A stretch of DNA of 64,000 bases from Methylococcaceae bacterium. Lineage in GTDB: Bacteria; Pseudomonadota; Gammaproteobacteria; Methylococcales; Methylomonadaceae. Position numbers and translations under genes: made by a program. The stretch is taken from NCBI GenBank assembly GCA_006844585.1, contig SPJM01000344.1:1-64000 (forward strand), given 5' to 3'. Below, one piece after another: positions 1 through 64,000 of the stretch. The notes beneath the pieces are model-generated. The model saw only the letters and a program-made list of their open reading frames with translations, made no database searches and had not been told where the DNA came from. Numbering within the stretch: the stretch's first letter is position 1; every line of letters starts with the position of its first letter.

Positions 1-2
1 GG

Positions 3-1298
3 CCCGCCACCCAAGAGTTAGGCGATAAAGCTTATAAAGCATTAAAACTGCAAGGTTTCGGCGACCACCATATCCACTATTTGAGCGCCGACCCAAGTGA
101 ACGAGATGCAGATGGCGACGGGATTAATGATATTGACGCGGAAGCGACATTGGAGAATTTGCAATCAGCTATTACTGAATGGGCGCTAGATGTAGAAGAT
201 GTTGTCGTTTTCCTAATCGGCCACGGCGGTCAACAATCCTTACACATCAATCGTGATTTTGTGTTGTCGGCAACACAGCTAAATTCATGGCTTGATGATT
301 TACAATCACAAATATCAGGCAAACTCAGCGCTATTATTGATGCTTGTTATTCCGGTAGCTTCATCCCTGTTTTAGCCGCCCAAGATCGTTACATACTCAG
401 CAGCACCAGCAGCGATTCTTTAGCGATTATTGCCAATAAAGGCGGCACCACTTCCTTTTCATATTATTTTTGGGATGAAGTTGTTTTTAGCGGACGTTTA
501 GGTTTTGCCTTTAGCAGCGCCCGGCAATCTATGAGTCGGCAATTGGTTGGCGGAGGCAAAACACAAAAAGCAGTGCTCGATACCAATGGCGACCGTAGCG
601 AAACCAAAGAGGATTACACACTTATCAAAAAATATTGTTATGGATTATGTAATAGCAAAGCTTCCGTTGCGCCCGAAATTGAAAGCGTTGCGCCGCAGGA
701 TGAGTTAAACGGTCAGTTAAAAGCGACCTTAAGCTTAACTATTTCAAATTCCAGCAATGCTATCGCAGACGCCTGGGCCACCATACAACGGCCTGATTAT
801 CATTTTCCATCCGACGACAGCGCCGTGAACAGCCTGCCTCAAATCAAGCTAAATTGCCAAGGAAAGCAATGCGAAGGCGTTTATGATAATTTCAATTTAA
901 ATGGCGAATATCAAGTTACGTTTTATGTGGAGGATACGGAAAACAACACTTCCTTACCGCGCAGCGTTAAATTACATCAAACCGGCAGAGATGATCGAGA
1001 GTGGGATGCGTCATCCGTATTTGAATCAACGACAGGTTTGTTAACGCTTAAAGACATTGAGGTAGGCGGTCAACATTATTATGTGGAGCTAAAAGACCAA
1101 GGCGATTATGTTTTTAGCGTTCATTATGTTCAACCTTTAGCAGGTTCAACCCATACCAAACTATCTAAATTTGACGGCCAAAAAGTTATAATTCCCAGCG
1201 TTTTAGCATTGGGCAATTTTTATTCGCTCAATCTGTTACTGCAAGACGGATTTTTGTTTCAACTGGATTTCGGCAGCATTGCAATTGCCGACGAATAA
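3..1298 (+). CDS. Peptidase C13/caspase-fold family protein, 5'-truncated by window edge
   Basis: Frame stays open to base 3 upstream of the listed TTG start; 'VVVFLIGHGG' and 'IIDACYSGSF' match the His/Cys dyad motifs of C13/caspase-like peptidases. Confidence 0.7.
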   Translation, partial: PATQELGDKAYKALKLQGFGDHHIHYLSADPSERDADGDGINDIDAEATLENLQSAITEWALDVEDVVVFLIGHGGQQSLHINRDFVLSATQLNSWLDDLQSQISGKLSAIIDACYSGSFIPVLAAQDRYILSSTSSDSLAIIANKGGTTSFSYYFWDEVVFSGRLGFAFSSARQSMSRQLVGGGKTQKAVLDTNGDRSETKEDYTLIKKYCYGLCNSKASVAPEIESVAPQDELNGQLKATLSLTISNSSNAIADAWATIQRPDYHFPSDDSAVNSLPQIKLNCQGKQCEGVYDNFNLNGEYQVTFYVEDTENNTSLPRSVKLHQTGRDDREWDASSVFESTTGLLTLKDIEVGGQHYYVELKDQGDYVFSVHYVQPLAGSTHTKLSKFDGQKVIIPSVLALGNFYSLNLLLQDGFLFQLDFGSIAIADE

Positions 1299-1357
1299 AT
1301 TTCCAGACATATTTGTCTCCACTGTATGGAACATCTATCTCATCCCTCTAAAGCGGT

Positions 1358-1385
1358 AGCAGCTCAGATTTCAGTCTGAGCTGCT
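1358..1385. terminator. Strong hairpin in convergent intergenic region, possible terminator
   Basis: Perfect 11-bp stem AGCAGCTCAGA-TTTCAG-TCTGAGCTGCT; weak T tract. Confidence 0.45.
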
Positions 1386-1456
1386 TTGGGATTACCCAAG
1401 TCTCTTGCTTAATGGGGTAAATATCCCGTCTGTTTCAAATAGAAAACCATTCCCGC

Positions 1457-1879
1457 CTAAAAGAATACATAATAAATCAACCCCAACCCCGCCAAAGTCA
1501 TAATGGCGCCGACAATTGAAGCTGCGACCGGAAACACCATCAAATCAGAACTCAATTGATATGCCTCACTATACTCATCAGGGTTGACCAAAATATCCAC
1601 CCATTCATTGCGTGAGACAGACTTTTGACTGGAAGATATCCGAGCGATAAAACGATAGTTCTGATTTAAGACTTTGTATTCAATCACCGGCGCATACATC
1701 TCAGTAGATCTGCCGGAAGATGTGCTGTGAGTGACTTCAAAATCGACAACCTGACCTTTTTGGCGCATAAAACCGCGTTTTATGCGGCGCACTTTGAATA
1801 GTTCGCTAAGCCCCCATTTCGAAAAGGCTATTCCGGCAAACAACAATAAGAACAGGGTAAAATTTTCTAATTCGTACAT
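1457..1879 (-). CDS. DUF3592-like membrane protein
   Basis: Two hydrophobic segments around a soluble domain; better start at MYELENF (1879) preceded by GGAGGAGA RBS than at 1945. Confidence 0.6.
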   Translation of the reverse strand: MYELENFTLFLLLFAGIAFSKWGLSELFKVRRIKRGFMRQKGQVVDFEVTHSTSSGRSTEMYAPVIEYKVLNQNYRFIARISSSQKSVSRNEWVDILVNPDEYSEAYQLSSDLMVFPVAASIVGAIMTLAGLGLIYYVFF

Positions 1880-1946
1880 CCGTCTCTTCTCCTCCGTTGA
1901 ATGAAATATTTTGGGTTCAATCGAGAAGTGATTCGGAACTCGCACA

Positions 1947-2363
1947 TTAGTCCTGAAACTTTATCTCATTTTCCTTACACCATCTTTTTAATGCGCTTTC
2001 TTGTGCCTGCAATTCAAATTCATACCATTTTTCTAAAATCCCTTTTCTTTCCAGTAGCGCCTTAAATTCCGCATAAGCCCCCCTTCTTCTAAAAATCATC
2101 TCAATATCATCTACCTCATTTGCTAAGTGTTGGTAGGCAAAATCAAGCACAAGTTGTTTACCTAATTCCAGTTCATTCTTGTGAGGAATTTCAATATATT
2201 TTTTATCTTCAATATCTTCAGGTAATTCGTCTTCCGTGTCCCCAAAATCGGAATGCCAATAAATTTTTCCAGTTTCCTTATTCAAGAAAGCCTGGTTTGT
2301 ATACATTTGACCACAACTCACAAAATCATTTGCATCCACTATATCTTCGAATTTTACTGTCAT
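1947..2363 (-). CDS. UPF0158-like protein
   Basis: Full-length ORF, resembles UPF0158 family. Confidence 0.6.
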   Translation of the reverse strand: MTVKFEDIVDANDFVSCGQMYTNQAFLNKETGKIYWHSDFGDTEDELPEDIEDKKYIEIPHKNELELGKQLVLDFAYQHLANEVDDIEMIFRRRGAYAEFKALLERKGILEKWYEFELQAQESALKRWCKENEIKFQD

Positions 2364-2508
2364 AGCGTTCTCTTATAAAACATTTCACACAGTGTAGGCC
2401 GGTTGTTGAAATGAAACGACCCAAACATTTTTTGAAAATTTTCCAGCTCGGATATTGATTCGCATTATAATAGTTAGTCATTCGCAAATACTGAAAAAAT
2501 AACTTAAC

Positions 2509-2832
2509 ATGAATGACATTATCCAACAATTGGCGGACGTTTTGGAACAACGCAAACAGGAAGCCGCTGATAAATCCTATGTCTCCAGCCTTTACCATAA
2601 AGGACTGGATCATATCCTCAAAAAACTGGGTGAAGAGGCGACTGAAACCGTAATCGCCGCCAAAGGCGGAGATAAAGATCAAATAATTTATGAAACGGCG
2701 GATTTATGGTTTCATAGCATGGTCTTATTAGCGCATCAAGGTTTGAAACCGGATGATGTTTTAAAAGAACTGGAAAGACGTTTCGGCTTATCCGGCCTGG
2801 AAGAAAAAGCGCAGCGTCAACAATCGAATTAA
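2509..2832 (+). CDS. hisE: Phosphoribosyl-ATP diphosphatase
   Basis: [31 protein letters not shown] motif. Confidence 0.95.
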
Positions 2833-2844
2833 TCAGGAGGCCTT

Positions 2845-3063
2845 ATGGGCATCAGTATTACGCAATTAGTCATTATTTTGCTTATCGTCATTGTCTTATT
2901 CGGCACTAAGCGTCTAAAAAACATAGGCGCGGATTTGGGCGGGGCGATAAAAGGTTTTAAAGCCGCCGTTAAGGAAGGTTCTGAAGAAGAGCCTGCATTA
3001 TCTGAAAAAGACGATGATGTTATAGAAGGCAATACCGTTTCCAAAGAAAAAGATAAGGCTTAG
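2845..3063 (+). CDS. tatA: Sec-independent translocase TatA
   Basis: N-terminal TM then [21 protein letters not shown]. Confidence 0.95.
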
Positions 3064-3068
3064 ACGCA

Positions 3069-3374
3069 ATGTTTGATATTGGATTCTGGGAATTATGCCT
3101 GGTGGGCTTAATCAGTTTATTGGTCATCGGCCCGGAAAGACTGCCGAAAGCCGCTCGCATCGCGGGTTATTGGCTAGGCAAATCCCGCTCCATCGTTGCT
3201 AACGTCAAGTCCGAAATCAAAGAAGAGCTGCAGGCTGAAGAAATGCGTCAGATAATAAAGCAACAATCTGAGCTGGAAGAATTTCATAAAGCCTTGCAAC
3301 AAGGCGAAAATATGATCAAGGATGTTGCAAGCTCAGTGACTGAAACAGGTAAAACCAATAAAAAAAGCGATTAA
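3069..3374 (+). CDS. tatB: Sec-independent translocase TatB
   Basis: MFDIGFWELCLVGLISLLVIGPERLPKAAR. Confidence 0.95.
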   Translation: MFDIGFWELCLVGLISLLVIGPERLPKAARIAGYWLGKSRSIVANVKSEIKEELQAEEMRQIIKQQSELEEFHKALQQGENMIKDVASSVTETGKTNKKSD

Positions 3375-3377
3375 GGA

Positions 3378-4133
3378 ATGGGCAACGAGGATATAGAAGT
3401 CGAGGAAGAACAAACCTTAATCAGCCATTTGATTGAGTTGCGTCAACGGCTGTTATGGTCAGTATTATTTGTGTTAGTGGTTTTTCTGGCGGCTACGCCC
3501 TTTGTCAACGAGATTTATGAGTTCGTTTCCGAACCGTTGATGAAGCATTTGCCGAAAAACAGCTCGATGATCGCCATTGATGTGGCATCGCCTTTTTTCA
3601 CGCCGTTTAAATTAACCCTGGTCGTCTCGATTTTCGCGTCCATGCCGTTTTTGCTTTATCAGTTCTGGGCGTTTGTGGCGCCAGGGCTTTACCAACATGA
3701 AAAGCGGCTGATTTTTCCTTTGTTATTCGGCAGCACAGTCTTATTTTTTGCCGGTATCGCTTTCGCTTATTTCGTAGTATTCCCACTGGTTTTTATGTTT
3801 TTATCATCGGCCGCGCCTGAAGGGGTAACGATGATGACCGACATCAGCAAGTACCTGGATTTTATCTTAACCTTGTTCTTCGCTTTCGGACTGGCCTTTG
3901 AAGTGCCTATTTTCACCATTTTACTGGTCTGGACCGGCATCACCACGCCTCAAAGCCTGGCGGAAAAGCGTCCTTATGTGATTGTCGGCGCGTTTATCGT
4001 CGGCATGTTTCTAACCCCGCCGGACGCCATTTCCCAAACCTTATTGGCGGTGCCTATCTGGTTGTTGTTTGAAATCGGATTGCTGTTTTCCCGATTTTTT
4101 AAACGCGGCATTGAGAATCAGGAGATAGTTTAA
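3378..4133 (+). CDS. tatC: Sec-independent translocase TatC
   Basis: [12 protein letters not shown], multi-TM, follows tatAB. Confidence 0.97.
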
Positions 4134-4171
4134 ATTACTTCTCAGAATGATGTTTACCCGGCAAATCAATA

Positions 4172-4765
4172 ATGTTAGCTAAAAAAAACAGTCAAAATGA
4201 AACCATCAGTGTAGATGCCTATTTAGAAAGCGAATCAGTCGCTGAAATCAAACATGAATTGATTGATGGTAAAATCTACGCAATGGCGGGAGCCAGCAAG
4301 AATCATCAACGCATCGCCGGCAATTTTTATGCTGGGTTAAGAAATCATCTTGTTAACCAACCTTGTGAAGCTTTTGGGTCGGATATAAAAGTTAAAGTTG
4401 GCGATAATTTCTTTTATCCGGACGCAATGGTAGTTTGCAACGACGATGAAGAGAATGATTATTACACTGATTCACCCGTCATTATTATTGAGGTGTTATC
4501 CAAATCAACTCGAAAAAACGACAAAACCAGCAAATTAATTGCTTACCTGAATATCCCAAGTCTTCAAGAATACGTGATGATTGAACAAGATTTTGTAGGC
4601 ATTGAAATACTCAGAAAAAAAGATCATTGGTCTCCAAGGAATTATTTTTTAGGCGATGAGGTCAACTTTGAATCCATTAATTTAACGCTGAAAGTTGAAG
4701 AGATTTATCAACGGGTAAACAACGAAGATATGCTGGAATGGTTAGCATCAAAACAGCCGATTTAA
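4172..4765 (+). CDS. Uma2 family (DUF820) endonuclease-like protein
   Basis: Restriction-endonuclease-like fold motifs: GSDIKVKV, YPDAMVVC, IIIEVLS. Confidence 0.85.
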   Translation: MLAKKNSQNETISVDAYLESESVAEIKHELIDGKIYAMAGASKNHQRIAGNFYAGLRNHLVNQPCEAFGSDIKVKVGDNFFYPDAMVVCNDDEENDYYTDSPVIIIEVLSKSTRKNDKTSKLIAYLNIPSLQEYVMIEQDFVGIEILRKKDHWSPRNYFLGDEVNFESINLTLKVEEIYQRVNNEDMLEWLASKQPI

Positions 4766-5364
4766 ATGCCTCCTCTCTGTTTAAGCAATTCAGCAATGTT
4801 TTCAGCCATCACTCGATAACCTTCATCATTCGGATGCACCCTATCCGATTTCAAGTCCGAATCAGCCAAAATAGTCGGCAAAGTCTCTAAATCCGCGACG
4901 ACCTGCATTTCTTCTGCAATTTGCTGGTAAACAGGCGCGCTTTCCATCATCAATAATTTAGGTTTGGGTACGCCCACTATCATCACTTGCGATCCCTGCT
5001 CCCGCGCTAATTGAATCATTTGCCGCAAATTCTCGATGCTCTGCCGTTCAGGTACTTGTCGGAGTATATCATTGCCGCCATGGATCAATATTAACAAATC
5101 GGGCTGTTCCAATTCCAAAAGCTCGGGCAGGCGTTGTAAACCCCGGCTGCTGATTTCACCGGGAATGCCTTCGTTTATCACGGTCAAACCGGTTAATTCC
5201 TGTAAGATAGCCGGATAATCATTATCCTCCGTTGCTCCGGTTCCATAGGTTAAACTGTCGCCGAACGCTAAAATAACGGCATCTGCGGGTAATTTTTGCA
5301 ACTGCGGTTGATCCGAACCGCAGGCGGTTAAAAAACAACAAACTATTATAATTATTCGCATCAT
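4762..5364 (-). CDS. GDSL-type arylesterase (TesA-like)
   Basis: ILAFGDSLTYGTGA, GGND, DRVHPNDEGY; lipoprotein-like N-terminus from MMRIIIIVCCFLTAC start at 5364. Confidence 0.9.
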   Translation of the reverse strand: MMRIIIIVCCFLTACGSDQPQLQKLPADAVILAFGDSLTYGTGATEDNDYPAILQELTGLTVINEGIPGEISSRGLQRLPELLELEQPDLLILIHGGNDILRQVPERQSIENLRQMIQLAREQGSQVMIVGVPKPKLLMMESAPVYQQIAEEMQVVADLETLPTILADSDLKSDRVHPNDEGYRVMAENIAELLKQRGGI

Positions 5365-6094
5365 GTCTAAAAACGTATTGATTACCGGCGCCGCCAAACG
5401 ATTAGGAGCGGCAAACGCCGTTATGTTACACCAACGGGGCTGTAATATTGTTTTGCACTATCATCATTCCGAACAGCAGGCGCTTGAACTGTGTCAACAA
5501 CTCAACCGCATCAGAGCTGATTCCGCCGTCCCTCTTCAAGCTGATCTGCTCGATTTAAAAGCGGTCAAGTCTTTGGCCGAATCCGCTATGCAGGCATGGG
5601 GGCATATCGATGTGTTGATTAATAATGCTTCAGGCTTTTACCCAACGCCCATCAACAAAGCCACGGAACAAGACTGGGAAAGCTTAGTGGGCGGTAATTT
5701 AAAAGCGCCTTTTTTTCTGGCTCAGGCGTTGCTGGAATCCTTACAACAACATCAAGGCTGCATTATCAATATGATAGATATTCATGCCGAACGCGGTTTG
5801 CCGGATCATCCCATTTACACAATCGCCAAAGCCGGCTTGGCGGCGATGACAAAAAGCCTGGCCAAAGATCTGGCGCCGGATATACGAGTCAACGGCATCG
5901 CCCCCGGCGCTATTTTATGGCCCGAACAATCTTTGCCGCCTCAACAACAAAACGCCTTAATCGAGCGCATCGCTTTAAAAAAGAAAGGCGATGCTTGCGA
6001 TATCAGCAATGCCGTTGAGTTTTTAATTTTTCATGCGGATTATATGACCGGGCAAATAATCACTGTCGATGGGGGGCGGACGCTTTATTGTTGA
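5363..6094 (+). CDS. Pteridine reductase-like SDR
   Basis: TGAAKRLG, NNASGFYPTP, YTIAKAGL, GAILWPE. Confidence 0.88.
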   Translation: MSKNVLITGAAKRLGAANAVMLHQRGCNIVLHYHHSEQQALELCQQLNRIRADSAVPLQADLLDLKAVKSLAESAMQAWGHIDVLINNASGFYPTPINKATEQDWESLVGGNLKAPFFLAQALLESLQQHQGCIINMIDIHAERGLPDHPIYTIAKAGLAAMTKSLAKDLAPDIRVNGIAPGAILWPEQSLPPQQQNALIERIALKKKGDACDISNAVEFLIFHADYMTGQIITVDGGRTLYC

Positions 6095-6133
6095 TATGAA
6101 TGTCATCGCATTCATGTAGGGCTTACGACTGCT

Positions 6134-6631
6134 CTACACAGATAACCAATCAACCTTGATTTTTTTTTGCTGTAGCCCTGATTTATCGAATTGCCGCCAC
6201 ATGTCCGCATAGTTTTTTTTGCTGACCGGGTGTTGCGAAGCGCCTGCAACTTCAGCTAAAGGCTCCAGCACAAAGGCGTAATGTTCAATTTCATCACGGG
6301 GAATTTGCAATCGCCCTTCATGAATGATTTGATCGCCATACAAAACTAAATCCAAATCCAGTGTGCGCGATGAAAATTTTTGGCTATTATGCGTCCGGCC
6401 GTGATCCAGCTCAATTTGCTTTAATTGTTTAGCGATCGCCTTGGCCTCTAACTGCGATTGAAAACCCACAATCAAATTATAAAAGTTATCGCCGTCAAAA
6501 CCGACCGGCGCCGTTTCATAGACGCTGGATACAATGATATCGCCAAACAATTGTTTGATCGCATTGAGGCTGGAAGGAATATTTTTATCCCTGTCGATAT
6601 TACTGCCTATGCTGATATAGCCGGTGGTCAT
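6134..6631 (-). CDS. folK: 6-hydroxymethyl-7,8-dihydropterin pyrophosphokinase
   Basis: YISIGSN, SRTLDLDLVLYGD. Confidence 0.95.
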   Translation of the reverse strand: MTTGYISIGSNIDRDKNIPSSLNAIKQLFGDIIVSSVYETAPVGFDGDNFYNLIVGFQSQLEAKAIAKQLKQIELDHGRTHNSQKFSSRTLDLDLVLYGDQIIHEGRLQIPRDEIEHYAFVLEPLAEVAGASQHPVSKKNYADMWRQFDKSGLQQKKIKVDWLSV

Positions 6632-6634
6632 AAA

Positions 6635-6988
6635 TTATCTTTCGCCTCGTTCGATGATAATCCCTACATCTTTAGCGCGGCTGATGGCGCCGCGCTTGTT
6701 CAACATTATTTTGATCCAGGGGATGGAAAATTCCTGTCGCAAAACCTTAGCCAGCTCTTCTATAAGCGTTTCGACCAAAAAAAATTCACTTTGTTCGACA
6801 AATTCCACAATGCGTTCGGAAACTGTCTTATAATCCAAAGCATAACTAATATCGTCGGTTTCCGCCGCCCGCTTAATATCATTGGCCATTTCAATGTCAA
6901 AAACAAGCGTTTGCTTGATTTCCCTTTCCCAGTCATAGATACCGATGACGGCATTGACTTCTAATCCTCTCAAAAAGATGATATCCAT
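6635..6988 (-). CDS. folB: Dihydroneopterin aldolase
   Basis: GLEVNAVIGIYDWER; adjacent to folK. Confidence 0.95.
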   Translation of the reverse strand: MDIIFLRGLEVNAVIGIYDWEREIKQTLVFDIEMANDIKRAAETDDISYALDYKTVSERIVEFVEQSEFFLVETLIEELAKVLRQEFSIPWIKIMLNKRGAISRAKDVGIIIERGER

Positions 6989-7073
6989 TTTTAATTTTCC
7001 GGTTATTATATTATCTAAAATCGTACAGTATCGTGGAAACGATGTTGAGTTACAAGTCTAGTAAGAGGTAAAA

Positions 7074-7646
7074 ATGATTGATTGGTTACTTGTGCCGTTA
7101 GCCTATTTATGTGGTTCTGTTTCCAGCGCCATCATCGTCTGTCGGGTCATGGGTTTGGAAGATCCCAGAAGCCAAGGGTCAGGCAATCCCGGGGCGACGA
7201 ATGTCATGCGCATAGGCGGTAAAAAGGCCGCCGCCATCACTTTGTTGGGCGACGCCTTAAAAGGATTCATCCCTGTGCTGGCCGCCAAATTGCTTGGCGT
7301 TGACAGTTTGATATTATCTTGTGTGGTAATGGCCGCATTTCTGGGCCACCTTTATCCTATCTTTTTCGGCTTTAAAGGCGGTAAAGGGGTCGCCACTTCT
7401 TTCGGCGTAACGCTAGGCGTTACCTGGTTGCTGGGTATTATTGTTTCCGGCACTTGGTTATTAGTCTATAAAATCGGCAAAATATCATCTTTATCCGCAT
7501 TAGTCGCCGCCGTTTTAACCCCCGTCTATGTTTGGTTTATCATTGGCGATATCTATCTGGTTATCACTTTTGTGTTGATTTCCATGATTTTACTGTGGCG
7601 TCATCGCAGTAATATCCAGCGATTAATCAGCGGGGAGGAAACCTGA
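7074..7646 (+). CDS. plsY: Glycerol-3-phosphate acyltransferase PlsY
   Basis: GSGNPGATNVMR, GFKGGKGVATSFG. Confidence 0.97.
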   Translation: MIDWLLVPLAYLCGSVSSAIIVCRVMGLEDPRSQGSGNPGATNVMRIGGKKAAAITLLGDALKGFIPVLAAKLLGVDSLILSCVVMAAFLGHLYPIFFGFKGGKGVATSFGVTLGVTWLLGIIVSGTWLLVYKIGKISSLSALVAAVLTPVYVWFIIGDIYLVITFVLISMILLWRHRSNIQRLISGEET

Positions 7647-7647
7647 A

Positions 7648-8337
7648 ATGGGTTTATTTCGATTAACCCTGCTACTCGCAGCAACGCTGTTATTATTTAG
7701 CGAGCCGGGCTTGGCTCATGGCGTAGATCAAAGCACCCGGCAATTTTTAGTTAACAGCCAAGGCGTAGCGATAGCGCCGTTTATCTATATCGGCGCTAAA
7801 CATATGGTCACCGGCTATGATCATTTACTTTTTTTAGTGGGCGTCATTTTCTTTCTGTACCGAACCCGCGATGTTTTGGTCTATGTCAGCCTGTTCACGC
7901 TAGGCCATAGTTTGACGCTGTTAACCGGCGTTTTAGCACATATCAGCGTCAACGCATATTTAATCGACGCCATTATCGGTTTATCGATTGTTTATAAAGG
8001 TTTCGATAACCTGGGAGGCTTTAAAAAAATTTTCGGCTTCCAACCCAACACCCGCATCGCGGTGATGATTTTCGGTTTATTTCATGGTTTCGGCTTAGCA
8101 ACCAAACTTTTAGATTTTCAGCTTCCGGATCAAGGCTTATGGAAAAATCTTCTCGCCTTTAATATCGGCGTTGAACTAGGGCAATTTTTCGCTTTATTAT
8201 TTATCGTTATCGCCCTAAATGTCTGGCGCCGCTCGCCCAGCTTTTACCGATTTTCAACCACAACCAATACCGGATTAATGGCGGGCGGCTTCATTTTATT
8301 CGGTTATCAAATGACAGGCTATTTCATCGCCAGCTAA
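7648..8337 (+). CDS. HupE/UreJ family membrane protein
   Basis: GAKHMVTGYDHLLFL, GHSLTL, FGLFHGFGLA. Confidence 0.88.
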   Translation: MGLFRLTLLLAATLLLFSEPGLAHGVDQSTRQFLVNSQGVAIAPFIYIGAKHMVTGYDHLLFLVGVIFFLYRTRDVLVYVSLFTLGHSLTLLTGVLAHISVNAYLIDAIIGLSIVYKGFDNLGGFKKIFGFQPNTRIAVMIFGLFHGFGLATKLLDFQLPDQGLWKNLLAFNIGVELGQFFALLFIVIALNVWRRSPSFYRFSTTTNTGLMAGGFILFGYQMTGYFIAS

Positions 8338-8338
8338 T

Positions 8339-8884
8339 ATGAGCAATCAAGACACCCAAACACCTTCCACCCAATCATTAATTATTTCCAGCCTGTGCGC
8401 CGTAGTGTTAGCGACAGTCGTGCTGTTTCTGTTTATATTACCGGCCGAATACGGTATAGACCCAAGCGGACTGGGCAAAAAAATCGGCCTGACCGCTTTA
8501 GCGGAGGCATCATCAAACGCTAATGCCAAACCAACCATCATGTCTTGTAATCAGCGCCTGGATAACTGGCAAGATGCTATCAGCATAGAAATTCCGGCCA
8601 ACCAGGGGGTGGAATATAAATTTCTGCTGGATAAAGGCGCTAAAATAGAATTTGCCTGGCATACTCAAGGCGGCGAATTATATTTCGACTTCCACGGCGA
8701 ACCTAAAGGCGATACCAGCGGTTATTTTCAAAGCTTTAAAGAAGCTACCGATCTAAAAAATAGCGGCGAATTGACTGCGCCTTTTAGCGGCTCGCATGGT
8801 TGGTATTGGGAAAATCGGCAAAACCGCCCGATTACCGTGCAACTCAGTACACGCGGTGAATACCAAATTCTTGGAATCATGTAG
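8339..8884 (+). CDS. Single-TM anchored protein of unknown function, next to HupE
   Basis: Start-stop proximity to HupE gene; N-terminal TM then soluble domain. Confidence 0.6.
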   Translation: MSNQDTQTPSTQSLIISSLCAVVLATVVLFLFILPAEYGIDPSGLGKKIGLTALAEASSNANAKPTIMSCNQRLDNWQDAISIEIPANQGVEYKFLLDKGAKIEFAWHTQGGELYFDFHGEPKGDTSGYFQSFKEATDLKNSGELTAPFSGSHGWYWENRQNRPITVQLSTRGEYQILGIM

Positions 8885-8957
8885 TATACTACTGACAAAT
8901 AGTTGTGAAACTTAAGCAACGCTTTAGTTAAACCATTCCTGATGTATTTTTGAAATT

Positions 8958-11057
8958 ATGGCCTCCCAACAAAACTCGGAATTTTCCAGCGCAACTCAAC
9001 TGATCAAAACAGCAATACACCACTTCAAGCTTAATTATTCGTCACCAGCATCTTTAATCAATAATAAAACGAAATCAGCGGCTTTAGCGCTACTCATAAC
9101 CCCGCTGGTCGGCCATGCTGAATTGATTCCGGAAGATTTGGTCTCCATGTCTCTGGACGAATTATCGCAATTGGATGTCATCGTCACTTCGGTCAACAAA
9201 AAACCGGAGCCCTTATCTAAAACAGCCGCCGCGATTCATGTCATCACTCACCATGACATCCGCAAATCAGGGGTTACCACTATACCGGATGCGCTGAGAA
9301 TGGCTCCCGGCATCCAAGTCGCCCAAATCGACCAAAACAAATGGTCAGTCACGGCCAGAGGCTTCAGCGGTCGTTTCGCTAATAAATTATTGGTGATGAT
9401 CGACGGTCGTACTGTCTACAATCCGTTTTTTACCGGCGTCTTTTGGGAAATGCAAAACGCCCAAATCGACAATATTGACCGCATCGAAGTGGTGCGCGGC
9501 CCAGCCGCCGCTTTATGGGGCGCCAACGCCGTTAACGGCGTTATTAATATCATCACCAAGCCGTCTGATAAAACTCAAGGCGGCGTTGTATCGGCGGCTG
9601 TCGGCAATATGCTTAAGCAAGGTTTTATGCGTTACGGCGGACGCATTGCCGATCAAGCTCATTACCGCTTGTATGCGGATTATCAATACCATGACGACGG
9701 TATTGATGATTTTGGACAAGACACTTCTGATCATTGGGATCAAGGTCAGGGCGGAGCGCGAATTGACTGGCAACCGAATCAACAAAATAAATTCACCCTA
9801 CAAGGCGATTATTCAAAGGGAAATTCACGCCATACCGATACCCCACCCCCGGGAGCAATTCCGCCTGTTGCAGATCTTAAAGATGTACAAGTAAAGTTTA
9901 GCGGCGGCAATCTGATTGCCGATTGGACACACCAGCAAGATCCGGATAATACCTTTTATTTAAAAATGTATTATGATCATTTTGAAAGGAAAGATCGAAG
10001 CATCAAACAAATTTATCAAACTTTTGATATGGAATTAAGGCATCGCAGCCTACCAGTCCAAAATTATGAAATAAATTGGGGACTCGGCTATCGCCTTATT
10101 GCAGACAGTGTGTATGGAAAAGCCGGTTTAACTTTAGTTCCCCCTGAACGCTCAACACAAGTATTTAGCGGATTCATTCAAAATGAATTGACTTTTATTC
10201 CCGATCAATTAAAAGCCATTATCGCCATGCGCCTGGAGCATAATGATTATACGGGGCTGGAATTTCAACCGACAGCGAGATTAATGTGGACGCCTAATCA
10301 AAATCACAGTTTTTGGGCTTCTTTTTCCAGAGCTGTGCAAGCCCCTTCGCGAAATACTTCCGATATCCGCCTAAATTTAAAAAGCATACCCGGAACCCCT
10401 CCCGTGTTAGTCGCTTTAGTCGGCAATTCAGAAGCCAACTCGGAAGAAGTTTTTGCATATGAAACCGGTTATCGATTTCAATTTTCCGATAAATTCAGTT
10501 TGGATTTAGCTGCTTTCTACAACATTTACGATGAACTAAGAACCATTGAACCCGGAACGCCCATTCTGGAATTAGACCAACAGCCCGTACGCATTCTGGC
10601 TCCGCAAAATGTGGATAACAAATTAGAAGGCGAGACCTATGGATTTGAAGCCGCTCTATTCTGGAAAGCCCATGACAAAGTCAAATTTCATGCCGCATAC
10701 ACATATACTAAACTGAACCTGCACTACAAAGATAACAGCCTGGACACCATTTATGAGGCCGCCGAAGGCGAAACGCCACAACAACAAGCTTCGTTACGCA
10801 CAGATTTAACGCTTAGCGAACAAATTAACACTCACTTATGGCTTCGCTATGTGGACAGCCTACCGGCGCAACAAATCCCTGATTATATAACTTTAGATGC
10901 TCGAATCTCCTGGCAAGCGCATCAATCCTTAGAAATATCCGTTACCGGGCAAAACTTGCTGGACGGTCGACATCCGGAATATAAACCGGAATTAATCGGT
11001 CTCACCACCAGTCAAGTCGAACGCAGTATTTTAGGCAAAATAGAATGGCGGTTTTGA
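8958..11057 (+). CDS. TonB-dependent outer membrane receptor
   Basis: Plug domain VNGVINIITK, RGPAAALWGANA; C-terminal beta signal ILGKIEWRF. Confidence 0.93.
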   Translation: MASQQNSEFSSATQLIKTAIHHFKLNYSSPASLINNKTKSAALALLITPLVGHAELIPEDLVSMSLDELSQLDVIVTSVNKKPEPLSKTAAAIHVITHHDIRKSGVTTIPDALRMAPGIQVAQIDQNKWSVTARGFSGRFANKLLVMIDGRTVYNPFFTGVFWEMQNAQIDNIDRIEVVRGPAAALWGANAVNGVINIITKPSDKTQGGVVSAAVGNMLKQGFMRYGGRIADQAHYRLYADYQYHDDGIDDFGQDTSDHWDQGQGGARIDWQPNQQNKFTLQGDYSKGNSRHTDTPPPGAIPPVADLKDVQVKFSGGNLIADWTHQQDPDNTFYLKMYYDHFERKDRSIKQIYQTFDMELRHRSLPVQNYEINWGLGYRLIADSVYGKAGLTLVPPERSTQVFSGFIQNELTFIPDQLKAIIAMRLEHNDYTGLEFQPTARLMWTPNQNHSFWASFSRAVQAPSRNTSDIRLNLKSIPGTPPVLVALVGNSEANSEEVFAYETGYRFQFSDKFSLDLAAFYNIYDELRTIEPGTPILELDQQPVRILAPQNVDNKLEGETYGFEAALFWKAHDKVKFHAAYTYTKLNLHYKDNSLDTIYEAAEGETPQQQASLRTDLTLSEQINTHLWLRYVDSLPAQQIPDYITLDARISWQAHQSLEISVTGQNLLDGRHPEYKPELIGLTTSQVERSILGKIEWRF

Positions 11058-11078
11058 TGCGAAGCGAAAAACGATTAC

Positions 11079-11471
11079 TTACCTTTTCTGATAAATTTCT
11101 TTCGGGTCTTTAAGCACCCCTTCTTTTGCTTGCCATTGCCCATCGGCCAAACTACGATAAAAACAACTCTGGCGACCGGTGTGGCAAGCAATGCCGCCTT
11201 CTTGCTCAATCTGTAGCAAAATCACATCTTCATCACAATCCAATTGGATATCCAACACTTTCTGCCGATGTCCGGACTCCTCGCCTTTCCGCCATAATTT
11301 GTTCCGCGAGCGCGACCAATATATCGCGTAGCCTTGTTCCGCCGTCAGTCGCAACGACTCTCGATTCATCCAGGCGAACATCACCACTCGGCCGCTATCA
11401 GCCAACTGGGCGATGGCGGGAACCAGCCCGTCGTCAGTCCAGCGAATTTCATCCAGCCATTGTTCAGTCAT
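11079..11471 (-). CDS. hisI: Phosphoribosyl-AMP cyclohydrolase
   Basis: [28 protein letters not shown]. Confidence 0.96.
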
Positions 11472-12232
11472 TACAAACGCACCTCTATGCCTTGGCTCTG
11501 CATATGCTTTTTAGCCTGTTCGACGCTATATTCGGCAAAATGAAAAATACTGGCCGCCAAAACCGCATCCGCCTTACCTTGCAACACGCCTTCCGCCAAA
11601 TGATCTAAATTACCCACCCCGCCGGATGCAATCACCGGCACCGAAACCGCTTCACTGATCTTACGGGTTAACACCAGATCAAACCCTTCACGAGTGCCGT
11701 CTCTGTCCATACTGGTCAATAAAATCTCTCCGGCGCCGTAATCCACCATTTGTTTCGCCCACTCTATGGCGTCTATACCGGTCGGCTTGCGCCCGCCATG
11801 GGTAAAAATCTCCCATTGATTTTCGCCGGTTTGTTTGGCGTCTATCGCCACCACAATACATTGCGAGCCGAATTTTTCCGCCGCCTCGCGAACGAAATCC
11901 GGATTAAATACCGCTGCGCTGTTAATACCGACTTTATCGGCCCCGGCATTCAGCATGGTGCGGATATCATCAACCGTTCGAATGCCGCCGCCTACGGTTA
12001 AGGGAATAAACACCTCACTGGCGACCTGCTCCACCACATGCACGATGGTATCCCGATTATCATGGGTGGCGGTAATATCCAAAAAGGTGATTTCATCAGC
12101 GCCCTCTTTATCATAACGCCGCGCAACTTCAACCGGATCGCCCGCATCGCGAATATCAACAAATTGGACGCCCTTAACAACGCGCCCATTATCAACATCC
12201 AGGCAAGGAATAATTCGTTTAGCTAAGCCCAT
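11471..12232 (-). CDS. hisF: Imidazole glycerol phosphate synthase subunit HisF
   Basis: [19 protein letters not shown]. Confidence 0.98.
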
Positions 12233-12967
12233 TTATGCAAAACTCTCCGCTAATTTTTCCGCTTCCGCAAAATCTAAAGTACCCTCGTAGATTGCTCTAC
12301 CGGTAATCGCGCCCATAATGCCTTCATCAGCCACCGCGCCCAATGCTCGAATATCATCCAGATTGGTAATCCCTCCGGAGGCAATCACCGGAATGTGTAT
12401 GGAACCGGCTAATTTAGCAGTCGCCTCTACATTGACCCCTTCCATCATGCCGTCACGGGAAATATCCGTGTAAATAATCGCCTCCACGCCTTGGTCTTCA
12501 AATTTCTGAGCCATATCGATAACATCATGACGAGAAAGTTTGGACCAGCCGTCAATCGCGACTTTTCCATCTTTGGCATCCAAACCAACAATGATATGTC
12601 CAGGAAACTCAACCGCTACATCGGCGACGAAATGCGGCTCGCTAACCGCTTTGGTGCCGATAATGACATATTGCACCCCAGCATCTAAATAACCCTGAAT
12701 GGTGTCTTCATCCCGAATGCCGCCGCCGATTTGTACAGGCACATCCGGGAAAGCCTCTGCAATCGCTTTGATCACACCGGCATTTTTCGGCTTACCCGCA
12801 AATGCGCCGTCTAAATCCACCAAATGGATTCTTCGGGCGCCGGCTTCCACCCATTTGCCCGCCATGGCTACCGGGTCATCCGAAAAAACAGTATTATCAT
12901 CCATGCGCCCTTGGCGCAATCTTACACATTTCCCTTCTTTTAAATCAATTGCAGGTATTAAAAGCAT
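12233..12967 (-). CDS. hisA: ProFAR isomerase
   Basis: [19 protein letters not shown]. Confidence 0.98.
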
Positions 12968-13009
12968 AGCGATTTCTCTGTATTTATAATAATTTTTAGA
13001 AAACCTGAT

Positions 13010-13651
13010 TTAAACTTGGCCATCCCAATGTAAAAAATTTTTCAACAACTGCAAACCCATGGTTTGACTTTTTTCAGGATGAAACTGCACGGCAAAGATA
13101 TTATCCTTGGCCAAGGCGCAGGCAAACTCATCCGGGTAAAAACTACTTGCGCTCAAGTACTGTTGTTGAGCCGGAACGGCATAATAGCTGTGAACAAAAT
13201 AAAAACGGCTGAATTGAGGAATATTCGCCCATAAAGGATGCGAAGCTTGTTTAACTTGATTCCAGCCCATATGCGGAATTTTCAAAACCTCGCCATCGTC
13301 GCCCCGCAAACCGTCTGCAAAATGCACCACTTTGCCGGGTATCAAATCTAGGCACTGAGTATGATCATTTTCTTCGCTTTCGCTCAATAATGCCTGCATG
13401 CCCAAACAAATACCCAATAAAGGACGCTGCCCGGCTATTTCAGAGATTACTTCAGCCAAACCGGTCTGTTGCAAAGCGCTCATGCAATCGCGAATAGCGC
13501 CGACGCCGGGAAACACCACCCGGTCCGCCTTTTGAATAGCGTTTTTATCGGAAACAATTTGAACATTGACGGATGAATCGGCATGTTGCAATGCCTTGGC
13601 GATTGAATGAAGGTTGCCCATACCGTAATCAATAACAGCAACTGATGACAT
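13010..13651 (-). CDS. hisH: Imidazole glycerol phosphate synthase subunit HisH
   Basis: VIDYGMGNLHS, GICLGMQ; start at MSSVAVIDYG rather than upstream 13762. Confidence 0.96.
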   Translation of the reverse strand: MSSVAVIDYGMGNLHSIAKALQHADSSVNVQIVSDKNAIQKADRVVFPGVGAIRDCMSALQQTGLAEVISEIAGQRPLLGICLGMQALLSESEENDHTQCLDLIPGKVVHFADGLRGDDGEVLKIPHMGWNQVKQASHPLWANIPQFSRFYFVHSYYAVPAQQQYLSASSFYPDEFACALAKDNIFAVQFHPEKSQTMGLQLLKNFLHWDGQV

Positions 13652-13706
13652 AACTGATTTTTTTCGTTCGTTGATGAAACGGAGTTTGTTGATTCCGATT
13701 TTGTTG

Positions 13707-14300
13707 TTATAACATTCCTTTAGTAGACGGTAGTATACCCGCCATTCTTGGATCTTCCGCAATAGCCATGCGAATTGCTCGACCCAAAGCCTTAAAAATG
13801 GTCTCGGCTATATGATGAGCATTGCGGCCTTTCAAGCTATCGATATGCAAAGTCACATGCGCATGATTAACGAAGCCTTGAAAAAACTCGACGAACAAAT
13901 CCACATCAAAAGCGCCGATCATAGAGCGGCTAAATTCAACATCATAGCTTAGCCCCGGCCTTCCGGAAAAGTCGATGACCACCCGCGATAAAGCTTCATC
14001 CAAGGGCACGTAGGCATGACCATAACGGGTAATCCCTTTTTTGTCGCCTAAGGCCTGAGTAAACGCCTGCCCCAAGGTAATCCCCAAATCTTCAACCGTA
14101 TGATGGGCGTCAATATGCAAATCACCCTGCGCTTTAATATCCATGTCGATCATGCCGTGCCGTGCCACTTGATCCAACATATGGTCCAAAAAAGGCACGC
14201 CGGTATTAAATGAGGCAGCGCCTTGTCCGTCCAAATTGATGCTGACGCTAATCTGGGTTTCTAAAGTATTTCTTTCGACCGTAGCCGTTCTTGCTGTCAT
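13707..14300 (-). CDS. hisB: Imidazoleglycerol-phosphate dehydratase
   Basis: [28 protein letters not shown]. Confidence 0.97.
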
Positions 14301-14438
14301 GTTATTTCAAAGAAATTGAATATTTCAATCGGGCGCTATTTCGAGCTTCATAGCGTTATAAAACGCCATTCTACTATGAATTTTAAAACCCTGCTGAAAA
14401 CAATATACTTCGCATGGTTACCAAGGCGAAGTCTGTTC

Positions 14439-16247
14439 TTATCTCGACGCTCTTTTGCGTTCGATCTCAGTGAGCAGTTTTTTACGCAGACGAATTGACT
14501 GCGGCGTCACCTCGACCAGCTCGTCATCGCCAATAAACTCCAGCGCTTGCTCCAAAGTCATTTTCTGAATTTTAGTCAAAATCATGTTTTCATCACTGCC
14601 AGCGGCTCTGATGTTGGTCAATTGCTTGGCCTTAGTCGGATTGACCACCAAATCATTGGAACGCGAATGGATGCCGACCAACATGCCCTCATAAACCTCT
14701 TCGGCATGGGTAATAAACAACTCGCCTCGGTCTTGCAAATTGAACAAGGCAAAGGCCAAAGCTTTACCTTTCACCATAGAAACCAAAACGCCGCGATTAC
14801 GTTCGCCCACGCCGCCTTCTTTCATAGGACCATAGTGATCAAAAACATGATACAACAAACCGGAACCGGAAGTGCTGGTCATAAATTCAGTTTGAAAACC
14901 AATCAGCCCCCGCGAAGGCATAATGTATTCCAGACGAATCCGTCCTTTGCCGTCGGGCACCATATTTTGTAAATCGCCTTTTCGCTCCCCCAGCTTTTCC
15001 ATGATCGCGCCTTGGTGATCTTCTTCCACCTCAATCGTGACCATTTCAAAAGGTTCGCACATTTCGCCGTCAATTTCCTTAATAATGACTTCCGGCCTGG
15101 AAACACCCAGCTCATAACCTTCCCGGCGCATATTTTCAATCAACACTGATAAATGCAACTCGCCGCGACCGGACACTTTAAATTTATCCGGGTCATCGGT
15201 ATCTTCCACCCGCAAAGCCACATTATGCTGCAATTCTTTATGCAAGCGATCACGAATCTGTCGGGAAGTCAAAAACTTCCCTTCGCGACCGGCAAAGGGC
15301 GACGTATTAACCTGGAAAGCCATACTGACTGTCGGCTCATCCACCGATAAAGGGGGCAAGGCTTCAACCGCCTCCGGGTCGCATAAGGTATCGGATATTT
15401 GTAATTTATCAATGCCGGTAAAGGCGATAATATCGCCCGCGCGCGCTTGTTTTACCTCAACTCTTTCCAAGCCGTGAAAGCCGAATATCTGTAACATTCT
15501 TCCACTACGGGTTTTGCCCTCCATATCGACAATCGTCAACGGCATATTGGTTTTTACCACGCCGCGCTTAATCCTGCCGACGCCGATTACGCCCACATAG
15601 GAATTATAATCCAGACTGGTCACCTGCATTTGAAACGCCCCGTCCAAGTCAACATCCGGCGGACTGACCTTTTCAACAATGGTTTCAAACAAAGGCTCCA
15701 TATCGCCGTCAAAAACATCATCTTGCAAACTGGCGTAACCATTCAGCGCGGAAGCGTAAACAATGGGAAAGTCCAACTGATCATCGGTTGCCCCCAAGCG
15801 ATCAAACAGGTCAAAAGTTTGATCAATCACCCAATCGGGTCTGGCGCCCGGCCTGTCAACCTTGTTGATCACTACAATAGGGTTCAATCCTAAAGCGAAG
15901 GCTTTCTGGGTGACAAAACGGGTTTGCGGCATGGGGCCGTCAACCGCATCAACCAATAATAAAACCGAATCGACCATTGACAACACACGCTCAACCTCGC
16001 CGCCGAAATCAGCATGCCCCGGCGTATCAACAATATTGATGTGATAGTCTTTCCAATCAATGGCGGTATTTTTCGCCAAAATAGTAATGCCCCGCTCTTT
16101 TTCCAGGTCATTGGAATCCATCACCCGCTCATCCACCTTTTCATGCGAAGCAAAGGTGCCGGATTGTTGTAAAAGTTGATCAACCAATGTAGTTTTCCCA
16201 TGGTCGACATGTGCAATAATGGCAATATTTCTAAGTTTTTCGATCAC
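14439..16247 (-). CDS. typA: Ribosome-associated GTPase TypA/BipA
   Basis: [24 protein letters not shown]; likely GTG start at 16247. Confidence 0.95.
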
Positions 16248-16447
16248 TGTATTAGAATGATAAGTTAATATTCGGAGTAACAATCCGCCCGCAAAGCATT
16301 ACAAAAGACAAAGCCGACCCAATATCGAAGGACTGTTATCTGTAAAAAAATGGGAAGATTGAAGGAATGCGCTGTCTTCTATCAGCTAAAGGTTGGTGTT
16401 GTTACATTCAAGAAAAATATCTCTGTAGAAATTCAGCGTCCTGTTGA

Positions 16448-17029
16448 TTAAACGGACGTAATTTTCTGACCAATATAATAAGCTTCGTTGCGGTCGCCGG
16501 ATTGCAAATCGCCAATCCGAGCATTTTCTTGATAATAAACCGTCTTTAATGCTTGAAACATCTGCAACAATTCATTTTCTTGCAATAGAAAGTCAGGATT
16601 ATTCGGGCCGACGGCATTCGGTTTATCTTGAATGAATGTTTGATAGAAAAGCAGCCCTTTTGGTTTTAAAGCGGCCATTATCTCATGACTCAGCCGACGG
16701 TCAAGGTAGCGACTGATAATTATCACGTCAAATGTATTGTTCGGCAGTAAATCAGGCGTAATGTCGACTTGCTTTGAGGCAATTTGCAACTGATTGCTTT
16801 TTGCATATCGGTCTAAAAAAGCTAAAGCGACATCGGAAAAATCCCATGCTTGAACTGAAAGCCCTTTTTCAGCTAAAAAACAAGCATTGGCTCCTGCTCC
16901 GCAAGCCAAATCCAAGGCTAATCCCGAGTCCGGCAATAAGAAATCATTTTCAAACAAAACCTTTGCAGTTTCGGGCATTGCCGTTTGCCCTCGATATTTG
17001 GCATTCCATTTTTCTCGGTTACTACCCAT
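16448..17029 (-). CDS. Class I SAM-dependent methyltransferase
   Basis: ALDLACGAGANACFLAEKG; likely start MGSNREKW. Confidence 0.8.
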   Translation of the reverse strand: MGSNREKWNAKYRGQTAMPETAKVLFENDFLLPDSGLALDLACGAGANACFLAEKGLSVQAWDFSDVALAFLDRYAKSNQLQIASKQVDITPDLLPNNTFDVIIISRYLDRRLSHEIMAALKPKGLLFYQTFIQDKPNAVGPNNPDFLLQENELLQMFQALKTVYYQENARIGDLQSGDRNEAYYIGQKITSV

Positions 17030-17118
17030 CAGCTTGTCATTGTTTTTTATGGCGTGTAAGCGCCGGGTCATGGTATGGCTAAAATCGTATCAACAATTGG
17101 CGAAAGGCTCATCGTAAA

Positions 17119-18018
17119 CTATTGCATACCTGTTCTGGCCGGCAGCCACTCTTGGGCAAAATCAATAAAAGAGCGTACTTTGGCTGATAAATATTTACGG
17201 TGCGGATAAACAACATGAATATCCAAGGGATCAATAGAATAATCCTGCATCACAGGCACTAATTTACCTTTTTCCAAATCCCGCCCGACAATATAATTTG
17301 GCAACATCACCAAGCCCAAGCCATTCACAGCCGCCACTCTGATCGGATCAGCCATATTCGCCTGCATTCTACCAACCACATTCACTTCCCGGGGCCCAAG
17401 AATACCTTTAAAGCGCCATTTATTAAACGGCGGGATCGCCCAGTTCACCAAACAACTATGATCTTCCAAGTCTTCAGGATCATGAGGTTCGCCATGCTGC
17501 TCCAAATACTCCGGAGAGGCGCAGATTATCAATGCCGATGTAGCCAACTTTCTAGCCACCAAACTGGTATCGCTGATTGAGCCCAAATAAATGGCAATAT
17601 CAACGCCTTCATCAATCAAGTCAACTTGACCGCCTTTAAGAATCATCTCGACTTGCAAATCAGGATAAATTTTCAAATATTCAGTCAACGCGGGCGCAAT
17701 CTGAGTGGCGCCTAACACCGGCGGCGAACTGATCTTTAATACCCCGCGCGGTTCACGCTGGAGATGGGTGACCGCCGCCTCCATCTCTTCCACATCCAGC
17801 AAAACCTGCTGACAACGCTCCAAATAAGACTCGCCTACCTCGGTTAAACTCAAGCTTCGGGTTGTCCGATTAAATAATCGTATATTCAGCATGCTTTCCA
17901 ATTGCATAATATGCTTGGTCGCCATCGCTCTGGAAATGCCTAAATCTCTTGCCGCGCCAGCAAAGCTCCCCGCTTTTGCAACCCTGACAAAAACGCCCAT
18001 ACTTGTCAATTTGTCCAT
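17119..18018 (-). CDS. LysR family transcriptional regulator
   Basis: N-terminal wHTH plus substrate-binding domain. Confidence 0.93.
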   Translation of the reverse strand: MDKLTSMGVFVRVAKAGSFAGAARDLGISRAMATKHIMQLESMLNIRLFNRTTRSLSLTEVGESYLERCQQVLLDVEEMEAAVTHLQREPRGVLKISSPPVLGATQIAPALTEYLKIYPDLQVEMILKGGQVDLIDEGVDIAIYLGSISDTSLVARKLATSALIICASPEYLEQHGEPHDPEDLEDHSCLVNWAIPPFNKWRFKGILGPREVNVVGRMQANMADPIRVAAVNGLGLVMLPNYIVGRDLEKGKLVPVMQDYSIDPLDIHVVYPHRKYLSAKVRSFIDFAQEWLPARTGMQ

Positions 18019-18303
18019 TCACCCTTCTCCACTATCGTTCTCCCCGCCACAGCTCGCTGCCATCCCAAAAAAAGCATTTCAACACCCGAGCCGACCACAG
18101 GCAATCGCATAAAACCATCAATTTAAAATTATCTCTTATTAGTTTACAATTTATTAACTATAACCGCTATTGTAAACTTTTTATTTGCAGGTATAGTAGA
18201 GACCTTAGTAACAGCATCAAGTTCTTGACTGTCCGTCATACTTTTTAGCTAGTAGCTAATATTTGTAATCCTCCTTACTCCTTAGCTTCCATCGTGCAGA
18301 TTT

Positions 18304-20178
18304 CTATAGCGCGGTGGAAGTTTTTTTGGAATCCTCTTCATATTCGTTCAAAAACTCCGGCACCAATTGCGTCAATAAATATTTAATCCGTGCGTTATCA
18401 TATTCATCGCAAGCGGATTCGATACTATCCAGCTTTTCAAACCAATCGCTACGATCAACAAATTGCGCTTTGGCTAGTTGCAGTTTATCATAACCTGTTT
18501 CCACCAAACTTTCTTGCTGATAAAACAGTTCCTCATAGAGCTTTTCGCCTTTCCGTAAACCGATAAATTCTATCGCAATATCCTGATTAGGCCGTTTACC
18601 GCTTAACCTGATCATTTGCTCGGCTAAATAAGCAATTTTAATCGGCTCGCCCATGTTCAAAACAAATATCTCTCCGCCCTCACCCACCGATTCAGCTTGA
18701 ATAATTAAACGGCATGCTTCAAGTATGGTCATAAAATAACGTTCGATTTCCGGATGAGTGACTGTAACCGGCCCACCCCGCCGAATCTGTTCTCGAAACA
18801 ACGGCGCCACGCTGCCGGCGGAATCCAATACATTGCCGAAGCGCACGGTGATAAATCGGGTTTCAGCCGATTGATCAAAATTTTGACATAATATTTCCGC
18901 CGCCCTTTTTGCCCCTCCCATAATATTGGTTGGATTAACCGCTTTATCGGTAGAGATCAGGACAAAACATTCAACATTCGCCGCCAAAGCCTCTTCCGCC
19001 ATCACCTTGCTGCCGATCAAATTATTATGCACCGCCTCTCTCACTTGGCTTTCCAATAAGGGCACATGTTTATAGGCGGCGGCGTGGAAGATCACTTCCG
19101 GTCCATAGTCCTCCATAACCTTCCTAACCGATAAACGATTGGTAATATCGCCCAACACCGGGCGATAATCCAATTCCGGAAATTGATCACTTAGGGCCCG
19201 GTCAACGTTATATAAATTGAATTCGGATTGATCCAGCACAATGAGCAACCTGGGCCCGATCTCCGCCAACTGCTTACATAACTCAGAGCCGATAGAACCG
19301 CCTCCGCCGGTTACCAATACTACTTTATTTTTCAAACTCCTTTTAATGCCTTTCCAATCCAAATGCACCGGCTTGCGTCCTAAAATATCCTCAATCGCTA
19401 CATCGCGCAGACTCTCCCGAGTCACTTTTCCGGCCAATAAACTTCTTACCGACGGCAAAGTTTGGAAAGGCACTTGGCAAGCCTCGCAGATTTCCACAAT
19501 GCGGCGCATTTCCAGATCAGTCGCTGAAGGAATGGCGATTAAAATCACATCGATTTCCCAAGAAATGACCTGATGTTGTAATTCATCTATACCGCCGACC
19601 ACCCTTATTCCTCGAATCTCACGATTTATTTTACTTTTGGTATCGTCCACAAAAGCGACCGGAATATAGCCGGAATCAATATCCGAGAGTAAATCTCTAG
19701 CCAGTAATTCGCCCGCCGAACCGGCGCCGACGATCAGCGCCCTGTCACCTTCTCTTTCGATAAAAATTTTTTCTTTCCAAAACCGATAGACAAAACGGGG
19801 AACGCAAAGCAATAACAACAACAAACAAACATATAAAGGCACAACCGCGCGCGGAACGCCATCCAAGCGGTCAAACAAAAACAATGTAGTCGCCACTAAA
19901 AAGATGCCTAACAATACCGATTTGGTAATGCGGATTAAATCCGGCAGCGAGGAAAAGCGCCAAACGCCGCGATATAGGCCATAAACCCAAAACATAGCGA
20001 CCTGAACGGCCATGACATAAGGTAAAAACAAAAAGGCGGGATACCAGAAAGAATCAGGAATGGTTTCCAAATTAAAACGCAGCCAATAGGCTCCAAACCA
20101 AGCAACCGGAATCATGATCAAATCATGAATCAAGATCGTCGTTCGCGAACGAAATTTAATATTCATTTGACGAAGCAA
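18304..20178 (-). CDS. NDP-sugar 4,6-dehydratase, membrane-anchored (CapD/WbpM-like)
   Basis: N-terminal TM region, VTGGGGSIGSELCKQL, FGNVLDSAGSV. Confidence 0.92.
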   Translation of the reverse strand: MLRQMNIKFRSRTTILIHDLIMIPVAWFGAYWLRFNLETIPDSFWYPAFLFLPYVMAVQVAMFWVYGLYRGVWRFSSLPDLIRITKSVLLGIFLVATTLFLFDRLDGVPRAVVPLYVCLLLLLLCVPRFVYRFWKEKIFIEREGDRALIVGAGSAGELLARDLLSDIDSGYIPVAFVDDTKSKINREIRGIRVVGGIDELQHQVISWEIDVILIAIPSATDLEMRRIVEICEACQVPFQTLPSVRSLLAGKVTRESLRDVAIEDILGRKPVHLDWKGIKRSLKNKVVLVTGGGGSIGSELCKQLAEIGPRLLIVLDQSEFNLYNVDRALSDQFPELDYRPVLGDITNRLSVRKVMEDYGPEVIFHAAAYKHVPLLESQVREAVHNNLIGSKVMAEEALAANVECFVLISTDKAVNPTNIMGGAKRAAEILCQNFDQSAETRFITVRFGNVLDSAGSVAPLFREQIRRGGPVTVTHPEIERYFMTILEACRLIIQAESVGEGGEIFVLNMGEPIKIAYLAEQMIRLSGKRPNQDIAIEFIGLRKGEKLYEELFYQQESLVETGYDKLQLAKAQFVDRSDWFEKLDSIESACDEYDNARIKYLLTQLVPEFLNEYEEDSKKTSTAL

Positions 20179-21172
20179 CCTCTCTTCCTGCTCTCATTTG
20201 ATTCACAAACCATAACAAAGGCGCATAAGCAAGCAACAACCCTATCATTCCGGTGTCCGGCATATAAAAAGTCCCTATTGCAAACGGCAGCAGCCAAAAT
20301 AAATTAATCGCCCAAACGCCCCATAACACTTTGTCATGTCCATATTTACGCGCCGCATATTGATACGCATGGGTACAATGCGCTTGATGCCATTTTTGGC
20401 CGCTCAACATTCGATAAACCAAGGTAAAACTTGCATCGACAATAAAAACTCCCATTAAAATCAATCCTGGGATCATCAAATTAGGCAAATGCTTTACGCC
20501 TATTAATATAATGACGGCAATTTGCAATCCAAGAAAGCAGCTCCCGGCATCGCCCATAAATATACGCGCGCGCGGCCAATTCCAAAACAAAAAACCCAGC
20601 GTGGATACAGCCAAACACAATGCAGCATTCGCCAACGACGGCGCACTCCACTGTAAAAAACCAGCCAAGGCCGACAGTACGAAGATGGCTTCTGATCCGG
20701 CTATACCATCCGTTCCATCCATGAAATTGAATAAGTTTAACATCCAAATTAAATATATAAGACCCAATAAATAACCCGGCCAAGCCAAATCAATGGTAAA
20801 CGGCCCCACTGTAAACTTCGGCAAACCGTTCAACATAAGCATTATCAACCCCGCAACCAGCAGCTGAAACAGCAAGCGAATACTTGCCGACAGATTATGT
20901 TTATCATCCCAAAAACCTAAAACCGCGACAGCTAAGGCTAGCGCTAAGATCACGCCCTCCGCTGAGCGCCAATAAGCATTCGCAATAAAAACCAAAAGAG
21001 CAAAATAGAAACAAATGACCACGGCCAAACCGCCGCTTTTCGGCGTGGGCGTTTGATGTGAACTACGCTGGTTGGGGATATCCAATAATTCAACCTTTAA
21101 TGCATAAAAGCGCACCAACCCAGTGAAAGCTAAAGCGAACAGTAATAGGATAAAAAATTCATATATTTCCAT
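20156..21172 (-). CDS. WecA/MraY-like undecaprenyl-phosphate glycosyl-1-phosphate transferase
   Basis: TPKSGGLAV, NLFNFMDGTDGIAG, FMGDAGSCFLG. Confidence 0.92.
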   Translation of the reverse strand: MEIYEFFILLLFALAFTGLVRFYALKVELLDIPNQRSSHQTPTPKSGGLAVVICFYFALLVFIANAYWRSAEGVILALALAVAVLGFWDDKHNLSASIRLLFQLLVAGLIMLMLNGLPKFTVGPFTIDLAWPGYLLGLIYLIWMLNLFNFMDGTDGIAGSEAIFVLSALAGFLQWSAPSLANAALCLAVSTLGFLFWNWPRARIFMGDAGSCFLGLQIAVIILIGVKHLPNLMIPGLILMGVFIVDASFTLVYRMLSGQKWHQAHCTHAYQYAARKYGHDKVLWGVWAINLFWLLPFAIGTFYMPDTGMIGLLLAYAPLLWFVNQMRAGREVASSNEY

Positions 21173-21255
21173 AGCTTACTACCATCTTCCGTTGAGAACC
21201 CTTCCCTAAAAAATAGTCGTTCGGCAACGAAGGAACGGGGATTAAATTCACCTTC

Positions 21256-22140
21256 CTAAGGTTCAACGCCTTCCCAAAAAGAACGTTGTTGCGGGCTGTA
21301 TCCAAAATCTTCCTGCGCCGGTTGCGAGCTGAAGGCCATATTTTGATTCATGCGCTCAATCATCGCCAGGGACGCTGAAGAAAAACGGGGGAAGCATTTT
21401 AAAAACATCACGCCTAAGCGAAAAAGCCACAGCGGTAAACGAATAATTCGCGTTTTCCTGCCCATATCGTCAAAAACTTTGGCCACCATTTGGCGATAAC
21501 TCATTTCCTCAAAACCGGATAAAGTATACGCTTTATTACAACTTTTCTCATGCTTTAATGCGAGGATGCAGCCCCGCGCAATATCGTCAGCATGCACCGG
21601 CTGACGCAAGCCCTTGCCTCCCCCCAAGATAGGAAAAAAACCAAATCGTTGAATAAAAAAGGCAATTCGGCTTAAATTTTGATCGAAGCCTGGCTTATAA
21701 ATCAAAGTGGGACGAAACAAAGTCCAGTCTATTTCATTTCGCTGCGCCCAGTTGATAAAGCTCTCTTCGCCGCGCCGTAAGTTTTGAACAACTTGCAAAT
21801 CCTCAGTATTTGAAGAGTCAACTTTGGTAAAGATACTGCTTGAACTTAATGCGATAATGCGCTTTTTTTTACAATGATTTTCTAAGCATTGAAAATATCC
21901 CGGCAATACCCAAATAGGCGCCAATGAAATCCAAACATCAATACGACACTCCGCCCGCCAAAAATCAGCATTCTCCCAATTCATCCATTTAATGGGTTCA
22001 CCCGTCGGCTCCGAAATTATTTTTTTTCGCGTGAATGCGTAAACATCAGCGCCCTGTTGCGCCAACAACGGCAATAAACTTCCGCCAACCAGGCTATTAG
22101 CGCCTATCACCCCAACAGTTAACGACAAGGCTTCATTCAC
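21256..22140 (-). CDS. NAD-dependent epimerase/reductase
   Basis: GVIGANSLVGGSLLPLL Rossmann motif. Confidence 0.85.
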   Translation of the reverse strand: MNEALSLTVGVIGANSLVGGSLLPLLAQQGADVYAFTRKKIISEPTGEPIKWMNWENADFWRAECRIDVWISLAPIWVLPGYFQCLENHCKKKRIIALSSSSIFTKVDSSNTEDLQVVQNLRRGEESFINWAQRNEIDWTLFRPTLIYKPGFDQNLSRIAFFIQRFGFFPILGGGKGLRQPVHADDIARGCILALKHEKSCNKAYTLSGFEEMSYRQMVAKVFDDMGRKTRIIRLPLWLFRLGVMFLKCFPRFSSASLAMIERMNQNMAFSSQPAQEDFGYSPQQRSFWEGVEP

Positions 22141-23074
22141 GAGATTTTTTCAGCATTCTTTTTAATTGTAAGCCCGTCATTAACAAAGCAAACCGCAGCC
22201 AAATTGCGCTGATGATCAATAGTGTCAACACACTCGGATAACGATGCCAAAAAAACTTTTTATAAAAGCGCGTCATGCCCTTATGTTTATGCCACTCCAC
22301 CATTATTTTCCGGTCGCGACTACACCAACCCAGCTCATGCACCAGCACGGCATCCGGCACAAACATTATCATCCACCCGCCTTCCATAAAGCGTTGACAC
22401 CAATCTAAATCTTCGCAATGCAGAAAGTAGCCTTCATCCCAAACGCCAATGTCTTCTATCGCCGCCCTTTTCACCATCATGCAGGCGCCGGAAATCGCCT
22501 CAACCTCAACCGCTTTTTCAGGCAAAGGTTGCTGATGCAAATTAAAATCCACCAGCAATCCGGGAAACCATTTTGCAAACCGGTTTAATTTAAATATTCG
22601 CACTAAGGCTCTAGCCGGGGTAGGAATCAAACGCCTGCCGCCCGCTTGCTCCCTGCCGTCCGGAAAGGTCATCAATGGCCCTGTCATGCCGATTTTCGGC
22701 GCTGAATGCAAAACACCCAGCAGGCTCTCCATTGCTCCGTTCTGTAATTGAGCATCCGGATTCAAAAATAAAATATTGTCGAAACGCGCCAAGGACAAGC
22801 CTATATTACACGCTGCCGAAAAGCCCTGGTTTTGTTGGTTTTTATGTATGCGTAATCGCTCATCCATCCCGAAGGCGATATTCAAATCACCTATGCTATT
22901 ATCAATTGATGCATTATCGACCACAATCACTTCCGCCGCCGAATAATACTCAAACACCGATTTAACACAGGCAATCAACTTATCACCGGCGTTGAAATTA
23001 ACGATAACAACAGAAACCGGTCGAAGATCAACCGAACCAGCCACTATACTTCCTTCAGCAATAATACTCTGCAA
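22133..23074 (-). CDS. Glycosyltransferase family 2
   Basis: VSVVIVNFNAGDKL, FLNPDAQL. Confidence 0.93.
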   Translation of the reverse strand: MQSIIAEGSIVAGSVDLRPVSVVIVNFNAGDKLIACVKSVFEYYSAAEVIVVDNASIDNSIGDLNIAFGMDERLRIHKNQQNQGFSAACNIGLSLARFDNILFLNPDAQLQNGAMESLLGVLHSAPKIGMTGPLMTFPDGREQAGGRRLIPTPARALVRIFKLNRFAKWFPGLLVDFNLHQQPLPEKAVEVEAISGACMMVKRAAIEDIGVWDEGYFLHCEDLDWCQRFMEGGWMIMFVPDAVLVHELGWCSRDRKIMVEWHKHKGMTRFYKKFFWHRYPSVLTLLIISAIWLRFALLMTGLQLKRMLKKSRE

Positions 23075-23089
23075 AACCAGAAAACCGCC

Positions 23090-24400
23090 TTACTGCTCAG
23101 CAGCCTCTTTTTCCAACCAGTTATTCACCGTAATCAACCACTCCTCGTTAATGCCACCGACCAATCGTTCAAAAAACAATCTGTTTTTGATGTAAGTATA
23201 ACGAGCTTGCAGCAAATCGCGTTTGGCGCGGAACTCCCTGGCCTGCGACAACACCACATCATTAATGGTTTGAACCCCGTATTTAAAACCTTTCTCCATC
23301 GCTTCACGCGATTTGGTGGAGGATTCCAGGGCTTTTTGCGCTGCCTTAATGCGCTTTAAACTGGCGTTGCTACTTAAGTAAAAATCCCGGGTATCTTTAA
23401 CGATTTTCCGCATTGAGGCAATGCGCTCCTGTTTGGAGATTTCCAAACCATAAGCAGCCTCATCAATCCGCCGGGTCGTGCTGCCGCCGGTAAAAATCGG
23501 TAAGTTTACATTGACTGCCGCTACCTGCGTTTCAGTGCGCGGCGTTTCGGAGTTTTGGAAGCCGGTATTACTGATATAGTAATTCAATTGAATATCTACC
23601 ACCGGCAAACGCCGAGATTTCTGCTGAGCCAAATCATTTTTGGCTGCGTCGATTGATTTATCCTGGGCGGTAATCGCCGGGTTTCTATTTTTCGCCTGAT
23701 CGATCCAGTTTTGAATATCGCCTTCTATCGGCTGATAATCAACATCCTGTTTTAAAGAATAAAGCAATTGGTGCTGCTGTCCGGTTAATTCACTCAACGT
23801 TTCGCGAGCCACTACATATTCAGTTTCCGCTTCAATTTCATCGGCAACCAAGGCGTCCAGCTTCGCTTCAATTTCATACACATCGGTGATTTTATTAAGC
23901 TGTTTTTTATATTGCTTAGTCACCTGCTGTAATTGCTTAAGGGTGGATTCTTTTTCCTGGCGCACCAAAAACAAATTATCTTTGGCTTCCAGCACATTGA
24001 AATAACGCTCAACCACATCCGCCATTAAACTTTGGCTGCTGTCGTTATATTCCGCTTCCAACTGTTTGGTCAATTCCTGATGTTTTTTCCAATCCCAGTA
24101 TTTGGGCAAATCAACCACTGATTGAGACAGGGAAATATTATACCTTTGCCCCCGATAAGCATCTTCGGCATTACTGCCCGAACGATAAGCGTCATTAAGC
24201 GATAAATTGGCGCTGGCGTTAATCTGCGGCAACAATGCGCCTCCTGCTTGGCCCTGTCGAGCTTTGCCCTGCTCAACTCTCAACTTAGCCATGGTTGTAT
24301 TAGGATCCGCCAATACCGCCAGCCGATAAATCGCCAATAAATCTTCCGCCCACGCTGACTGACTAGTCAGCATAAGCCATACAAAAAACAATTTTTTCAT
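23090..24400 (-). CDS. TolC-family type I secretion outer membrane protein
   Basis: Signal peptide; OEP repeats; overlaps HlyD gene. Confidence 0.92.
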   Translation of the reverse strand: MKKLFFVWLMLTSQSAWAEDLLAIYRLAVLADPNTTMAKLRVEQGKARQGQAGGALLPQINASANLSLNDAYRSGSNAEDAYRGQRYNISLSQSVVDLPKYWDWKKHQELTKQLEAEYNDSSQSLMADVVERYFNVLEAKDNLFLVRQEKESTLKQLQQVTKQYKKQLNKITDVYEIEAKLDALVADEIEAETEYVVARETLSELTGQQHQLLYSLKQDVDYQPIEGDIQNWIDQAKNRNPAITAQDKSIDAAKNDLAQQKSRRLPVVDIQLNYYISNTGFQNSETPRTETQVAAVNVNLPIFTGGSTTRRIDEAAYGLEISKQERIASMRKIVKDTRDFYLSSNASLKRIKAAQKALESSTKSREAMEKGFKYGVQTINDVVLSQAREFRAKRDLLQARYTYIKNRLFFERLVGGINEEWLITVNNWLEKEAAEQ

Positions 24401-25713
24401 CAGTCCTCTATAAACGCTCTGGCGAAAGCATCAGTCACCGGCTGGGTTAAATATTCAAATAAGGTGCGCTCGCCGGTATTAATCAGCACTTCAGCCGGCA
24501 TACCCGGCAGCAATTCCAATTCCGCCATTTCCTGGATACTTTCCGGCGTTAACTCCACTTTAGCCTTGTAATAGCTCATCCCGCTCTGTTCATCGATTAA
24601 GCTATCCGCCGATAAATTAATCACCTTACCTTCGACCACCGGAGTAATACCCTGTTTGAAGGCGCTGAAACGGACTTCCGCAGTCAAGCCTATATGCACT
24701 CGATCTATATCCAAAGGCGAGACTCTGGCGTCAATCACCAACTCTTCATCATCAGGCACAATATCCAATATCGGCGTTCCCGGCATAATAACGCCGCCCT
24801 CGGTATGAACTGCTAATCCTAAAACAGTTCCTTGAGCCGGCGATTTAATTTCAGTTCTATCCAGCTTATCTTGAATAGCAATCATCCGCTCACTTAAATC
24901 ATAGAGCTTGGATTGAGTCTCACTCAATTGATTAACCACTTCTTCTAGGAATTGTTTTTTCAATTGCAATATCTGCAAACGCGTTTCGCCAATTTGAATT
25001 TCACTACCCGCTATTGAAGAAGTCAATTCCGCAATTTCGCCGTCAATTTGAGCGTTACTGCGCTGCATATCGCGTAATCGCTGCTTGTCAGCAAAACCCT
25101 CCGCCAACAATTCTTTTAAATCAGCAATTTCTTCCTTATAGGAAGCTGCTAACACTCTTTTACTTTGCTGCTGGCCCCGCAGACCTCTGATCGTTGCCTG
25201 TAATTGGCTGATTCTTTTCTTAAGTACGGATATTTCGCCTTGGTGTGAACTTTTCCGCGCGGCAAATATCTGTTCTTGCCCGGCCTTCATTTCCACCAAC
25301 CGGTGATCATCCATTTGCTTTAAACGCTGACTATAAAAAACCTGTTCTTTACCGTCTCTTTCCGACAATAAGCGAGACTCCAAAGTCAGCAAAGTCGCTA
25401 ATTGAGATTTAATGATTTCCAGCTCCGCTTTAATTTGGGTATCATCCAAAATCAACAAGTCATCATCAACATTAACCTGATCGCCTTCTTTGGCAATCAA
25501 TTTTTTGACAATGCCGCCATCTAAATGTTGAACGGTTTTGCGATGCGATTTTACCGTCACCGTACCCGGCGCCAGCGCCGAACCATCAATCGGCGCCAGA
25601 AAGCTCCACACCCCGAACACGCCGACTGTAAGACACAGCACCGCAAAACCGATATATCGAATCGGCTTATCATCAGTCGGTAAATCATCTACAGTCAAAG
25701 ATTCCTGATTCAT
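24400..25713 (-). CDS. HlyD-family type I secretion periplasmic adaptor
   Basis: TM, coiled coil, IKSPAQGTVLGL. Confidence 0.94.
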   Translation of the reverse strand: MNQESLTVDDLPTDDKPIRYIGFAVLCLTVGVFGVWSFLAPIDGSALAPGTVTVKSHRKTVQHLDGGIVKKLIAKEGDQVNVDDDLLILDDTQIKAELEIIKSQLATLLTLESRLLSERDGKEQVFYSQRLKQMDDHRLVEMKAGQEQIFAARKSSHQGEISVLKKRISQLQATIRGLRGQQQSKRVLAASYKEEIADLKELLAEGFADKQRLRDMQRSNAQIDGEIAELTSSIAGSEIQIGETRLQILQLKKQFLEEVVNQLSETQSKLYDLSERMIAIQDKLDRTEIKSPAQGTVLGLAVHTEGGVIMPGTPILDIVPDDEELVIDARVSPLDIDRVHIGLTAEVRFSAFKQGITPVVEGKVINLSADSLIDEQSGMSYYKAKVELTPESIQEMAELELLPGMPAEVLINTGERTLFEYLTQPVTDAFARAFIED

Positions 25714-25726
25714 CTCACTACTCCCT

Positions 25727-27454
25727 TTATATGGTGACCGTTTGAGGCGCTACCGTTTTAACCGGCTGCTGCGCTTGAGCTGCTTTTTTAAACTGCCCCA
25801 ACACATCGTTTCTATCACCGAAAGTGGCCAGCGCCCCCTCATTTAAAACCAGCATTTTATCCACAACAGCCAAAATGTTTTGCCTATGAGTAATAATCAC
25901 TACAGTTGTACCTTGCTCTTTTAAACGCTTAAGCGCATTCGCTAACGCCAACTCACCTTGATCATCCAGATTGGAATTCGGCTCGTCCAAAACCACCAAA
26001 GCAGGCTTACCATATAAGGCTCTAGCCAAACCGATGCGTTGCCGTTGTCCGCCGGAAAGGGTGCCGCCGGCCGGACCGATAATAGTGTCATAACCTTCCG
26101 GCAAGCGTAAAATCAATTCATGCACATCGGCCATTTTCGCCGCCGCCACCACTTTTTCAGAATCAACCTCACTAAAACGCGCGATATTCTCGCTAATGGA
26201 ACCCTCAAACAGCTCAATATCTTGCGGTAAATAACCAATATAAGGCCCTAAAGCTTCGCGATCCCAAGTAAACACATCCGCAGAGTCCAAACGAATTTTC
26301 CCATTGGCGGCCGGCCAAATACCCAGTATGCCTCGCGCCAAAGTAGATTTACCAGCCCCGCTAGGCCCGATAACGGCAAGCGACTCGCCTTTGTCTATAT
26401 GAAAATTAACGCCTTTAATCGCTGGAGTTTTAGCGCCGGGCGGATAAATTACCGCATTCTCTACCTGCAGTTTACCCTCCGGAGCCGGTAAGGCCATTCT
26501 ATCCTTGTCTTCAGGAATTTTTTTCAACATCTCATTGAGCCGAGTATATTGTGACCTGGCTGCGACGAATCCTTTCCATGTGCCGATCAGCAAATCAATC
26601 GGCGCTAAAGCTCGGCCTAATAATACGGAGCCTGCAATCATCAATCCTGCGGTTAATTCCTGCTGAATAGTCAGGTAGGCGCCTATCCCTAAAATTAAAG
26701 ACTGAGACGACATTCGAATGACTTTGGATAAAGAACTCAATAAGCCAGCTTTAGAACTGGCGGATGCCTGTAAATCTAAAATATCATAGGAGCCCCTAAT
26801 CCAGCGCTGCCGAATGGCGTTTAACATCCCCATCGATTCAATAACCTCCGCATTACGCAGACTTTTATTGACGATGGAACGCCCCGCCACCGATAAAGAG
26901 TTAGCTTGTTTTAAAGGCTTACTGGTAAGCTTTTCATTGATAACAGCCAGAATCAGTAAAACAATAGCGGCAAATACCGCAGTCCAGCCATACCAGGGGT
27001 GAAAGAGGAACATGACGGCGATATAAAACGGCAACCAGGGCGCATCGAAAAAAGCGAATAAGCCATTGCCGGTCATGAATTGTCTTAACGCCGTTAAATC
27101 ATCCAAAGGCTGAGAAGATAAGTTTTGACCTCCGGAATATAAAGACTGTTTATAGGCGACGTTAAATAAACGGGTATTCAACAAGGTCTCCAACCGGGTA
27201 CTGACCCTGACTAAGATTTGCGAACGCACCCACTCTAAAAAGCCCAAAGTAATGAACAACGCCAACATAATCAGCGTCAACATTATTAGGGTTGATTCGT
27301 TTCCGGTAGGCACGACCCGATCATATAACTGCAACATATAGATCACCGGAACCAGCATCAAAAAGTTGATTACCATACTAAAACCAGCCGCAGCCAAGAA
27401 CGAGCTTTTACACAAAGTTAAAGCTTCTTCCAAACTGGATTTAACTGAACCCAT
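25727..27454 (-). CDS. Type I secretion permease/ATPase (PrtD-like)
   Basis: TM domain; Walker A GPSGAGKSTLA; LSGGQRQRIGLARAL. Confidence 0.95.
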   Translation of the reverse strand: MGSVKSSLEEALTLCKSSFLAAAGFSMVINFLMLVPVIYMLQLYDRVVPTGNESTLIMLTLIMLALFITLGFLEWVRSQILVRVSTRLETLLNTRLFNVAYKQSLYSGGQNLSSQPLDDLTALRQFMTGNGLFAFFDAPWLPFYIAVMFLFHPWYGWTAVFAAIVLLILAVINEKLTSKPLKQANSLSVAGRSIVNKSLRNAEVIESMGMLNAIRQRWIRGSYDILDLQASASSKAGLLSSLSKVIRMSSQSLILGIGAYLTIQQELTAGLMIAGSVLLGRALAPIDLLIGTWKGFVAARSQYTRLNEMLKKIPEDKDRMALPAPEGKLQVENAVIYPPGAKTPAIKGVNFHIDKGESLAVIGPSGAGKSTLARGILGIWPAANGKIRLDSADVFTWDREALGPYIGYLPQDIELFEGSISENIARFSEVDSEKVVAAAKMADVHELILRLPEGYDTIIGPAGGTLSGGQRQRIGLARALYGKPALVVLDEPNSNLDDQGELALANALKRLKEQGTTVVIITHRQNILAVVDKMLVLNEGALATFGDRNDVLGQFKKAAQAQQPVKTVAPQTVTI

Positions 27455-27636
27455 TATCTAAACCATAATTAATAAAACTTTCTATTATAGCATATGGACA
27501 TTCCAACAAATGTGATGCGGCAAAATTAAGCCATAAAAAAAACCGCAGTAATCATGAAAGATCAATGCGGCTTCATCAACCATTAAAAACTAAAGGAATA
27601 AAAAACATTCCTCTATTCAATCAGGTCAGATAATGA

Positions 27637-28437
27637 TTATTCCGCCGCCGCAGCATCGCCGGAATCAACAGTCCTGGTAGCAGGCAAAGCAGCCGTAACA
27701 TCCGCTACCGTATCATTACAAGCCGGATGTTCAAAACCGGAACTGCTGGTGTCGTTATAAATGATCTGATCATTACCATCGGCATGAGGCCCTGCCGGCA
27801 CATAGTCCAATTCAGCAGCATTACGAATGCGCCAAGCAATATTATGATCAGCGCACGATGAGTCTCCGCTCACACCGACTGCGCCTAAAATATTACCGCT
27901 ACTGTCATATAGAGCTAACCCCCCACCAAACACATTGACGCCGCCAACTTTATTACCCGCTAACGGGTCAGAGGCTGCGCCATAATTTGCTGAAGGCCCT
28001 GCATAAGCAGCAGCGGTATCAACCGGATTACTAAACTGTAATCCATATAGACTACCGCCATCACGCGTGGCTTCATGTAAGTTAGCAGTTGACAAGGCAA
28101 AACCCGGTAAACTGAACGCATTCGCAGTATTCGCTTTTTGAGCGGAAATCACCCGACTGCCCGGCCACTGATCGCCACGCTCGTCTCCCGAACTAGCAAC
28201 CGCGCAAACAATGCCATCTCTATTGACGATAGTCGCCCACATTTCAAAACCAAAGCCGCCGTTGCCATCGACATGCGTTTGCGCATCTTTCAACAACCCC
28301 TCCAAAATGCCATGAATAGCAGCGCGAGACTCCGCATTCGGACAAATATCAACAACATCTTGCGCTAATACATTTGTCGAAGCGACCCCCATAAGCGCAG
28401 AGATTAATACCGGCTTAATCATTTTCTTTATCTTCAT
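27637..28437 (-). CDS. GlcG/HbpS-like heme-binding family protein with signal peptide
   Basis: Sec signal MKIKKMIKPVLISALMGVASTNVLAQ; GGVNVFGGGLALYDSSGNILGAVGVSGDSS. Confidence 0.8.
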   Translation of the reverse strand: MKIKKMIKPVLISALMGVASTNVLAQDVVDICPNAESRAAIHGILEGLLKDAQTHVDGNGGFGFEMWATIVNRDGIVCAVASSGDERGDQWPGSRVISAQKANTANAFSLPGFALSTANLHEATRDGGSLYGLQFSNPVDTAAAYAGPSANYGAASDPLAGNKVGGVNVFGGGLALYDSSGNILGAVGVSGDSSCADHNIAWRIRNAAELDYVPAGPHADGNDQIIYNDTSSSGFEHPACNDTVADVTAALPATRTVDSGDAAAAE

Positions 28438-28568
28438 TTACACCCTCCAAACAGGATTTCATTAATAGAACAATGGCCGGGCACAACATTGTTTTGCCCC
28501 CTCTTTGACCACTACCACTATTGAATTTAGTCTACTATCAAAACCCTGTCAACAGTTCATTAATGAAT

Positions 28569-28611
28569 AAAAAAGACAAGTCAAATGTTCAAGTTAATTC
28601 ATGTACGTTCT
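28569..28611 (-). repeat. Truncated copy of palindromic repeat family A (terminal arm only)
   Basis: AAAAAAGACAAGTCAAATGTTCAAGTTAATTCATGTACGTTCT is about 95% identical to the reverse complement of 39141-39182. Confidence 0.8.
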
Positions 28612-29151
28612 TTAATGCACCGTCTTTTGCGACTCTTCATGCACAGCGAGAGCATGCCGCCAGGGATTTGGGACTTGCCAGTTAGCAGCATCGCTCAAGC
28701 GCAATAACTCGCCTATTATCTTATGAATTTCAGGAACCGACATCACCGAAATGACTTCAACGCTGTTTTTATCATCAAGCAGAATAAGCTTAACTTTTTG
28801 ACTACGGGTAATCGCCAACTTTACCGAATTAACCAGGAATTCGGCCTCAAATATTCTTTCACGGGGCAATACATCTTGAACAATAGGTACTTGCTGCTGC
28901 GCAGCTTCATGCTCAAATTGCTGATAACGTTTTTTTTCGGTTTCCGCCACCCTATCCCCTGACAAAGCATCCGCCGAAACACCGCCCGTTTTTTCCAGCC
29001 ACTCAGCCAATTGCGGCATCACAATCAATAATACGCGACGAGCAAACCAAACAGAAACCATTTGCTTTTCAGCACAATGACTTATCCACTGCAGTCTATC
29101 CTGAGCAGGGTCATATCGCAGCGAAACTGACTTCGAAATAAATTGCTTCAC
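28612..29151 (-). CDS. Conserved hypothetical protein near T1SS
   Basis: 179-aa ORF co-directional with the T1SS genes. Confidence 0.7.
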   Translation of the reverse strand: MKQFISKSVSLRYDPAQDRLQWISHCAEKQMVSVWFARRVLLIVMPQLAEWLEKTGGVSADALSGDRVAETEKKRYQQFEHEAAQQQVPIVQDVLPRERIFEAEFLVNSVKLAITRSQKVKLILLDDKNSVEVISVMSVPEIHKIIGELLRLSDAANWQVPNPWRHALAVHEESQKTVH

Positions 29152-29175
29152 AAATTAACCGGCGACAATACTAAA

Positions 29176-29379
29176 TTATTCAGCGGGCAATTCGTTCGCC
29201 AATGCCGTTTGATAAGCATTCCGCGCCGTTTTGGCAATGGCTAATTGCATGTTCAGACGCTGTATTTCCGCATCGGTATAACGTAAACTTTGCAATTGGG
29301 CCTTGGCGTTATCTGATAAATCTGCGACTTTATACTCTTTATCATTGAACTTAATTACAGCTTCTTGTTGTTCGCTCAT
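29176..29379 (-). CDS. DUF6447-like small protein
   Basis: VIKFNDKEYKVADLSDNAKAQLQSLRYTDAEIQRLNMQLAIAKTARNAY. Confidence 0.75.
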   Translation of the reverse strand: MSEQQEAVIKFNDKEYKVADLSDNAKAQLQSLRYTDAEIQRLNMQLAIAKTARNAYQTALANELPAE

Positions 29380-29688
29380 TGCTTAACCTTTTTCATTGTA
29401 AAAAATCATTTCAACTCAAACTCAACTTAGCCATCGCCATCCGAACATATGTCCGCCGAAAACGACAAGCCATAGCCAATTAAATGGGTATCAATATAAT
29501 AAACTCAACCCCATCCATAATAATTATCCCCCAGCCTTACGCTAATAATAGCTTTTAAGCAAGCACCTCGACTGCTAAACTATACTTATTCAACAAATTC
29601 AGCTGAGCTTTGCATTATCATGCCCCCATAATATACATCCAATTAAAATCATTTCAGCAAAAACCCGACAAAGGAAAGCCTATCATCA

Positions 29689-30171
29689 ATGAAACCCAAA
29701 ATCCGCTCCCTACCTATATTCTTTACGGTTGTTATCAGCTTCATACTCTCGTTTTTTAAACATTTTTCGGTTTTGCTTTACCCGCTCAGCGGCATCATTT
29801 TTTATTTTTATCTACCTATCTTTTACGCCACATCCCGAATGAATATCATTCGCTATCAAGTGAACGGCGAGTACCCCCATATCCGCCTCTATTTAATGGA
29901 GCTGAGCATTTGGTTTTTCAGCACATGCTTTTTTTCCTTTATTCTGGCTCACTTTCTGGCGGATCTCTTTTTTGATCACCAAGCCGCCATTTATCATTTT
30001 TCATACTTTCTACTCACTGTAGGCGTCGTAGGCATTGCCGTTTCCGAATATTACGCCAACAAAAACAAAGCCGAATATGAATCTGCTAAAAAATTCTTTG
30101 AAATACAGGGCTTATTTTACGGTGCAGAAATCATTACCTTAATATTGATTGTATTAATGCTTCATCATTAA
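29689..30171 (+). CDS. Hypothetical multi-TM membrane protein
   Basis: 160 aa with several hydrophobic segments. Confidence 0.6.
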   Translation: MKPKIRSLPIFFTVVISFILSFFKHFSVLLYPLSGIIFYFYLPIFYATSRMNIIRYQVNGEYPHIRLYLMELSIWFFSTCFFSFILAHFLADLFFDHQAAIYHFSYFLLTVGVVGIAVSEYYANKNKAEYESAKKFFEIQGLFYGAEIITLILIVLMLHH

Positions 30172-30192
30172 AATCAAATGATAAGCACCCAA

Positions 30193-31896
30193 TCATAAAA
30201 CAACACCCTTATGGTAAAGCCCGGCAACCGCTAATGCGGACGCCACCCCCAACATCAGCAATACTTTATTAAGAAGCTGACGCCGCCGAATCTTCGCCAA
30301 ACGCTTTGCTTCCTGCTCCAACTGTTTCTGCTCAGCCCATTTTTGAGCCTGAACTTCTTCGTCCAATAACCGCTGATGATAAACCAATAAATCATCAATT
30401 TGCTCAACAAGCTCTTTGATCGATTTTTGTCGGGACAAGGAAGATAACGACAGCATCGTCAACAGCATTTTTTGCAGACTCTCAGGCAAACCATCAAAAA
30501 CATCATTGTCGACAATTTTTTTATTTTTCCAACGCGGTAGAACGCCGGTAATCATTTCATACAAAATGACGCCTATCGAGAAAATATCCGTCCTTTTGGT
30601 TTTTTCTTCACTTCTTAATTTATACCAATTTTGCTCAACGCCTTCCCGGTAATGCTCATCCAACCCAAAGTCGGCCACTTTTGCCCGCCCATATTGATCA
30701 AATAAAATATTCGTTGGCCTTAAGTTGCCGTGAACAACTTGATGCTGATGCGCACAGACCACCCCCTGACAAACCTGGCGCATTATTTTCAGCGCCTCGC
30801 CCCATTCCAGCGGCACAATCATGCGATCTCTCAAAGAACCGCCGTTCATATACTCCAGCACAATAATAAACATGCGTTCGTTCTTGGAAGTACCGTAAAT
30901 TTTCACGATATGCGGATGCGTCAACGCTTTGATCATATTGCTTTCATGCCACCCCTTACTCCACACCGGTCTTTTTTTAATGACCAATAACGACTGATCG
31001 CTACGATTCTGATACAAGTAAACTGCGCCATGCCGCTCTTCCTTGATAATATCCAACACAACAAACTTATTTTTTAACTTGGTCACGCCTTGTTCGGCGC
31101 GTTCTTTCTGAGCCTGATTAAGATGCGTTCCTTGCACGATTTTTAACAAGCCGTCTTTGACCTCATCCGCTGAAGTCGGCCTCAGCTTAGGATCAAGCCT
31201 TAAGCATTGTAAAATCAATTGATCCAAAGCTGGCTCTATACCACTTGCCAGCGTTGAAGGGCGAATTTCACCAGCCTGCGGCTTTTGGCCGGTACATAAG
31301 ACGAACATCAAAACGCCCAATGAATAAATATCGCTTAACGGCGTTACATTATCCGCCGAAATACGCTGCTCCGGGGCCATATAAGCTAAAGTGCCGACTA
31401 GCGCCTCCTCCTTTCCTTGTTCAGCATGAGAACCGCAAAACCGGGCAATGCCGAAGTCCAGCACATGCGCATGACCTTCGTTATCGATCAAAATATTAGC
31501 GGGCTTGATATCCCTGTGTATTACACCGTTCCGATGCGCATACCCCAAAGCCTTACATACCTGAATTAAAATTTCCAGTTTGCGTTTATGGCTTAATTCG
31601 CCTTGCGCCGTTAATTTAGCCAAATCCATGCCTTGCAAATATTCCATGATGAAATAAGGCGTTTTGTCTTCCAATAACCCCCTATCGATAATATGGATAA
31701 TATGCGGATGGTTTAAGCGGGCGATAATATAAGACTCTCGTTCAAACAACTGCAAAGCCATGGAATGATTTGTCAATTGCTGATGAATGACCTTAATCGC
31801 CACTTCTCTATTCAATGAATCCTGCGTCCCTTTATAAACAGTCGCCATCCCTCCAGAGCCAATGGTGTCTGTAATCGTGTATCCCGGAATGAGCAT
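30193..31896 (-). CDS. Tandem Ser/Thr kinase-pseudokinase with C-terminal TM
   Basis: Domain 1 VAIKVI, HRDIKPANIL, DFGIARF, APEQ; domain 2 HGNLRPTNIL, DFGL, no Gly-rich loop; C-terminal TM. Confidence 0.9.
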   Translation of the reverse strand: MLIPGYTITDTIGSGGMATVYKGTQDSLNREVAIKVIHQQLTNHSMALQLFERESYIIARLNHPHIIHIIDRGLLEDKTPYFIMEYLQGMDLAKLTAQGELSHKRKLEILIQVCKALGYAHRNGVIHRDIKPANILIDNEGHAHVLDFGIARFCGSHAEQGKEEALVGTLAYMAPEQRISADNVTPLSDIYSLGVLMFVLCTGQKPQAGEIRPSTLASGIEPALDQLILQCLRLDPKLRPTSADEVKDGLLKIVQGTHLNQAQKERAEQGVTKLKNKFVVLDIIKEERHGAVYLYQNRSDQSLLVIKKRPVWSKGWHESNMIKALTHPHIVKIYGTSKNERMFIIVLEYMNGGSLRDRMIVPLEWGEALKIMRQVCQGVVCAHQHQVVHGNLRPTNILFDQYGRAKVADFGLDEHYREGVEQNWYKLRSEEKTKRTDIFSIGVILYEMITGVLPRWKNKKIVDNDVFDGLPESLQKMLLTMLSLSSLSRQKSIKELVEQIDDLLVYHQRLLDEEVQAQKWAEQKQLEQEAKRLAKIRRRQLLNKVLLMLGVASALAVAGLYHKGVVL

Positions 31897-32090
31897 AGCT
31901 TTATTTAATTTCCATAAACCAATAACAGCTTTGAGTATAGTTCAATGAATTCATTTTCAACTTATTCATTAATTTTCATCAAAATGCCCTTGCATATTTT
32001 GAGAAATGGATTATCATAAATTACACTTATTTTTTAATTGTTTATAAAACAATACTAAAGCTAATTATAAGTTTGATTTAAGGAGCGGCC

Positions 32091-32381
32091 ATGCTACACA
32101 TATATAACCAATTCCCCATCTCCGAATCCACGCTCACCCAAACAAGCGCAGGCGACACGATTTTATTTACCGATAACGCAGTATATGCGCTACAACAATC
32201 GGAAACCGCGCGACGACTTATTCATAACACCCTAAAACATATCAATTTATGCGCCAGTAAAGCCGATTTACTGATGCGCAATATTGCGCTTAAAGATATT
32301 TTTAAAGAAGTGGCTATTATTGACGATGTTGAACCGGTTTTATTGACCGACGATAACCCTGCGGTAAAATCCTGGAACTAA
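32091..32381 (+). CDS. Small protein; C-terminal half unassigned, N-terminus resembles TusB/DsrH-like 'LHIYNQFPISESTL...DTILFTDNAVYA'
   Basis: Short ORF with GGAG-like RBS (aaggagcgg); family assignment tentative. Confidence 0.6.
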   Translation: MLHIYNQFPISESTLTQTSAGDTILFTDNAVYALQQSETARRLIHNTLKHINLCASKADLLMRNIALKDIFKEVAIIDDVEPVLLTDDNPAVKSWN

Positions 32382-32469
32382 GTAAGCTATTTGCTCAGAG
32401 AGACCTCCTCTTTCTCCTTCAAAACAGGGACGTTTGATTTTTTTCAGATTCAATGAACCTCTGCTGAAC

Positions 32470-33534
32470 TCAAGCTAACGCCATGCCGCCATTCTTCCCT
32501 CCCATCAAACCGACTTTTTGCGGCACCACCACCCGAAAATTCCGCTCCCCCGGCAAAGGCGCAATATCAATCTTAACCCCGGTCATTTGCTCAATCACCG
32601 CAATATTTGTGAAACAATGCTCGGTCAAGCGCGTTGTCACAAACGAACCGCCGCCGCCCACCAACAAAGGCAATAATAATTGATCAGCTAAATGCTGACT
32701 GACCGGCGCGCCGCCGGACTGATACCGCCGCAATAAATCCACCGCGTTTTTCGCCACCCGCTCGGCGCCGACGCCCACAGAACCAATACAAGCCGTCACT
32801 TCACAAATGCGCTCATATTCCGCTTGCAACAAAACTATATTGCCCGCGCCTAATGAATCCACCTGTTTAGCGACCACATTGTCCGGATTCAAATCCAAGG
32901 ACTTGATCAACTGCTTGCGTTCGCGCTCGACGACATGCTCAGGAATCTTGGCGCTCAAACAAAACCCTTTAATAAAAACTAAGCGCCCGCGATCTTCAAT
33001 ACGCCACTGTTGATAATGCTGCGGCGGCGTCAAGTTAATCCGCCAAGCGCCTGCGCCCACCGGATAAAAGCCGTAACGCTCTATGGCCATTTCATAACGC
33101 AATCCTTTCTGCATCAATACCGGCATGAAAGCCCGCTCAATGAAGTGATAACTGGGCGCCAATGGGTTATGAGTGCCGCCTTCCAGCACGATAGTTGACG
33201 ACTTTCCAGATTGCATTAACGCTGGCAGCACCGTCTGCAACACCAGACAAGTGCTGCCAGCACTACCCACCGAAAACCGGTAATCGCCCGCCGCAATCAC
33301 ACCCGGCTCAAACAATAATTCCCGCGAGCCGATGGATGCGCCCTGCACCCGCCCATTGCACACTTGCCGAATGGCGTTCACGCAAGCCAGATGCTGACGC
33401 ATCAAACCCGGCTTTTTACGCCCCTGTCGAATATGCCGAATACGCACCGCTTTCCCGATACAGGCCGCCAACGACAACGCGGTTCTGACAATTTGCCCGC
33501 CGCCTTCGCCCTGACTGCCGTCAATTTCAATCAT
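32470..33534 (-). CDS. rtcA: RNA 3'-terminal phosphate cyclase
   Basis: IDGSQGEGGGQIVRTALSLA. Confidence 0.97.
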   Translation of the reverse strand: MIEIDGSQGEGGGQIVRTALSLAACIGKAVRIRHIRQGRKKPGLMRQHLACVNAIRQVCNGRVQGASIGSRELLFEPGVIAAGDYRFSVGSAGSTCLVLQTVLPALMQSGKSSTIVLEGGTHNPLAPSYHFIERAFMPVLMQKGLRYEMAIERYGFYPVGAGAWRINLTPPQHYQQWRIEDRGRLVFIKGFCLSAKIPEHVVERERKQLIKSLDLNPDNVVAKQVDSLGAGNIVLLQAEYERICEVTACIGSVGVGAERVAKNAVDLLRRYQSGGAPVSQHLADQLLLPLLVGGGGSFVTTRLTEHCFTNIAVIEQMTGVKIDIAPLPGERNFRVVVPQKVGLMGGKNGGMALA

Positions 33535-33538
33535 TTTG

Positions 33539-34765
33539 CTATCCTTTTACGCAAACCACTTGCTTTAATGTATAAACAATTTCCACCAAATCCTGTTGCG
33601 CCGCCATCACCCGTTCAATCGGCTTGTAAGCGGCCGGGGTTTCATCAATCACCGACTGATCCTTTCGGCACTCCACCCCGCGAGTTGCTTCTTCATGCTC
33701 GGCCAGGCTGATTTTTTTCTTGGCGGCATTGCGCGACATCACTCTCCCCGCCCCATGACTACAGCTGCAAAAACTTTCCGCATTGCCAAGCCCCCTGACA
33801 ATAAAAGACTTAGCGCCCATGCTGCCGGGAATAATGCCGAAATCGCCTAATCCGGCGCGCACTGCGCCTTTGCGCGTCAACAACACTTCTTGCCCGTAAT
33901 GCAGTTCGCGAGTGACATAATTATGATGGCAATTCACCGCTTCCAATCGAGCGCTGAAATCCAGCTTCAAAGTCTGAGACAAGGCCGCCAACACTTTCCC
34001 CATCATCAATTCGCGATTGATTCGAGCAAACTGCTGCGCCCACTCTACCGCTTCCACATAATCATCGAAATATACCGAACCTTCCTGCAAATACCCCAAA
34101 TCCCGATCCGGCAATTGAATCTGTAAACGCTCCATTTCTTTTTGCGCCAACTCGATAAAATAGCTGCCGATGCGATTGCCGACTCCGCGCGAACCGCTAT
34201 GCAGCATCACCCACACCGCATCCTGCTCATCCAGACAGACCTCGATAAAGTGATTACCGGTTCCTAATGTGCCCAAGTGATGCAGATTATTGGTGTTTTT
34301 CAAGACCCCGTGTTTATCGCATAAGCGCTCAAAAACCGGATTCAACAAGCTCCAGCCGGCCTCAACATCCGCCGGAATTTCACCCCACGCGCCTTTATCG
34401 CGCTGTCTGCGGCGCAGGCGTTTGCTGCGTCCATGCGGTATTGCACGCTCTATGGCGGAGCGCACTTCAGATAAATGATCCGGCAATTGCTCGGCGCGAA
34501 TTTCGGTTTTCACCGCCATCATGCCGCAACCAATGTCCACACCGACCGCTGCCGGAATAATCGCCCCCACAGTCGGCACCACGCTGCCGATGGTCGCGCC
34601 TTTACCCAAATGCACATCCGGCATCGCGGCAATCCAGCGATAAATAAACGGCAGCCGGGACAAATTAATTAACTGCTGCCTGGCTTGTTCTTCAAACGGT
34701 ACGCCCCGAGTCCAGGATTTAATCGGTACGCCGCTTTCTACTTGTGTGACTTCATAAGCTTTCAT
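33539..34765 (-). CDS. rtcB: RNA ligase RtcB
   Basis: MPDVHLGKGATIGSVVPT, GVDIGCGMMAV, SHGAGR. Confidence 0.97.
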   Translation of the reverse strand: MKAYEVTQVESGVPIKSWTRGVPFEEQARQQLINLSRLPFIYRWIAAMPDVHLGKGATIGSVVPTVGAIIPAAVGVDIGCGMMAVKTEIRAEQLPDHLSEVRSAIERAIPHGRSKRLRRRQRDKGAWGEIPADVEAGWSLLNPVFERLCDKHGVLKNTNNLHHLGTLGTGNHFIEVCLDEQDAVWVMLHSGSRGVGNRIGSYFIELAQKEMERLQIQLPDRDLGYLQEGSVYFDDYVEAVEWAQQFARINRELMMGKVLAALSQTLKLDFSARLEAVNCHHNYVTRELHYGQEVLLTRKGAVRAGLGDFGIIPGSMGAKSFIVRGLGNAESFCSCSHGAGRVMSRNAAKKKISLAEHEEATRGVECRKDQSVIDETPAAYKPIERVMAAQQDLVEIVYTLKQVVCVKG

Positions 34766-34801
34766 AATCGTTTCCTTTCAATACATTTCCATTACCCATA
34801 A

Positions 34802-34818
34802 AGCAAAGCCTAGACCAA
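34802..34818 (-). promoter_or_regulatory. Sigma-54 promoter for rtcBA
   Basis: Minus strand TTGGTCTAGGCTTTGCT: GG-N10-GC spacing, perfect -12 TTGCT; 37 nt from rtcB start, divergent rtcR. Confidence 0.75.
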
Positions 34819-34938
34819 CCTCAACAAAACACTCCTTATCCAATATTTTTCAATCACTTAAATAACAGCATCCAAATTTTATAAAAAATCTGCTACATTA
34901 ATAGCTATCTAAAATAATAGTTAATTATCAAAATTGAT

Positions 34939-36513
34939 ATGAAAACCGTAGCCATCAGTCTGCTCGGCACTTCTTTGGATAATCGCGGCAAAGGCAATAA
35001 ACGCTGGCAACGTTGGCGTCCGACCCTTTCGCTTTGCCAACATGAAGATTTATTGATCGACCGCCTGGAATTATTATTCCAACCGCAATACCAAGCGCTG
35101 GCGGATGAATTAAGTCGTGATATTCAAACGGTGTCCCCGGAAACCCGAGTCCGCCATCACCCTATTCAACAACCCGATCCATGGGATTTTGAAACCGTTT
35201 ACGCCGAATTATTAGACTTCGCTCGCAGCTACCCCTTCAATCCCGAACAAGAGGATTATTTAACCCATATCACCACCGGTACGCATGTGGCGCAAATCTG
35301 CCTGTATTTATTGACCGAAGCTCATTATCTGCCGGGGCGCTTGGTTCAAACATCGCCGCCACAACCCAGAAAACCTTCACAAGGCCAATATCAAATCATT
35401 GATCTGGATTTATCCAAATACGACCAGATCGCCAGTCGCTTCGCCAAACAGCATAAACAAGATAAACAGTTTCTGAAAGGCGGCATCGCCACCCGCAACC
35501 CCGCATTCAATCAGCTCATCACGCAACTGGAAAAAGTCTCAATACGCTCCAAACACCCCATCTTATTGACCGGGCCTTCCGGCGCGGGCAAAACAGTCTT
35601 AGCCAAACGTATTTATCAGCTTAAAAAACTGCGCGGACAAATTCCAGGTAAATTGGTGGAAGTCAACTGCGCTACTCTGCGCGGCGATAACGCCATGTCA
35701 GCGCTGTTCGGCCATCACAAAGGCGCATTCACCGGCGCCCACGCACAGCGAAAAGGACTGTTAGCGGAAGCTGACAACGGGCTATTATTTTTAGATGAAA
35801 TCGGTGAATTAGGATTAGATGAACAGGCCATGCTGTTGCGCGCCATTGAAGATAAAAGCTTTCTGGCCTTGGGCGCAGACCAGCCCAGCCACAGCAACTT
35901 CCAACTCATCGCAGGCGCCAATCGAGATTTATTTTCACAAGTTGAAATAGGCGAATTCCGCGAAGATTTACTATCGCGCATTAACCTCTGGACTTATCAA
36001 CTGCCGTCACTGAAGCAACGGCTGGAAGACCTGGACGCCAATATTGACTATGAATTAGAAAAACAAGAACAACAAACCGGCAACCGCATTAATTTCACCC
36101 AAGCCGCTCGCCACCGCTATTTGCAATTCGCCCAATCCCCGCAAGCTGAATGGCGCTGTAATTTTCGCGATCTCAACGCCAGCATTACCCGCATGGCGAC
36201 ACTGGCCGACCAAGGCCGGATTAATGAAATGCTGGTTGAGGAAGAAATTCAGCGACTCCAGCTCAACTGGCGCAGCGCAGCTTCCAAGCAAGCCTCTATA
36301 TCGACACAATGGCTATCCGAACCGATTGATTTATTTGAACGACAGCAATTGGATTTTGTCATCAATATATGTCGACAATCCAATTCAGCGGCTGAAGCCG
36401 GTCGCCGCTTATTTAATATCAGTCGCTTAGAAAAAAAATCTAATAACGACAGCCACAGAGTCAGCCAATTTTTAAATAAATATCAGTTGGACTTTAAACA
36501 AATAAAAAAATAA
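34939..36513 (+). CDS. rtcR: Sigma-54-dependent transcriptional regulator RtcR
   Basis: N-terminal RtcR domain; AAA+ GPSGAGKTVLA, GAFTGA. Confidence 0.96.
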   Translation: MKTVAISLLGTSLDNRGKGNKRWQRWRPTLSLCQHEDLLIDRLELLFQPQYQALADELSRDIQTVSPETRVRHHPIQQPDPWDFETVYAELLDFARSYPFNPEQEDYLTHITTGTHVAQICLYLLTEAHYLPGRLVQTSPPQPRKPSQGQYQIIDLDLSKYDQIASRFAKQHKQDKQFLKGGIATRNPAFNQLITQLEKVSIRSKHPILLTGPSGAGKTVLAKRIYQLKKLRGQIPGKLVEVNCATLRGDNAMSALFGHHKGAFTGAHAQRKGLLAEADNGLLFLDEIGELGLDEQAMLLRAIEDKSFLALGADQPSHSNFQLIAGANRDLFSQVEIGEFREDLLSRINLWTYQLPSLKQRLEDLDANIDYELEKQEQQTGNRINFTQAARHRYLQFAQSPQAEWRCNFRDLNASITRMATLADQGRINEMLVEEEIQRLQLNWRSAASKQASISTQWLSEPIDLFERQQLDFVINICRQSNSAAEAGRRLFNISRLEKKSNNDSHRVSQFLNKYQLDFKQIKK

Positions 36514-36675
36514 ATTGAACCAAGAAGCCGCTAAGCAATAATTTGACAAAGAAAAAAAGCAACATATGATGAACCGTTTTTTCACAATTCATTTTCTGTA
36601 AAGCTTCCATATTTATGATGGAAACCTTCAGGCAAAAACAATCTTTGAATACCCATAGATATCGTATTATTCAAC

Positions 36676-36987
36676 ATGCATGCTAACGAACCCCGCCAAA
36701 ATGCCCGCAGAAAAACCGAACGCCGACAAAACGAACGTAGAGTGGTCGCATTTTCGTTCGGCAGCAACGAATGGAGGGAAGAGATCCAGCAGCACTATTT
36801 ATTGTGGCCCAAGCAAGATCGTCGTTCGCAAGAACGCAGAATGGAAGACCGTAGACGCAGCGCAAGACGTCTAGCCAATATCTGCACACACAAAAAACCA
36901 ATACGCCCCCAACGTCTTGATGAAATTCTGACTGAAGACGAGAAACAAATGCTGAATGAGCTCAGTCGTTCAGATGATATCCTATAG
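36676..36987 (+). CDS. Arg/Glu-rich hypothetical protein
   Basis: Repeated RRxxERR motifs; competing ORFs on other frames. Confidence 0.5.
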   Translation: MHANEPRQNARRKTERRQNERRVVAFSFGSNEWREEIQQHYLLWPKQDRRSQERRMEDRRRSARRLANICTHKKPIRPQRLDEILTEDEKQMLNELSRSDDIL

Positions 36988-37231
36988 CTATTCCGCCTTC
37001 TAACAAATCCATACTTTTCCGTTTTTTTCAACCTTCATAATCTTGTAAGACCTCTAGCCTATCCTATCGCCATGAAATACCGACTTTATTTTCAAGAGAC
37101 GCTTTCCTAATAGCGAAAATGTATCGAGTCGAAAACTATTGATTTTAATGAGCAATTTGTTAATTTAAATTGCTATTGCTATTGCTAACAAATTTGGTAT
37201 CATCGCCTTTTGATCTAAATCAAAAACAACT

Positions 37232-37999
37232 ATGTCATCAGAACCTGTCTTAAACTCAAACACCGCCATTCAAATCAGCGTTCAATTTCAAGAAGTTTCA
37301 AACCTTGAAGAAAACAAATTAGCGAAAATTTTTAAATTATCCGCTAATCGCAGTCGGCAATATCAATTAGTTGAGGTTGAGGCCAATGCCGATATCATTA
37401 TCACCGCCAACCCCGAACTAAAACCACAACAAGCCACGCCATTTGTCGTGATCGGTGCGCCGACTGAAGGCTCCAAAGCCATTGGCTTTATCAAACCGCC
37501 ATTAATCAGCATCCGCGTTCTAAAAACTCTGGACGCACTCGAATTTGACGCCGCCGCCAATCAAGCGCTGCACCAAGATCCTGCGGAAACGCTGCAAGCT
37601 GATGGACTGCAAGCTTACAATGTTTTAGTGGTCGATGACAGCGTATTAATACATAAAGCCTTACAACTGGAATTAGAAAAAGCCGAATTCAACAGTCATA
37701 TTGATTACGCGGAAAGCGGCGAAGAATGCTTGGCTAAAATCACCGACAAGCAATACGATCTGATTTTTTTAGATGTCATGATGCCGGGCATAGACGGCTA
37801 TGATACCTGTGGTGAAATCCGCAAAAACGCCGCCTTTAAAAAAACCCCGGTGATCATGTTATCCGCCAGGACATCGCCACTGGATGAGGTTAAAGGCGTC
37901 ATTGCCGGTTGCACCACCTATTTAACCAAGCCTATCAAACATGATGATTTTCAAAAGATGTTGCAGCGAATGGATAAGTGGCTAACTGAAAAACAGTAA
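37232..37999 (+). CDS. Response regulator with unassigned N-terminal domain and C-terminal REC
   Basis: VLVVDDSVLIHKAL, LIFLDVMMPGIDGYDT. Confidence 0.88.
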   Translation: MSSEPVLNSNTAIQISVQFQEVSNLEENKLAKIFKLSANRSRQYQLVEVEANADIIITANPELKPQQATPFVVIGAPTEGSKAIGFIKPPLISIRVLKTLDALEFDAAANQALHQDPAETLQADGLQAYNVLVVDDSVLIHKALQLELEKAEFNSHIDYAESGEECLAKITDKQYDLIFLDVMMPGIDGYDTCGEIRKNAAFKKTPVIMLSARTSPLDEVKGVIAGCTTYLTKPIKHDDFQKMLQRMDKWLTEKQ

Positions 38000-38062
38000 T
38001 TCACCTACCCCTTGCTCATTTCCTGTTATAGATAATAAAACAAAATAAGAGAAAACACTCGC

Positions 38063-38419
38063 ATGAAAAAAGTATTAATTTGTGACGACTCGGAAACTGA
38101 TTTGTTAAATCTGGCCGCTATTTTACAAACCGCCGGTTGCCAAGTTTTAAAAACCAACGACTCTAGCCAAATGATTTCCTTGGTCGAAGATAATCAACCC
38201 GACCTGGTTTTTCTGGATATCGTCATGCCGGAAAAAGACGGCTACGCTATTTGCCGCGAATTGACCAATAATGAAAAAACCAGCGCTGTACCCATCATTT
38301 TTGTCAGCAGCAAAGGCAAAAAAGCCGACCGCATGTGGGCGCAAATGCAAGGCGCTAAAAGCCTGGTGCAAAAACCCTATAGCGAAAATGATATTTTGGA
38401 GCAGTTAGCTGCTTTTTAA
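38063..38419 (+). CDS. CheY/PilH-like response regulator
   Basis: VLICDDSETDLLNL, LVFLDIVMPEKDGYA. Confidence 0.93.
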   Translation: MKKVLICDDSETDLLNLAAILQTAGCQVLKTNDSSQMISLVEDNQPDLVFLDIVMPEKDGYAICRELTNNEKTSAVPIIFVSSKGKKADRMWAQMQGAKSLVQKPYSENDILEQLAAF

Positions 38420-38465
38420 CTGCTTTATTGTTAACACGCTTTATAAGCACCCAAGCACACATAGA

Positions 38466-38627
38466 TTAACCCAGCCTTCGAATATAGTGATCAATATTTG
38501 AAATTCTGCATAACAAATTGAAATATAAGAATTAAAACTCATACCAAAACATGCCATGTAGTGTCATAATATTTATTTTTACATGTATATCAATTGGTTA
38601 TGAAATTAAAATCGAAAGCTGGGTTAA
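38466..38627. repeat. MITE-like element, family B
   Basis: Terminal inverted repeats TTAACCCAGCCTTCG / CGAAAGCTGGGTTAA (14/15). Confidence 0.6.
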
Positions 38628-38683
38628 GCCCGCTTCCTTGATAAACCAGTACCCGTCATTGAGAAACACTTGTTATCAATCAG

Positions 38684-39157
38684 ATGACTGCACAAATCCA
38701 TACTTTGAATAATTGCAACGCTCCCGCATCCGCCAACCCAGATCGTCACTACCGTTACGGCTTTCAAGTGGCGGAATACCGCTTTCTTATCCCTGAGCAA
38801 TCCAGCGGCTCATTACTCGAATCTCCGCCGATATTTCCCTTGCCGAATACTGTTTCCTGGCTATTAGGCTTAGTCAATGATCGCGGCAACCTTGTCCCTG
38901 TTTATGACTTGGGCGCCATGTTGAATATGAATATCAGAGCGGGCAAAAAAATGGTGATGACAGTTGTGATCGAGGGAAAATCAATGGGGTTTCGCTGCGA
39001 CGGCGGACTATCGGCGGACATTGCTGAATTAAAAGCCGCCCGACAACCGAATCTGCCTAAAGCGCTGGCGGAATTTACCTCAGCCATCTATCAAAACCAA
39101 CACAACACCTTACTGGAGTTTGATTTTAAGCGGTGCTTAGAAACGTACATGAAATAA
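38684..39157 (+). CDS. CheW-like coupling protein
   Basis: LPNTVSWLLGLVNDRGNLVPVYDLGAML. Confidence 0.88.
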   Translation: MTAQIHTLNNCNAPASANPDRHYRYGFQVAEYRFLIPEQSSGSLLESPPIFPLPNTVSWLLGLVNDRGNLVPVYDLGAMLNMNIRAGKKMVMTVVIEGKSMGFRCDGGLSADIAELKAARQPNLPKALAEFTSAIYQNQHNTLLEFDFKRCLETYMK

Positions 39158-39298
39158 CTTGAACATTTGACTTGTCTTTTTTCTCGTCTTCGGCGTTGCA
39201 CAAACAGTTACATAGCCTGCTATGCGCCTGTTTGTGCGCCTTGAATACGAAAAAAAATTCTACGCCAAATGCCCAATTTATTTCATTCCCGTTCCTTA
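39137..39298. repeat. Palindromic MITE-like element, family A, copy 1
   Basis: Inverted termini plus central 49-nt hairpin 39192-39240; homologous to 46285-46448. Confidence 0.75.
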
Positions 39299-39360
39299 CA
39301 ACAACTCGAACAATCTATTTCCGCTTAAACTACACGCATTACCTCAAAGGAGATTGAATT

Positions 39361-41868
39361 ATGAAAATGAAGCCTAAAATGCTTTTAGGTTCCGCCGCCA
39401 TGTCGGTGGGCGCTGTACTCTTGACCACCATCGGTATCGTCTTGGTAGTCGGCAACCTGACCCGTTCATCATTAGAAGCGGAAGTGACCAACAGACTGAT
39501 TTTGCAGCGCGATATGCAAAAAGACCAAATTGAGAACTACATGGCGGCGGTCAGCGCCGAAGTGACCGAGTCCGCCAATCTGGACGGCGTCTTTACCAAA
39601 GCGTTAATGGACTTTAAAAAACCATTTTTCAATTTCCAACGACAAACGCCTAGAAAAAAAGAAACCTACTATAGCAATGTTGCTGATTACTACACTCAGC
39701 AGTTTGAGACTCAATACAAACAGCGTAATGACAGTGAGCCGACTCCGGTCGCCAACGTTATGGCCAAGTTAAACGAAAACAGTTTGGCGCTGCAAAATTA
39801 TTATATTGCTGAAAATCCCAGTCCGCTGGGCAAAAAGAATGAATTGTCCAAACCCGCGCAGACCGCCGCCGAATACGACAAAATCCATGCGAATTACCAC
39901 CCGCAGTTTAATGATTACCTAAACAAATGGGGGTTTTACGATGTATTCCTAGTCGATGCGGAAAGCGGTTTTGTCATTTATTCAGTCTTTAAAGAATTAG
40001 ACTTTGCAACGTCTTTACGCGACGGCGCTTATGCCGAATCCGGATTGGGCGAAGCTTATCAACAAGCTTTAACAAAACAAGCAGGCGAACACGCATATAC
40101 CACCCATATGCAACCGTACTACCCCAGTTACAATGATTATGCGGCTTTTGTATCAGCGCCGCTGTATGTCAACGGTCAACTGGAAGGGGTTTTCATCATC
40201 CAAATGCCTTTGGATAAAATCAATCAGGTTATGACCTTTGAGCAACGTTGGAAAGATTATGGTTTGGGCGATTCCGGGGAAACTTATATCGTCGCTGACG
40301 ATTTCACTATGCGCAACGACAGCCGCTTCCTTATTGAGGATAAGACAAACTATTTTACAGCGCTGAAAAAAGCCGATTTGCCCCCGCAAATGATTAACAG
40401 CATTACCAAAAAAGGCACCACTATCGGTTTGCAGGTCGTTAAATCACCTGGTTCAATTGCGGCGCTACAAGGCGAAACCGGCTTCAAGATCTTCCCGGAT
40501 TACCGCAATATCCCGGTTTTATCAGCCTACGCGCCGCTACAAGTAGCCGGCCTGAACTGGGCGATTCTGGCCGAGATTGACGAAGCGGAAGCTTTCGCTT
40601 CAGTAGACGCGTTGATTTTCGATATCATCGAAACAGCAGTTTTAGTCGGGTTGGCGCTGGTATTGATCAGCACCATCATCAGCTTGTTCTTTGTGAACAC
40701 GGTGGTAAAACCGATCACCTACTTAAAAGACGTAATTGATCGCTTTAAGGCTGGCGAAGAAGACGCCCGGGTTCACTCCAGCGCCGATGATGAAATCGGC
40801 GAATTGGCGACGGCTTTCGACAACTTATTGGATGAACGGGCGCAAACTCTGGAGCAAATCACCCTGGAAAACGATCAGTTGAATGAGTCCGTCATCAATA
40901 TGTTGCAGGTCTCCATGCAATTGAGTCAAGGCGATATGACCGCAAAAATGACCGTGACCGAAGATGTTACCGGCCCTTTAGCGGATAGTTTGAATTTAGT
41001 GACCGACCAAACCGGCAAAACCCTGACTCAGGTTAAGCAAACCGCTGTCGATGTAGAGCAATCCGCCAATACAGTGAAACAAAAATCCGATACGGTGATT
41101 CAGGTGTCGCAAGAAGAATTTGATGTGGTTAACAACACCGTCGCCCAGTTGGCGGAAGCTTCTCGTGCGCTCGGCAACATTGTGGCGCTGGCTCAACAAT
41201 GCAATGAAGCCGCCGATGAAACCATTGCCACCACTGATAAAGCGCAACAAACCGTTACCGACTCCATCCACGGCATTAACAGCATTCGTGAAAACATTAG
41301 TGAAACCGAGAAAAGGATCAAGCGTTTGAGTGAGCGTTCTCAAGAAATCGCCGGGGTGACCAATATTATTAACGGCATTGCCGAAAAAACCCACGTACTA
41401 GCCCTGAACGCCAGCATGCAGGCGGCTTCTGCCGGTGAAGCCGGGCGCGGTTTCGCAGTGGTCGCCACGGAAATTCAACGATTGGCGGAAAACGCTTCCG
41501 ATGCAACCGTTGAAATCGGCGCATTGATTAAGAACATCCAGGTCGATACCGCCGATACCATTACCACCATGAACAAAGCGATCTCTCAGGTTGTCGATGG
41601 CACCCGAATGGCGGAAAGCGCCGGTGCGCAAATGGAAGAAACTCGCGGCAAATCACACGAACTGGTCAAACTGGTGCAACAAATCGCACATAATTCAGAA
41701 AACCAGGCCTCGATGTCTTTATTGCTGCAAAAACAGGCTGAGGAAATTCAGCAAAGCAACACCCAGACAGCCAAACAATTGGCGGAACAGTCTCAAGAAA
41801 CCAATAAATTGGTGGACTTTTCCAGCCGCTTGTTAAACGCCATCAGCGCTTTTAAATTGCCGGCTTAA
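39361..41868 (+). CDS. Methyl-accepting chemotaxis protein
   Basis: TM, large periplasmic sensor, HAMP, EKTHVLALNASMQAASAGEAGRGFAVVATEIQRLAE. Confidence 0.95.
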   Translation: MKMKPKMLLGSAAMSVGAVLLTTIGIVLVVGNLTRSSLEAEVTNRLILQRDMQKDQIENYMAAVSAEVTESANLDGVFTKALMDFKKPFFNFQRQTPRKKETYYSNVADYYTQQFETQYKQRNDSEPTPVANVMAKLNENSLALQNYYIAENPSPLGKKNELSKPAQTAAEYDKIHANYHPQFNDYLNKWGFYDVFLVDAESGFVIYSVFKELDFATSLRDGAYAESGLGEAYQQALTKQAGEHAYTTHMQPYYPSYNDYAAFVSAPLYVNGQLEGVFIIQMPLDKINQVMTFEQRWKDYGLGDSGETYIVADDFTMRNDSRFLIEDKTNYFTALKKADLPPQMINSITKKGTTIGLQVVKSPGSIAALQGETGFKIFPDYRNIPVLSAYAPLQVAGLNWAILAEIDEAEAFASVDALIFDIIETAVLVGLALVLISTIISLFFVNTVVKPITYLKDVIDRFKAGEEDARVHSSADDEIGELATAFDNLLDERAQTLEQITLENDQLNESVINMLQVSMQLSQGDMTAKMTVTEDVTGPLADSLNLVTDQTGKTLTQVKQTAVDVEQSANTVKQKSDTVIQVSQEEFDVVNNTVAQLAEASRALGNIVALAQQCNEAADETIATTDKAQQTVTDSIHGINSIRENISETEKRIKRLSERSQEIAGVTNIINGIAEKTHVLALNASMQAASAGEAGRGFAVVATEIQRLAENASDATVEIGALIKNIQVDTADTITTMNKAISQVVDGTRMAESAGAQMEETRGKSHELVKLVQQIAHNSENQASMSLLLQKQAEEIQQSNTQTAKQLAEQSQETNKLVDFSSRLLNAISAFKLPA

Positions 41869-41981
41869 TCATAATCCGCCACCCTATGTAGATGGCGGCG
41901 TTTACCCCCGTCATCTACAAATAACGCACTCCCGGTTAACTGGAAAAACTATCGCCAGCGGCGATTGGATAGGAAACGACG

Positions 41982-44900
41982 ATGAATGAACAAATCAGTC
42001 CTATAAAAACAAACTTGGCTGATGAAATCGACCAGATTTTAAGCTCATTTCCTGAGCAAGGACTCGATAACTTACACGATTTACTGTTAATGCTACAAGA
42101 ATATTTGCAGGAATCTGACCAGCCATCTGAATTAATCGCCTATCAACAACAATACCAAAAAACCCTGGCGACAATTCGGCAGTATCAAAGCTGCGCTCCC
42201 GATCCGGACATCGCTGAACGCTTATTGAAGGAATTTAAACAACTGCCGGTCGCTGCGGAATTGGACGAAGAAGACTATACTTCTCTTTTTGAAGCGCTGA
42301 TGCTGGATGAAGCCAATAATCTTGAGTCGGCTTTAGATCTTGCAACACAATGCGAAATTTACCTGGAAAATGCGGAAGCGCTGGAATTAAGCGGCCTGCA
42401 AGACATTCTGTATTTAATGCTCGAAGCTGTAGCGAACCCGCAGCACAGCGACTCAGAGCAAGTCACAGCAGCTATCGATTCTACCCTGCAACAATACTTG
42501 CCGCCACACAACAACCCCGAATCCATCCCTGTATTATTGGATTTGCTAAACCAATTGCTAGCGGAAAACAGCCTTGAAGCCGATGACCGCGCTTTATTGG
42601 AACAAGCTTTGAGGGAGGAACTAAACAATAGTGAAGACAGCTCTCCAAGCGTACAAACCCATTTACCGGAAACCCAAGTCACAAAATGGCGTGAATTTAG
42701 CCCTGATCTGTCCTTGGCTCCGGAATCATTAAAGGACTATATCAGCCTATTAAGCCAATCCTACCAACCTTTAAAGCAGTCCCTACAACAAACGGTTGAG
42801 GCTCTGGAAACGGAAAACTCAACCCAACTGAACCACTGCCAGGAGACCTTGCTCGAACGCTTAGAACGATTCGCGCTCATCAGCCAAACTGCCGAGTTCT
42901 TTGGTTTACATCTGACCTTAAACCATTTGCAGCAAAATATAAATCACCTCTCCCTGCTCTCAACCGCTCAATACAGCGACCTCGCCGAATTGTTAAGTCA
43001 ATGGCACTTCGCCCTGCAACATTATTTTCAATCGCCGACGGACAACAAGGTCATCAACGAACTGATCAGTCTGCACTGTTCCCCATTATGGCCTCAAACC
43101 ATATCAGAACTCAATGCGGAACAAATGCTGACCGCTTTACGGCGACTGATTGAAGATACCGAAGAAAACGAAGCCGATACCGATCTCATTGCCCCTAGCG
43201 AAGAAGATGTTTGTTTAACATTGCCCGATGATGTCGCTGAAGAACTCATCGAAAGCTTATTGCACGAACTTCCCGAGCAAACCGCTACATTTTCAGCCGC
43301 CATTGAAAAGCTCCATTCCGGCGGCGGCCTGGAAGATATTATTATCGCCCAACGTTCCGCGCATACCTTAAAAGGCGCAGGCAATACGGTCGGCGTCAAA
43401 GGCATCGCCAACATTACCCATTATCTGGAAGATATACTGACCGCCTTGGCCAACGAAGAATGCCTGCCGAACCAAACTATCTTACAAACCTTACAACAGG
43501 CGGCGGACAGTCTGGAAGAAATCAGCGAAACGCTGAGCGGGCAAAGAGATAAACCGGACAATTTATTGGCGGTATTAGCGGATATTCTGCAATTATCCAA
43601 ACAAATCAAACAACAAGGCATTTCCAGTTTTATCGCCCAACACTCTGCCGCGCCACAAACTACGGAAGTTCAAACGGAAAAAACGGACGCGCAAACACAA
43701 ACAGCGACCGAACAAAGCGAACAAATGCTACGCCTACCGGTTTCAATGATCGACAAGCTTTTGCAGTTTTCCAATGAACTGCTGATCAACAATGGTCTGT
43801 TACGCGAAAAACTGAAAGAGTCGGCCAAGCAGTCGCGCTCTTTACAAAAACACCTTGATCAATTTCAGCATATCGGCGAACAAATGCTGGATCTGGTCGA
43901 CAAACAGACTTTTCAGCAACGCCAAGCCCAGGTTTCGGCCGATGTTTACAAGTTCGACTCGCTGGAAATGGATCAGTACAACGAATTGTATTCAGCCAGC
44001 CGACGTATTCATGAAATGACCGTAGACGCTCGCGAAATGAACCGTCATTTTGCCTCGGAACTACGTGAAATTGACGGCCTGGTTATCGAACAAGGTTATT
44101 TGAATGAAATAACTCAGCATGAGCTACAGTCCATCCGCACCATTCCCGCCCGCAACATTATTTCGCGTTTACAACGCGGGGTTAGGCAAGCCGCCAGAAT
44201 GACCGGAAAGCCTGTTAATTTAACGATTACCGGAGAAGACACCCAATTCGACCGCGACATCGTTAACGGCCTGTTGGATCCTCTTATGCATATTCTCAGA
44301 AATGCCGTAGATCACGGCATCGAAGATGAATCCATCCGCGCCGAACAAGGCAAATCAGAAACCGGGCAAATCGAACTCAGTTTCCGCAAGCAACAAAACA
44401 GCATTGTAGTAGATATTCAGGACGACGGCGCCGGACTGAACTACCCGGCGATTCAGGATAAAGCCATCAAACTTGGAATGATTGGAGGCAACGAAAGTTT
44501 GAGTGAAGAAGAGCTCAAAATACTGATCATGCAACCCAATTTTTCCACCCAAAGCACTGTCTCGCATATTTCCGGTCGCGGCGTCGGCATGGACGCAGTC
44601 AATTCAGGCATCAAAGCATTAGGCGGCGCAATGCAACTGGAATCCAAAAGCGGCGAAGGTTGTCATTTTTCAATTCAACTGCCGACTAGCTTGGCGCATT
44701 ATCAAGCCATATTGGTCCGCCTTGGCGATCAAGTGCTAGCTGTTTCAGAGTTAGGCTTTGAACAAATCTTATTGCCGGAATCCGGCGCTCTTATTCAGGA
44801 AAATGAACAAGAATATTTTGAATTTGAAAATAAACGTTATAAAGTCATAACTCTTGCTTCATTATTAACCCGTGTGCAGGTTAACCCAGATTTAAATACT

Positions 44901-45521
44901 CGCAAGCAAACTTTACTATTGCTTAATCATCAGCATGAACACTACGCTATTGCCGTTGACAAGGTGCTGTCGGTTAAAGAACTGGTGATTAAGGACTTAA
45001 GCGCCAGCCTCCCGAATATTCACGGCATTATCGGCGCAAGCCTGTTGCATGACGGCAGCATTGCGCCGTTATTGGATATGCACGAGTTATTACAACAACC
45101 CGCGCATCGGCATGGCTTGAAAGCAGGCGAACTGGAAAGTCAACAAAACCCACTGCCGTTCGCCCTGGTCGTCGATGATTCCTTAAGCGCCAGACGTTCG
45201 CTGGAACAGTTTTTTTCGGATATGGGTTATCAAATCATGGCGGCCAGAGACGGCCTGGATGCGATTGAACAATTGGAAAAAAGGCAGCCTCATATCATCA
45301 TCACCGACCTGGAAATGCCGCGAGTCAACGGCCTGGAACTCACCGAGCATATCAGACGCCAACCAGAAACGCAGAACACGCCGGTTATCATGATCACCTC
45401 GCGAGCCACCGCCAAACACAAACAGTTAGCGGAAGAAAAAGGCGTAGATGCTTACTTAACCAAGCCGTTTTCAGAAGAAGAGTTATCCGAGAAAGTTATG
45501 CAATTACTTCAAAAGGATTAA
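41982..45521 (+). CDS. Hybrid CheA/PilL-like histidine kinase with C-terminal REC
   Basis: Hpt HTLKGAGNTVG, HATPase DHGIEDESIR, ISGRGVGMDAV, CheW-like and REC VVDDSLSARRS. Confidence 0.95.
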   Translation: MNEQISPIKTNLADEIDQILSSFPEQGLDNLHDLLLMLQEYLQESDQPSELIAYQQQYQKTLATIRQYQSCAPDPDIAERLLKEFKQLPVAAELDEEDYTSLFEALMLDEANNLESALDLATQCEIYLENAEALELSGLQDILYLMLEAVANPQHSDSEQVTAAIDSTLQQYLPPHNNPESIPVLLDLLNQLLAENSLEADDRALLEQALREELNNSEDSSPSVQTHLPETQVTKWREFSPDLSLAPESLKDYISLLSQSYQPLKQSLQQTVEALETENSTQLNHCQETLLERLERFALISQTAEFFGLHLTLNHLQQNINHLSLLSTAQYSDLAELLSQWHFALQHYFQSPTDNKVINELISLHCSPLWPQTISELNAEQMLTALRRLIEDTEENEADTDLIAPSEEDVCLTLPDDVAEELIESLLHELPEQTATFSAAIEKLHSGGGLEDIIIAQRSAHTLKGAGNTVGVKGIANITHYLEDILTALANEECLPNQTILQTLQQAADSLEEISETLSGQRDKPDNLLAVLADILQLSKQIKQQGISSFIAQHSAAPQTTEVQTEKTDAQTQTATEQSEQMLRLPVSMIDKLLQFSNELLINNGLLREKLKESAKQSRSLQKHLDQFQHIGEQMLDLVDKQTFQQRQAQVSADVYKFDSLEMDQYNELYSASRRIHEMTVDAREMNRHFASELREIDGLVIEQGYLNEITQHELQSIRTIPARNIISRLQRGVRQAARMTGKPVNLTITGEDTQFDRDIVNGLLDPLMHILRNAVDHGIEDESIRAEQGKSETGQIELSFRKQQNSIVVDIQDDGAGLNYPAIQDKAIKLGMIGGNESLSEEELKILIMQPNFSTQSTVSHISGRGVGMDAVNSGIKALGGAMQLESKSGEGCHFSIQLPTSLAHYQAILVRLGDQVLAVSELGFEQILLPESGALIQENEQEYFEFENKRYKVITLASLLTRVQVNPDLNTRKQTLLLLNHQHEHYAIAVDKVLSVKELVIKDLSASLPNIHGIIGASLLHDGSIAPLLDMHELLQQPAHRHGLKAGELESQQNPLPFALVVDDSLSARRSLEQFFSDMGYQIMAARDGLDAIEQLEKRQPHIIITDLEMPRVNGLELTEHIRRQPETQNTPVIMITSRATAKHKQLAEEKGVDAYLTKPFSEEELSEKVMQLLQKD

Positions 45522-45909
45522 TTACCCTAAGCGGAAACGCCTTGAAATCATTTATATTACGCGTTGCGATAGTCAAATCACAATGAGCTGCTGTTGCAGC
45601 AATTAAACTGTCCATAACAGCAGTCTTATTACCTTCTGTCTCCGCCATTGCCGAAAATTGAGCCCATTCTTCATCATTGAGCGGTAACGTTCTTTGCGAA
45701 AAACTTAATTCAAGTTTATCTAACCAATTTTGCAGTCTTAAAGCTTTTTCCGGCTGGGAAAATTTTATTTTGTAAATCCCTTTTTTAATTTCAGCAATGC
45801 TGATAAATAAATTCGTTTCTATTTGTTGATTAAACCAATATCTAACTTTATCATTTGGTTTTCTTTTTACAAATTCCGAAATAACACATGTATCAATTAG
45901 ATACCTCAT
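45496..45909 (-). CDS. vapC: PIN-domain toxin (VapC-like)
   Basis: YLIDTCVISEFVKRKPN, DSLIAATAAHCDLTIATRN. Confidence 0.92.
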   Translation of the reverse strand: MRYLIDTCVISEFVKRKPNDKVRYWFNQQIETNLFISIAEIKKGIYKIKFSQPEKALRLQNWLDKLELSFSQRTLPLNDEEWAQFSAMAETEGNKTAVMDSLIAATAAHCDLTIATRNINDFKAFPLRVINPFEVIA

Positions 45910-46136
45910 AAATCCAACGTTCTACTTGAATCTTTATCGCGTTTAAATAGACTGTCTATTTCATCATCATTCATTTCCAAATCTAAACAGAGCTTATCAA
46001 ATGCAGTCGCCTGTTTCTGATGGACTTGTAAATAATCAAATAAAATAGAATCAACAGCGTTTTGAGCATCTTGATAATGCCCAATTTTTATGACTTTACG
46101 AATTAACTTATCACTTATTTCTATCGTCGCCATCAA
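45906..46136 (-). CDS. Type II antitoxin (VapB-like)
   Basis: Small ORF overlapping vapC start by 4 nt (ATGA). Confidence 0.8.
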   Translation of the reverse strand: MMATIEISDKLIRKVIKIGHYQDAQNAVDSILFDYLQVHQKQATAFDKLCLDLEMNDDEIDSLFKRDKDSSRTLDL

Positions 46137-46196
46137 TAACCCCTTAACTTCCAGTCAAAACCGATTATAGCCTCATTTCACGAAATTTGGAGCACA

Positions 46197-46223
46197 AAAA
46201 AGCCCTCATTAAGAGGGCTTTTT
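46197..46223 (-). terminator. Rho-independent terminator downstream of gltA
   Basis: AAAAAGCCCTC-ATTAA-GAGGGCTTTTT perfect stem. Confidence 0.85.
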
Positions 46224-46232
46224 CTTTAAACC

Positions 46233-46488
46233 TTAACCCAGCCTTGATCTAGGGCTGACAATAAAATTAATTATTTTCATACTGTTAAGGAACGGGAATA
46301 AAATAACATCCGCAACTGGCGCAGGATTTCTGTTCATATTCAAGGCGCGGAAACAGGCGCATAGCAAGCTATGTAACTATTTCCGCAACGCCGAAGATGG
46401 ACAGAAAGACCAGTCAGTTTCGGATGTTATAAAATTCACGTTCCTTAAGTTAAACCAATCCATTTACCCCTTCAAAAAGCTGGGTTAA
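46233..46488. repeat. Family B termini flanking a nested family A element
   Basis: TTAACCCAGCCTT at 46233 and AAGCTGGGTTAA ending 46488. Confidence 0.55.
46285..46448. repeat. Palindromic MITE-like element, family A, copy 2
   Basis: TTAAGGAACGGGAATAAAATAACATCCG ... CGGATGTTATAAAATTCACGTTCCTTAA; central hairpin 46344-46392. Confidence 0.8.
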
Positions 46489-47795
46489 CGCTCTTCAGTA
46501 GGAATATAGTCTCTTTTTTCATACCCGGTGTAAATCTGTCGCGGCCTGCCGATGCGATGCGAAGGCTCTGCCATCATCTCAAGCCAATGAGAAACCCAGC
46601 CAGCCGTTCTGGCAATCACAAACATAACGGTAAACATTTCTTCCGGAATTTTTAACGCTTTGTAAATAATGCCGGAATAAAAATCCACATTCGGATAGAG
46701 TTTTTTCTCGATGAAATACTCATCTTTCAGAGCATATTGCTCTAACGCTAAAGCCAACTCAAAAAGAGGCTCGTCATTATCGGAATATTTTTCCAACACC
46801 TCATGACAAGTTTCCCGAATTAATGTAGCGCGTGGATCGAAGTTTTTATAGACCCGGTGACCAAACCCCATTAAGCGGAACGGATCATTCTTATCTTTGG
46901 CTTTAGCGATGAATTCAGGAATTCGGTCTACACTGCCGATTTCCGAGAGCATGCTTAAAACCGCTTCATTAGCGCCGCCGTGCGCCGGCCCCCATAAAGC
47001 GGAAATTCCCGCCGCTACGCATGCATAAGGGTTTGCCCCGGTGCTACTCGCCAACCTGACCGTTGATGTACTGGCGTTTTGCTCATGGTCGGCATGCAGA
47101 ATAAACAGTATATTCAGCGCTTTTACAGCAACCGGATCAATATAATGATCTTTACCGATAAATTTTTGCGAAGGCAAGGAAAACATCATATTCATAAAGT
47201 TTTCACAATACCCCAGGTCAACCCGTGGGTAAACAAATGGCCAGCCGACCGAATGCCGGTAACAAGCCGCCGCGATAGTCGGCACTTTAGCCAACATGCG
47301 CATCGCTGAAATACGACGATGCTCAGGGTCTTCCATATTCAGCTCACTGTGATAAAAAGCCGATAATGAACCCATTACCCCAACCATCATCGCCATTGGG
47401 TGCGCATCATAATGAAAGCCGTCGAAAAAGCTACGCAAGGCTTCATGCAACATGGCGTGATGATTGATTTCATCGGTAAACGCCAACAATTCATCATCGC
47501 CGGGCAATTCGCCGTTCATCAACAAATAAGCGACTTCAAGAAAACTGCTTTGCTTTGCTAACTGCTCAATGGGATAGCCACGATACAATAAAATACCGTT
47601 TTCACCATCAATATAAGTGATAGCGCTTTTGCAGCTTGCAGTGGACATAAAACCCGGATCATAAGTAAAAACGCCTAATTGTTTATACAATGATCCAATA
47701 TCAATAGCCGGCACTCCCTGAGAACCATCCAACAAAGAAAACTCGGCGGCACGGCCTAACGATTCAAGATTAATCGCAACCTTATCTTGTGGCAT
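46485..47795 (-). CDS. gltA: Citrate synthase
   Basis: [43 protein letters not shown]. Confidence 0.98.
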
Positions 47796-47854
47796 ATTTT
47801 AACAATCCTGTAATTGGCAATAGACCGCCCAAGCTTACCATATCTTTATGGATT

Positions 47855-48055
47855 TTACTTTCCGAATTTCTTACGGAATTTGTCTACACGTCCCGCAGTA
47901 TCAACAACTCTTTGTTTACCGGTATAAAAAGGATGACAAGAAGAGCAAACTTCCACATGCAAATCTTTCGCTAACACCGAGCCTGTTTCAAACGAGTTTC
48001 CGCAACCACACGTCACTGTAATTTGTTTATATTCTGGATGAATTTCTGGTTTCAT
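47855..48055 (-). CDS. rpmE: Ribosomal protein L31
   Basis: [26 protein letters not shown]. Confidence 0.97.
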
Positions 48056-48147
48056 ATCTTTAACACACTGCCCGTCAGGGGATACATAATTAAAAGAGAA
48101 CTGCGTATAATACGACTTCCTAAGCTATAACGCAATACAAAAATATC

Positions 48148-48921
48148 ATGCGCATCATTACTTTAAATGCAAACGGCATCCGCGCGGCGGAGCGCAAAGG
48201 CTTTTTCAACTGGCTGCCCTCCCAAGAAGCCGATTTTGTCTGTATCCAAGAAACAAAAGCGCAAACCGAACAGCTCAGCGCCCCCGCGTTTTGGCCGGAA
48301 GGCTACCATTGTCATTATCATGACGCCGAAAAAAAAGGTTACAGCGGCGTCGCAATATACAGCAAAAAACAACCCGATCAAATCATCAAAGGCATCGGCT
48401 GGGACGATGTCGATAGCGAAGGCCGCTTTATCGAAGCCCAATTCGGCGACTTAAGCATTATTTCCCTATACCTGCCCTCAGGTTCCTCCAGCGAAGAACG
48501 CCAGGCTATCAAATTCAAATTCCTCGACAGATTCATGCCCTACCTCAAGGAACTGAGTGAAAATAATCGCCACTATGTCATTTGCGGCGACTGGAACATC
48601 GCCCACAAAGAAATCGACTTAAAAAACTGGAAAGGCAACAAAAAGAACTCCGGTTTTCTCCCTGAAGAACGCGCCTGGATGGACGATTTATTCGCCGACC
48701 GAATCTGGCTGGACGCATTCAGAGAAATCAATCAACAGGAAGATCAATACACCTGGTGGTCCAATCGCGGCCAAGCCTGGGCCAAAAATGTGGGTTGGCG
48801 CATAGATTACCATGTCGCCAGCAAGCATTTTGAAAACCGCATACAATCAGCCAATATATATAAAGATGAACGTTTTTCCGACCATGCCCCGCTGATTATG
48901 GATTATGACTATCCTTTTTGA
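48148..48921 (+). CDS. xthA: Exodeoxyribonuclease III
   Basis: LNANGIRAAERKGF, CIQETKAQ, GDWNIAHKEID, SDHAPL. Confidence 0.95.
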   Translation: MRIITLNANGIRAAERKGFFNWLPSQEADFVCIQETKAQTEQLSAPAFWPEGYHCHYHDAEKKGYSGVAIYSKKQPDQIIKGIGWDDVDSEGRFIEAQFGDLSIISLYLPSGSSSEERQAIKFKFLDRFMPYLKELSENNRHYVICGDWNIAHKEIDLKNWKGNKKNSGFLPEERAWMDDLFADRIWLDAFREINQQEDQYTWWSNRGQAWAKNVGWRIDYHVASKHFENRIQSANIYKDERFSDHAPLIMDYDYPF

Positions 48922-49000
48922 CATGCTCGTCTTTTTTAGGCTAAAAAGCCAAGGGCAGCCAACTTGACCTACCCTAATGCAAATCAAGTTGGCCGCCCCC

Positions 49001-49027
49001 CTTGAAACTCTTGAAACTCTTGAAACT
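49001..49027. repeat. Three perfect tandem copies of CTTGAAACT
   Basis: Read directly. Confidence 0.9.
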
Positions 49028-49076
49028 AAAGCAAAACAACTATTCTCGCGCGTTGAACACTATAGCAGCAAACAAC

Positions 49077-50072
49077 TTAAAACTTATCCAGATCATCCAG
49101 CGGACTCAACACGCCCTCGCCACCTTGCTTTAGGACATGCGTATAAATCATCGTCGTTTCTAAATCATTATGTCCCAACAATGATTGAATCGTTCTAATA
49201 TCCGTACCCCGTTGCAACAAATGCGTCGCAAAACTATGTCGAAAGGTATGCGCACTCACTTTTTTGACAATACCCGCTTTTTTCACCGCTTGCTTAATCG
49301 CCTTATTAACTACGGACGGGTCTATATGATGCCTGCGTTTAATCCCGCTGCGTGGATCAACAGATAACTTGCGACTGGGAAAAACATACTGCCAAGCCCA
49401 CTCCCGCTCAGCCTGTGGATATTTACGCGCCAGCGCATGAGGTAAATAGACAGAACCATAACCCGCCGCCAAATCCTTATCATGTATAGTTTTAACGCGC
49501 TGCAAATGATTCTCCAACAAAACGGCCACAGCCTCGGGTAACGGCGTTACCCGATCTTTATCGCCTTTACCACTACGCACGGTGACCTGTTTAAAACCAA
49601 AATCAATATCCTGCGCCCGCAAACGCACCGCCTCGCTAATACGCAGCCCGCAACCATACAATAATTTCACCAATAACTCAGGCGCGCTTTCCAACAAGGC
49701 CAGAACCTCTTTAACCTCCTCACGCGTTAACACCACGGGAATAGACTTTTCTTTTCGTGAACGCGTTGCCTGCACACCTTCCAGTGGTTTTTGCAAAACC
49801 TGTTTATACAAAAACACCAGCGCATTAAACGCTTGATTTTGCGTCGAAGTCGCCACATTCCCCTGCACAGCCAAATGCGTTAAAAAAGCCTCCACCTTTT
49901 GTTCAGGGTTAATCAGCAAAGTCTCCTTTGACTTGGCATGATGGAAACGCACATAGCGAGTTATCCAATCACAATACGCCCGTTCTGTATGAATGGAATA
50001 ATGTAATCGACGCAAAATTTCACGCGTTTGTTGCAGCAAATTTTGTTTAGGCGGGGTTGTTGACATAAGCAA
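49077..50072 (-). CDS. intI: Integron integrase (tyrosine recombinase)
   Basis: [50 protein letters not shown]; IntI-specific insertion [25 protein letters not shown]. Confidence 0.95.
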
Positions 50073-50156
50073 AAAAAAGAATTATTCTTCGAGCTAGCTA
50101 TTGATAAACAGGATAATATCAATTATCAGGGCTATTCGACAGGATAAATTACATAG

Positions 50157-50301
50157 CAGGCAAACTTGCCTGATTTCACGGCCAATACTGTGGAATAGCA
50201 AGGCAAAAGTTCAGGATATTAATATCCTGTCAAAGTTGCCTGATTGTTCTGTCAATATCTAGAATATCAGGGCGAATTTGCCTGATAATAATAAGTTATG
50301 C
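50157..50301 (+). promoter_or_regulatory. Putative attI recombination site with Pc-like promoter
   Basis: TTGCCTGAT at 50166, 50236, 50278; palindromes at 50157-50172 and 50212-50229; core GTTATGC at 50295-50301; TTGCCT-N18-TAGAAT at 50236-50265. Confidence 0.6.
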
Positions 50302-50318
50302 TTTCAAGAGGCAAGGCA

Positions 50319-51362
50319 ATGCATATAGGGGAAGTTAGTTTCGCAACTCTTTCGAGATGGATTGAAGAGCAAGGCTGCATTGGAAGGGTTAAACGTAAAT
50401 GGGGTTGGTGGCACAATCCTGACGGAACAAAAGGGCTCGGTCCAATTCACGGAACCAGATATTTATACCGTGGCCAAAATAGACGCTACTGGTCCTGCCC
50501 TCCTACTATTTCGCGCAATGTATACACGCGGGCACATTCATTAAACGATCTAGAGTCGATTGAGCAATACAAAATACTTGATTCACTGGTGCGCTCTGAT
50601 TGGTATTGCGAGATTATCAAATCTCACCCAGCATTTCGGTGGGCAAACAACGAAAATTTCTCAATAGACAGGATGAGTCTTGCGCAACACTATGAGTTGC
50701 CTACTGGATATATAGATTTGACGGAGTCAATTGAAGTTGCCTTGTTCTTTGCGTGCTGTACCTTTACAGAAGGGGAATGGACTCCAAAATCCAAGGGGAA
50801 AGGTATTCTATATCGCCTTGATTGGGTTGAGTCGCCAGACAACATAAGATCAAGGATAAAAGCAATAGGTTTTCAGCCATTTGCTAGACCGTATGCGCAA
50901 TGGGCTTGGACAGCGGAAATGATATTGGGCGAAGATTTCGAGGATATTCCTGGTGTAGAAGCGGTTCTTTTCGATCATAACGAAGCGCTTGGAGAGAGGT
51001 TGTTGGATATGTTCAATGGTGGAGAAGTACTTATGTGCGGAGATCCGGTTTTTGACTGGGCATCAAATATAAAACACTCTAACGAATTACCCAGATCTAA
51101 TGGACTTGCTATCGTCGATGATATTTCAAACGATCCAATGGCGCTGCTTCCAAATGATCCAGAACTGGTATTGCGTGAAATTGAAAAGGCCAATGACGTA
51201 TCGTTTGTCGACAATCCTTCGTTTAGAATAAGTAGGTCAGAGATAGAAATACTGCAAAAGGAATGGGACTCAAAAGAGGAAGAATTTCTTGATTCTCTTA
51301 TAAACGATACTCAAGTTCAGCTTGTAAGGACTCGCAAAACAAACAATGAAAATCAAGCATAA
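50319..51362 (+). CDS. FRG-domain protein, integron cassette ORF
   Basis: RYLYRGQNRRYWSCPPTISR, AQHYELPTGYIDLTESIEVALFFACC; start moved from 50298 (ATG inside attI core GTTATGC) to 50319 behind AGAGG RBS. Confidence 0.85.
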   Translation: MHIGEVSFATLSRWIEEQGCIGRVKRKWGWWHNPDGTKGLGPIHGTRYLYRGQNRRYWSCPPTISRNVYTRAHSLNDLESIEQYKILDSLVRSDWYCEIIKSHPAFRWANNENFSIDRMSLAQHYELPTGYIDLTESIEVALFFACCTFTEGEWTPKSKGKGILYRLDWVESPDNIRSRIKAIGFQPFARPYAQWAWTAEMILGEDFEDIPGVEAVLFDHNEALGERLLDMFNGGEVLMCGDPVFDWASNIKHSNELPRSNGLAIVDDISNDPMALLPNDPELVLREIEKANDVSFVDNPSFRISRSEIEILQKEWDSKEEEFLDSLINDTQVQLVRTRKTNNENQA

Positions 51363-51991
51363 GGGGGATAGGAAGGGGTTTCTAACCCCTCCCTCCCACA
51401 CCACCCGGCATGCGGGTCCGCACCGGGCGGTTACCAAGAAAGCCGGACCGTAGTCGGACAAGTTAACCAAAGGCTAACTCTGAAAGTTTCAGATTCCATC
51501 ATCGCGCCTACCAACTCTTACGTGAACCGGTCGGCTCAAACTGAGAGATAGAGCATAATGGTAAACTTTCTTCCTTGGCTTCAGGCCTTCACTTCATCAA
51601 ATATGATTCCGCTACTATGCCGTCTGCTGACTTCTGCCCAATCACCTCATGCATTACTACATGAAGCGCTACCACCTGTGGTGGTCGCAAAGCCGGGCAG
51701 ATCTCCCCGGGTAAGAACATGATCTTTCCCTATACAACCGCTGCATTTACCATCCCCCAGAGATCTGGATGGGCTTCGTCATGTTGTGCTGACTCGCCCT
51801 GGGGTTCGGCCTTATATGCAATTTCTGTCCGTCGGCTCATAGGTTTGCACTTAGGCTTCTTTCAGACGGTCGGTCACCCTTCCGCCCTTGCCCTCGGCTA
51901 GTACTTTTTGAAGTTGCCAAATATGACCACTTCCCAGATAATGTACAGGGGACTTACACCCCATAAGATCATGCCCATGCCGGGCACACAC
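51362..51991 (-). mobile_element. ORF-less group II intron, probably group IIC (IIC-attC type)
   Basis: Minus strand: 5' GTGTG(TG)CCCGGCATGGGCATGATC, GGGTGTAAGTCCCC, CCGGGGAGATCTGCCCGG, GCAGAAGTCAGCAGACGGCATAGTAG, domain V/VI AACCGCCCGGTGCGGACCCGCATGCCGGGTGGTGTGGGAGGG...CCTATCCC; no maturase ORF. Confidence 0.8.
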
Positions 51992-51994
51992 AAT

Positions 51995-52066
51995 GCCATA
52001 AACGCGGACGTCAAAAAGCTGCGCCGCTCGTACCTCACTCTGCAGCTTTTTGACGCCGGTTATGGC
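51995..52066 (+). other. attC-like recombination site
   Basis: GCCATAAACGCGGACGTCAAAAAGCTGC / GCAGCTTTTTGACGCCGGTTATGGC imperfect inverted repeat with 14-bp perfect inner arm, extra bases on one arm, 19-nt loop; R' GTTATGG. Confidence 0.65.
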
Positions 52067-52287
52067 TGGCGTTATGCGTTTCAAAACTCTCCTCAGCAGT
52101 CGCGTAAAAAAGGCGCTGCCTAATCGGAAACGAACTCATGTTTCTTTTCTTGGCAAGTCCACCCCTCATCCATTATTTGAAGGGTTGGGTTGGTGGTAAC
52201 AGGGCGGGTTTCGTTCAGCATTTTTCAGGAAACAGTGTTCAGCTTATCCAGGTCATCGGGTATTTGGAACCAATGGGGTCAACCAAT

Positions 52288-53090
52288 GGGGTCAGACTCG
52301 ATTGTTATCAATACTATCCTTATACTTCTGAGACCTCTTATCTCCGCCACGCGCTTTTGGTTGTACTTGTCTATTTATTAATGCCTCTATTTTATATTTA
52401 AACCGGTCATCTCCAAGCACCCATGCTTTATTTGTCGCATTCCGAATTTCTTCTAATGTTTGCTTTGGAATGTGATGATCAAATAATGCAAAATAATTAG
52501 CCTGACGTTGAGAAAAATCACGCCCCAAACTTTTATAGGTACCATGTGGCGTTAACAACTTATTCTCTTTTCCTAGAGCATTATAATGGAAACTCGACCA
52601 AGGATAGTCTCCTGGACTTTTAACCATTTTCGCACGCACTGGGTTTAATTCGATATATCGGCTACAGGTCAATAAATAGCTTTCACTATCAAGCAGTGTA
52701 GCTTTATAACGACCTTCCCATAACGTACCTGTTCGCTGATATTGAAAATTAAAATACTGCACATAATACCGACCTATGTACTGCATAACCTTGCTAATTC
52801 CATTTTCTGACGTGGGGGTCATCAATAAATGCACATGGTTGCTCATTAAAACATAAGCATGTAGTTCACAGTGATATTTGTTGCACCCATCATATAGTTT
52901 TTGTAAGTAGTAATGATAATCTTCTTCTGCTGCAAATATTATTTCACGATTATTACCTCGTTGAATAACATGTTGTGGTTGCCCAGGTATTACATAACGC
53001 GGAAGTCTAGCCATTGGATATAATTGTTATAGTGATTTCTATAATAAATGTAGGATACCACATTTTACCAATTCAATCGAGTCTGACCCC
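52288..53090 (-). mobile_element. REP-associated/Y1 transposase element bounded by 17-bp inverted repeats
   Basis: GGGGTCAGACTCGATTG (52288-52304) and CAATCGAGTCTGACCCC (53074-53090). Confidence 0.85.
52292..53014 (-). CDS. REP-associated tyrosine (Y1/IS200-like) transposase
   Basis: HVIQRGNNREIIF, HAYVLMSNHVHLLMTP, YIELNPVRAKMV. Confidence 0.93.
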   Translation of the reverse strand: MARLPRYVIPGQPQHVIQRGNNREIIFAAEEDYHYYLQKLYDGCNKYHCELHAYVLMSNHVHLLMTPTSENGISKVMQYIGRYYVQYFNFQYQRTGTLWEGRYKATLLDSESYLLTCSRYIELNPVRAKMVKSPGDYPWSSFHYNALGKENKLLTPHGTYKSLGRDFSQRQANYFALFDHHIPKQTLEEIRNATNKAWVLGDDRFKYKIEALINRQVQPKARGGDKRSQKYKDSIDNNRV

Positions 53091-53313
53091 TTTGTAAGAT
53101 TATTGCTTAAACCAACATTTTTTCTGACTTTTCAAAAATATGAGTTACAATAGGAAATTTTTTAAAGCTTTTAGTTGGGCTTTAAAAGCGCAGCAAAATC
53201 ACGAAAAGGGCGCGGAACGAACGATTCTCGTTAGTTTATTGCCATTACATAGTTCTCTGCAAGCTTGCATGAGGTTTAAAACAGTTTTTTATGTCCATTT
53301 TTAGAGTACAAAC

Positions 53314-55398
53314 ATGACAGATCTATCGCTATATAGAAACATCGGCATCTTCGCTCACGTTGATGCGGGTAAAACAACAACTACCGAGCGTATCCTTAAG
53401 CTGACTGGTAAAATTCATAAAATCGGTGAAGTGCATGACGGCGCAGCGACTACAGACTTCATGGAGCAGGAACAAGAGCGCGGTATCACTATTCAATCTG
53501 CTGCAACTACTTGTGAATGGAATAATCACAGACTTAACATCATCGATACGCCGGGACACGTCGACTTCACTATCGAAGTTTACCGCTCATTGAAAGTTTT
53601 GGATGGCGGCGTCGGCGTTTTTTGCGGCTCCGGCGGGGTTGAACCTCAATCAGAAACTAACTGGCGTTACGCCAACGATTCGGAAGTTTCCCGCATCATT
53701 TACATTAATAAACTGGATCGTTTAGGCGCTGACTTTATGCGCGTGGTTAAGCAAGTAGAAGATGTTTTAGGCGCCAACCCATTAGTCATGACTTTACCTA
53801 TCGGACGCGAAGATGATTTTGTTGGCGTGGTTGATCTATTAACGCGTAAAGCATGGGTGTGGGATGACTCCGGCGATCCGTTAAAATACGAAATTCAAGA
53901 TGTCCCTGCAGATATGGTTGACGATGTTGAAGAATGGCGTGAAAAATTGATTGAAACTGCCGTTGAACAAGATGACGACGCCATGGAAAAATATCTGGAC
54001 GGCGATGAGCCTGATATGGAAACCATTAAGAACTGTATCCGCAAAGGCACGATTGACCTGTGTTTCTTCCCGACTTATTGCGGCTCATCATTCAAAAACA
54101 AAGGCGTACAATTAGTATTGGATGCGGTTGTTGACTATTTGCCTAACCCAACTGAAGTTAAGCCGCAACCGGAAGTTGACTTAGAGGGTAACGAAACAGG
54201 CGAATTTGCTGTTGTTGACGAAACCAAACCTTTGCGCGCCCTGGCTTTTAAAATTATGGACGACCGTTACGGCGCATTGACTTTCATGAGAATTTATTCC
54301 GGTAAAATGGATAAAGGCATGACTGTTTTAAACACTTTCACCGGCAAAACCGAAAGAATCGGCCGTATTGTTGAAATGCATGCCGACTCCCGCGAGGAAT
54401 TGGATTCCGCTCAAGCCGGCGATATCGTTGCGGTTATCGGCATGAAAAATGTCCAAACCGGACATACGCTATGCGACCCGAAACAACCAGCCACATTAGA
54501 ACCGATGGTTTTCCCTGATCCGGTTATCTCAATCGCTGTTGCGCCTAAAGACAAAGCGGGCGCTGAAAAAATGGGCATCGCCATCGGCAAAATGGTTCAA
54601 GAAGATCCTTCTTTCCGCGTTGAAACCGATGAAGACAGCGGCGAAACCATCCTGAAAGGCATGGGCGAATTGCATCTTGATATTAAAGTCGACATCTTGA
54701 AAAGAACCCACGGCATTGATGTTGAAGTCGGCAAACCTCAGGTGGCATATCGCGAAACCATTACCCAACAAATTGAAGATAGCTACACCCATAAAAAGCA
54801 ATCAGGCGGTTCCGGACAATACGGTAAAATTGATTACACCATCGAGCCGGGCGAGCCAGGCAGCGGTTTTGTATTTGAATCCAGCGTGACCGGCGGCAAC
54901 GTGCCTAGAGAATTCTGGCCAGCCGTTGAAAAAGGCTTTAAAAACAGCATGAATATCGGTGTATTGGCCGGCTTCCCTTGCATGGATGTTAAAGTTAATT
55001 TACTAGACGGCGCATTCCACGCTGTTGACTCCTCTGCTGTTGCTTTTGAAATTGCAGCAAAAGCCGCTTACCGTCAATCGATTCCTAAAGCTGGCCCGCA
55101 GTTAATCGAGCCTATCATGAAAGTGGACGTGTTCACGCCTGAAGACAATGTCGGCGATGTTATCGGCGACCTTAACCGTCGTCGCGGCATGATTAAATCG
55201 CAAGAAGCCGGCCCAACCGGCGTACGCATTAAAGCAGATGCGCCTTTGAGTGAAATGTTCGGCTATATCGGCGACCTAAGAACCATGACTTCAGGACGCG
55301 GCCAGTTCTCTATGGAGTTCTCTCACTATATGCCATGCCCCAAAAACGTGGCCGATGAAGTGATTAAAGAAGTTCAGGAACGCAACAAAAGCAAATAA
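53314..55398 (+). CDS. fusA: Elongation factor G
   Basis: [20 protein letters not shown], full EF-G domains. Confidence 0.95.
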
Positions 55399-55423
55399 TA
55401 TTTACAGTTACGCACAAACAAAA

Positions 55424-55447
55424 AAAAGGGGCTTTTTAGCCCCTTTT
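55424..55447. terminator. Terminator between convergent fusA and sodB
   Basis: AAAAGGGGCT-TTTT-AGCCCCTTTT followed by CTTTTT. Confidence 0.88.
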
Positions 55448-55489
55448 CTTTTTCAGCATTAAATAGTAAATATTTAACTTATTACTTAC

Positions 55490-56071
55490 TTATGCTGCAT
55501 AATTTGCGCTGGCAAATTCCCAATTAACCAAAGCCCAGAAAGCTTCCAAATATTTTGGACGCGCATTGCGGTAATCAATATAATAAGCATGCTCCCACAC
55601 ATCGCATGTTAATAAAGGCGTTTGCCCTTCAGTTAAAGGACAACCCGCATTACTTGAGCTGACCAACTCCAAACTACCGTTTGAATTTTTCACCAACCAA
55701 GCCCAACCTGAGCCGAAAGTCGTTACCGCGCATTTTGTAAAGGCTTCTTTGAACTCAGCGAATGAACCAAAAGTTCGGTCTATCGCATTAGCCAAATCAC
55801 CCGCTGGTTCGCCACCGCCATTTGGCGATAAACTATTCCAATAAAATGTGTGATTCCAAATTTGCGCTGCATTATTAAACACGCCACCAGAAGAGCTGGT
55901 AATAATTTCTTCTAAACTTTTTCCGTCAAACTCAGTACCTGATGCCAAGTTATTCAAATTTGTTACATAAGTTTGGTGATGCTTGCCGTAATGAAATTCT
56001 AAAGTTTCTTCAGAAATATGCGGCGCCAATGCGTCTTTAGCGTATGGTAAAGCCGGTAATTCAAAAGCCAT
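55490..56071 (-). CDS. sodB: Superoxide dismutase (Fe type)
   Basis: [33 protein letters not shown]. Confidence 0.97.
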
Positions 56072-56259
56072 AATACTCTCCTGTAAAATTAAAAAATAAA
56101 CGTTAAACTATCAATTTTATTTGCAATACAACACCGGCACAACAGACGATAGCTCAATATCCGTATGCCGCCCACACTCACTACTATCAACCCTATAAAT
56201 ACCTAGTATTATAATAAAGAATTATACTATCATCCACAAGCGCAAAAAAACGATACACT

Positions 56260-56727
56260 ATGGCCACAGAAATTGAACATAAATTCCTTTTGAAAAATGA
56301 CAATTGGAGAAAAGAAATCTATAAATCAGTCTATTACAAACAGGGCTATTTAAGCAGTACAGACAAAAATTCAATACGCATTCGCATTTCCGATTCAAAC
56401 GCCTGGATCAACATAAAAAGCCCGGTAGTCGGTCGCCAACGCCAGGAATTTGAATACGAAATCCCCTTATCAGACGCTGACGAAATTCTGGAAACTTTAT
56501 GCCACCACCCATTGATAGAAAAAACACGTCATTTTGTCAATCACCAAGGACATGTCTGGGAAATCGATGAATTTAGAGGCGACAATGCCGGGCTTATTGT
56601 AGCGGAAATTGAATTAAGCAGTCTTGAAGAAGAATTTACTCTCCCCGAATGGGCTGACCAAGAAGTCACTCACGAATTACGCTATTACAATAACCAACTA
56701 TGTAAAAACCCATACAAAAACTGGTAG
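56260..56727 (+). CDS. CYTH domain protein
   Basis: MATEIEHKFLL (ExExK), RIRISDSNAWINIK. Confidence 0.92.
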   Translation: MATEIEHKFLLKNDNWRKEIYKSVYYKQGYLSSTDKNSIRIRISDSNAWINIKSPVVGRQRQEFEYEIPLSDADEILETLCHHPLIEKTRHFVNHQGHVWEIDEFRGDNAGLIVAEIELSSLEEEFTLPEWADQEVTHELRYYNNQLCKNPYKNW

Positions 56728-56923
56728 GCAGCCCGACCATAATTACCATTTTTACAACAAAATAAACAGCGGACTATTCCGAGCTAATTTTAACAACTTA
56801 ATCCAAATATATTTCAGGTTATATTTCAATAAGTTACAACAGACATTTGTTCAATCAAACAAATACCCTCTTTTTAGCAAAAAATAAATTGAAAAAAAAA
56901 CAACATTGGATTATATTTGTTGT

Positions 56924-57622
56924 ATGAAAAAAACGACACTTGTTGCATTTTTGCTTATTTTCAGCCATTTGGTCTCAGCGAATACGCTTTCACAAAAACT
57001 ACATGAAATCGAAAAAGCATGGGCCACCAATTACTATGAGAAAAGCACTCGTCAACAATCCCAAAATTATCCAAACTTGATCGATAAAACACAAAAATTA
57101 TTATCAGAAAATCCGGATAATGCTGAAATCAAAATTTGGCTGGCTATTTTGCTTTCTACTTATGCTGAATTTCAAGATCCGTTCAGCGCCTTATCCTCCC
57201 TAGATAAGGCCAAATCGTTATTGGAAACAAGCATCAGGGAAAAGCCGGGGGCGCTAGAAGGCGCTGCATATATTACCTTAGGCACTCTGTATTATATGAC
57301 TCCGAGCTGGCCTATTTCTTTCGGTAACGATGAAGTTGCCGAATCTTTACTGAAAAAAGGCTTAAAACACAGCCCTTACGGCTTAGACTCCAATTATTTT
57401 TACGCTGACTTTCTGTTAAACCAAAATAGAAAAAAAGAAGCGATAAAATACTTTATTAAAGCCAGCCAAGCTCCGATTAGAGCCGAGCAAGCCTATCATT
57501 ACAAGCAATTAAGAAAAGACGCCGTAATCGCTTTAAACAAAGCCGGCAAACGCAATTCAATCCGAAGCAAACAACGCTTCCTGTCCAACTTTTCCACCGC
57601 CAAAAACAACATAAATAATTAG
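56924..57622 (+). CDS. TPR-like periplasmic protein
   Basis: Signal peptide MKKTTLVAFLLIFSHLVSA; helical repeats; start moved to ATG at 56924. Confidence 0.75.
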   Translation: MKKTTLVAFLLIFSHLVSANTLSQKLHEIEKAWATNYYEKSTRQQSQNYPNLIDKTQKLLSENPDNAEIKIWLAILLSTYAEFQDPFSALSSLDKAKSLLETSIREKPGALEGAAYITLGTLYYMTPSWPISFGNDEVAESLLKKGLKHSPYGLDSNYFYADFLLNQNRKKEAIKYFIKASQAPIRAEQAYHYKQLRKDAVIALNKAGKRNSIRSKQRFLSNFSTAKNNINN

Positions 57623-57893
57623 AATCTTAAGTACAGAAATCATTCAGATTCTGCTACCATATCTACCTATCCCAATTAGCACACCCTATTAAACGTAGCT
57701 TTTAAAAGGGTTTTCTCGCTATTTCGGAATAAAATAATGTTGAAACCGCATCAAGGCGACGAAGAAAAAAAACTTTCACAATGCTCACATCGCTTCCAGC
57801 AACCTCAACAAATAATCATGGCAAACCTAATTTTCAAGTCGCTAATAATGACTTAATTAGGTTTTTTACAATCTTAATTACTGGTATAAGAAC

Positions 57894-58217
57894 ATGACCT
57901 TTGTAGTCACTGAAAATTGTATTAAATGTAAATATACTGACTGCGTCGACGTTTGCCCTGTCGATTGCTTTCATGAGGGACCTAATTTTCTGGTCATCGA
58001 TCCGGATGAATGCATAGACTGCACCTTATGCGAACCAGAGTGCCCAGCCAACGCCATTTATGCAGAAGACGAACTTCCCGAAGGCCAAGAACAATTTATT
58101 GAAATTAACGCCGAACTCGCTGAAAAATGGCCCGTTATCGATACCGTCAAGGATCCCCTCCCTGATGCAGACGAATGGGTGGACAAACCCAATAAGATTG
58201 ACTCATTAGAAAAATAA
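57894..58217 (+). CDS. fdxA: 7Fe ferredoxin FdxA
   Basis: [36 protein letters not shown]. Confidence 0.96.
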
Positions 58218-58477
58218 TAAGCGCGCCCAGGCCATTGAATAATATTCGGATGAGCTAAATAGCAAGTCAAATGAGTTCAATGGCCATTACTAAAATCTAC
58301 CGCAGCCAAAATTTTCGAGTCTAATCCAACTTTATCGCATTAACTGCGACCCCGAGCCACCCTCTATCCAATCGATCAAGAGATCAACATCCTCTTTTTC
58401 CAACTGCAAGCACTATTACAGCAAAAAACACAATACGCTATTAAAAATTTCTCTTCAGAAATTGTTAATGCGCAAAA

Positions 58478-58502
58478 AAAAGCCGGTATATAACCGGCTT
58501 TT
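58478..58502 (-). terminator. Terminator after rplQ
   Basis: AAAAGCCGGT-ATATA-ACCGGCTTTT; T-run on minus strand. Confidence 0.85.
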
Positions 58503-58504
58503 CT

Positions 58505-58894
58505 TTAATCTTCGTTTTCGTCTTCCGTCGCTAATTCCGGCCTATCGACCAGCTCGACATAGGCCATAGGCGCATCATCGCCCGACCTGTATCCGCACTT
58601 GATGATTCTCAAGTAGCCGCCTGTGCGCTCTTTATATCTTGGACCCAATTCGTTAAATAACTTAGTTACCACATCACGATCACGCAACTTGGCAAAAGCT
58701 CTTCTACGTTTTGCAACCGAATCCTCTTTAGATAAAGTGATTAATGGCTCAGCTACTCTACGCAACTCTTTTGCTTTCGGCAATGTTGTTTTAATTAACT
58801 CATGACGAAACAAAGAACCAGCCATATTGCTAAACATAGCTTTTCTATGACTGCTGTTTCTATTTAATTGTCTACCAGACTTACGATGCCTCAT
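58505..58894 (-). CDS. rplQ: Ribosomal protein L17
   Basis: [25 protein letters not shown]. Confidence 0.98.
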
Positions 58895-58918
58895 TCTGAA
58901 ACGAACCTTTGTTGTTTT

Positions 58919-59926
58919 TTAAATTCCTGCTTGAGATTGATCAATTAAATTTTCCGGCGGCCAATTCTCAAGACGCATACCTAAAGACAACCCTTTTGTT
59001 GCCAATATATCTTTGATTTCCGTAAGGGACTTTTTCCCTAAATTAGGCGTTTTCAACAACTCAACCTCAGTCCGTTGAATTAAGTCGCCTATGTAAAAAA
59101 TATTCTCAGCCTTCAAACAATTCGCCGATCTAACCGTCAATTCCAAATCATCTACCGGTCTAAGCAAGACGGGATCAAAGACCTCTGGAGGCTCTACATC
59201 CGGCTCTTCAACCTGCTCATTTACTTTTTCAAAATCAACAAAAACGGAAAGCTGATCGTGTAGAATTGTAGCGGCAAGCTTGATTGTTTCTTCCGGATCT
59301 ACAGTTCCCTTAGTTTCCAATTCGATAACCAAGCGATCCAAGTCAGTTCTCTGCTCAACCCGTGTACTTTCAATATGATAAGCCACTCGCTCAATCGGAC
59401 TAAAAGCCGCATCAACCATTAATACGCCAACAGGAATGCTCTCCATACTTTCTTTTCGAGCGTTAGCTGGCACATATCCTCTTCCGCGCTCAATTTTCAA
59501 TTTAATATTGAGACTGCCTTCTTGGGTTAAATTAGCGATCACCAAATCAGGATTAACAATATCAACATCATGAGGCAAGGTAATATCGTTAGCAGTTACA
59601 GGGCCTTCTCCTGTTTTGCTAATTTCTAACACAACCTCATCTTTAGAATGCAGTATTACTGCCAATTTCTTTAAATTCAGCAGGATATCGATAACATCCT
59701 CATGAACGCCTTCAATCGTAGTGTATTCATGAACGACGCCGTCAATTTCAACCTCAGTAACCGCACATCCCGGGATAGAAGACAACATGACGCGTCTTAA
59801 GGCATTCCCTAAGGAATGACCAAACCCGCGCTCAAGAGGCTCTATTACAATCCTAGAATGATTTGCCGTGTGACTAACAACTTCTACCAGCTGTGGTTTT
59901 AATAAGCCAGCAATGGAACTCTGCAT
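58919..59926 (-). CDS. rpoA: RNA polymerase alpha subunit
   Basis: [22 protein letters not shown]. Confidence 0.98.
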
Positions 59927-59942
59927 ATTATGTACTCAGATA

Positions 59943-60563
59943 TTATTTCGAATAAAGCTCAACAACCAATTGCTCATTCATATCGGCGCCTAATTCAGCA
60001 CGATCAGGCAAAGACTTGAATGTACCGCTCATTTCCTTGGGATTAACATCTACCCAGTTAGGAAAGCCATATTGTTCCATGATGGACAAGGAGTCGATAA
60101 CGCGTTGTTGTTTTTTCGCCTTTTCGCGAATAGCAACTATGTCTCCCGGCTGTACTTGATAAGAAGGGATATTGCTTATAGTATCGTTAACAACAATCGC
60201 TTTATGCGAAACCAACTGTCTCGCTTCTGCGCGTGTAGAAGCATAACCCATTCGATATACAACATTATCCAACCGGCTTTCCAACAGATGCAATAAATTT
60301 TGGCCTGTTGCGCCTTTTTTCAGATCAGCAGACTTATAGTAGTTTCTAAACTGCTTTTCTAAAACGCCGTATATTCTACGGATACGTTGTTTTGCCCGCA
60401 ACTGCATCGCATAATCAGAATTACGCGTGCGTTTTGTACCATGCTGCCCCGGTCTTTGCTCTAACTTGCACTTCCCTTCTAAAGATTTGCCTCTGCTTTT
60501 CAGCAACAAATCAGCGCCTTCTCTACGGCTTAACTTACAAGTAGGTCCTAGATATCTAGCCAT
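59943..60563 (-). CDS. rpsD: Ribosomal protein S4
   Basis: [19 protein letters not shown]. Confidence 0.98.
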
Positions 60564-60579
60564 TCTTCTTCACCAACCC

Positions 60580-60966
60580 TTATACTCTACGTTTTTTCGG
60601 CGGACGACAACCATTATGTGGAATCGGCGTCACATCAACGATATTTGCAATCTTAAAACCCAAATTGCTCAACGAGCGAACCGCCGACTCTCTTCCCGGC
60701 CCAGGCCCCTTGATCATAACATCCAAGTTCTTCATACCGAATTCTCTAGCAACTGTACCCGCCCTTTCCGCAGCCACCTGAGCCGCAAACGGGGTGCTTT
60801 TTCTTGAGCCGCGAAAACCGGAACCACCGGAAGTCGCCCAAGACAAAGCATTACCTTTTCTATCAGTAATTGTTACAATGGTGTTATTGAAAGAAGCATG
60901 AACGTGCGCTACGCCGTCAGCGACTTCTTTCTTAACGCGTTTCTTTGATCGATTTTGAGTTGCCAT
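60580..60966 (-). CDS. rpsK: Ribosomal protein S11
   Basis: [24 protein letters not shown]. Confidence 0.98.
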
Positions 60967-60989
60967 TCTATTGTCTCTTTAGGAATATC

Positions 60990-61346
60990 TTATTTTTTTA
61001 TCGGCTTGCGCGGCCCTTTTCGAGTGCGCGCATTGGTGCGCGTTCTCTGCCCTCTCAAAGGCAAACCGCGTCTATGCCTAATACCGCGAAAACAGCCCAG
61101 ATCCATCAATCTTTTGATATTCATTGATACTTCTCTGCGCAGATCACCCTCAACCGTCATTCCAGATATTACTTTACGAATAGACTCTAGCTGATCTTCT
61201 TCCAAATCTTTTATCTTACTGGAAGGCTCAATTCCAACTTCTTTGCAAATATTAATTGCTGTTTGCCGACCAATACCGTAAATAGCGGTTAATGCAATCT
61301 CTGCATGCTTATGGTCTGCTACGTTTATCCCGGCAATACGTGCCAT
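60990..61346 (-). CDS. rpsM: Ribosomal protein S13
   Basis: [26 protein letters not shown]. Confidence 0.98.
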
Positions 61347-61420
61347 CTAGATACCCCACATCAGTACTCTAAAGTTAAGCGCGAAATTATAGCATCCCAC
61401 CAAATCCAGCGCAACAAAAA

Positions 61421-61534
61421 TTATCCTTGACGTTGCTTATGTCGCCCATCCTTGCAGATAACACGAACAACACCGTTTCTTTTTACAACTTTACAATTTC
61501 TACAAATTTTTTTTACAGAAGCGCGAACTTTCAC
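61421..61534 (-). CDS. rpmJ: Ribosomal protein L36
   Basis: GTG start; [37 protein letters not shown]; absent from ORF track (below length cutoff). Confidence 0.95.
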
Positions 61535-61557
61535 GGCTATCTCCAATAAATTATTAA

Positions 61558-62880
61558 TTACCTTTTAAGGTTGGCTTTTTTCATCAAGCCTTCATATTGC
61601 TGCGACATCAAATGAGTCTGCATTTGTGAAATAAAATCCATCACAACAACCACAATGATCAACAATGACGTTCCGCCAAAGTAAAAAGGAACATTCCAAT
61701 ATACGATCAAGAATTCCGGCAACAAACAAACCAAAGTAATATAAAAAGCCCCAACTAAAGTTAACCGAGTCATTACTTTGTCGATATAAGCAGTGGTTTG
61801 AGCTCCAGGTCTAATGCCCGGCAGAAAAGCACCGGATTTCTTTAAATTATCAGCTGTCTCTTTTGAATTAAAGACCAATGCTGTATAGAAAAAACAAAAG
61901 AAAATGATCGCTGCCGCATAGAACATCACATAAATCGGCTGTCCCGGCGATAACACAGTTGAAATATCCTGCAGCCAGGTCATACCTTCAGCATTACCGA
62001 ACCAGCCTGCGATAGTGGCCGGAAACAGGATAATACTGGAAGCGAAAATAGGAGGAATCACGCCCGCCATATTCAACTTCAAAGGCAAAAAGCTGCTTTG
62101 CCCGGCAAACATACGCCTACCCTGCTGTCTTTTTGGATAGTTAATAATAATCCGTCTTTGACCGCGCTCAACGAAAACAACCAAAGCGGTAACAGCAATA
62201 GACAACAAGAATAATAAGATAATAAAAGCGCTATTCATTTCACCGGTGCTGGCCAATTCCAAAGTACCACCGATTGCTGACGGCAGTCCGGAAACAATAC
62301 CTGCAAAAATGATCAATGAAATACCATTGCCAATACCACGCTCAGTAACTTGTTCACCCAACCACATCAAAAAGATAGTGCCAGTCACCAAAGTCGTTGC
62401 AGTGATTACCACAAAGCCAAGCCCGGGACTGATAACAACAGGCAGCCCGCCTGCGGTCTGATCCTGTAACGCCACCGATATGCCAATCGCCTGGAATGTC
62501 GCTAAGACAACCGTTCCATAACGCGTATACTGGGAAATTTTACGACGCCCGGACTCACCCTCTTTTTTAACTTGCTCTAAAGCAGGAACAACAACGGTCA
62601 TTAATTGCATAATGATCGATGCGGAAATGTAAGGCATAATCCCTAATGCGAATATACTCAATCGCATCAAGGCCCCACCCGAGAACATGTTAAACATATC
62701 CAATATTGATCCGCTTTGCTGCTCAAACATAATGTTTAAAGCTTTTGGATCAATTCCGGGAACCGGAATATGTGCGCCTACGCGATAAACGAAGAAAGCT
62801 CCAAGAACAAAAAGCAATCTTGTTCTAAGCTCAGCAAACCCGCTCATTCTACTTGCCATTTCAGCTCTTGAAGTGCTCAC
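61558..62880 (-). CDS. secY: Preprotein translocase SecY
   Basis: [26 protein letters not shown]. Confidence 0.98.
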
Positions 62881-62881
62881 G

Positions 62882-63316
62882 TTATTCCTCTATTTTTCCG
62901 CCTGCAGCTTCAATGGCTTTTTTGGCGCCTTCAGTCACCGAAATACCTTTAATTGTCACTGCTTTTGAAATTTCACCTGAACTAATTACTTTTACTTTTT
63001 TGGTAATTGCAGGCACAAGATTTTGCTCAACCAACGCATCTAAATCAATAACATCAGCAGCGACAATCGCCAATTCATTCAAGCGTAATTCTGCAGAATG
63101 TTTTTTAATTCGTGATGTAAAACCTACCTTAGGCAAGCGTCTCTGCAACGGCATTTGTCCGCCTTCAAAACCTACTTTGTGGAAACCGCCGCTACGCGAT
63201 TTCTGGCCTTTATGACCTCTTCCGCAAGTTTTACCTAAAGTTGACCCAATGCCGCGGCCTACTCTTTTTGATTTTTTTCTTGAGCCATAGGTTGACTGTA
63301 TACTATTCAAGTACAT
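62882..63316 (-). CDS. rplO: Ribosomal protein L15
   Basis: [26 protein letters not shown]. Confidence 0.98.
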
Positions 63317-63501
63317 TAGACTTCCTCAACTTTAAGCATATAAGATATTTTATTAATCATCCCGCGATTTTCAGGAGTATCAATAACTTCAACAGTTTGA
63401 CGTATCTTACGCAAACCTAAGCCTTTCAAACATTGCTGATGGCTTTTCAATCGACCAATTTTACTTTTGGTCATTGTGACGCTTAATTTTTTTTCCGCCA
63501 T
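63316..63501 (-). CDS. rpmD: Ribosomal protein L30
   Basis: [24 protein letters not shown]. Confidence 0.97.
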
Positions 63502-63506
63502 AATGA

Positions 63507-64000
63507 TTACCCGGTAATTTCTTCTACTGTTAAACCGCGTTTAGCAGCAATTGATTTAGCATCATGCATACCGGCCAAGCCTTCGATTGTTGCTCTTACA
63601 ACATTGATAGGATTGTTTGTTCCTATACACTTAGCCAATACATTATGCACGCCGACTACTTCGAAAACCGCTCTCATTGCGCCGCCGGCGATAATACCGG
63701 TACCCTCTGAAGCAGGTTGCATATAAACTTTAGCGGCGCCGGTGTTTGACATAACCGAATATTGTAAAGTATCGCCTTTCAACGCAACATTCTTCATGTT
63801 TTTACGCGCTTGCTCCAAAGATTTTTGGATTGCGATAGGCACTTCTCTCGCTTTACATACGCCATAACCAACCTTGCCCTGACCATCGCCGACAACAGTT
63901 AAAGCTGTAAAACCGAAAACTCTACCGCCTTTTACTACTTTTGCGACGCGACGAACGGAAACTAACTTTTCTTGTAATCCGTCAGTACTACCTTGAGATG
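63507..64000 (-). CDS. rpsE: Ribosomal protein S5, N-terminus cut by window edge
   Basis: Frame continues to the edge: [61 protein letters not shown]. Confidence 0.96.

Follow-up and report, generated by a model that had tools for sequence, protein, structure and literature searches.

The window, by which we mean the whole 64,000-nucleotide stretch of DNA analyzed, comes from contig C273 (G000:C273) of a 3.68-Mb assembly in 376 contigs, and Methylococcales MAGs are among its relatives at the family or order level. It carries an integron with a single cassette, and an intron that is antisense to the cassette gene interrupts the attC site. The features of the locus are listed below.

49077..50072, minus strand: integron integrase gene intI (TIGR02249, 446 bits)
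50295..50301, plus strand: core of the attI x cassette junction, G^TTATGC (from the sequence and the IntI cleavage rule)
50298..51362, plus strand: FRG-domain cassette ORF, 354 aa (PF08867, 53.9 bits; PADLOC PDC-S15, 47 bits)
51357..51361, plus strand: gene-side portion of the attC R'' core, GCATA (from the boundaries of relatives and the joined flanks)
51362..51989, minus strand: ORF-less group IIC-attC intron, 628 nt (Rfam; alignment and consensus fold)
51914..51942, plus strand: putative Pout-like promoter sequence, TTGCCA-17-GATAAT (10 of 12 consensus matches)
51990..52077, plus strand: remaining attC, comprising AC of R'', L'', loop, L', and R' (covariance model R1, 75.4 bits, E 1.5e-19)
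52071-52077, plus strand: attC R', GTTATGC, within the remaining attC
52292-53014: REP-associated Y1 transposase (21-bp inverted repeat at both sides, window 52284-53094)

The integron and its cassette

The divergent intI, the attI core GTTATGC, and the FRG-domain ORF named in the original prediction were all recovered. The integrase is the sole TIGR02249 match above the family cut-off in the entire assembly. IntI cleavage and exchange fall within R', and a cassette's own R' therefore lies at the 5' boundary of that cassette; we take TTATGC (50296-50301) to be the R' of the FRG cassette. The ORF bears a weak resemblance to the PADLOC candidate defense family PDC-S15, and neither a close FRG homolog nor an intron-free FRG cassette was found in GTDB r220, plasmids, or 101 relatives.

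Beyond the end of attC at 52077 there is no additional cassette, and the next feature is the Y1 transposase, whose flanking inverted repeat includes GGGGTCAGACTCGATTG. Other attC sites in the same genome (G000:C46:4308-4396, C224:5698-5784, and C17:119-179) are CALIN-like, residing on contigs that lack the only integrase of the genome.

Intron anatomy and the interrupted attC site

An ORF-less group II intron in antisense orientation had been proposed from the sequence, and three Rfam families (RF02001, RF01998, and RF00029) each exceed their gathering scores within it. The corresponding group II segments lie on the minus strand at 51883-51716, 51668-51584, and 51432-51363. No ORF of at least 150 aa is present in the intron, and no reverse transcriptase (RT) match occurs anywhere in the window. 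Group II ribozyme domains, including DV and DVI, are present according to Rfam and a consensus fold of six sequences. The domains were delimited by alignment with five full-length relatives and the consensus fold, and are given here together with the target-recognition elements.

51984-51706, minus strand: intron DI
51701-51633, minus strand: intron DII
51631-51584, minus strand: intron DIII
51579-51433, minus strand: intron DIV
51431-51400, minus strand: intron DV
51397-51366, minus strand: intron DVI
51784..51787, minus strand: EBS1, ACAA, which pairs with IBS1 TTGT
51990..51993, minus strand: IBS1, TTGT, which closes the 5' exon at the insertion point, conserved among relatives

The intron boundaries were set by alignment to about 25 related introns drawn from 60 relatives. 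At the 5' boundary most of these have GTRYGCCC after TTGT or a closely similar sequence, and the boundary consensus reads ..TTGT/GTGYGCCC.. at one end and ../TATGC at the other. The 5' end of the window intron accordingly lies at 51989, and its first nucleotides, GTGTG, agree with the GUGYG consensus. A 5' boundary at 51991 (GTGTGTG), as originally predicted, was rejected because homology to intact attC sites reaches 51990 and intron homology starts at GTGTGCCC. The predicted 3' end at 51362 was retained because the relatives end in ..CTACCCGAT/TA and only this position rebuilds a perfect GTTATGC core; ends at 51363 or 51364 would not do so. The resulting length is 628 nt. Both boundaries are independently confirmed by L139, a full-length relative of 636 nt that is 80% identical from end to end but resides at another site with both flanks different. 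Group IIC-attC introns usually have the ends GUGYG..AY, whereas the window intron terminates with CT (..CCCCCT), a dinucleotide common to the whole ORF-less family.

The insertion point corresponds to TTGT/T within R'' on the attC bottom strand, antisense to the gene, and the published target of IIC-attC introns is likewise R'' at TTGT/T of the attC bottom strand (PMC7923331). The IBS1-EBS1 pairing, TTGT with ACAA in the window, is short (3-4 bp class). EBS1 could be placed in 33 introns, among which TTGT targets mostly occur with ACAA and TGGT targets occur with ACCA in four of five cases. At the varying position this covariation amounts to 28:0 versus 1:4 (p 1.2e-4, relatedness not corrected for). 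IBS3 is T in nearly all intron copies and hence offers hardly any variation for EBS3-IBS3 covariation. The IBS1-EBS1 pairing that the prediction had proposed to test is present, and the RNA domains, antisense position, bottom-strand target, and IBS1-EBS1 pairing together assign the intron to the IIC-attC type, an assignment made from RNA and target rather than from protein.

We then examined attC with a covariance model, R1, for which 11 attC bottom strands from other genomes served as input and the window was left out. The minus strand at 52077..51984 scores 75.4 bits (E 1.5e-19) and the plus strand only 22.1 bits, as expected of an attC whose bottom strand is recombinogenic. An attC downstream of the gene was thus correctly anticipated, and the lack of a model hit that the prediction had named as refuting was not observed, but the extent of the attC is not 51995-52066; the site comprises 51357-51361 and 51990-52077. 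Nor does the intron lie 3 to 6 nt outside attC as had been suggested. Instead it is within the site and splits the R'' core as GCATA/AC, at GT/TATGC.

When the two flanks were joined in a script, the product GCATA/ACAATGCCATAAACGCGG...CCGGTTATGGCTGGCGTTATGC was a 93-nt attC in which R'' (GCATAAC) pairs with R' (GTTATGC) at seven of seven positions. The same R'' is also fully complementary to the 5' boundary of the cassette at 50295-50301, and joining the flanks changes the bottom-strand fold from -24.0 to -28.4 kcal/mol. An uninterrupted attC that is 83% identical was found, as the prediction had proposed to seek, in a genome of another genus (G021, L043:2978-3077), where it lies downstream of an unrelated 104-aa ORF. 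R'' contains the stop codon of the FRG ORF, and the final A of TAA is contributed by the intron end, such that the reading frame and stop codon of the gene are preserved despite the intron.

Because the two exon sides rebuild a perfect attC, and because the remnant on the gene side agrees with the 5' boundary of the FRG cassette, the data indicate insertion into a ready-made cassette. We consider it very likely that a non-autonomous IIC-attC intron retrotransposed into the attC of a complete FRG cassette, probably with an RT supplied in trans. It is quite unlikely that introns residing in two attC sites with equal R'' cores recombined, giving the FRG gene a foreign attC and leaving no mark. 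Equal R'' cores would hide such a swap, and arrays with multiple intron copies do exist, as in L170:1879-3234, where two consecutive attC sites in a single array each hold an ORF-less intron, one on either side of a cassette. However, the assembly contains no second copy of the intron; its sole other traces are 39 nt from the 3' end of an intron of this kind (G000:C286:11175-11213, L005) and a diverged RT-bearing intron on C170. Moreover, the R'' sequence GCATAAC, unlike the commoner RYYYAAC, matches both ends of the FRG cassette.

An ORF-less intron family with its own 3' end

A 3' signature, CCCCTTCCTATCCCYCTTA, was scanned across GTDB genomes and yielded 19 loci, none of which (0 of 19) has an RT match. 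Seven copies are full-length and ORF-less (the window intron, L139, L161, L164, L170, L171, and L206; 628-664 nt), and the six besides the window copy (636-664 nt) occupy different attC-like sites in different bacteria. Several further copies are cut by contig ends but have an unbroken domain IV. The hosts include a Hyphomicrobiales MAG (L161), a Gammaproteobacteria MAG (L164), an Escarpia spicata endosymbiont (L170), and Candidatus Thiodiazotropha (L171), with names given as in the MAG records, where short contigs may be misbinned. Phages gave no match to the intron, and plasmids gave only partial matches, none covering at least 80% of it.

Six of the copies (the window intron, L139, L161, L164, L170, and L171) were aligned and share 75-94% mutual identity. 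Their consensus fold comprises 196 pairs, and at 47 of these one or more sequences differ in both partners. About 20 such pairs fall in domain IV, where the paired stem is kept, which argues for a conserved protein-less structure rather than a fresh deletion. The family 3' end reads ..CCTATCCCYCT. These observations make it very improbable that the window intron is a dead leftover from the local truncation of an RT-bearing intron: most bacterial IIC introns do carry an RT and the 3' dinucleotide CT departs from AY, but six other full-length ORF-less copies exist elsewhere, and all five that entered the alignment likewise terminate with CT.

A second ORF-less IIC-attC group occupies several sites in one genome (G013; L030, L032, L034, L035, and L036). 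Its introns are 736-744 nt where complete, are 95-99.7% alike, and have the usual GAT end, and the genome also has RT genes. These copies represent a recent spread of protein-less introns.

Candidate sources of RT are common among the hosts. Of the 13 hosts searched, 12 have sequences that match the group II RT family, nine of them above the cut-off, and the window's own genome also carries group II RTs. Its RT-bearing introns differ in RNA from the window intron through divergence, and their RT copies are either broken or interrupted at a contig end; the best is GsI-IIC-like and split by a frameshift. GsI-IIC was the best match for both RTs that were compared with solved structures. Closer in RNA is L230 from Candidatus Thiodiazotropha, an intron that resembles the window intron in DI-DII (93% identity over positions 1-294) but differs from it in having an RT ORF and a truncated 3' end. 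The window intron is probably mobilized in trans by related IIC RTs.

On balance, we lean toward a dedicated non-autonomous IIC-attC family (628-664 nt, with its own 3' end and domain IV) that parasitizes autonomous IIC RTs and spreads with cassettes across distant bacteria in a SINE-like manner. Searches that rely on RT ORFs would overlook such a family. A limited literature search returned no description of an ORF-less IIC-attC family, a result that does not establish novelty. ORF-less bacterial group II introns have been called rare in reviews (PMC4424553), and a later survey listed 888 of 13,041 introns as lacking an intron-encoded protein (PMC8919778).

Cassette formation, mobility, and known introns

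The original prediction had read the locus as a product of gene-intron-attC joining. In the model of Leon and Roy, as reported in PMC7923331, the gene side of such a product is expected to derive from an insertion at a terminator. Applied to this locus, a terminator-side intron behind the FRG gene would have recombined with an intron at a lone attC. The order of gene, intron, and attC agrees with that model, and some hosts carry several copies of the intron family per genome. However, this order is normal for every IIC-attC insertion, and order alone is therefore no evidence of cassette building. The gene side consists of GCATA, which is exactly the missing 5 nt of R'' and complements the cassette 5' boundary; no terminator-like hairpin is present in 51340-52200; and a stop codon inside R'' is typical of a finished cassette, so that a cassette-formation intermediate is the least probable reading and a highly improbable one.

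Insertion into a finished cassette can also be assessed in related introns. Among 23 insertions with enough flank, nine have a gene-side remnant motif that matches the R' of the cassette itself, together with a downstream attC-like box, compared with 21 of 563 when remnants were swapped among loci as a control (Fisher p 3.5e-7, a value that serves as a guide because the test was devised after an earlier comparison and its attC criterion is loose). Note that the window is tallied among the 14 non-matches, as its 5' boundary is attI and has no attC box. The earlier comparison, of the gene-side R'' with R' of the neighboring attC, gave mixed results and was discarded as the wrong one, given that IntI exchanges within R'. 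The data suggest that insertion into an already complete cassette is frequent among IIC-attC introns. The present locus no longer counts as an apparent support for intron-driven cassette birth, and a simple test of the Leon and Roy model becomes available: whether the gene-side flank restores R'' and matches the 5' boundary of the cassette.

For retrotransposition into the finished FRG cassette, we propose the following path. The attC bottom-strand hairpin would present TTGT/T and act as the upstream stem-loop. EBS1 (ACAA) would pair with IBS1 (TTGT), and the ORF-less RNA would reverse splice into R'' at GT/TATGC, with a related IIC intron, present in this host or a previous one, supplying the RT for splicing and reverse transcription. 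With R'' parted from the rest of attC, excision of the cassette by IntI would become inefficient unless the intron is lost, and the cassette may thus have lost its mobility. The intron may also provide an outward promoter (51914-51942, plus strand), although here there is no downstream cassette to express. The putative promoter lies inside the intron and faces outward through attC; promoter-like sites in the region number two, versus 0.6 expected. The family would make both mobilization in trans and intron-caused immobilization of cassettes directly testable.

Protein-less introns of Thermosynechococcus elongatus belong to another group II class (IIB-type) and are found in one genome. They share an ORF deletion and have spread to several sites by means of the RTs of related introns (Mohr et al. 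2010, PMC2882425). The window family is likewise protein-less, but it is of the IIC-attC type and occurs in many hosts, and its mobilization in trans is inferred.

The closest known counterparts are the S.ma.I2-type IIC-attC introns, which share with the window intron the antisense orientation, the bottom-strand R'' target TTGT/T, and the separation of a gene from its attC (PMC7923331, PMC8876359). S.ma.I2 itself separates aadB from its cognate attC, and an outward promoter has been reported for IIC-attC introns (PMC8876359), a feature to which the putative promoter of the window intron corresponds. The gene-intron-attC arrangement is of the already known IIC-attC kind. Unlike the S.ma.I2-type introns, the window intron has no RT ORF, is 628 nt long, ends in ..CCCCCT rather than ..CCCGAT, and resides in the one-cassette integron of a MAG from a methanotroph order. 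Less ordinary is the family of ORF-less introns marked by a distinct 3' end, a probable new variant that merits a survey in its own right.
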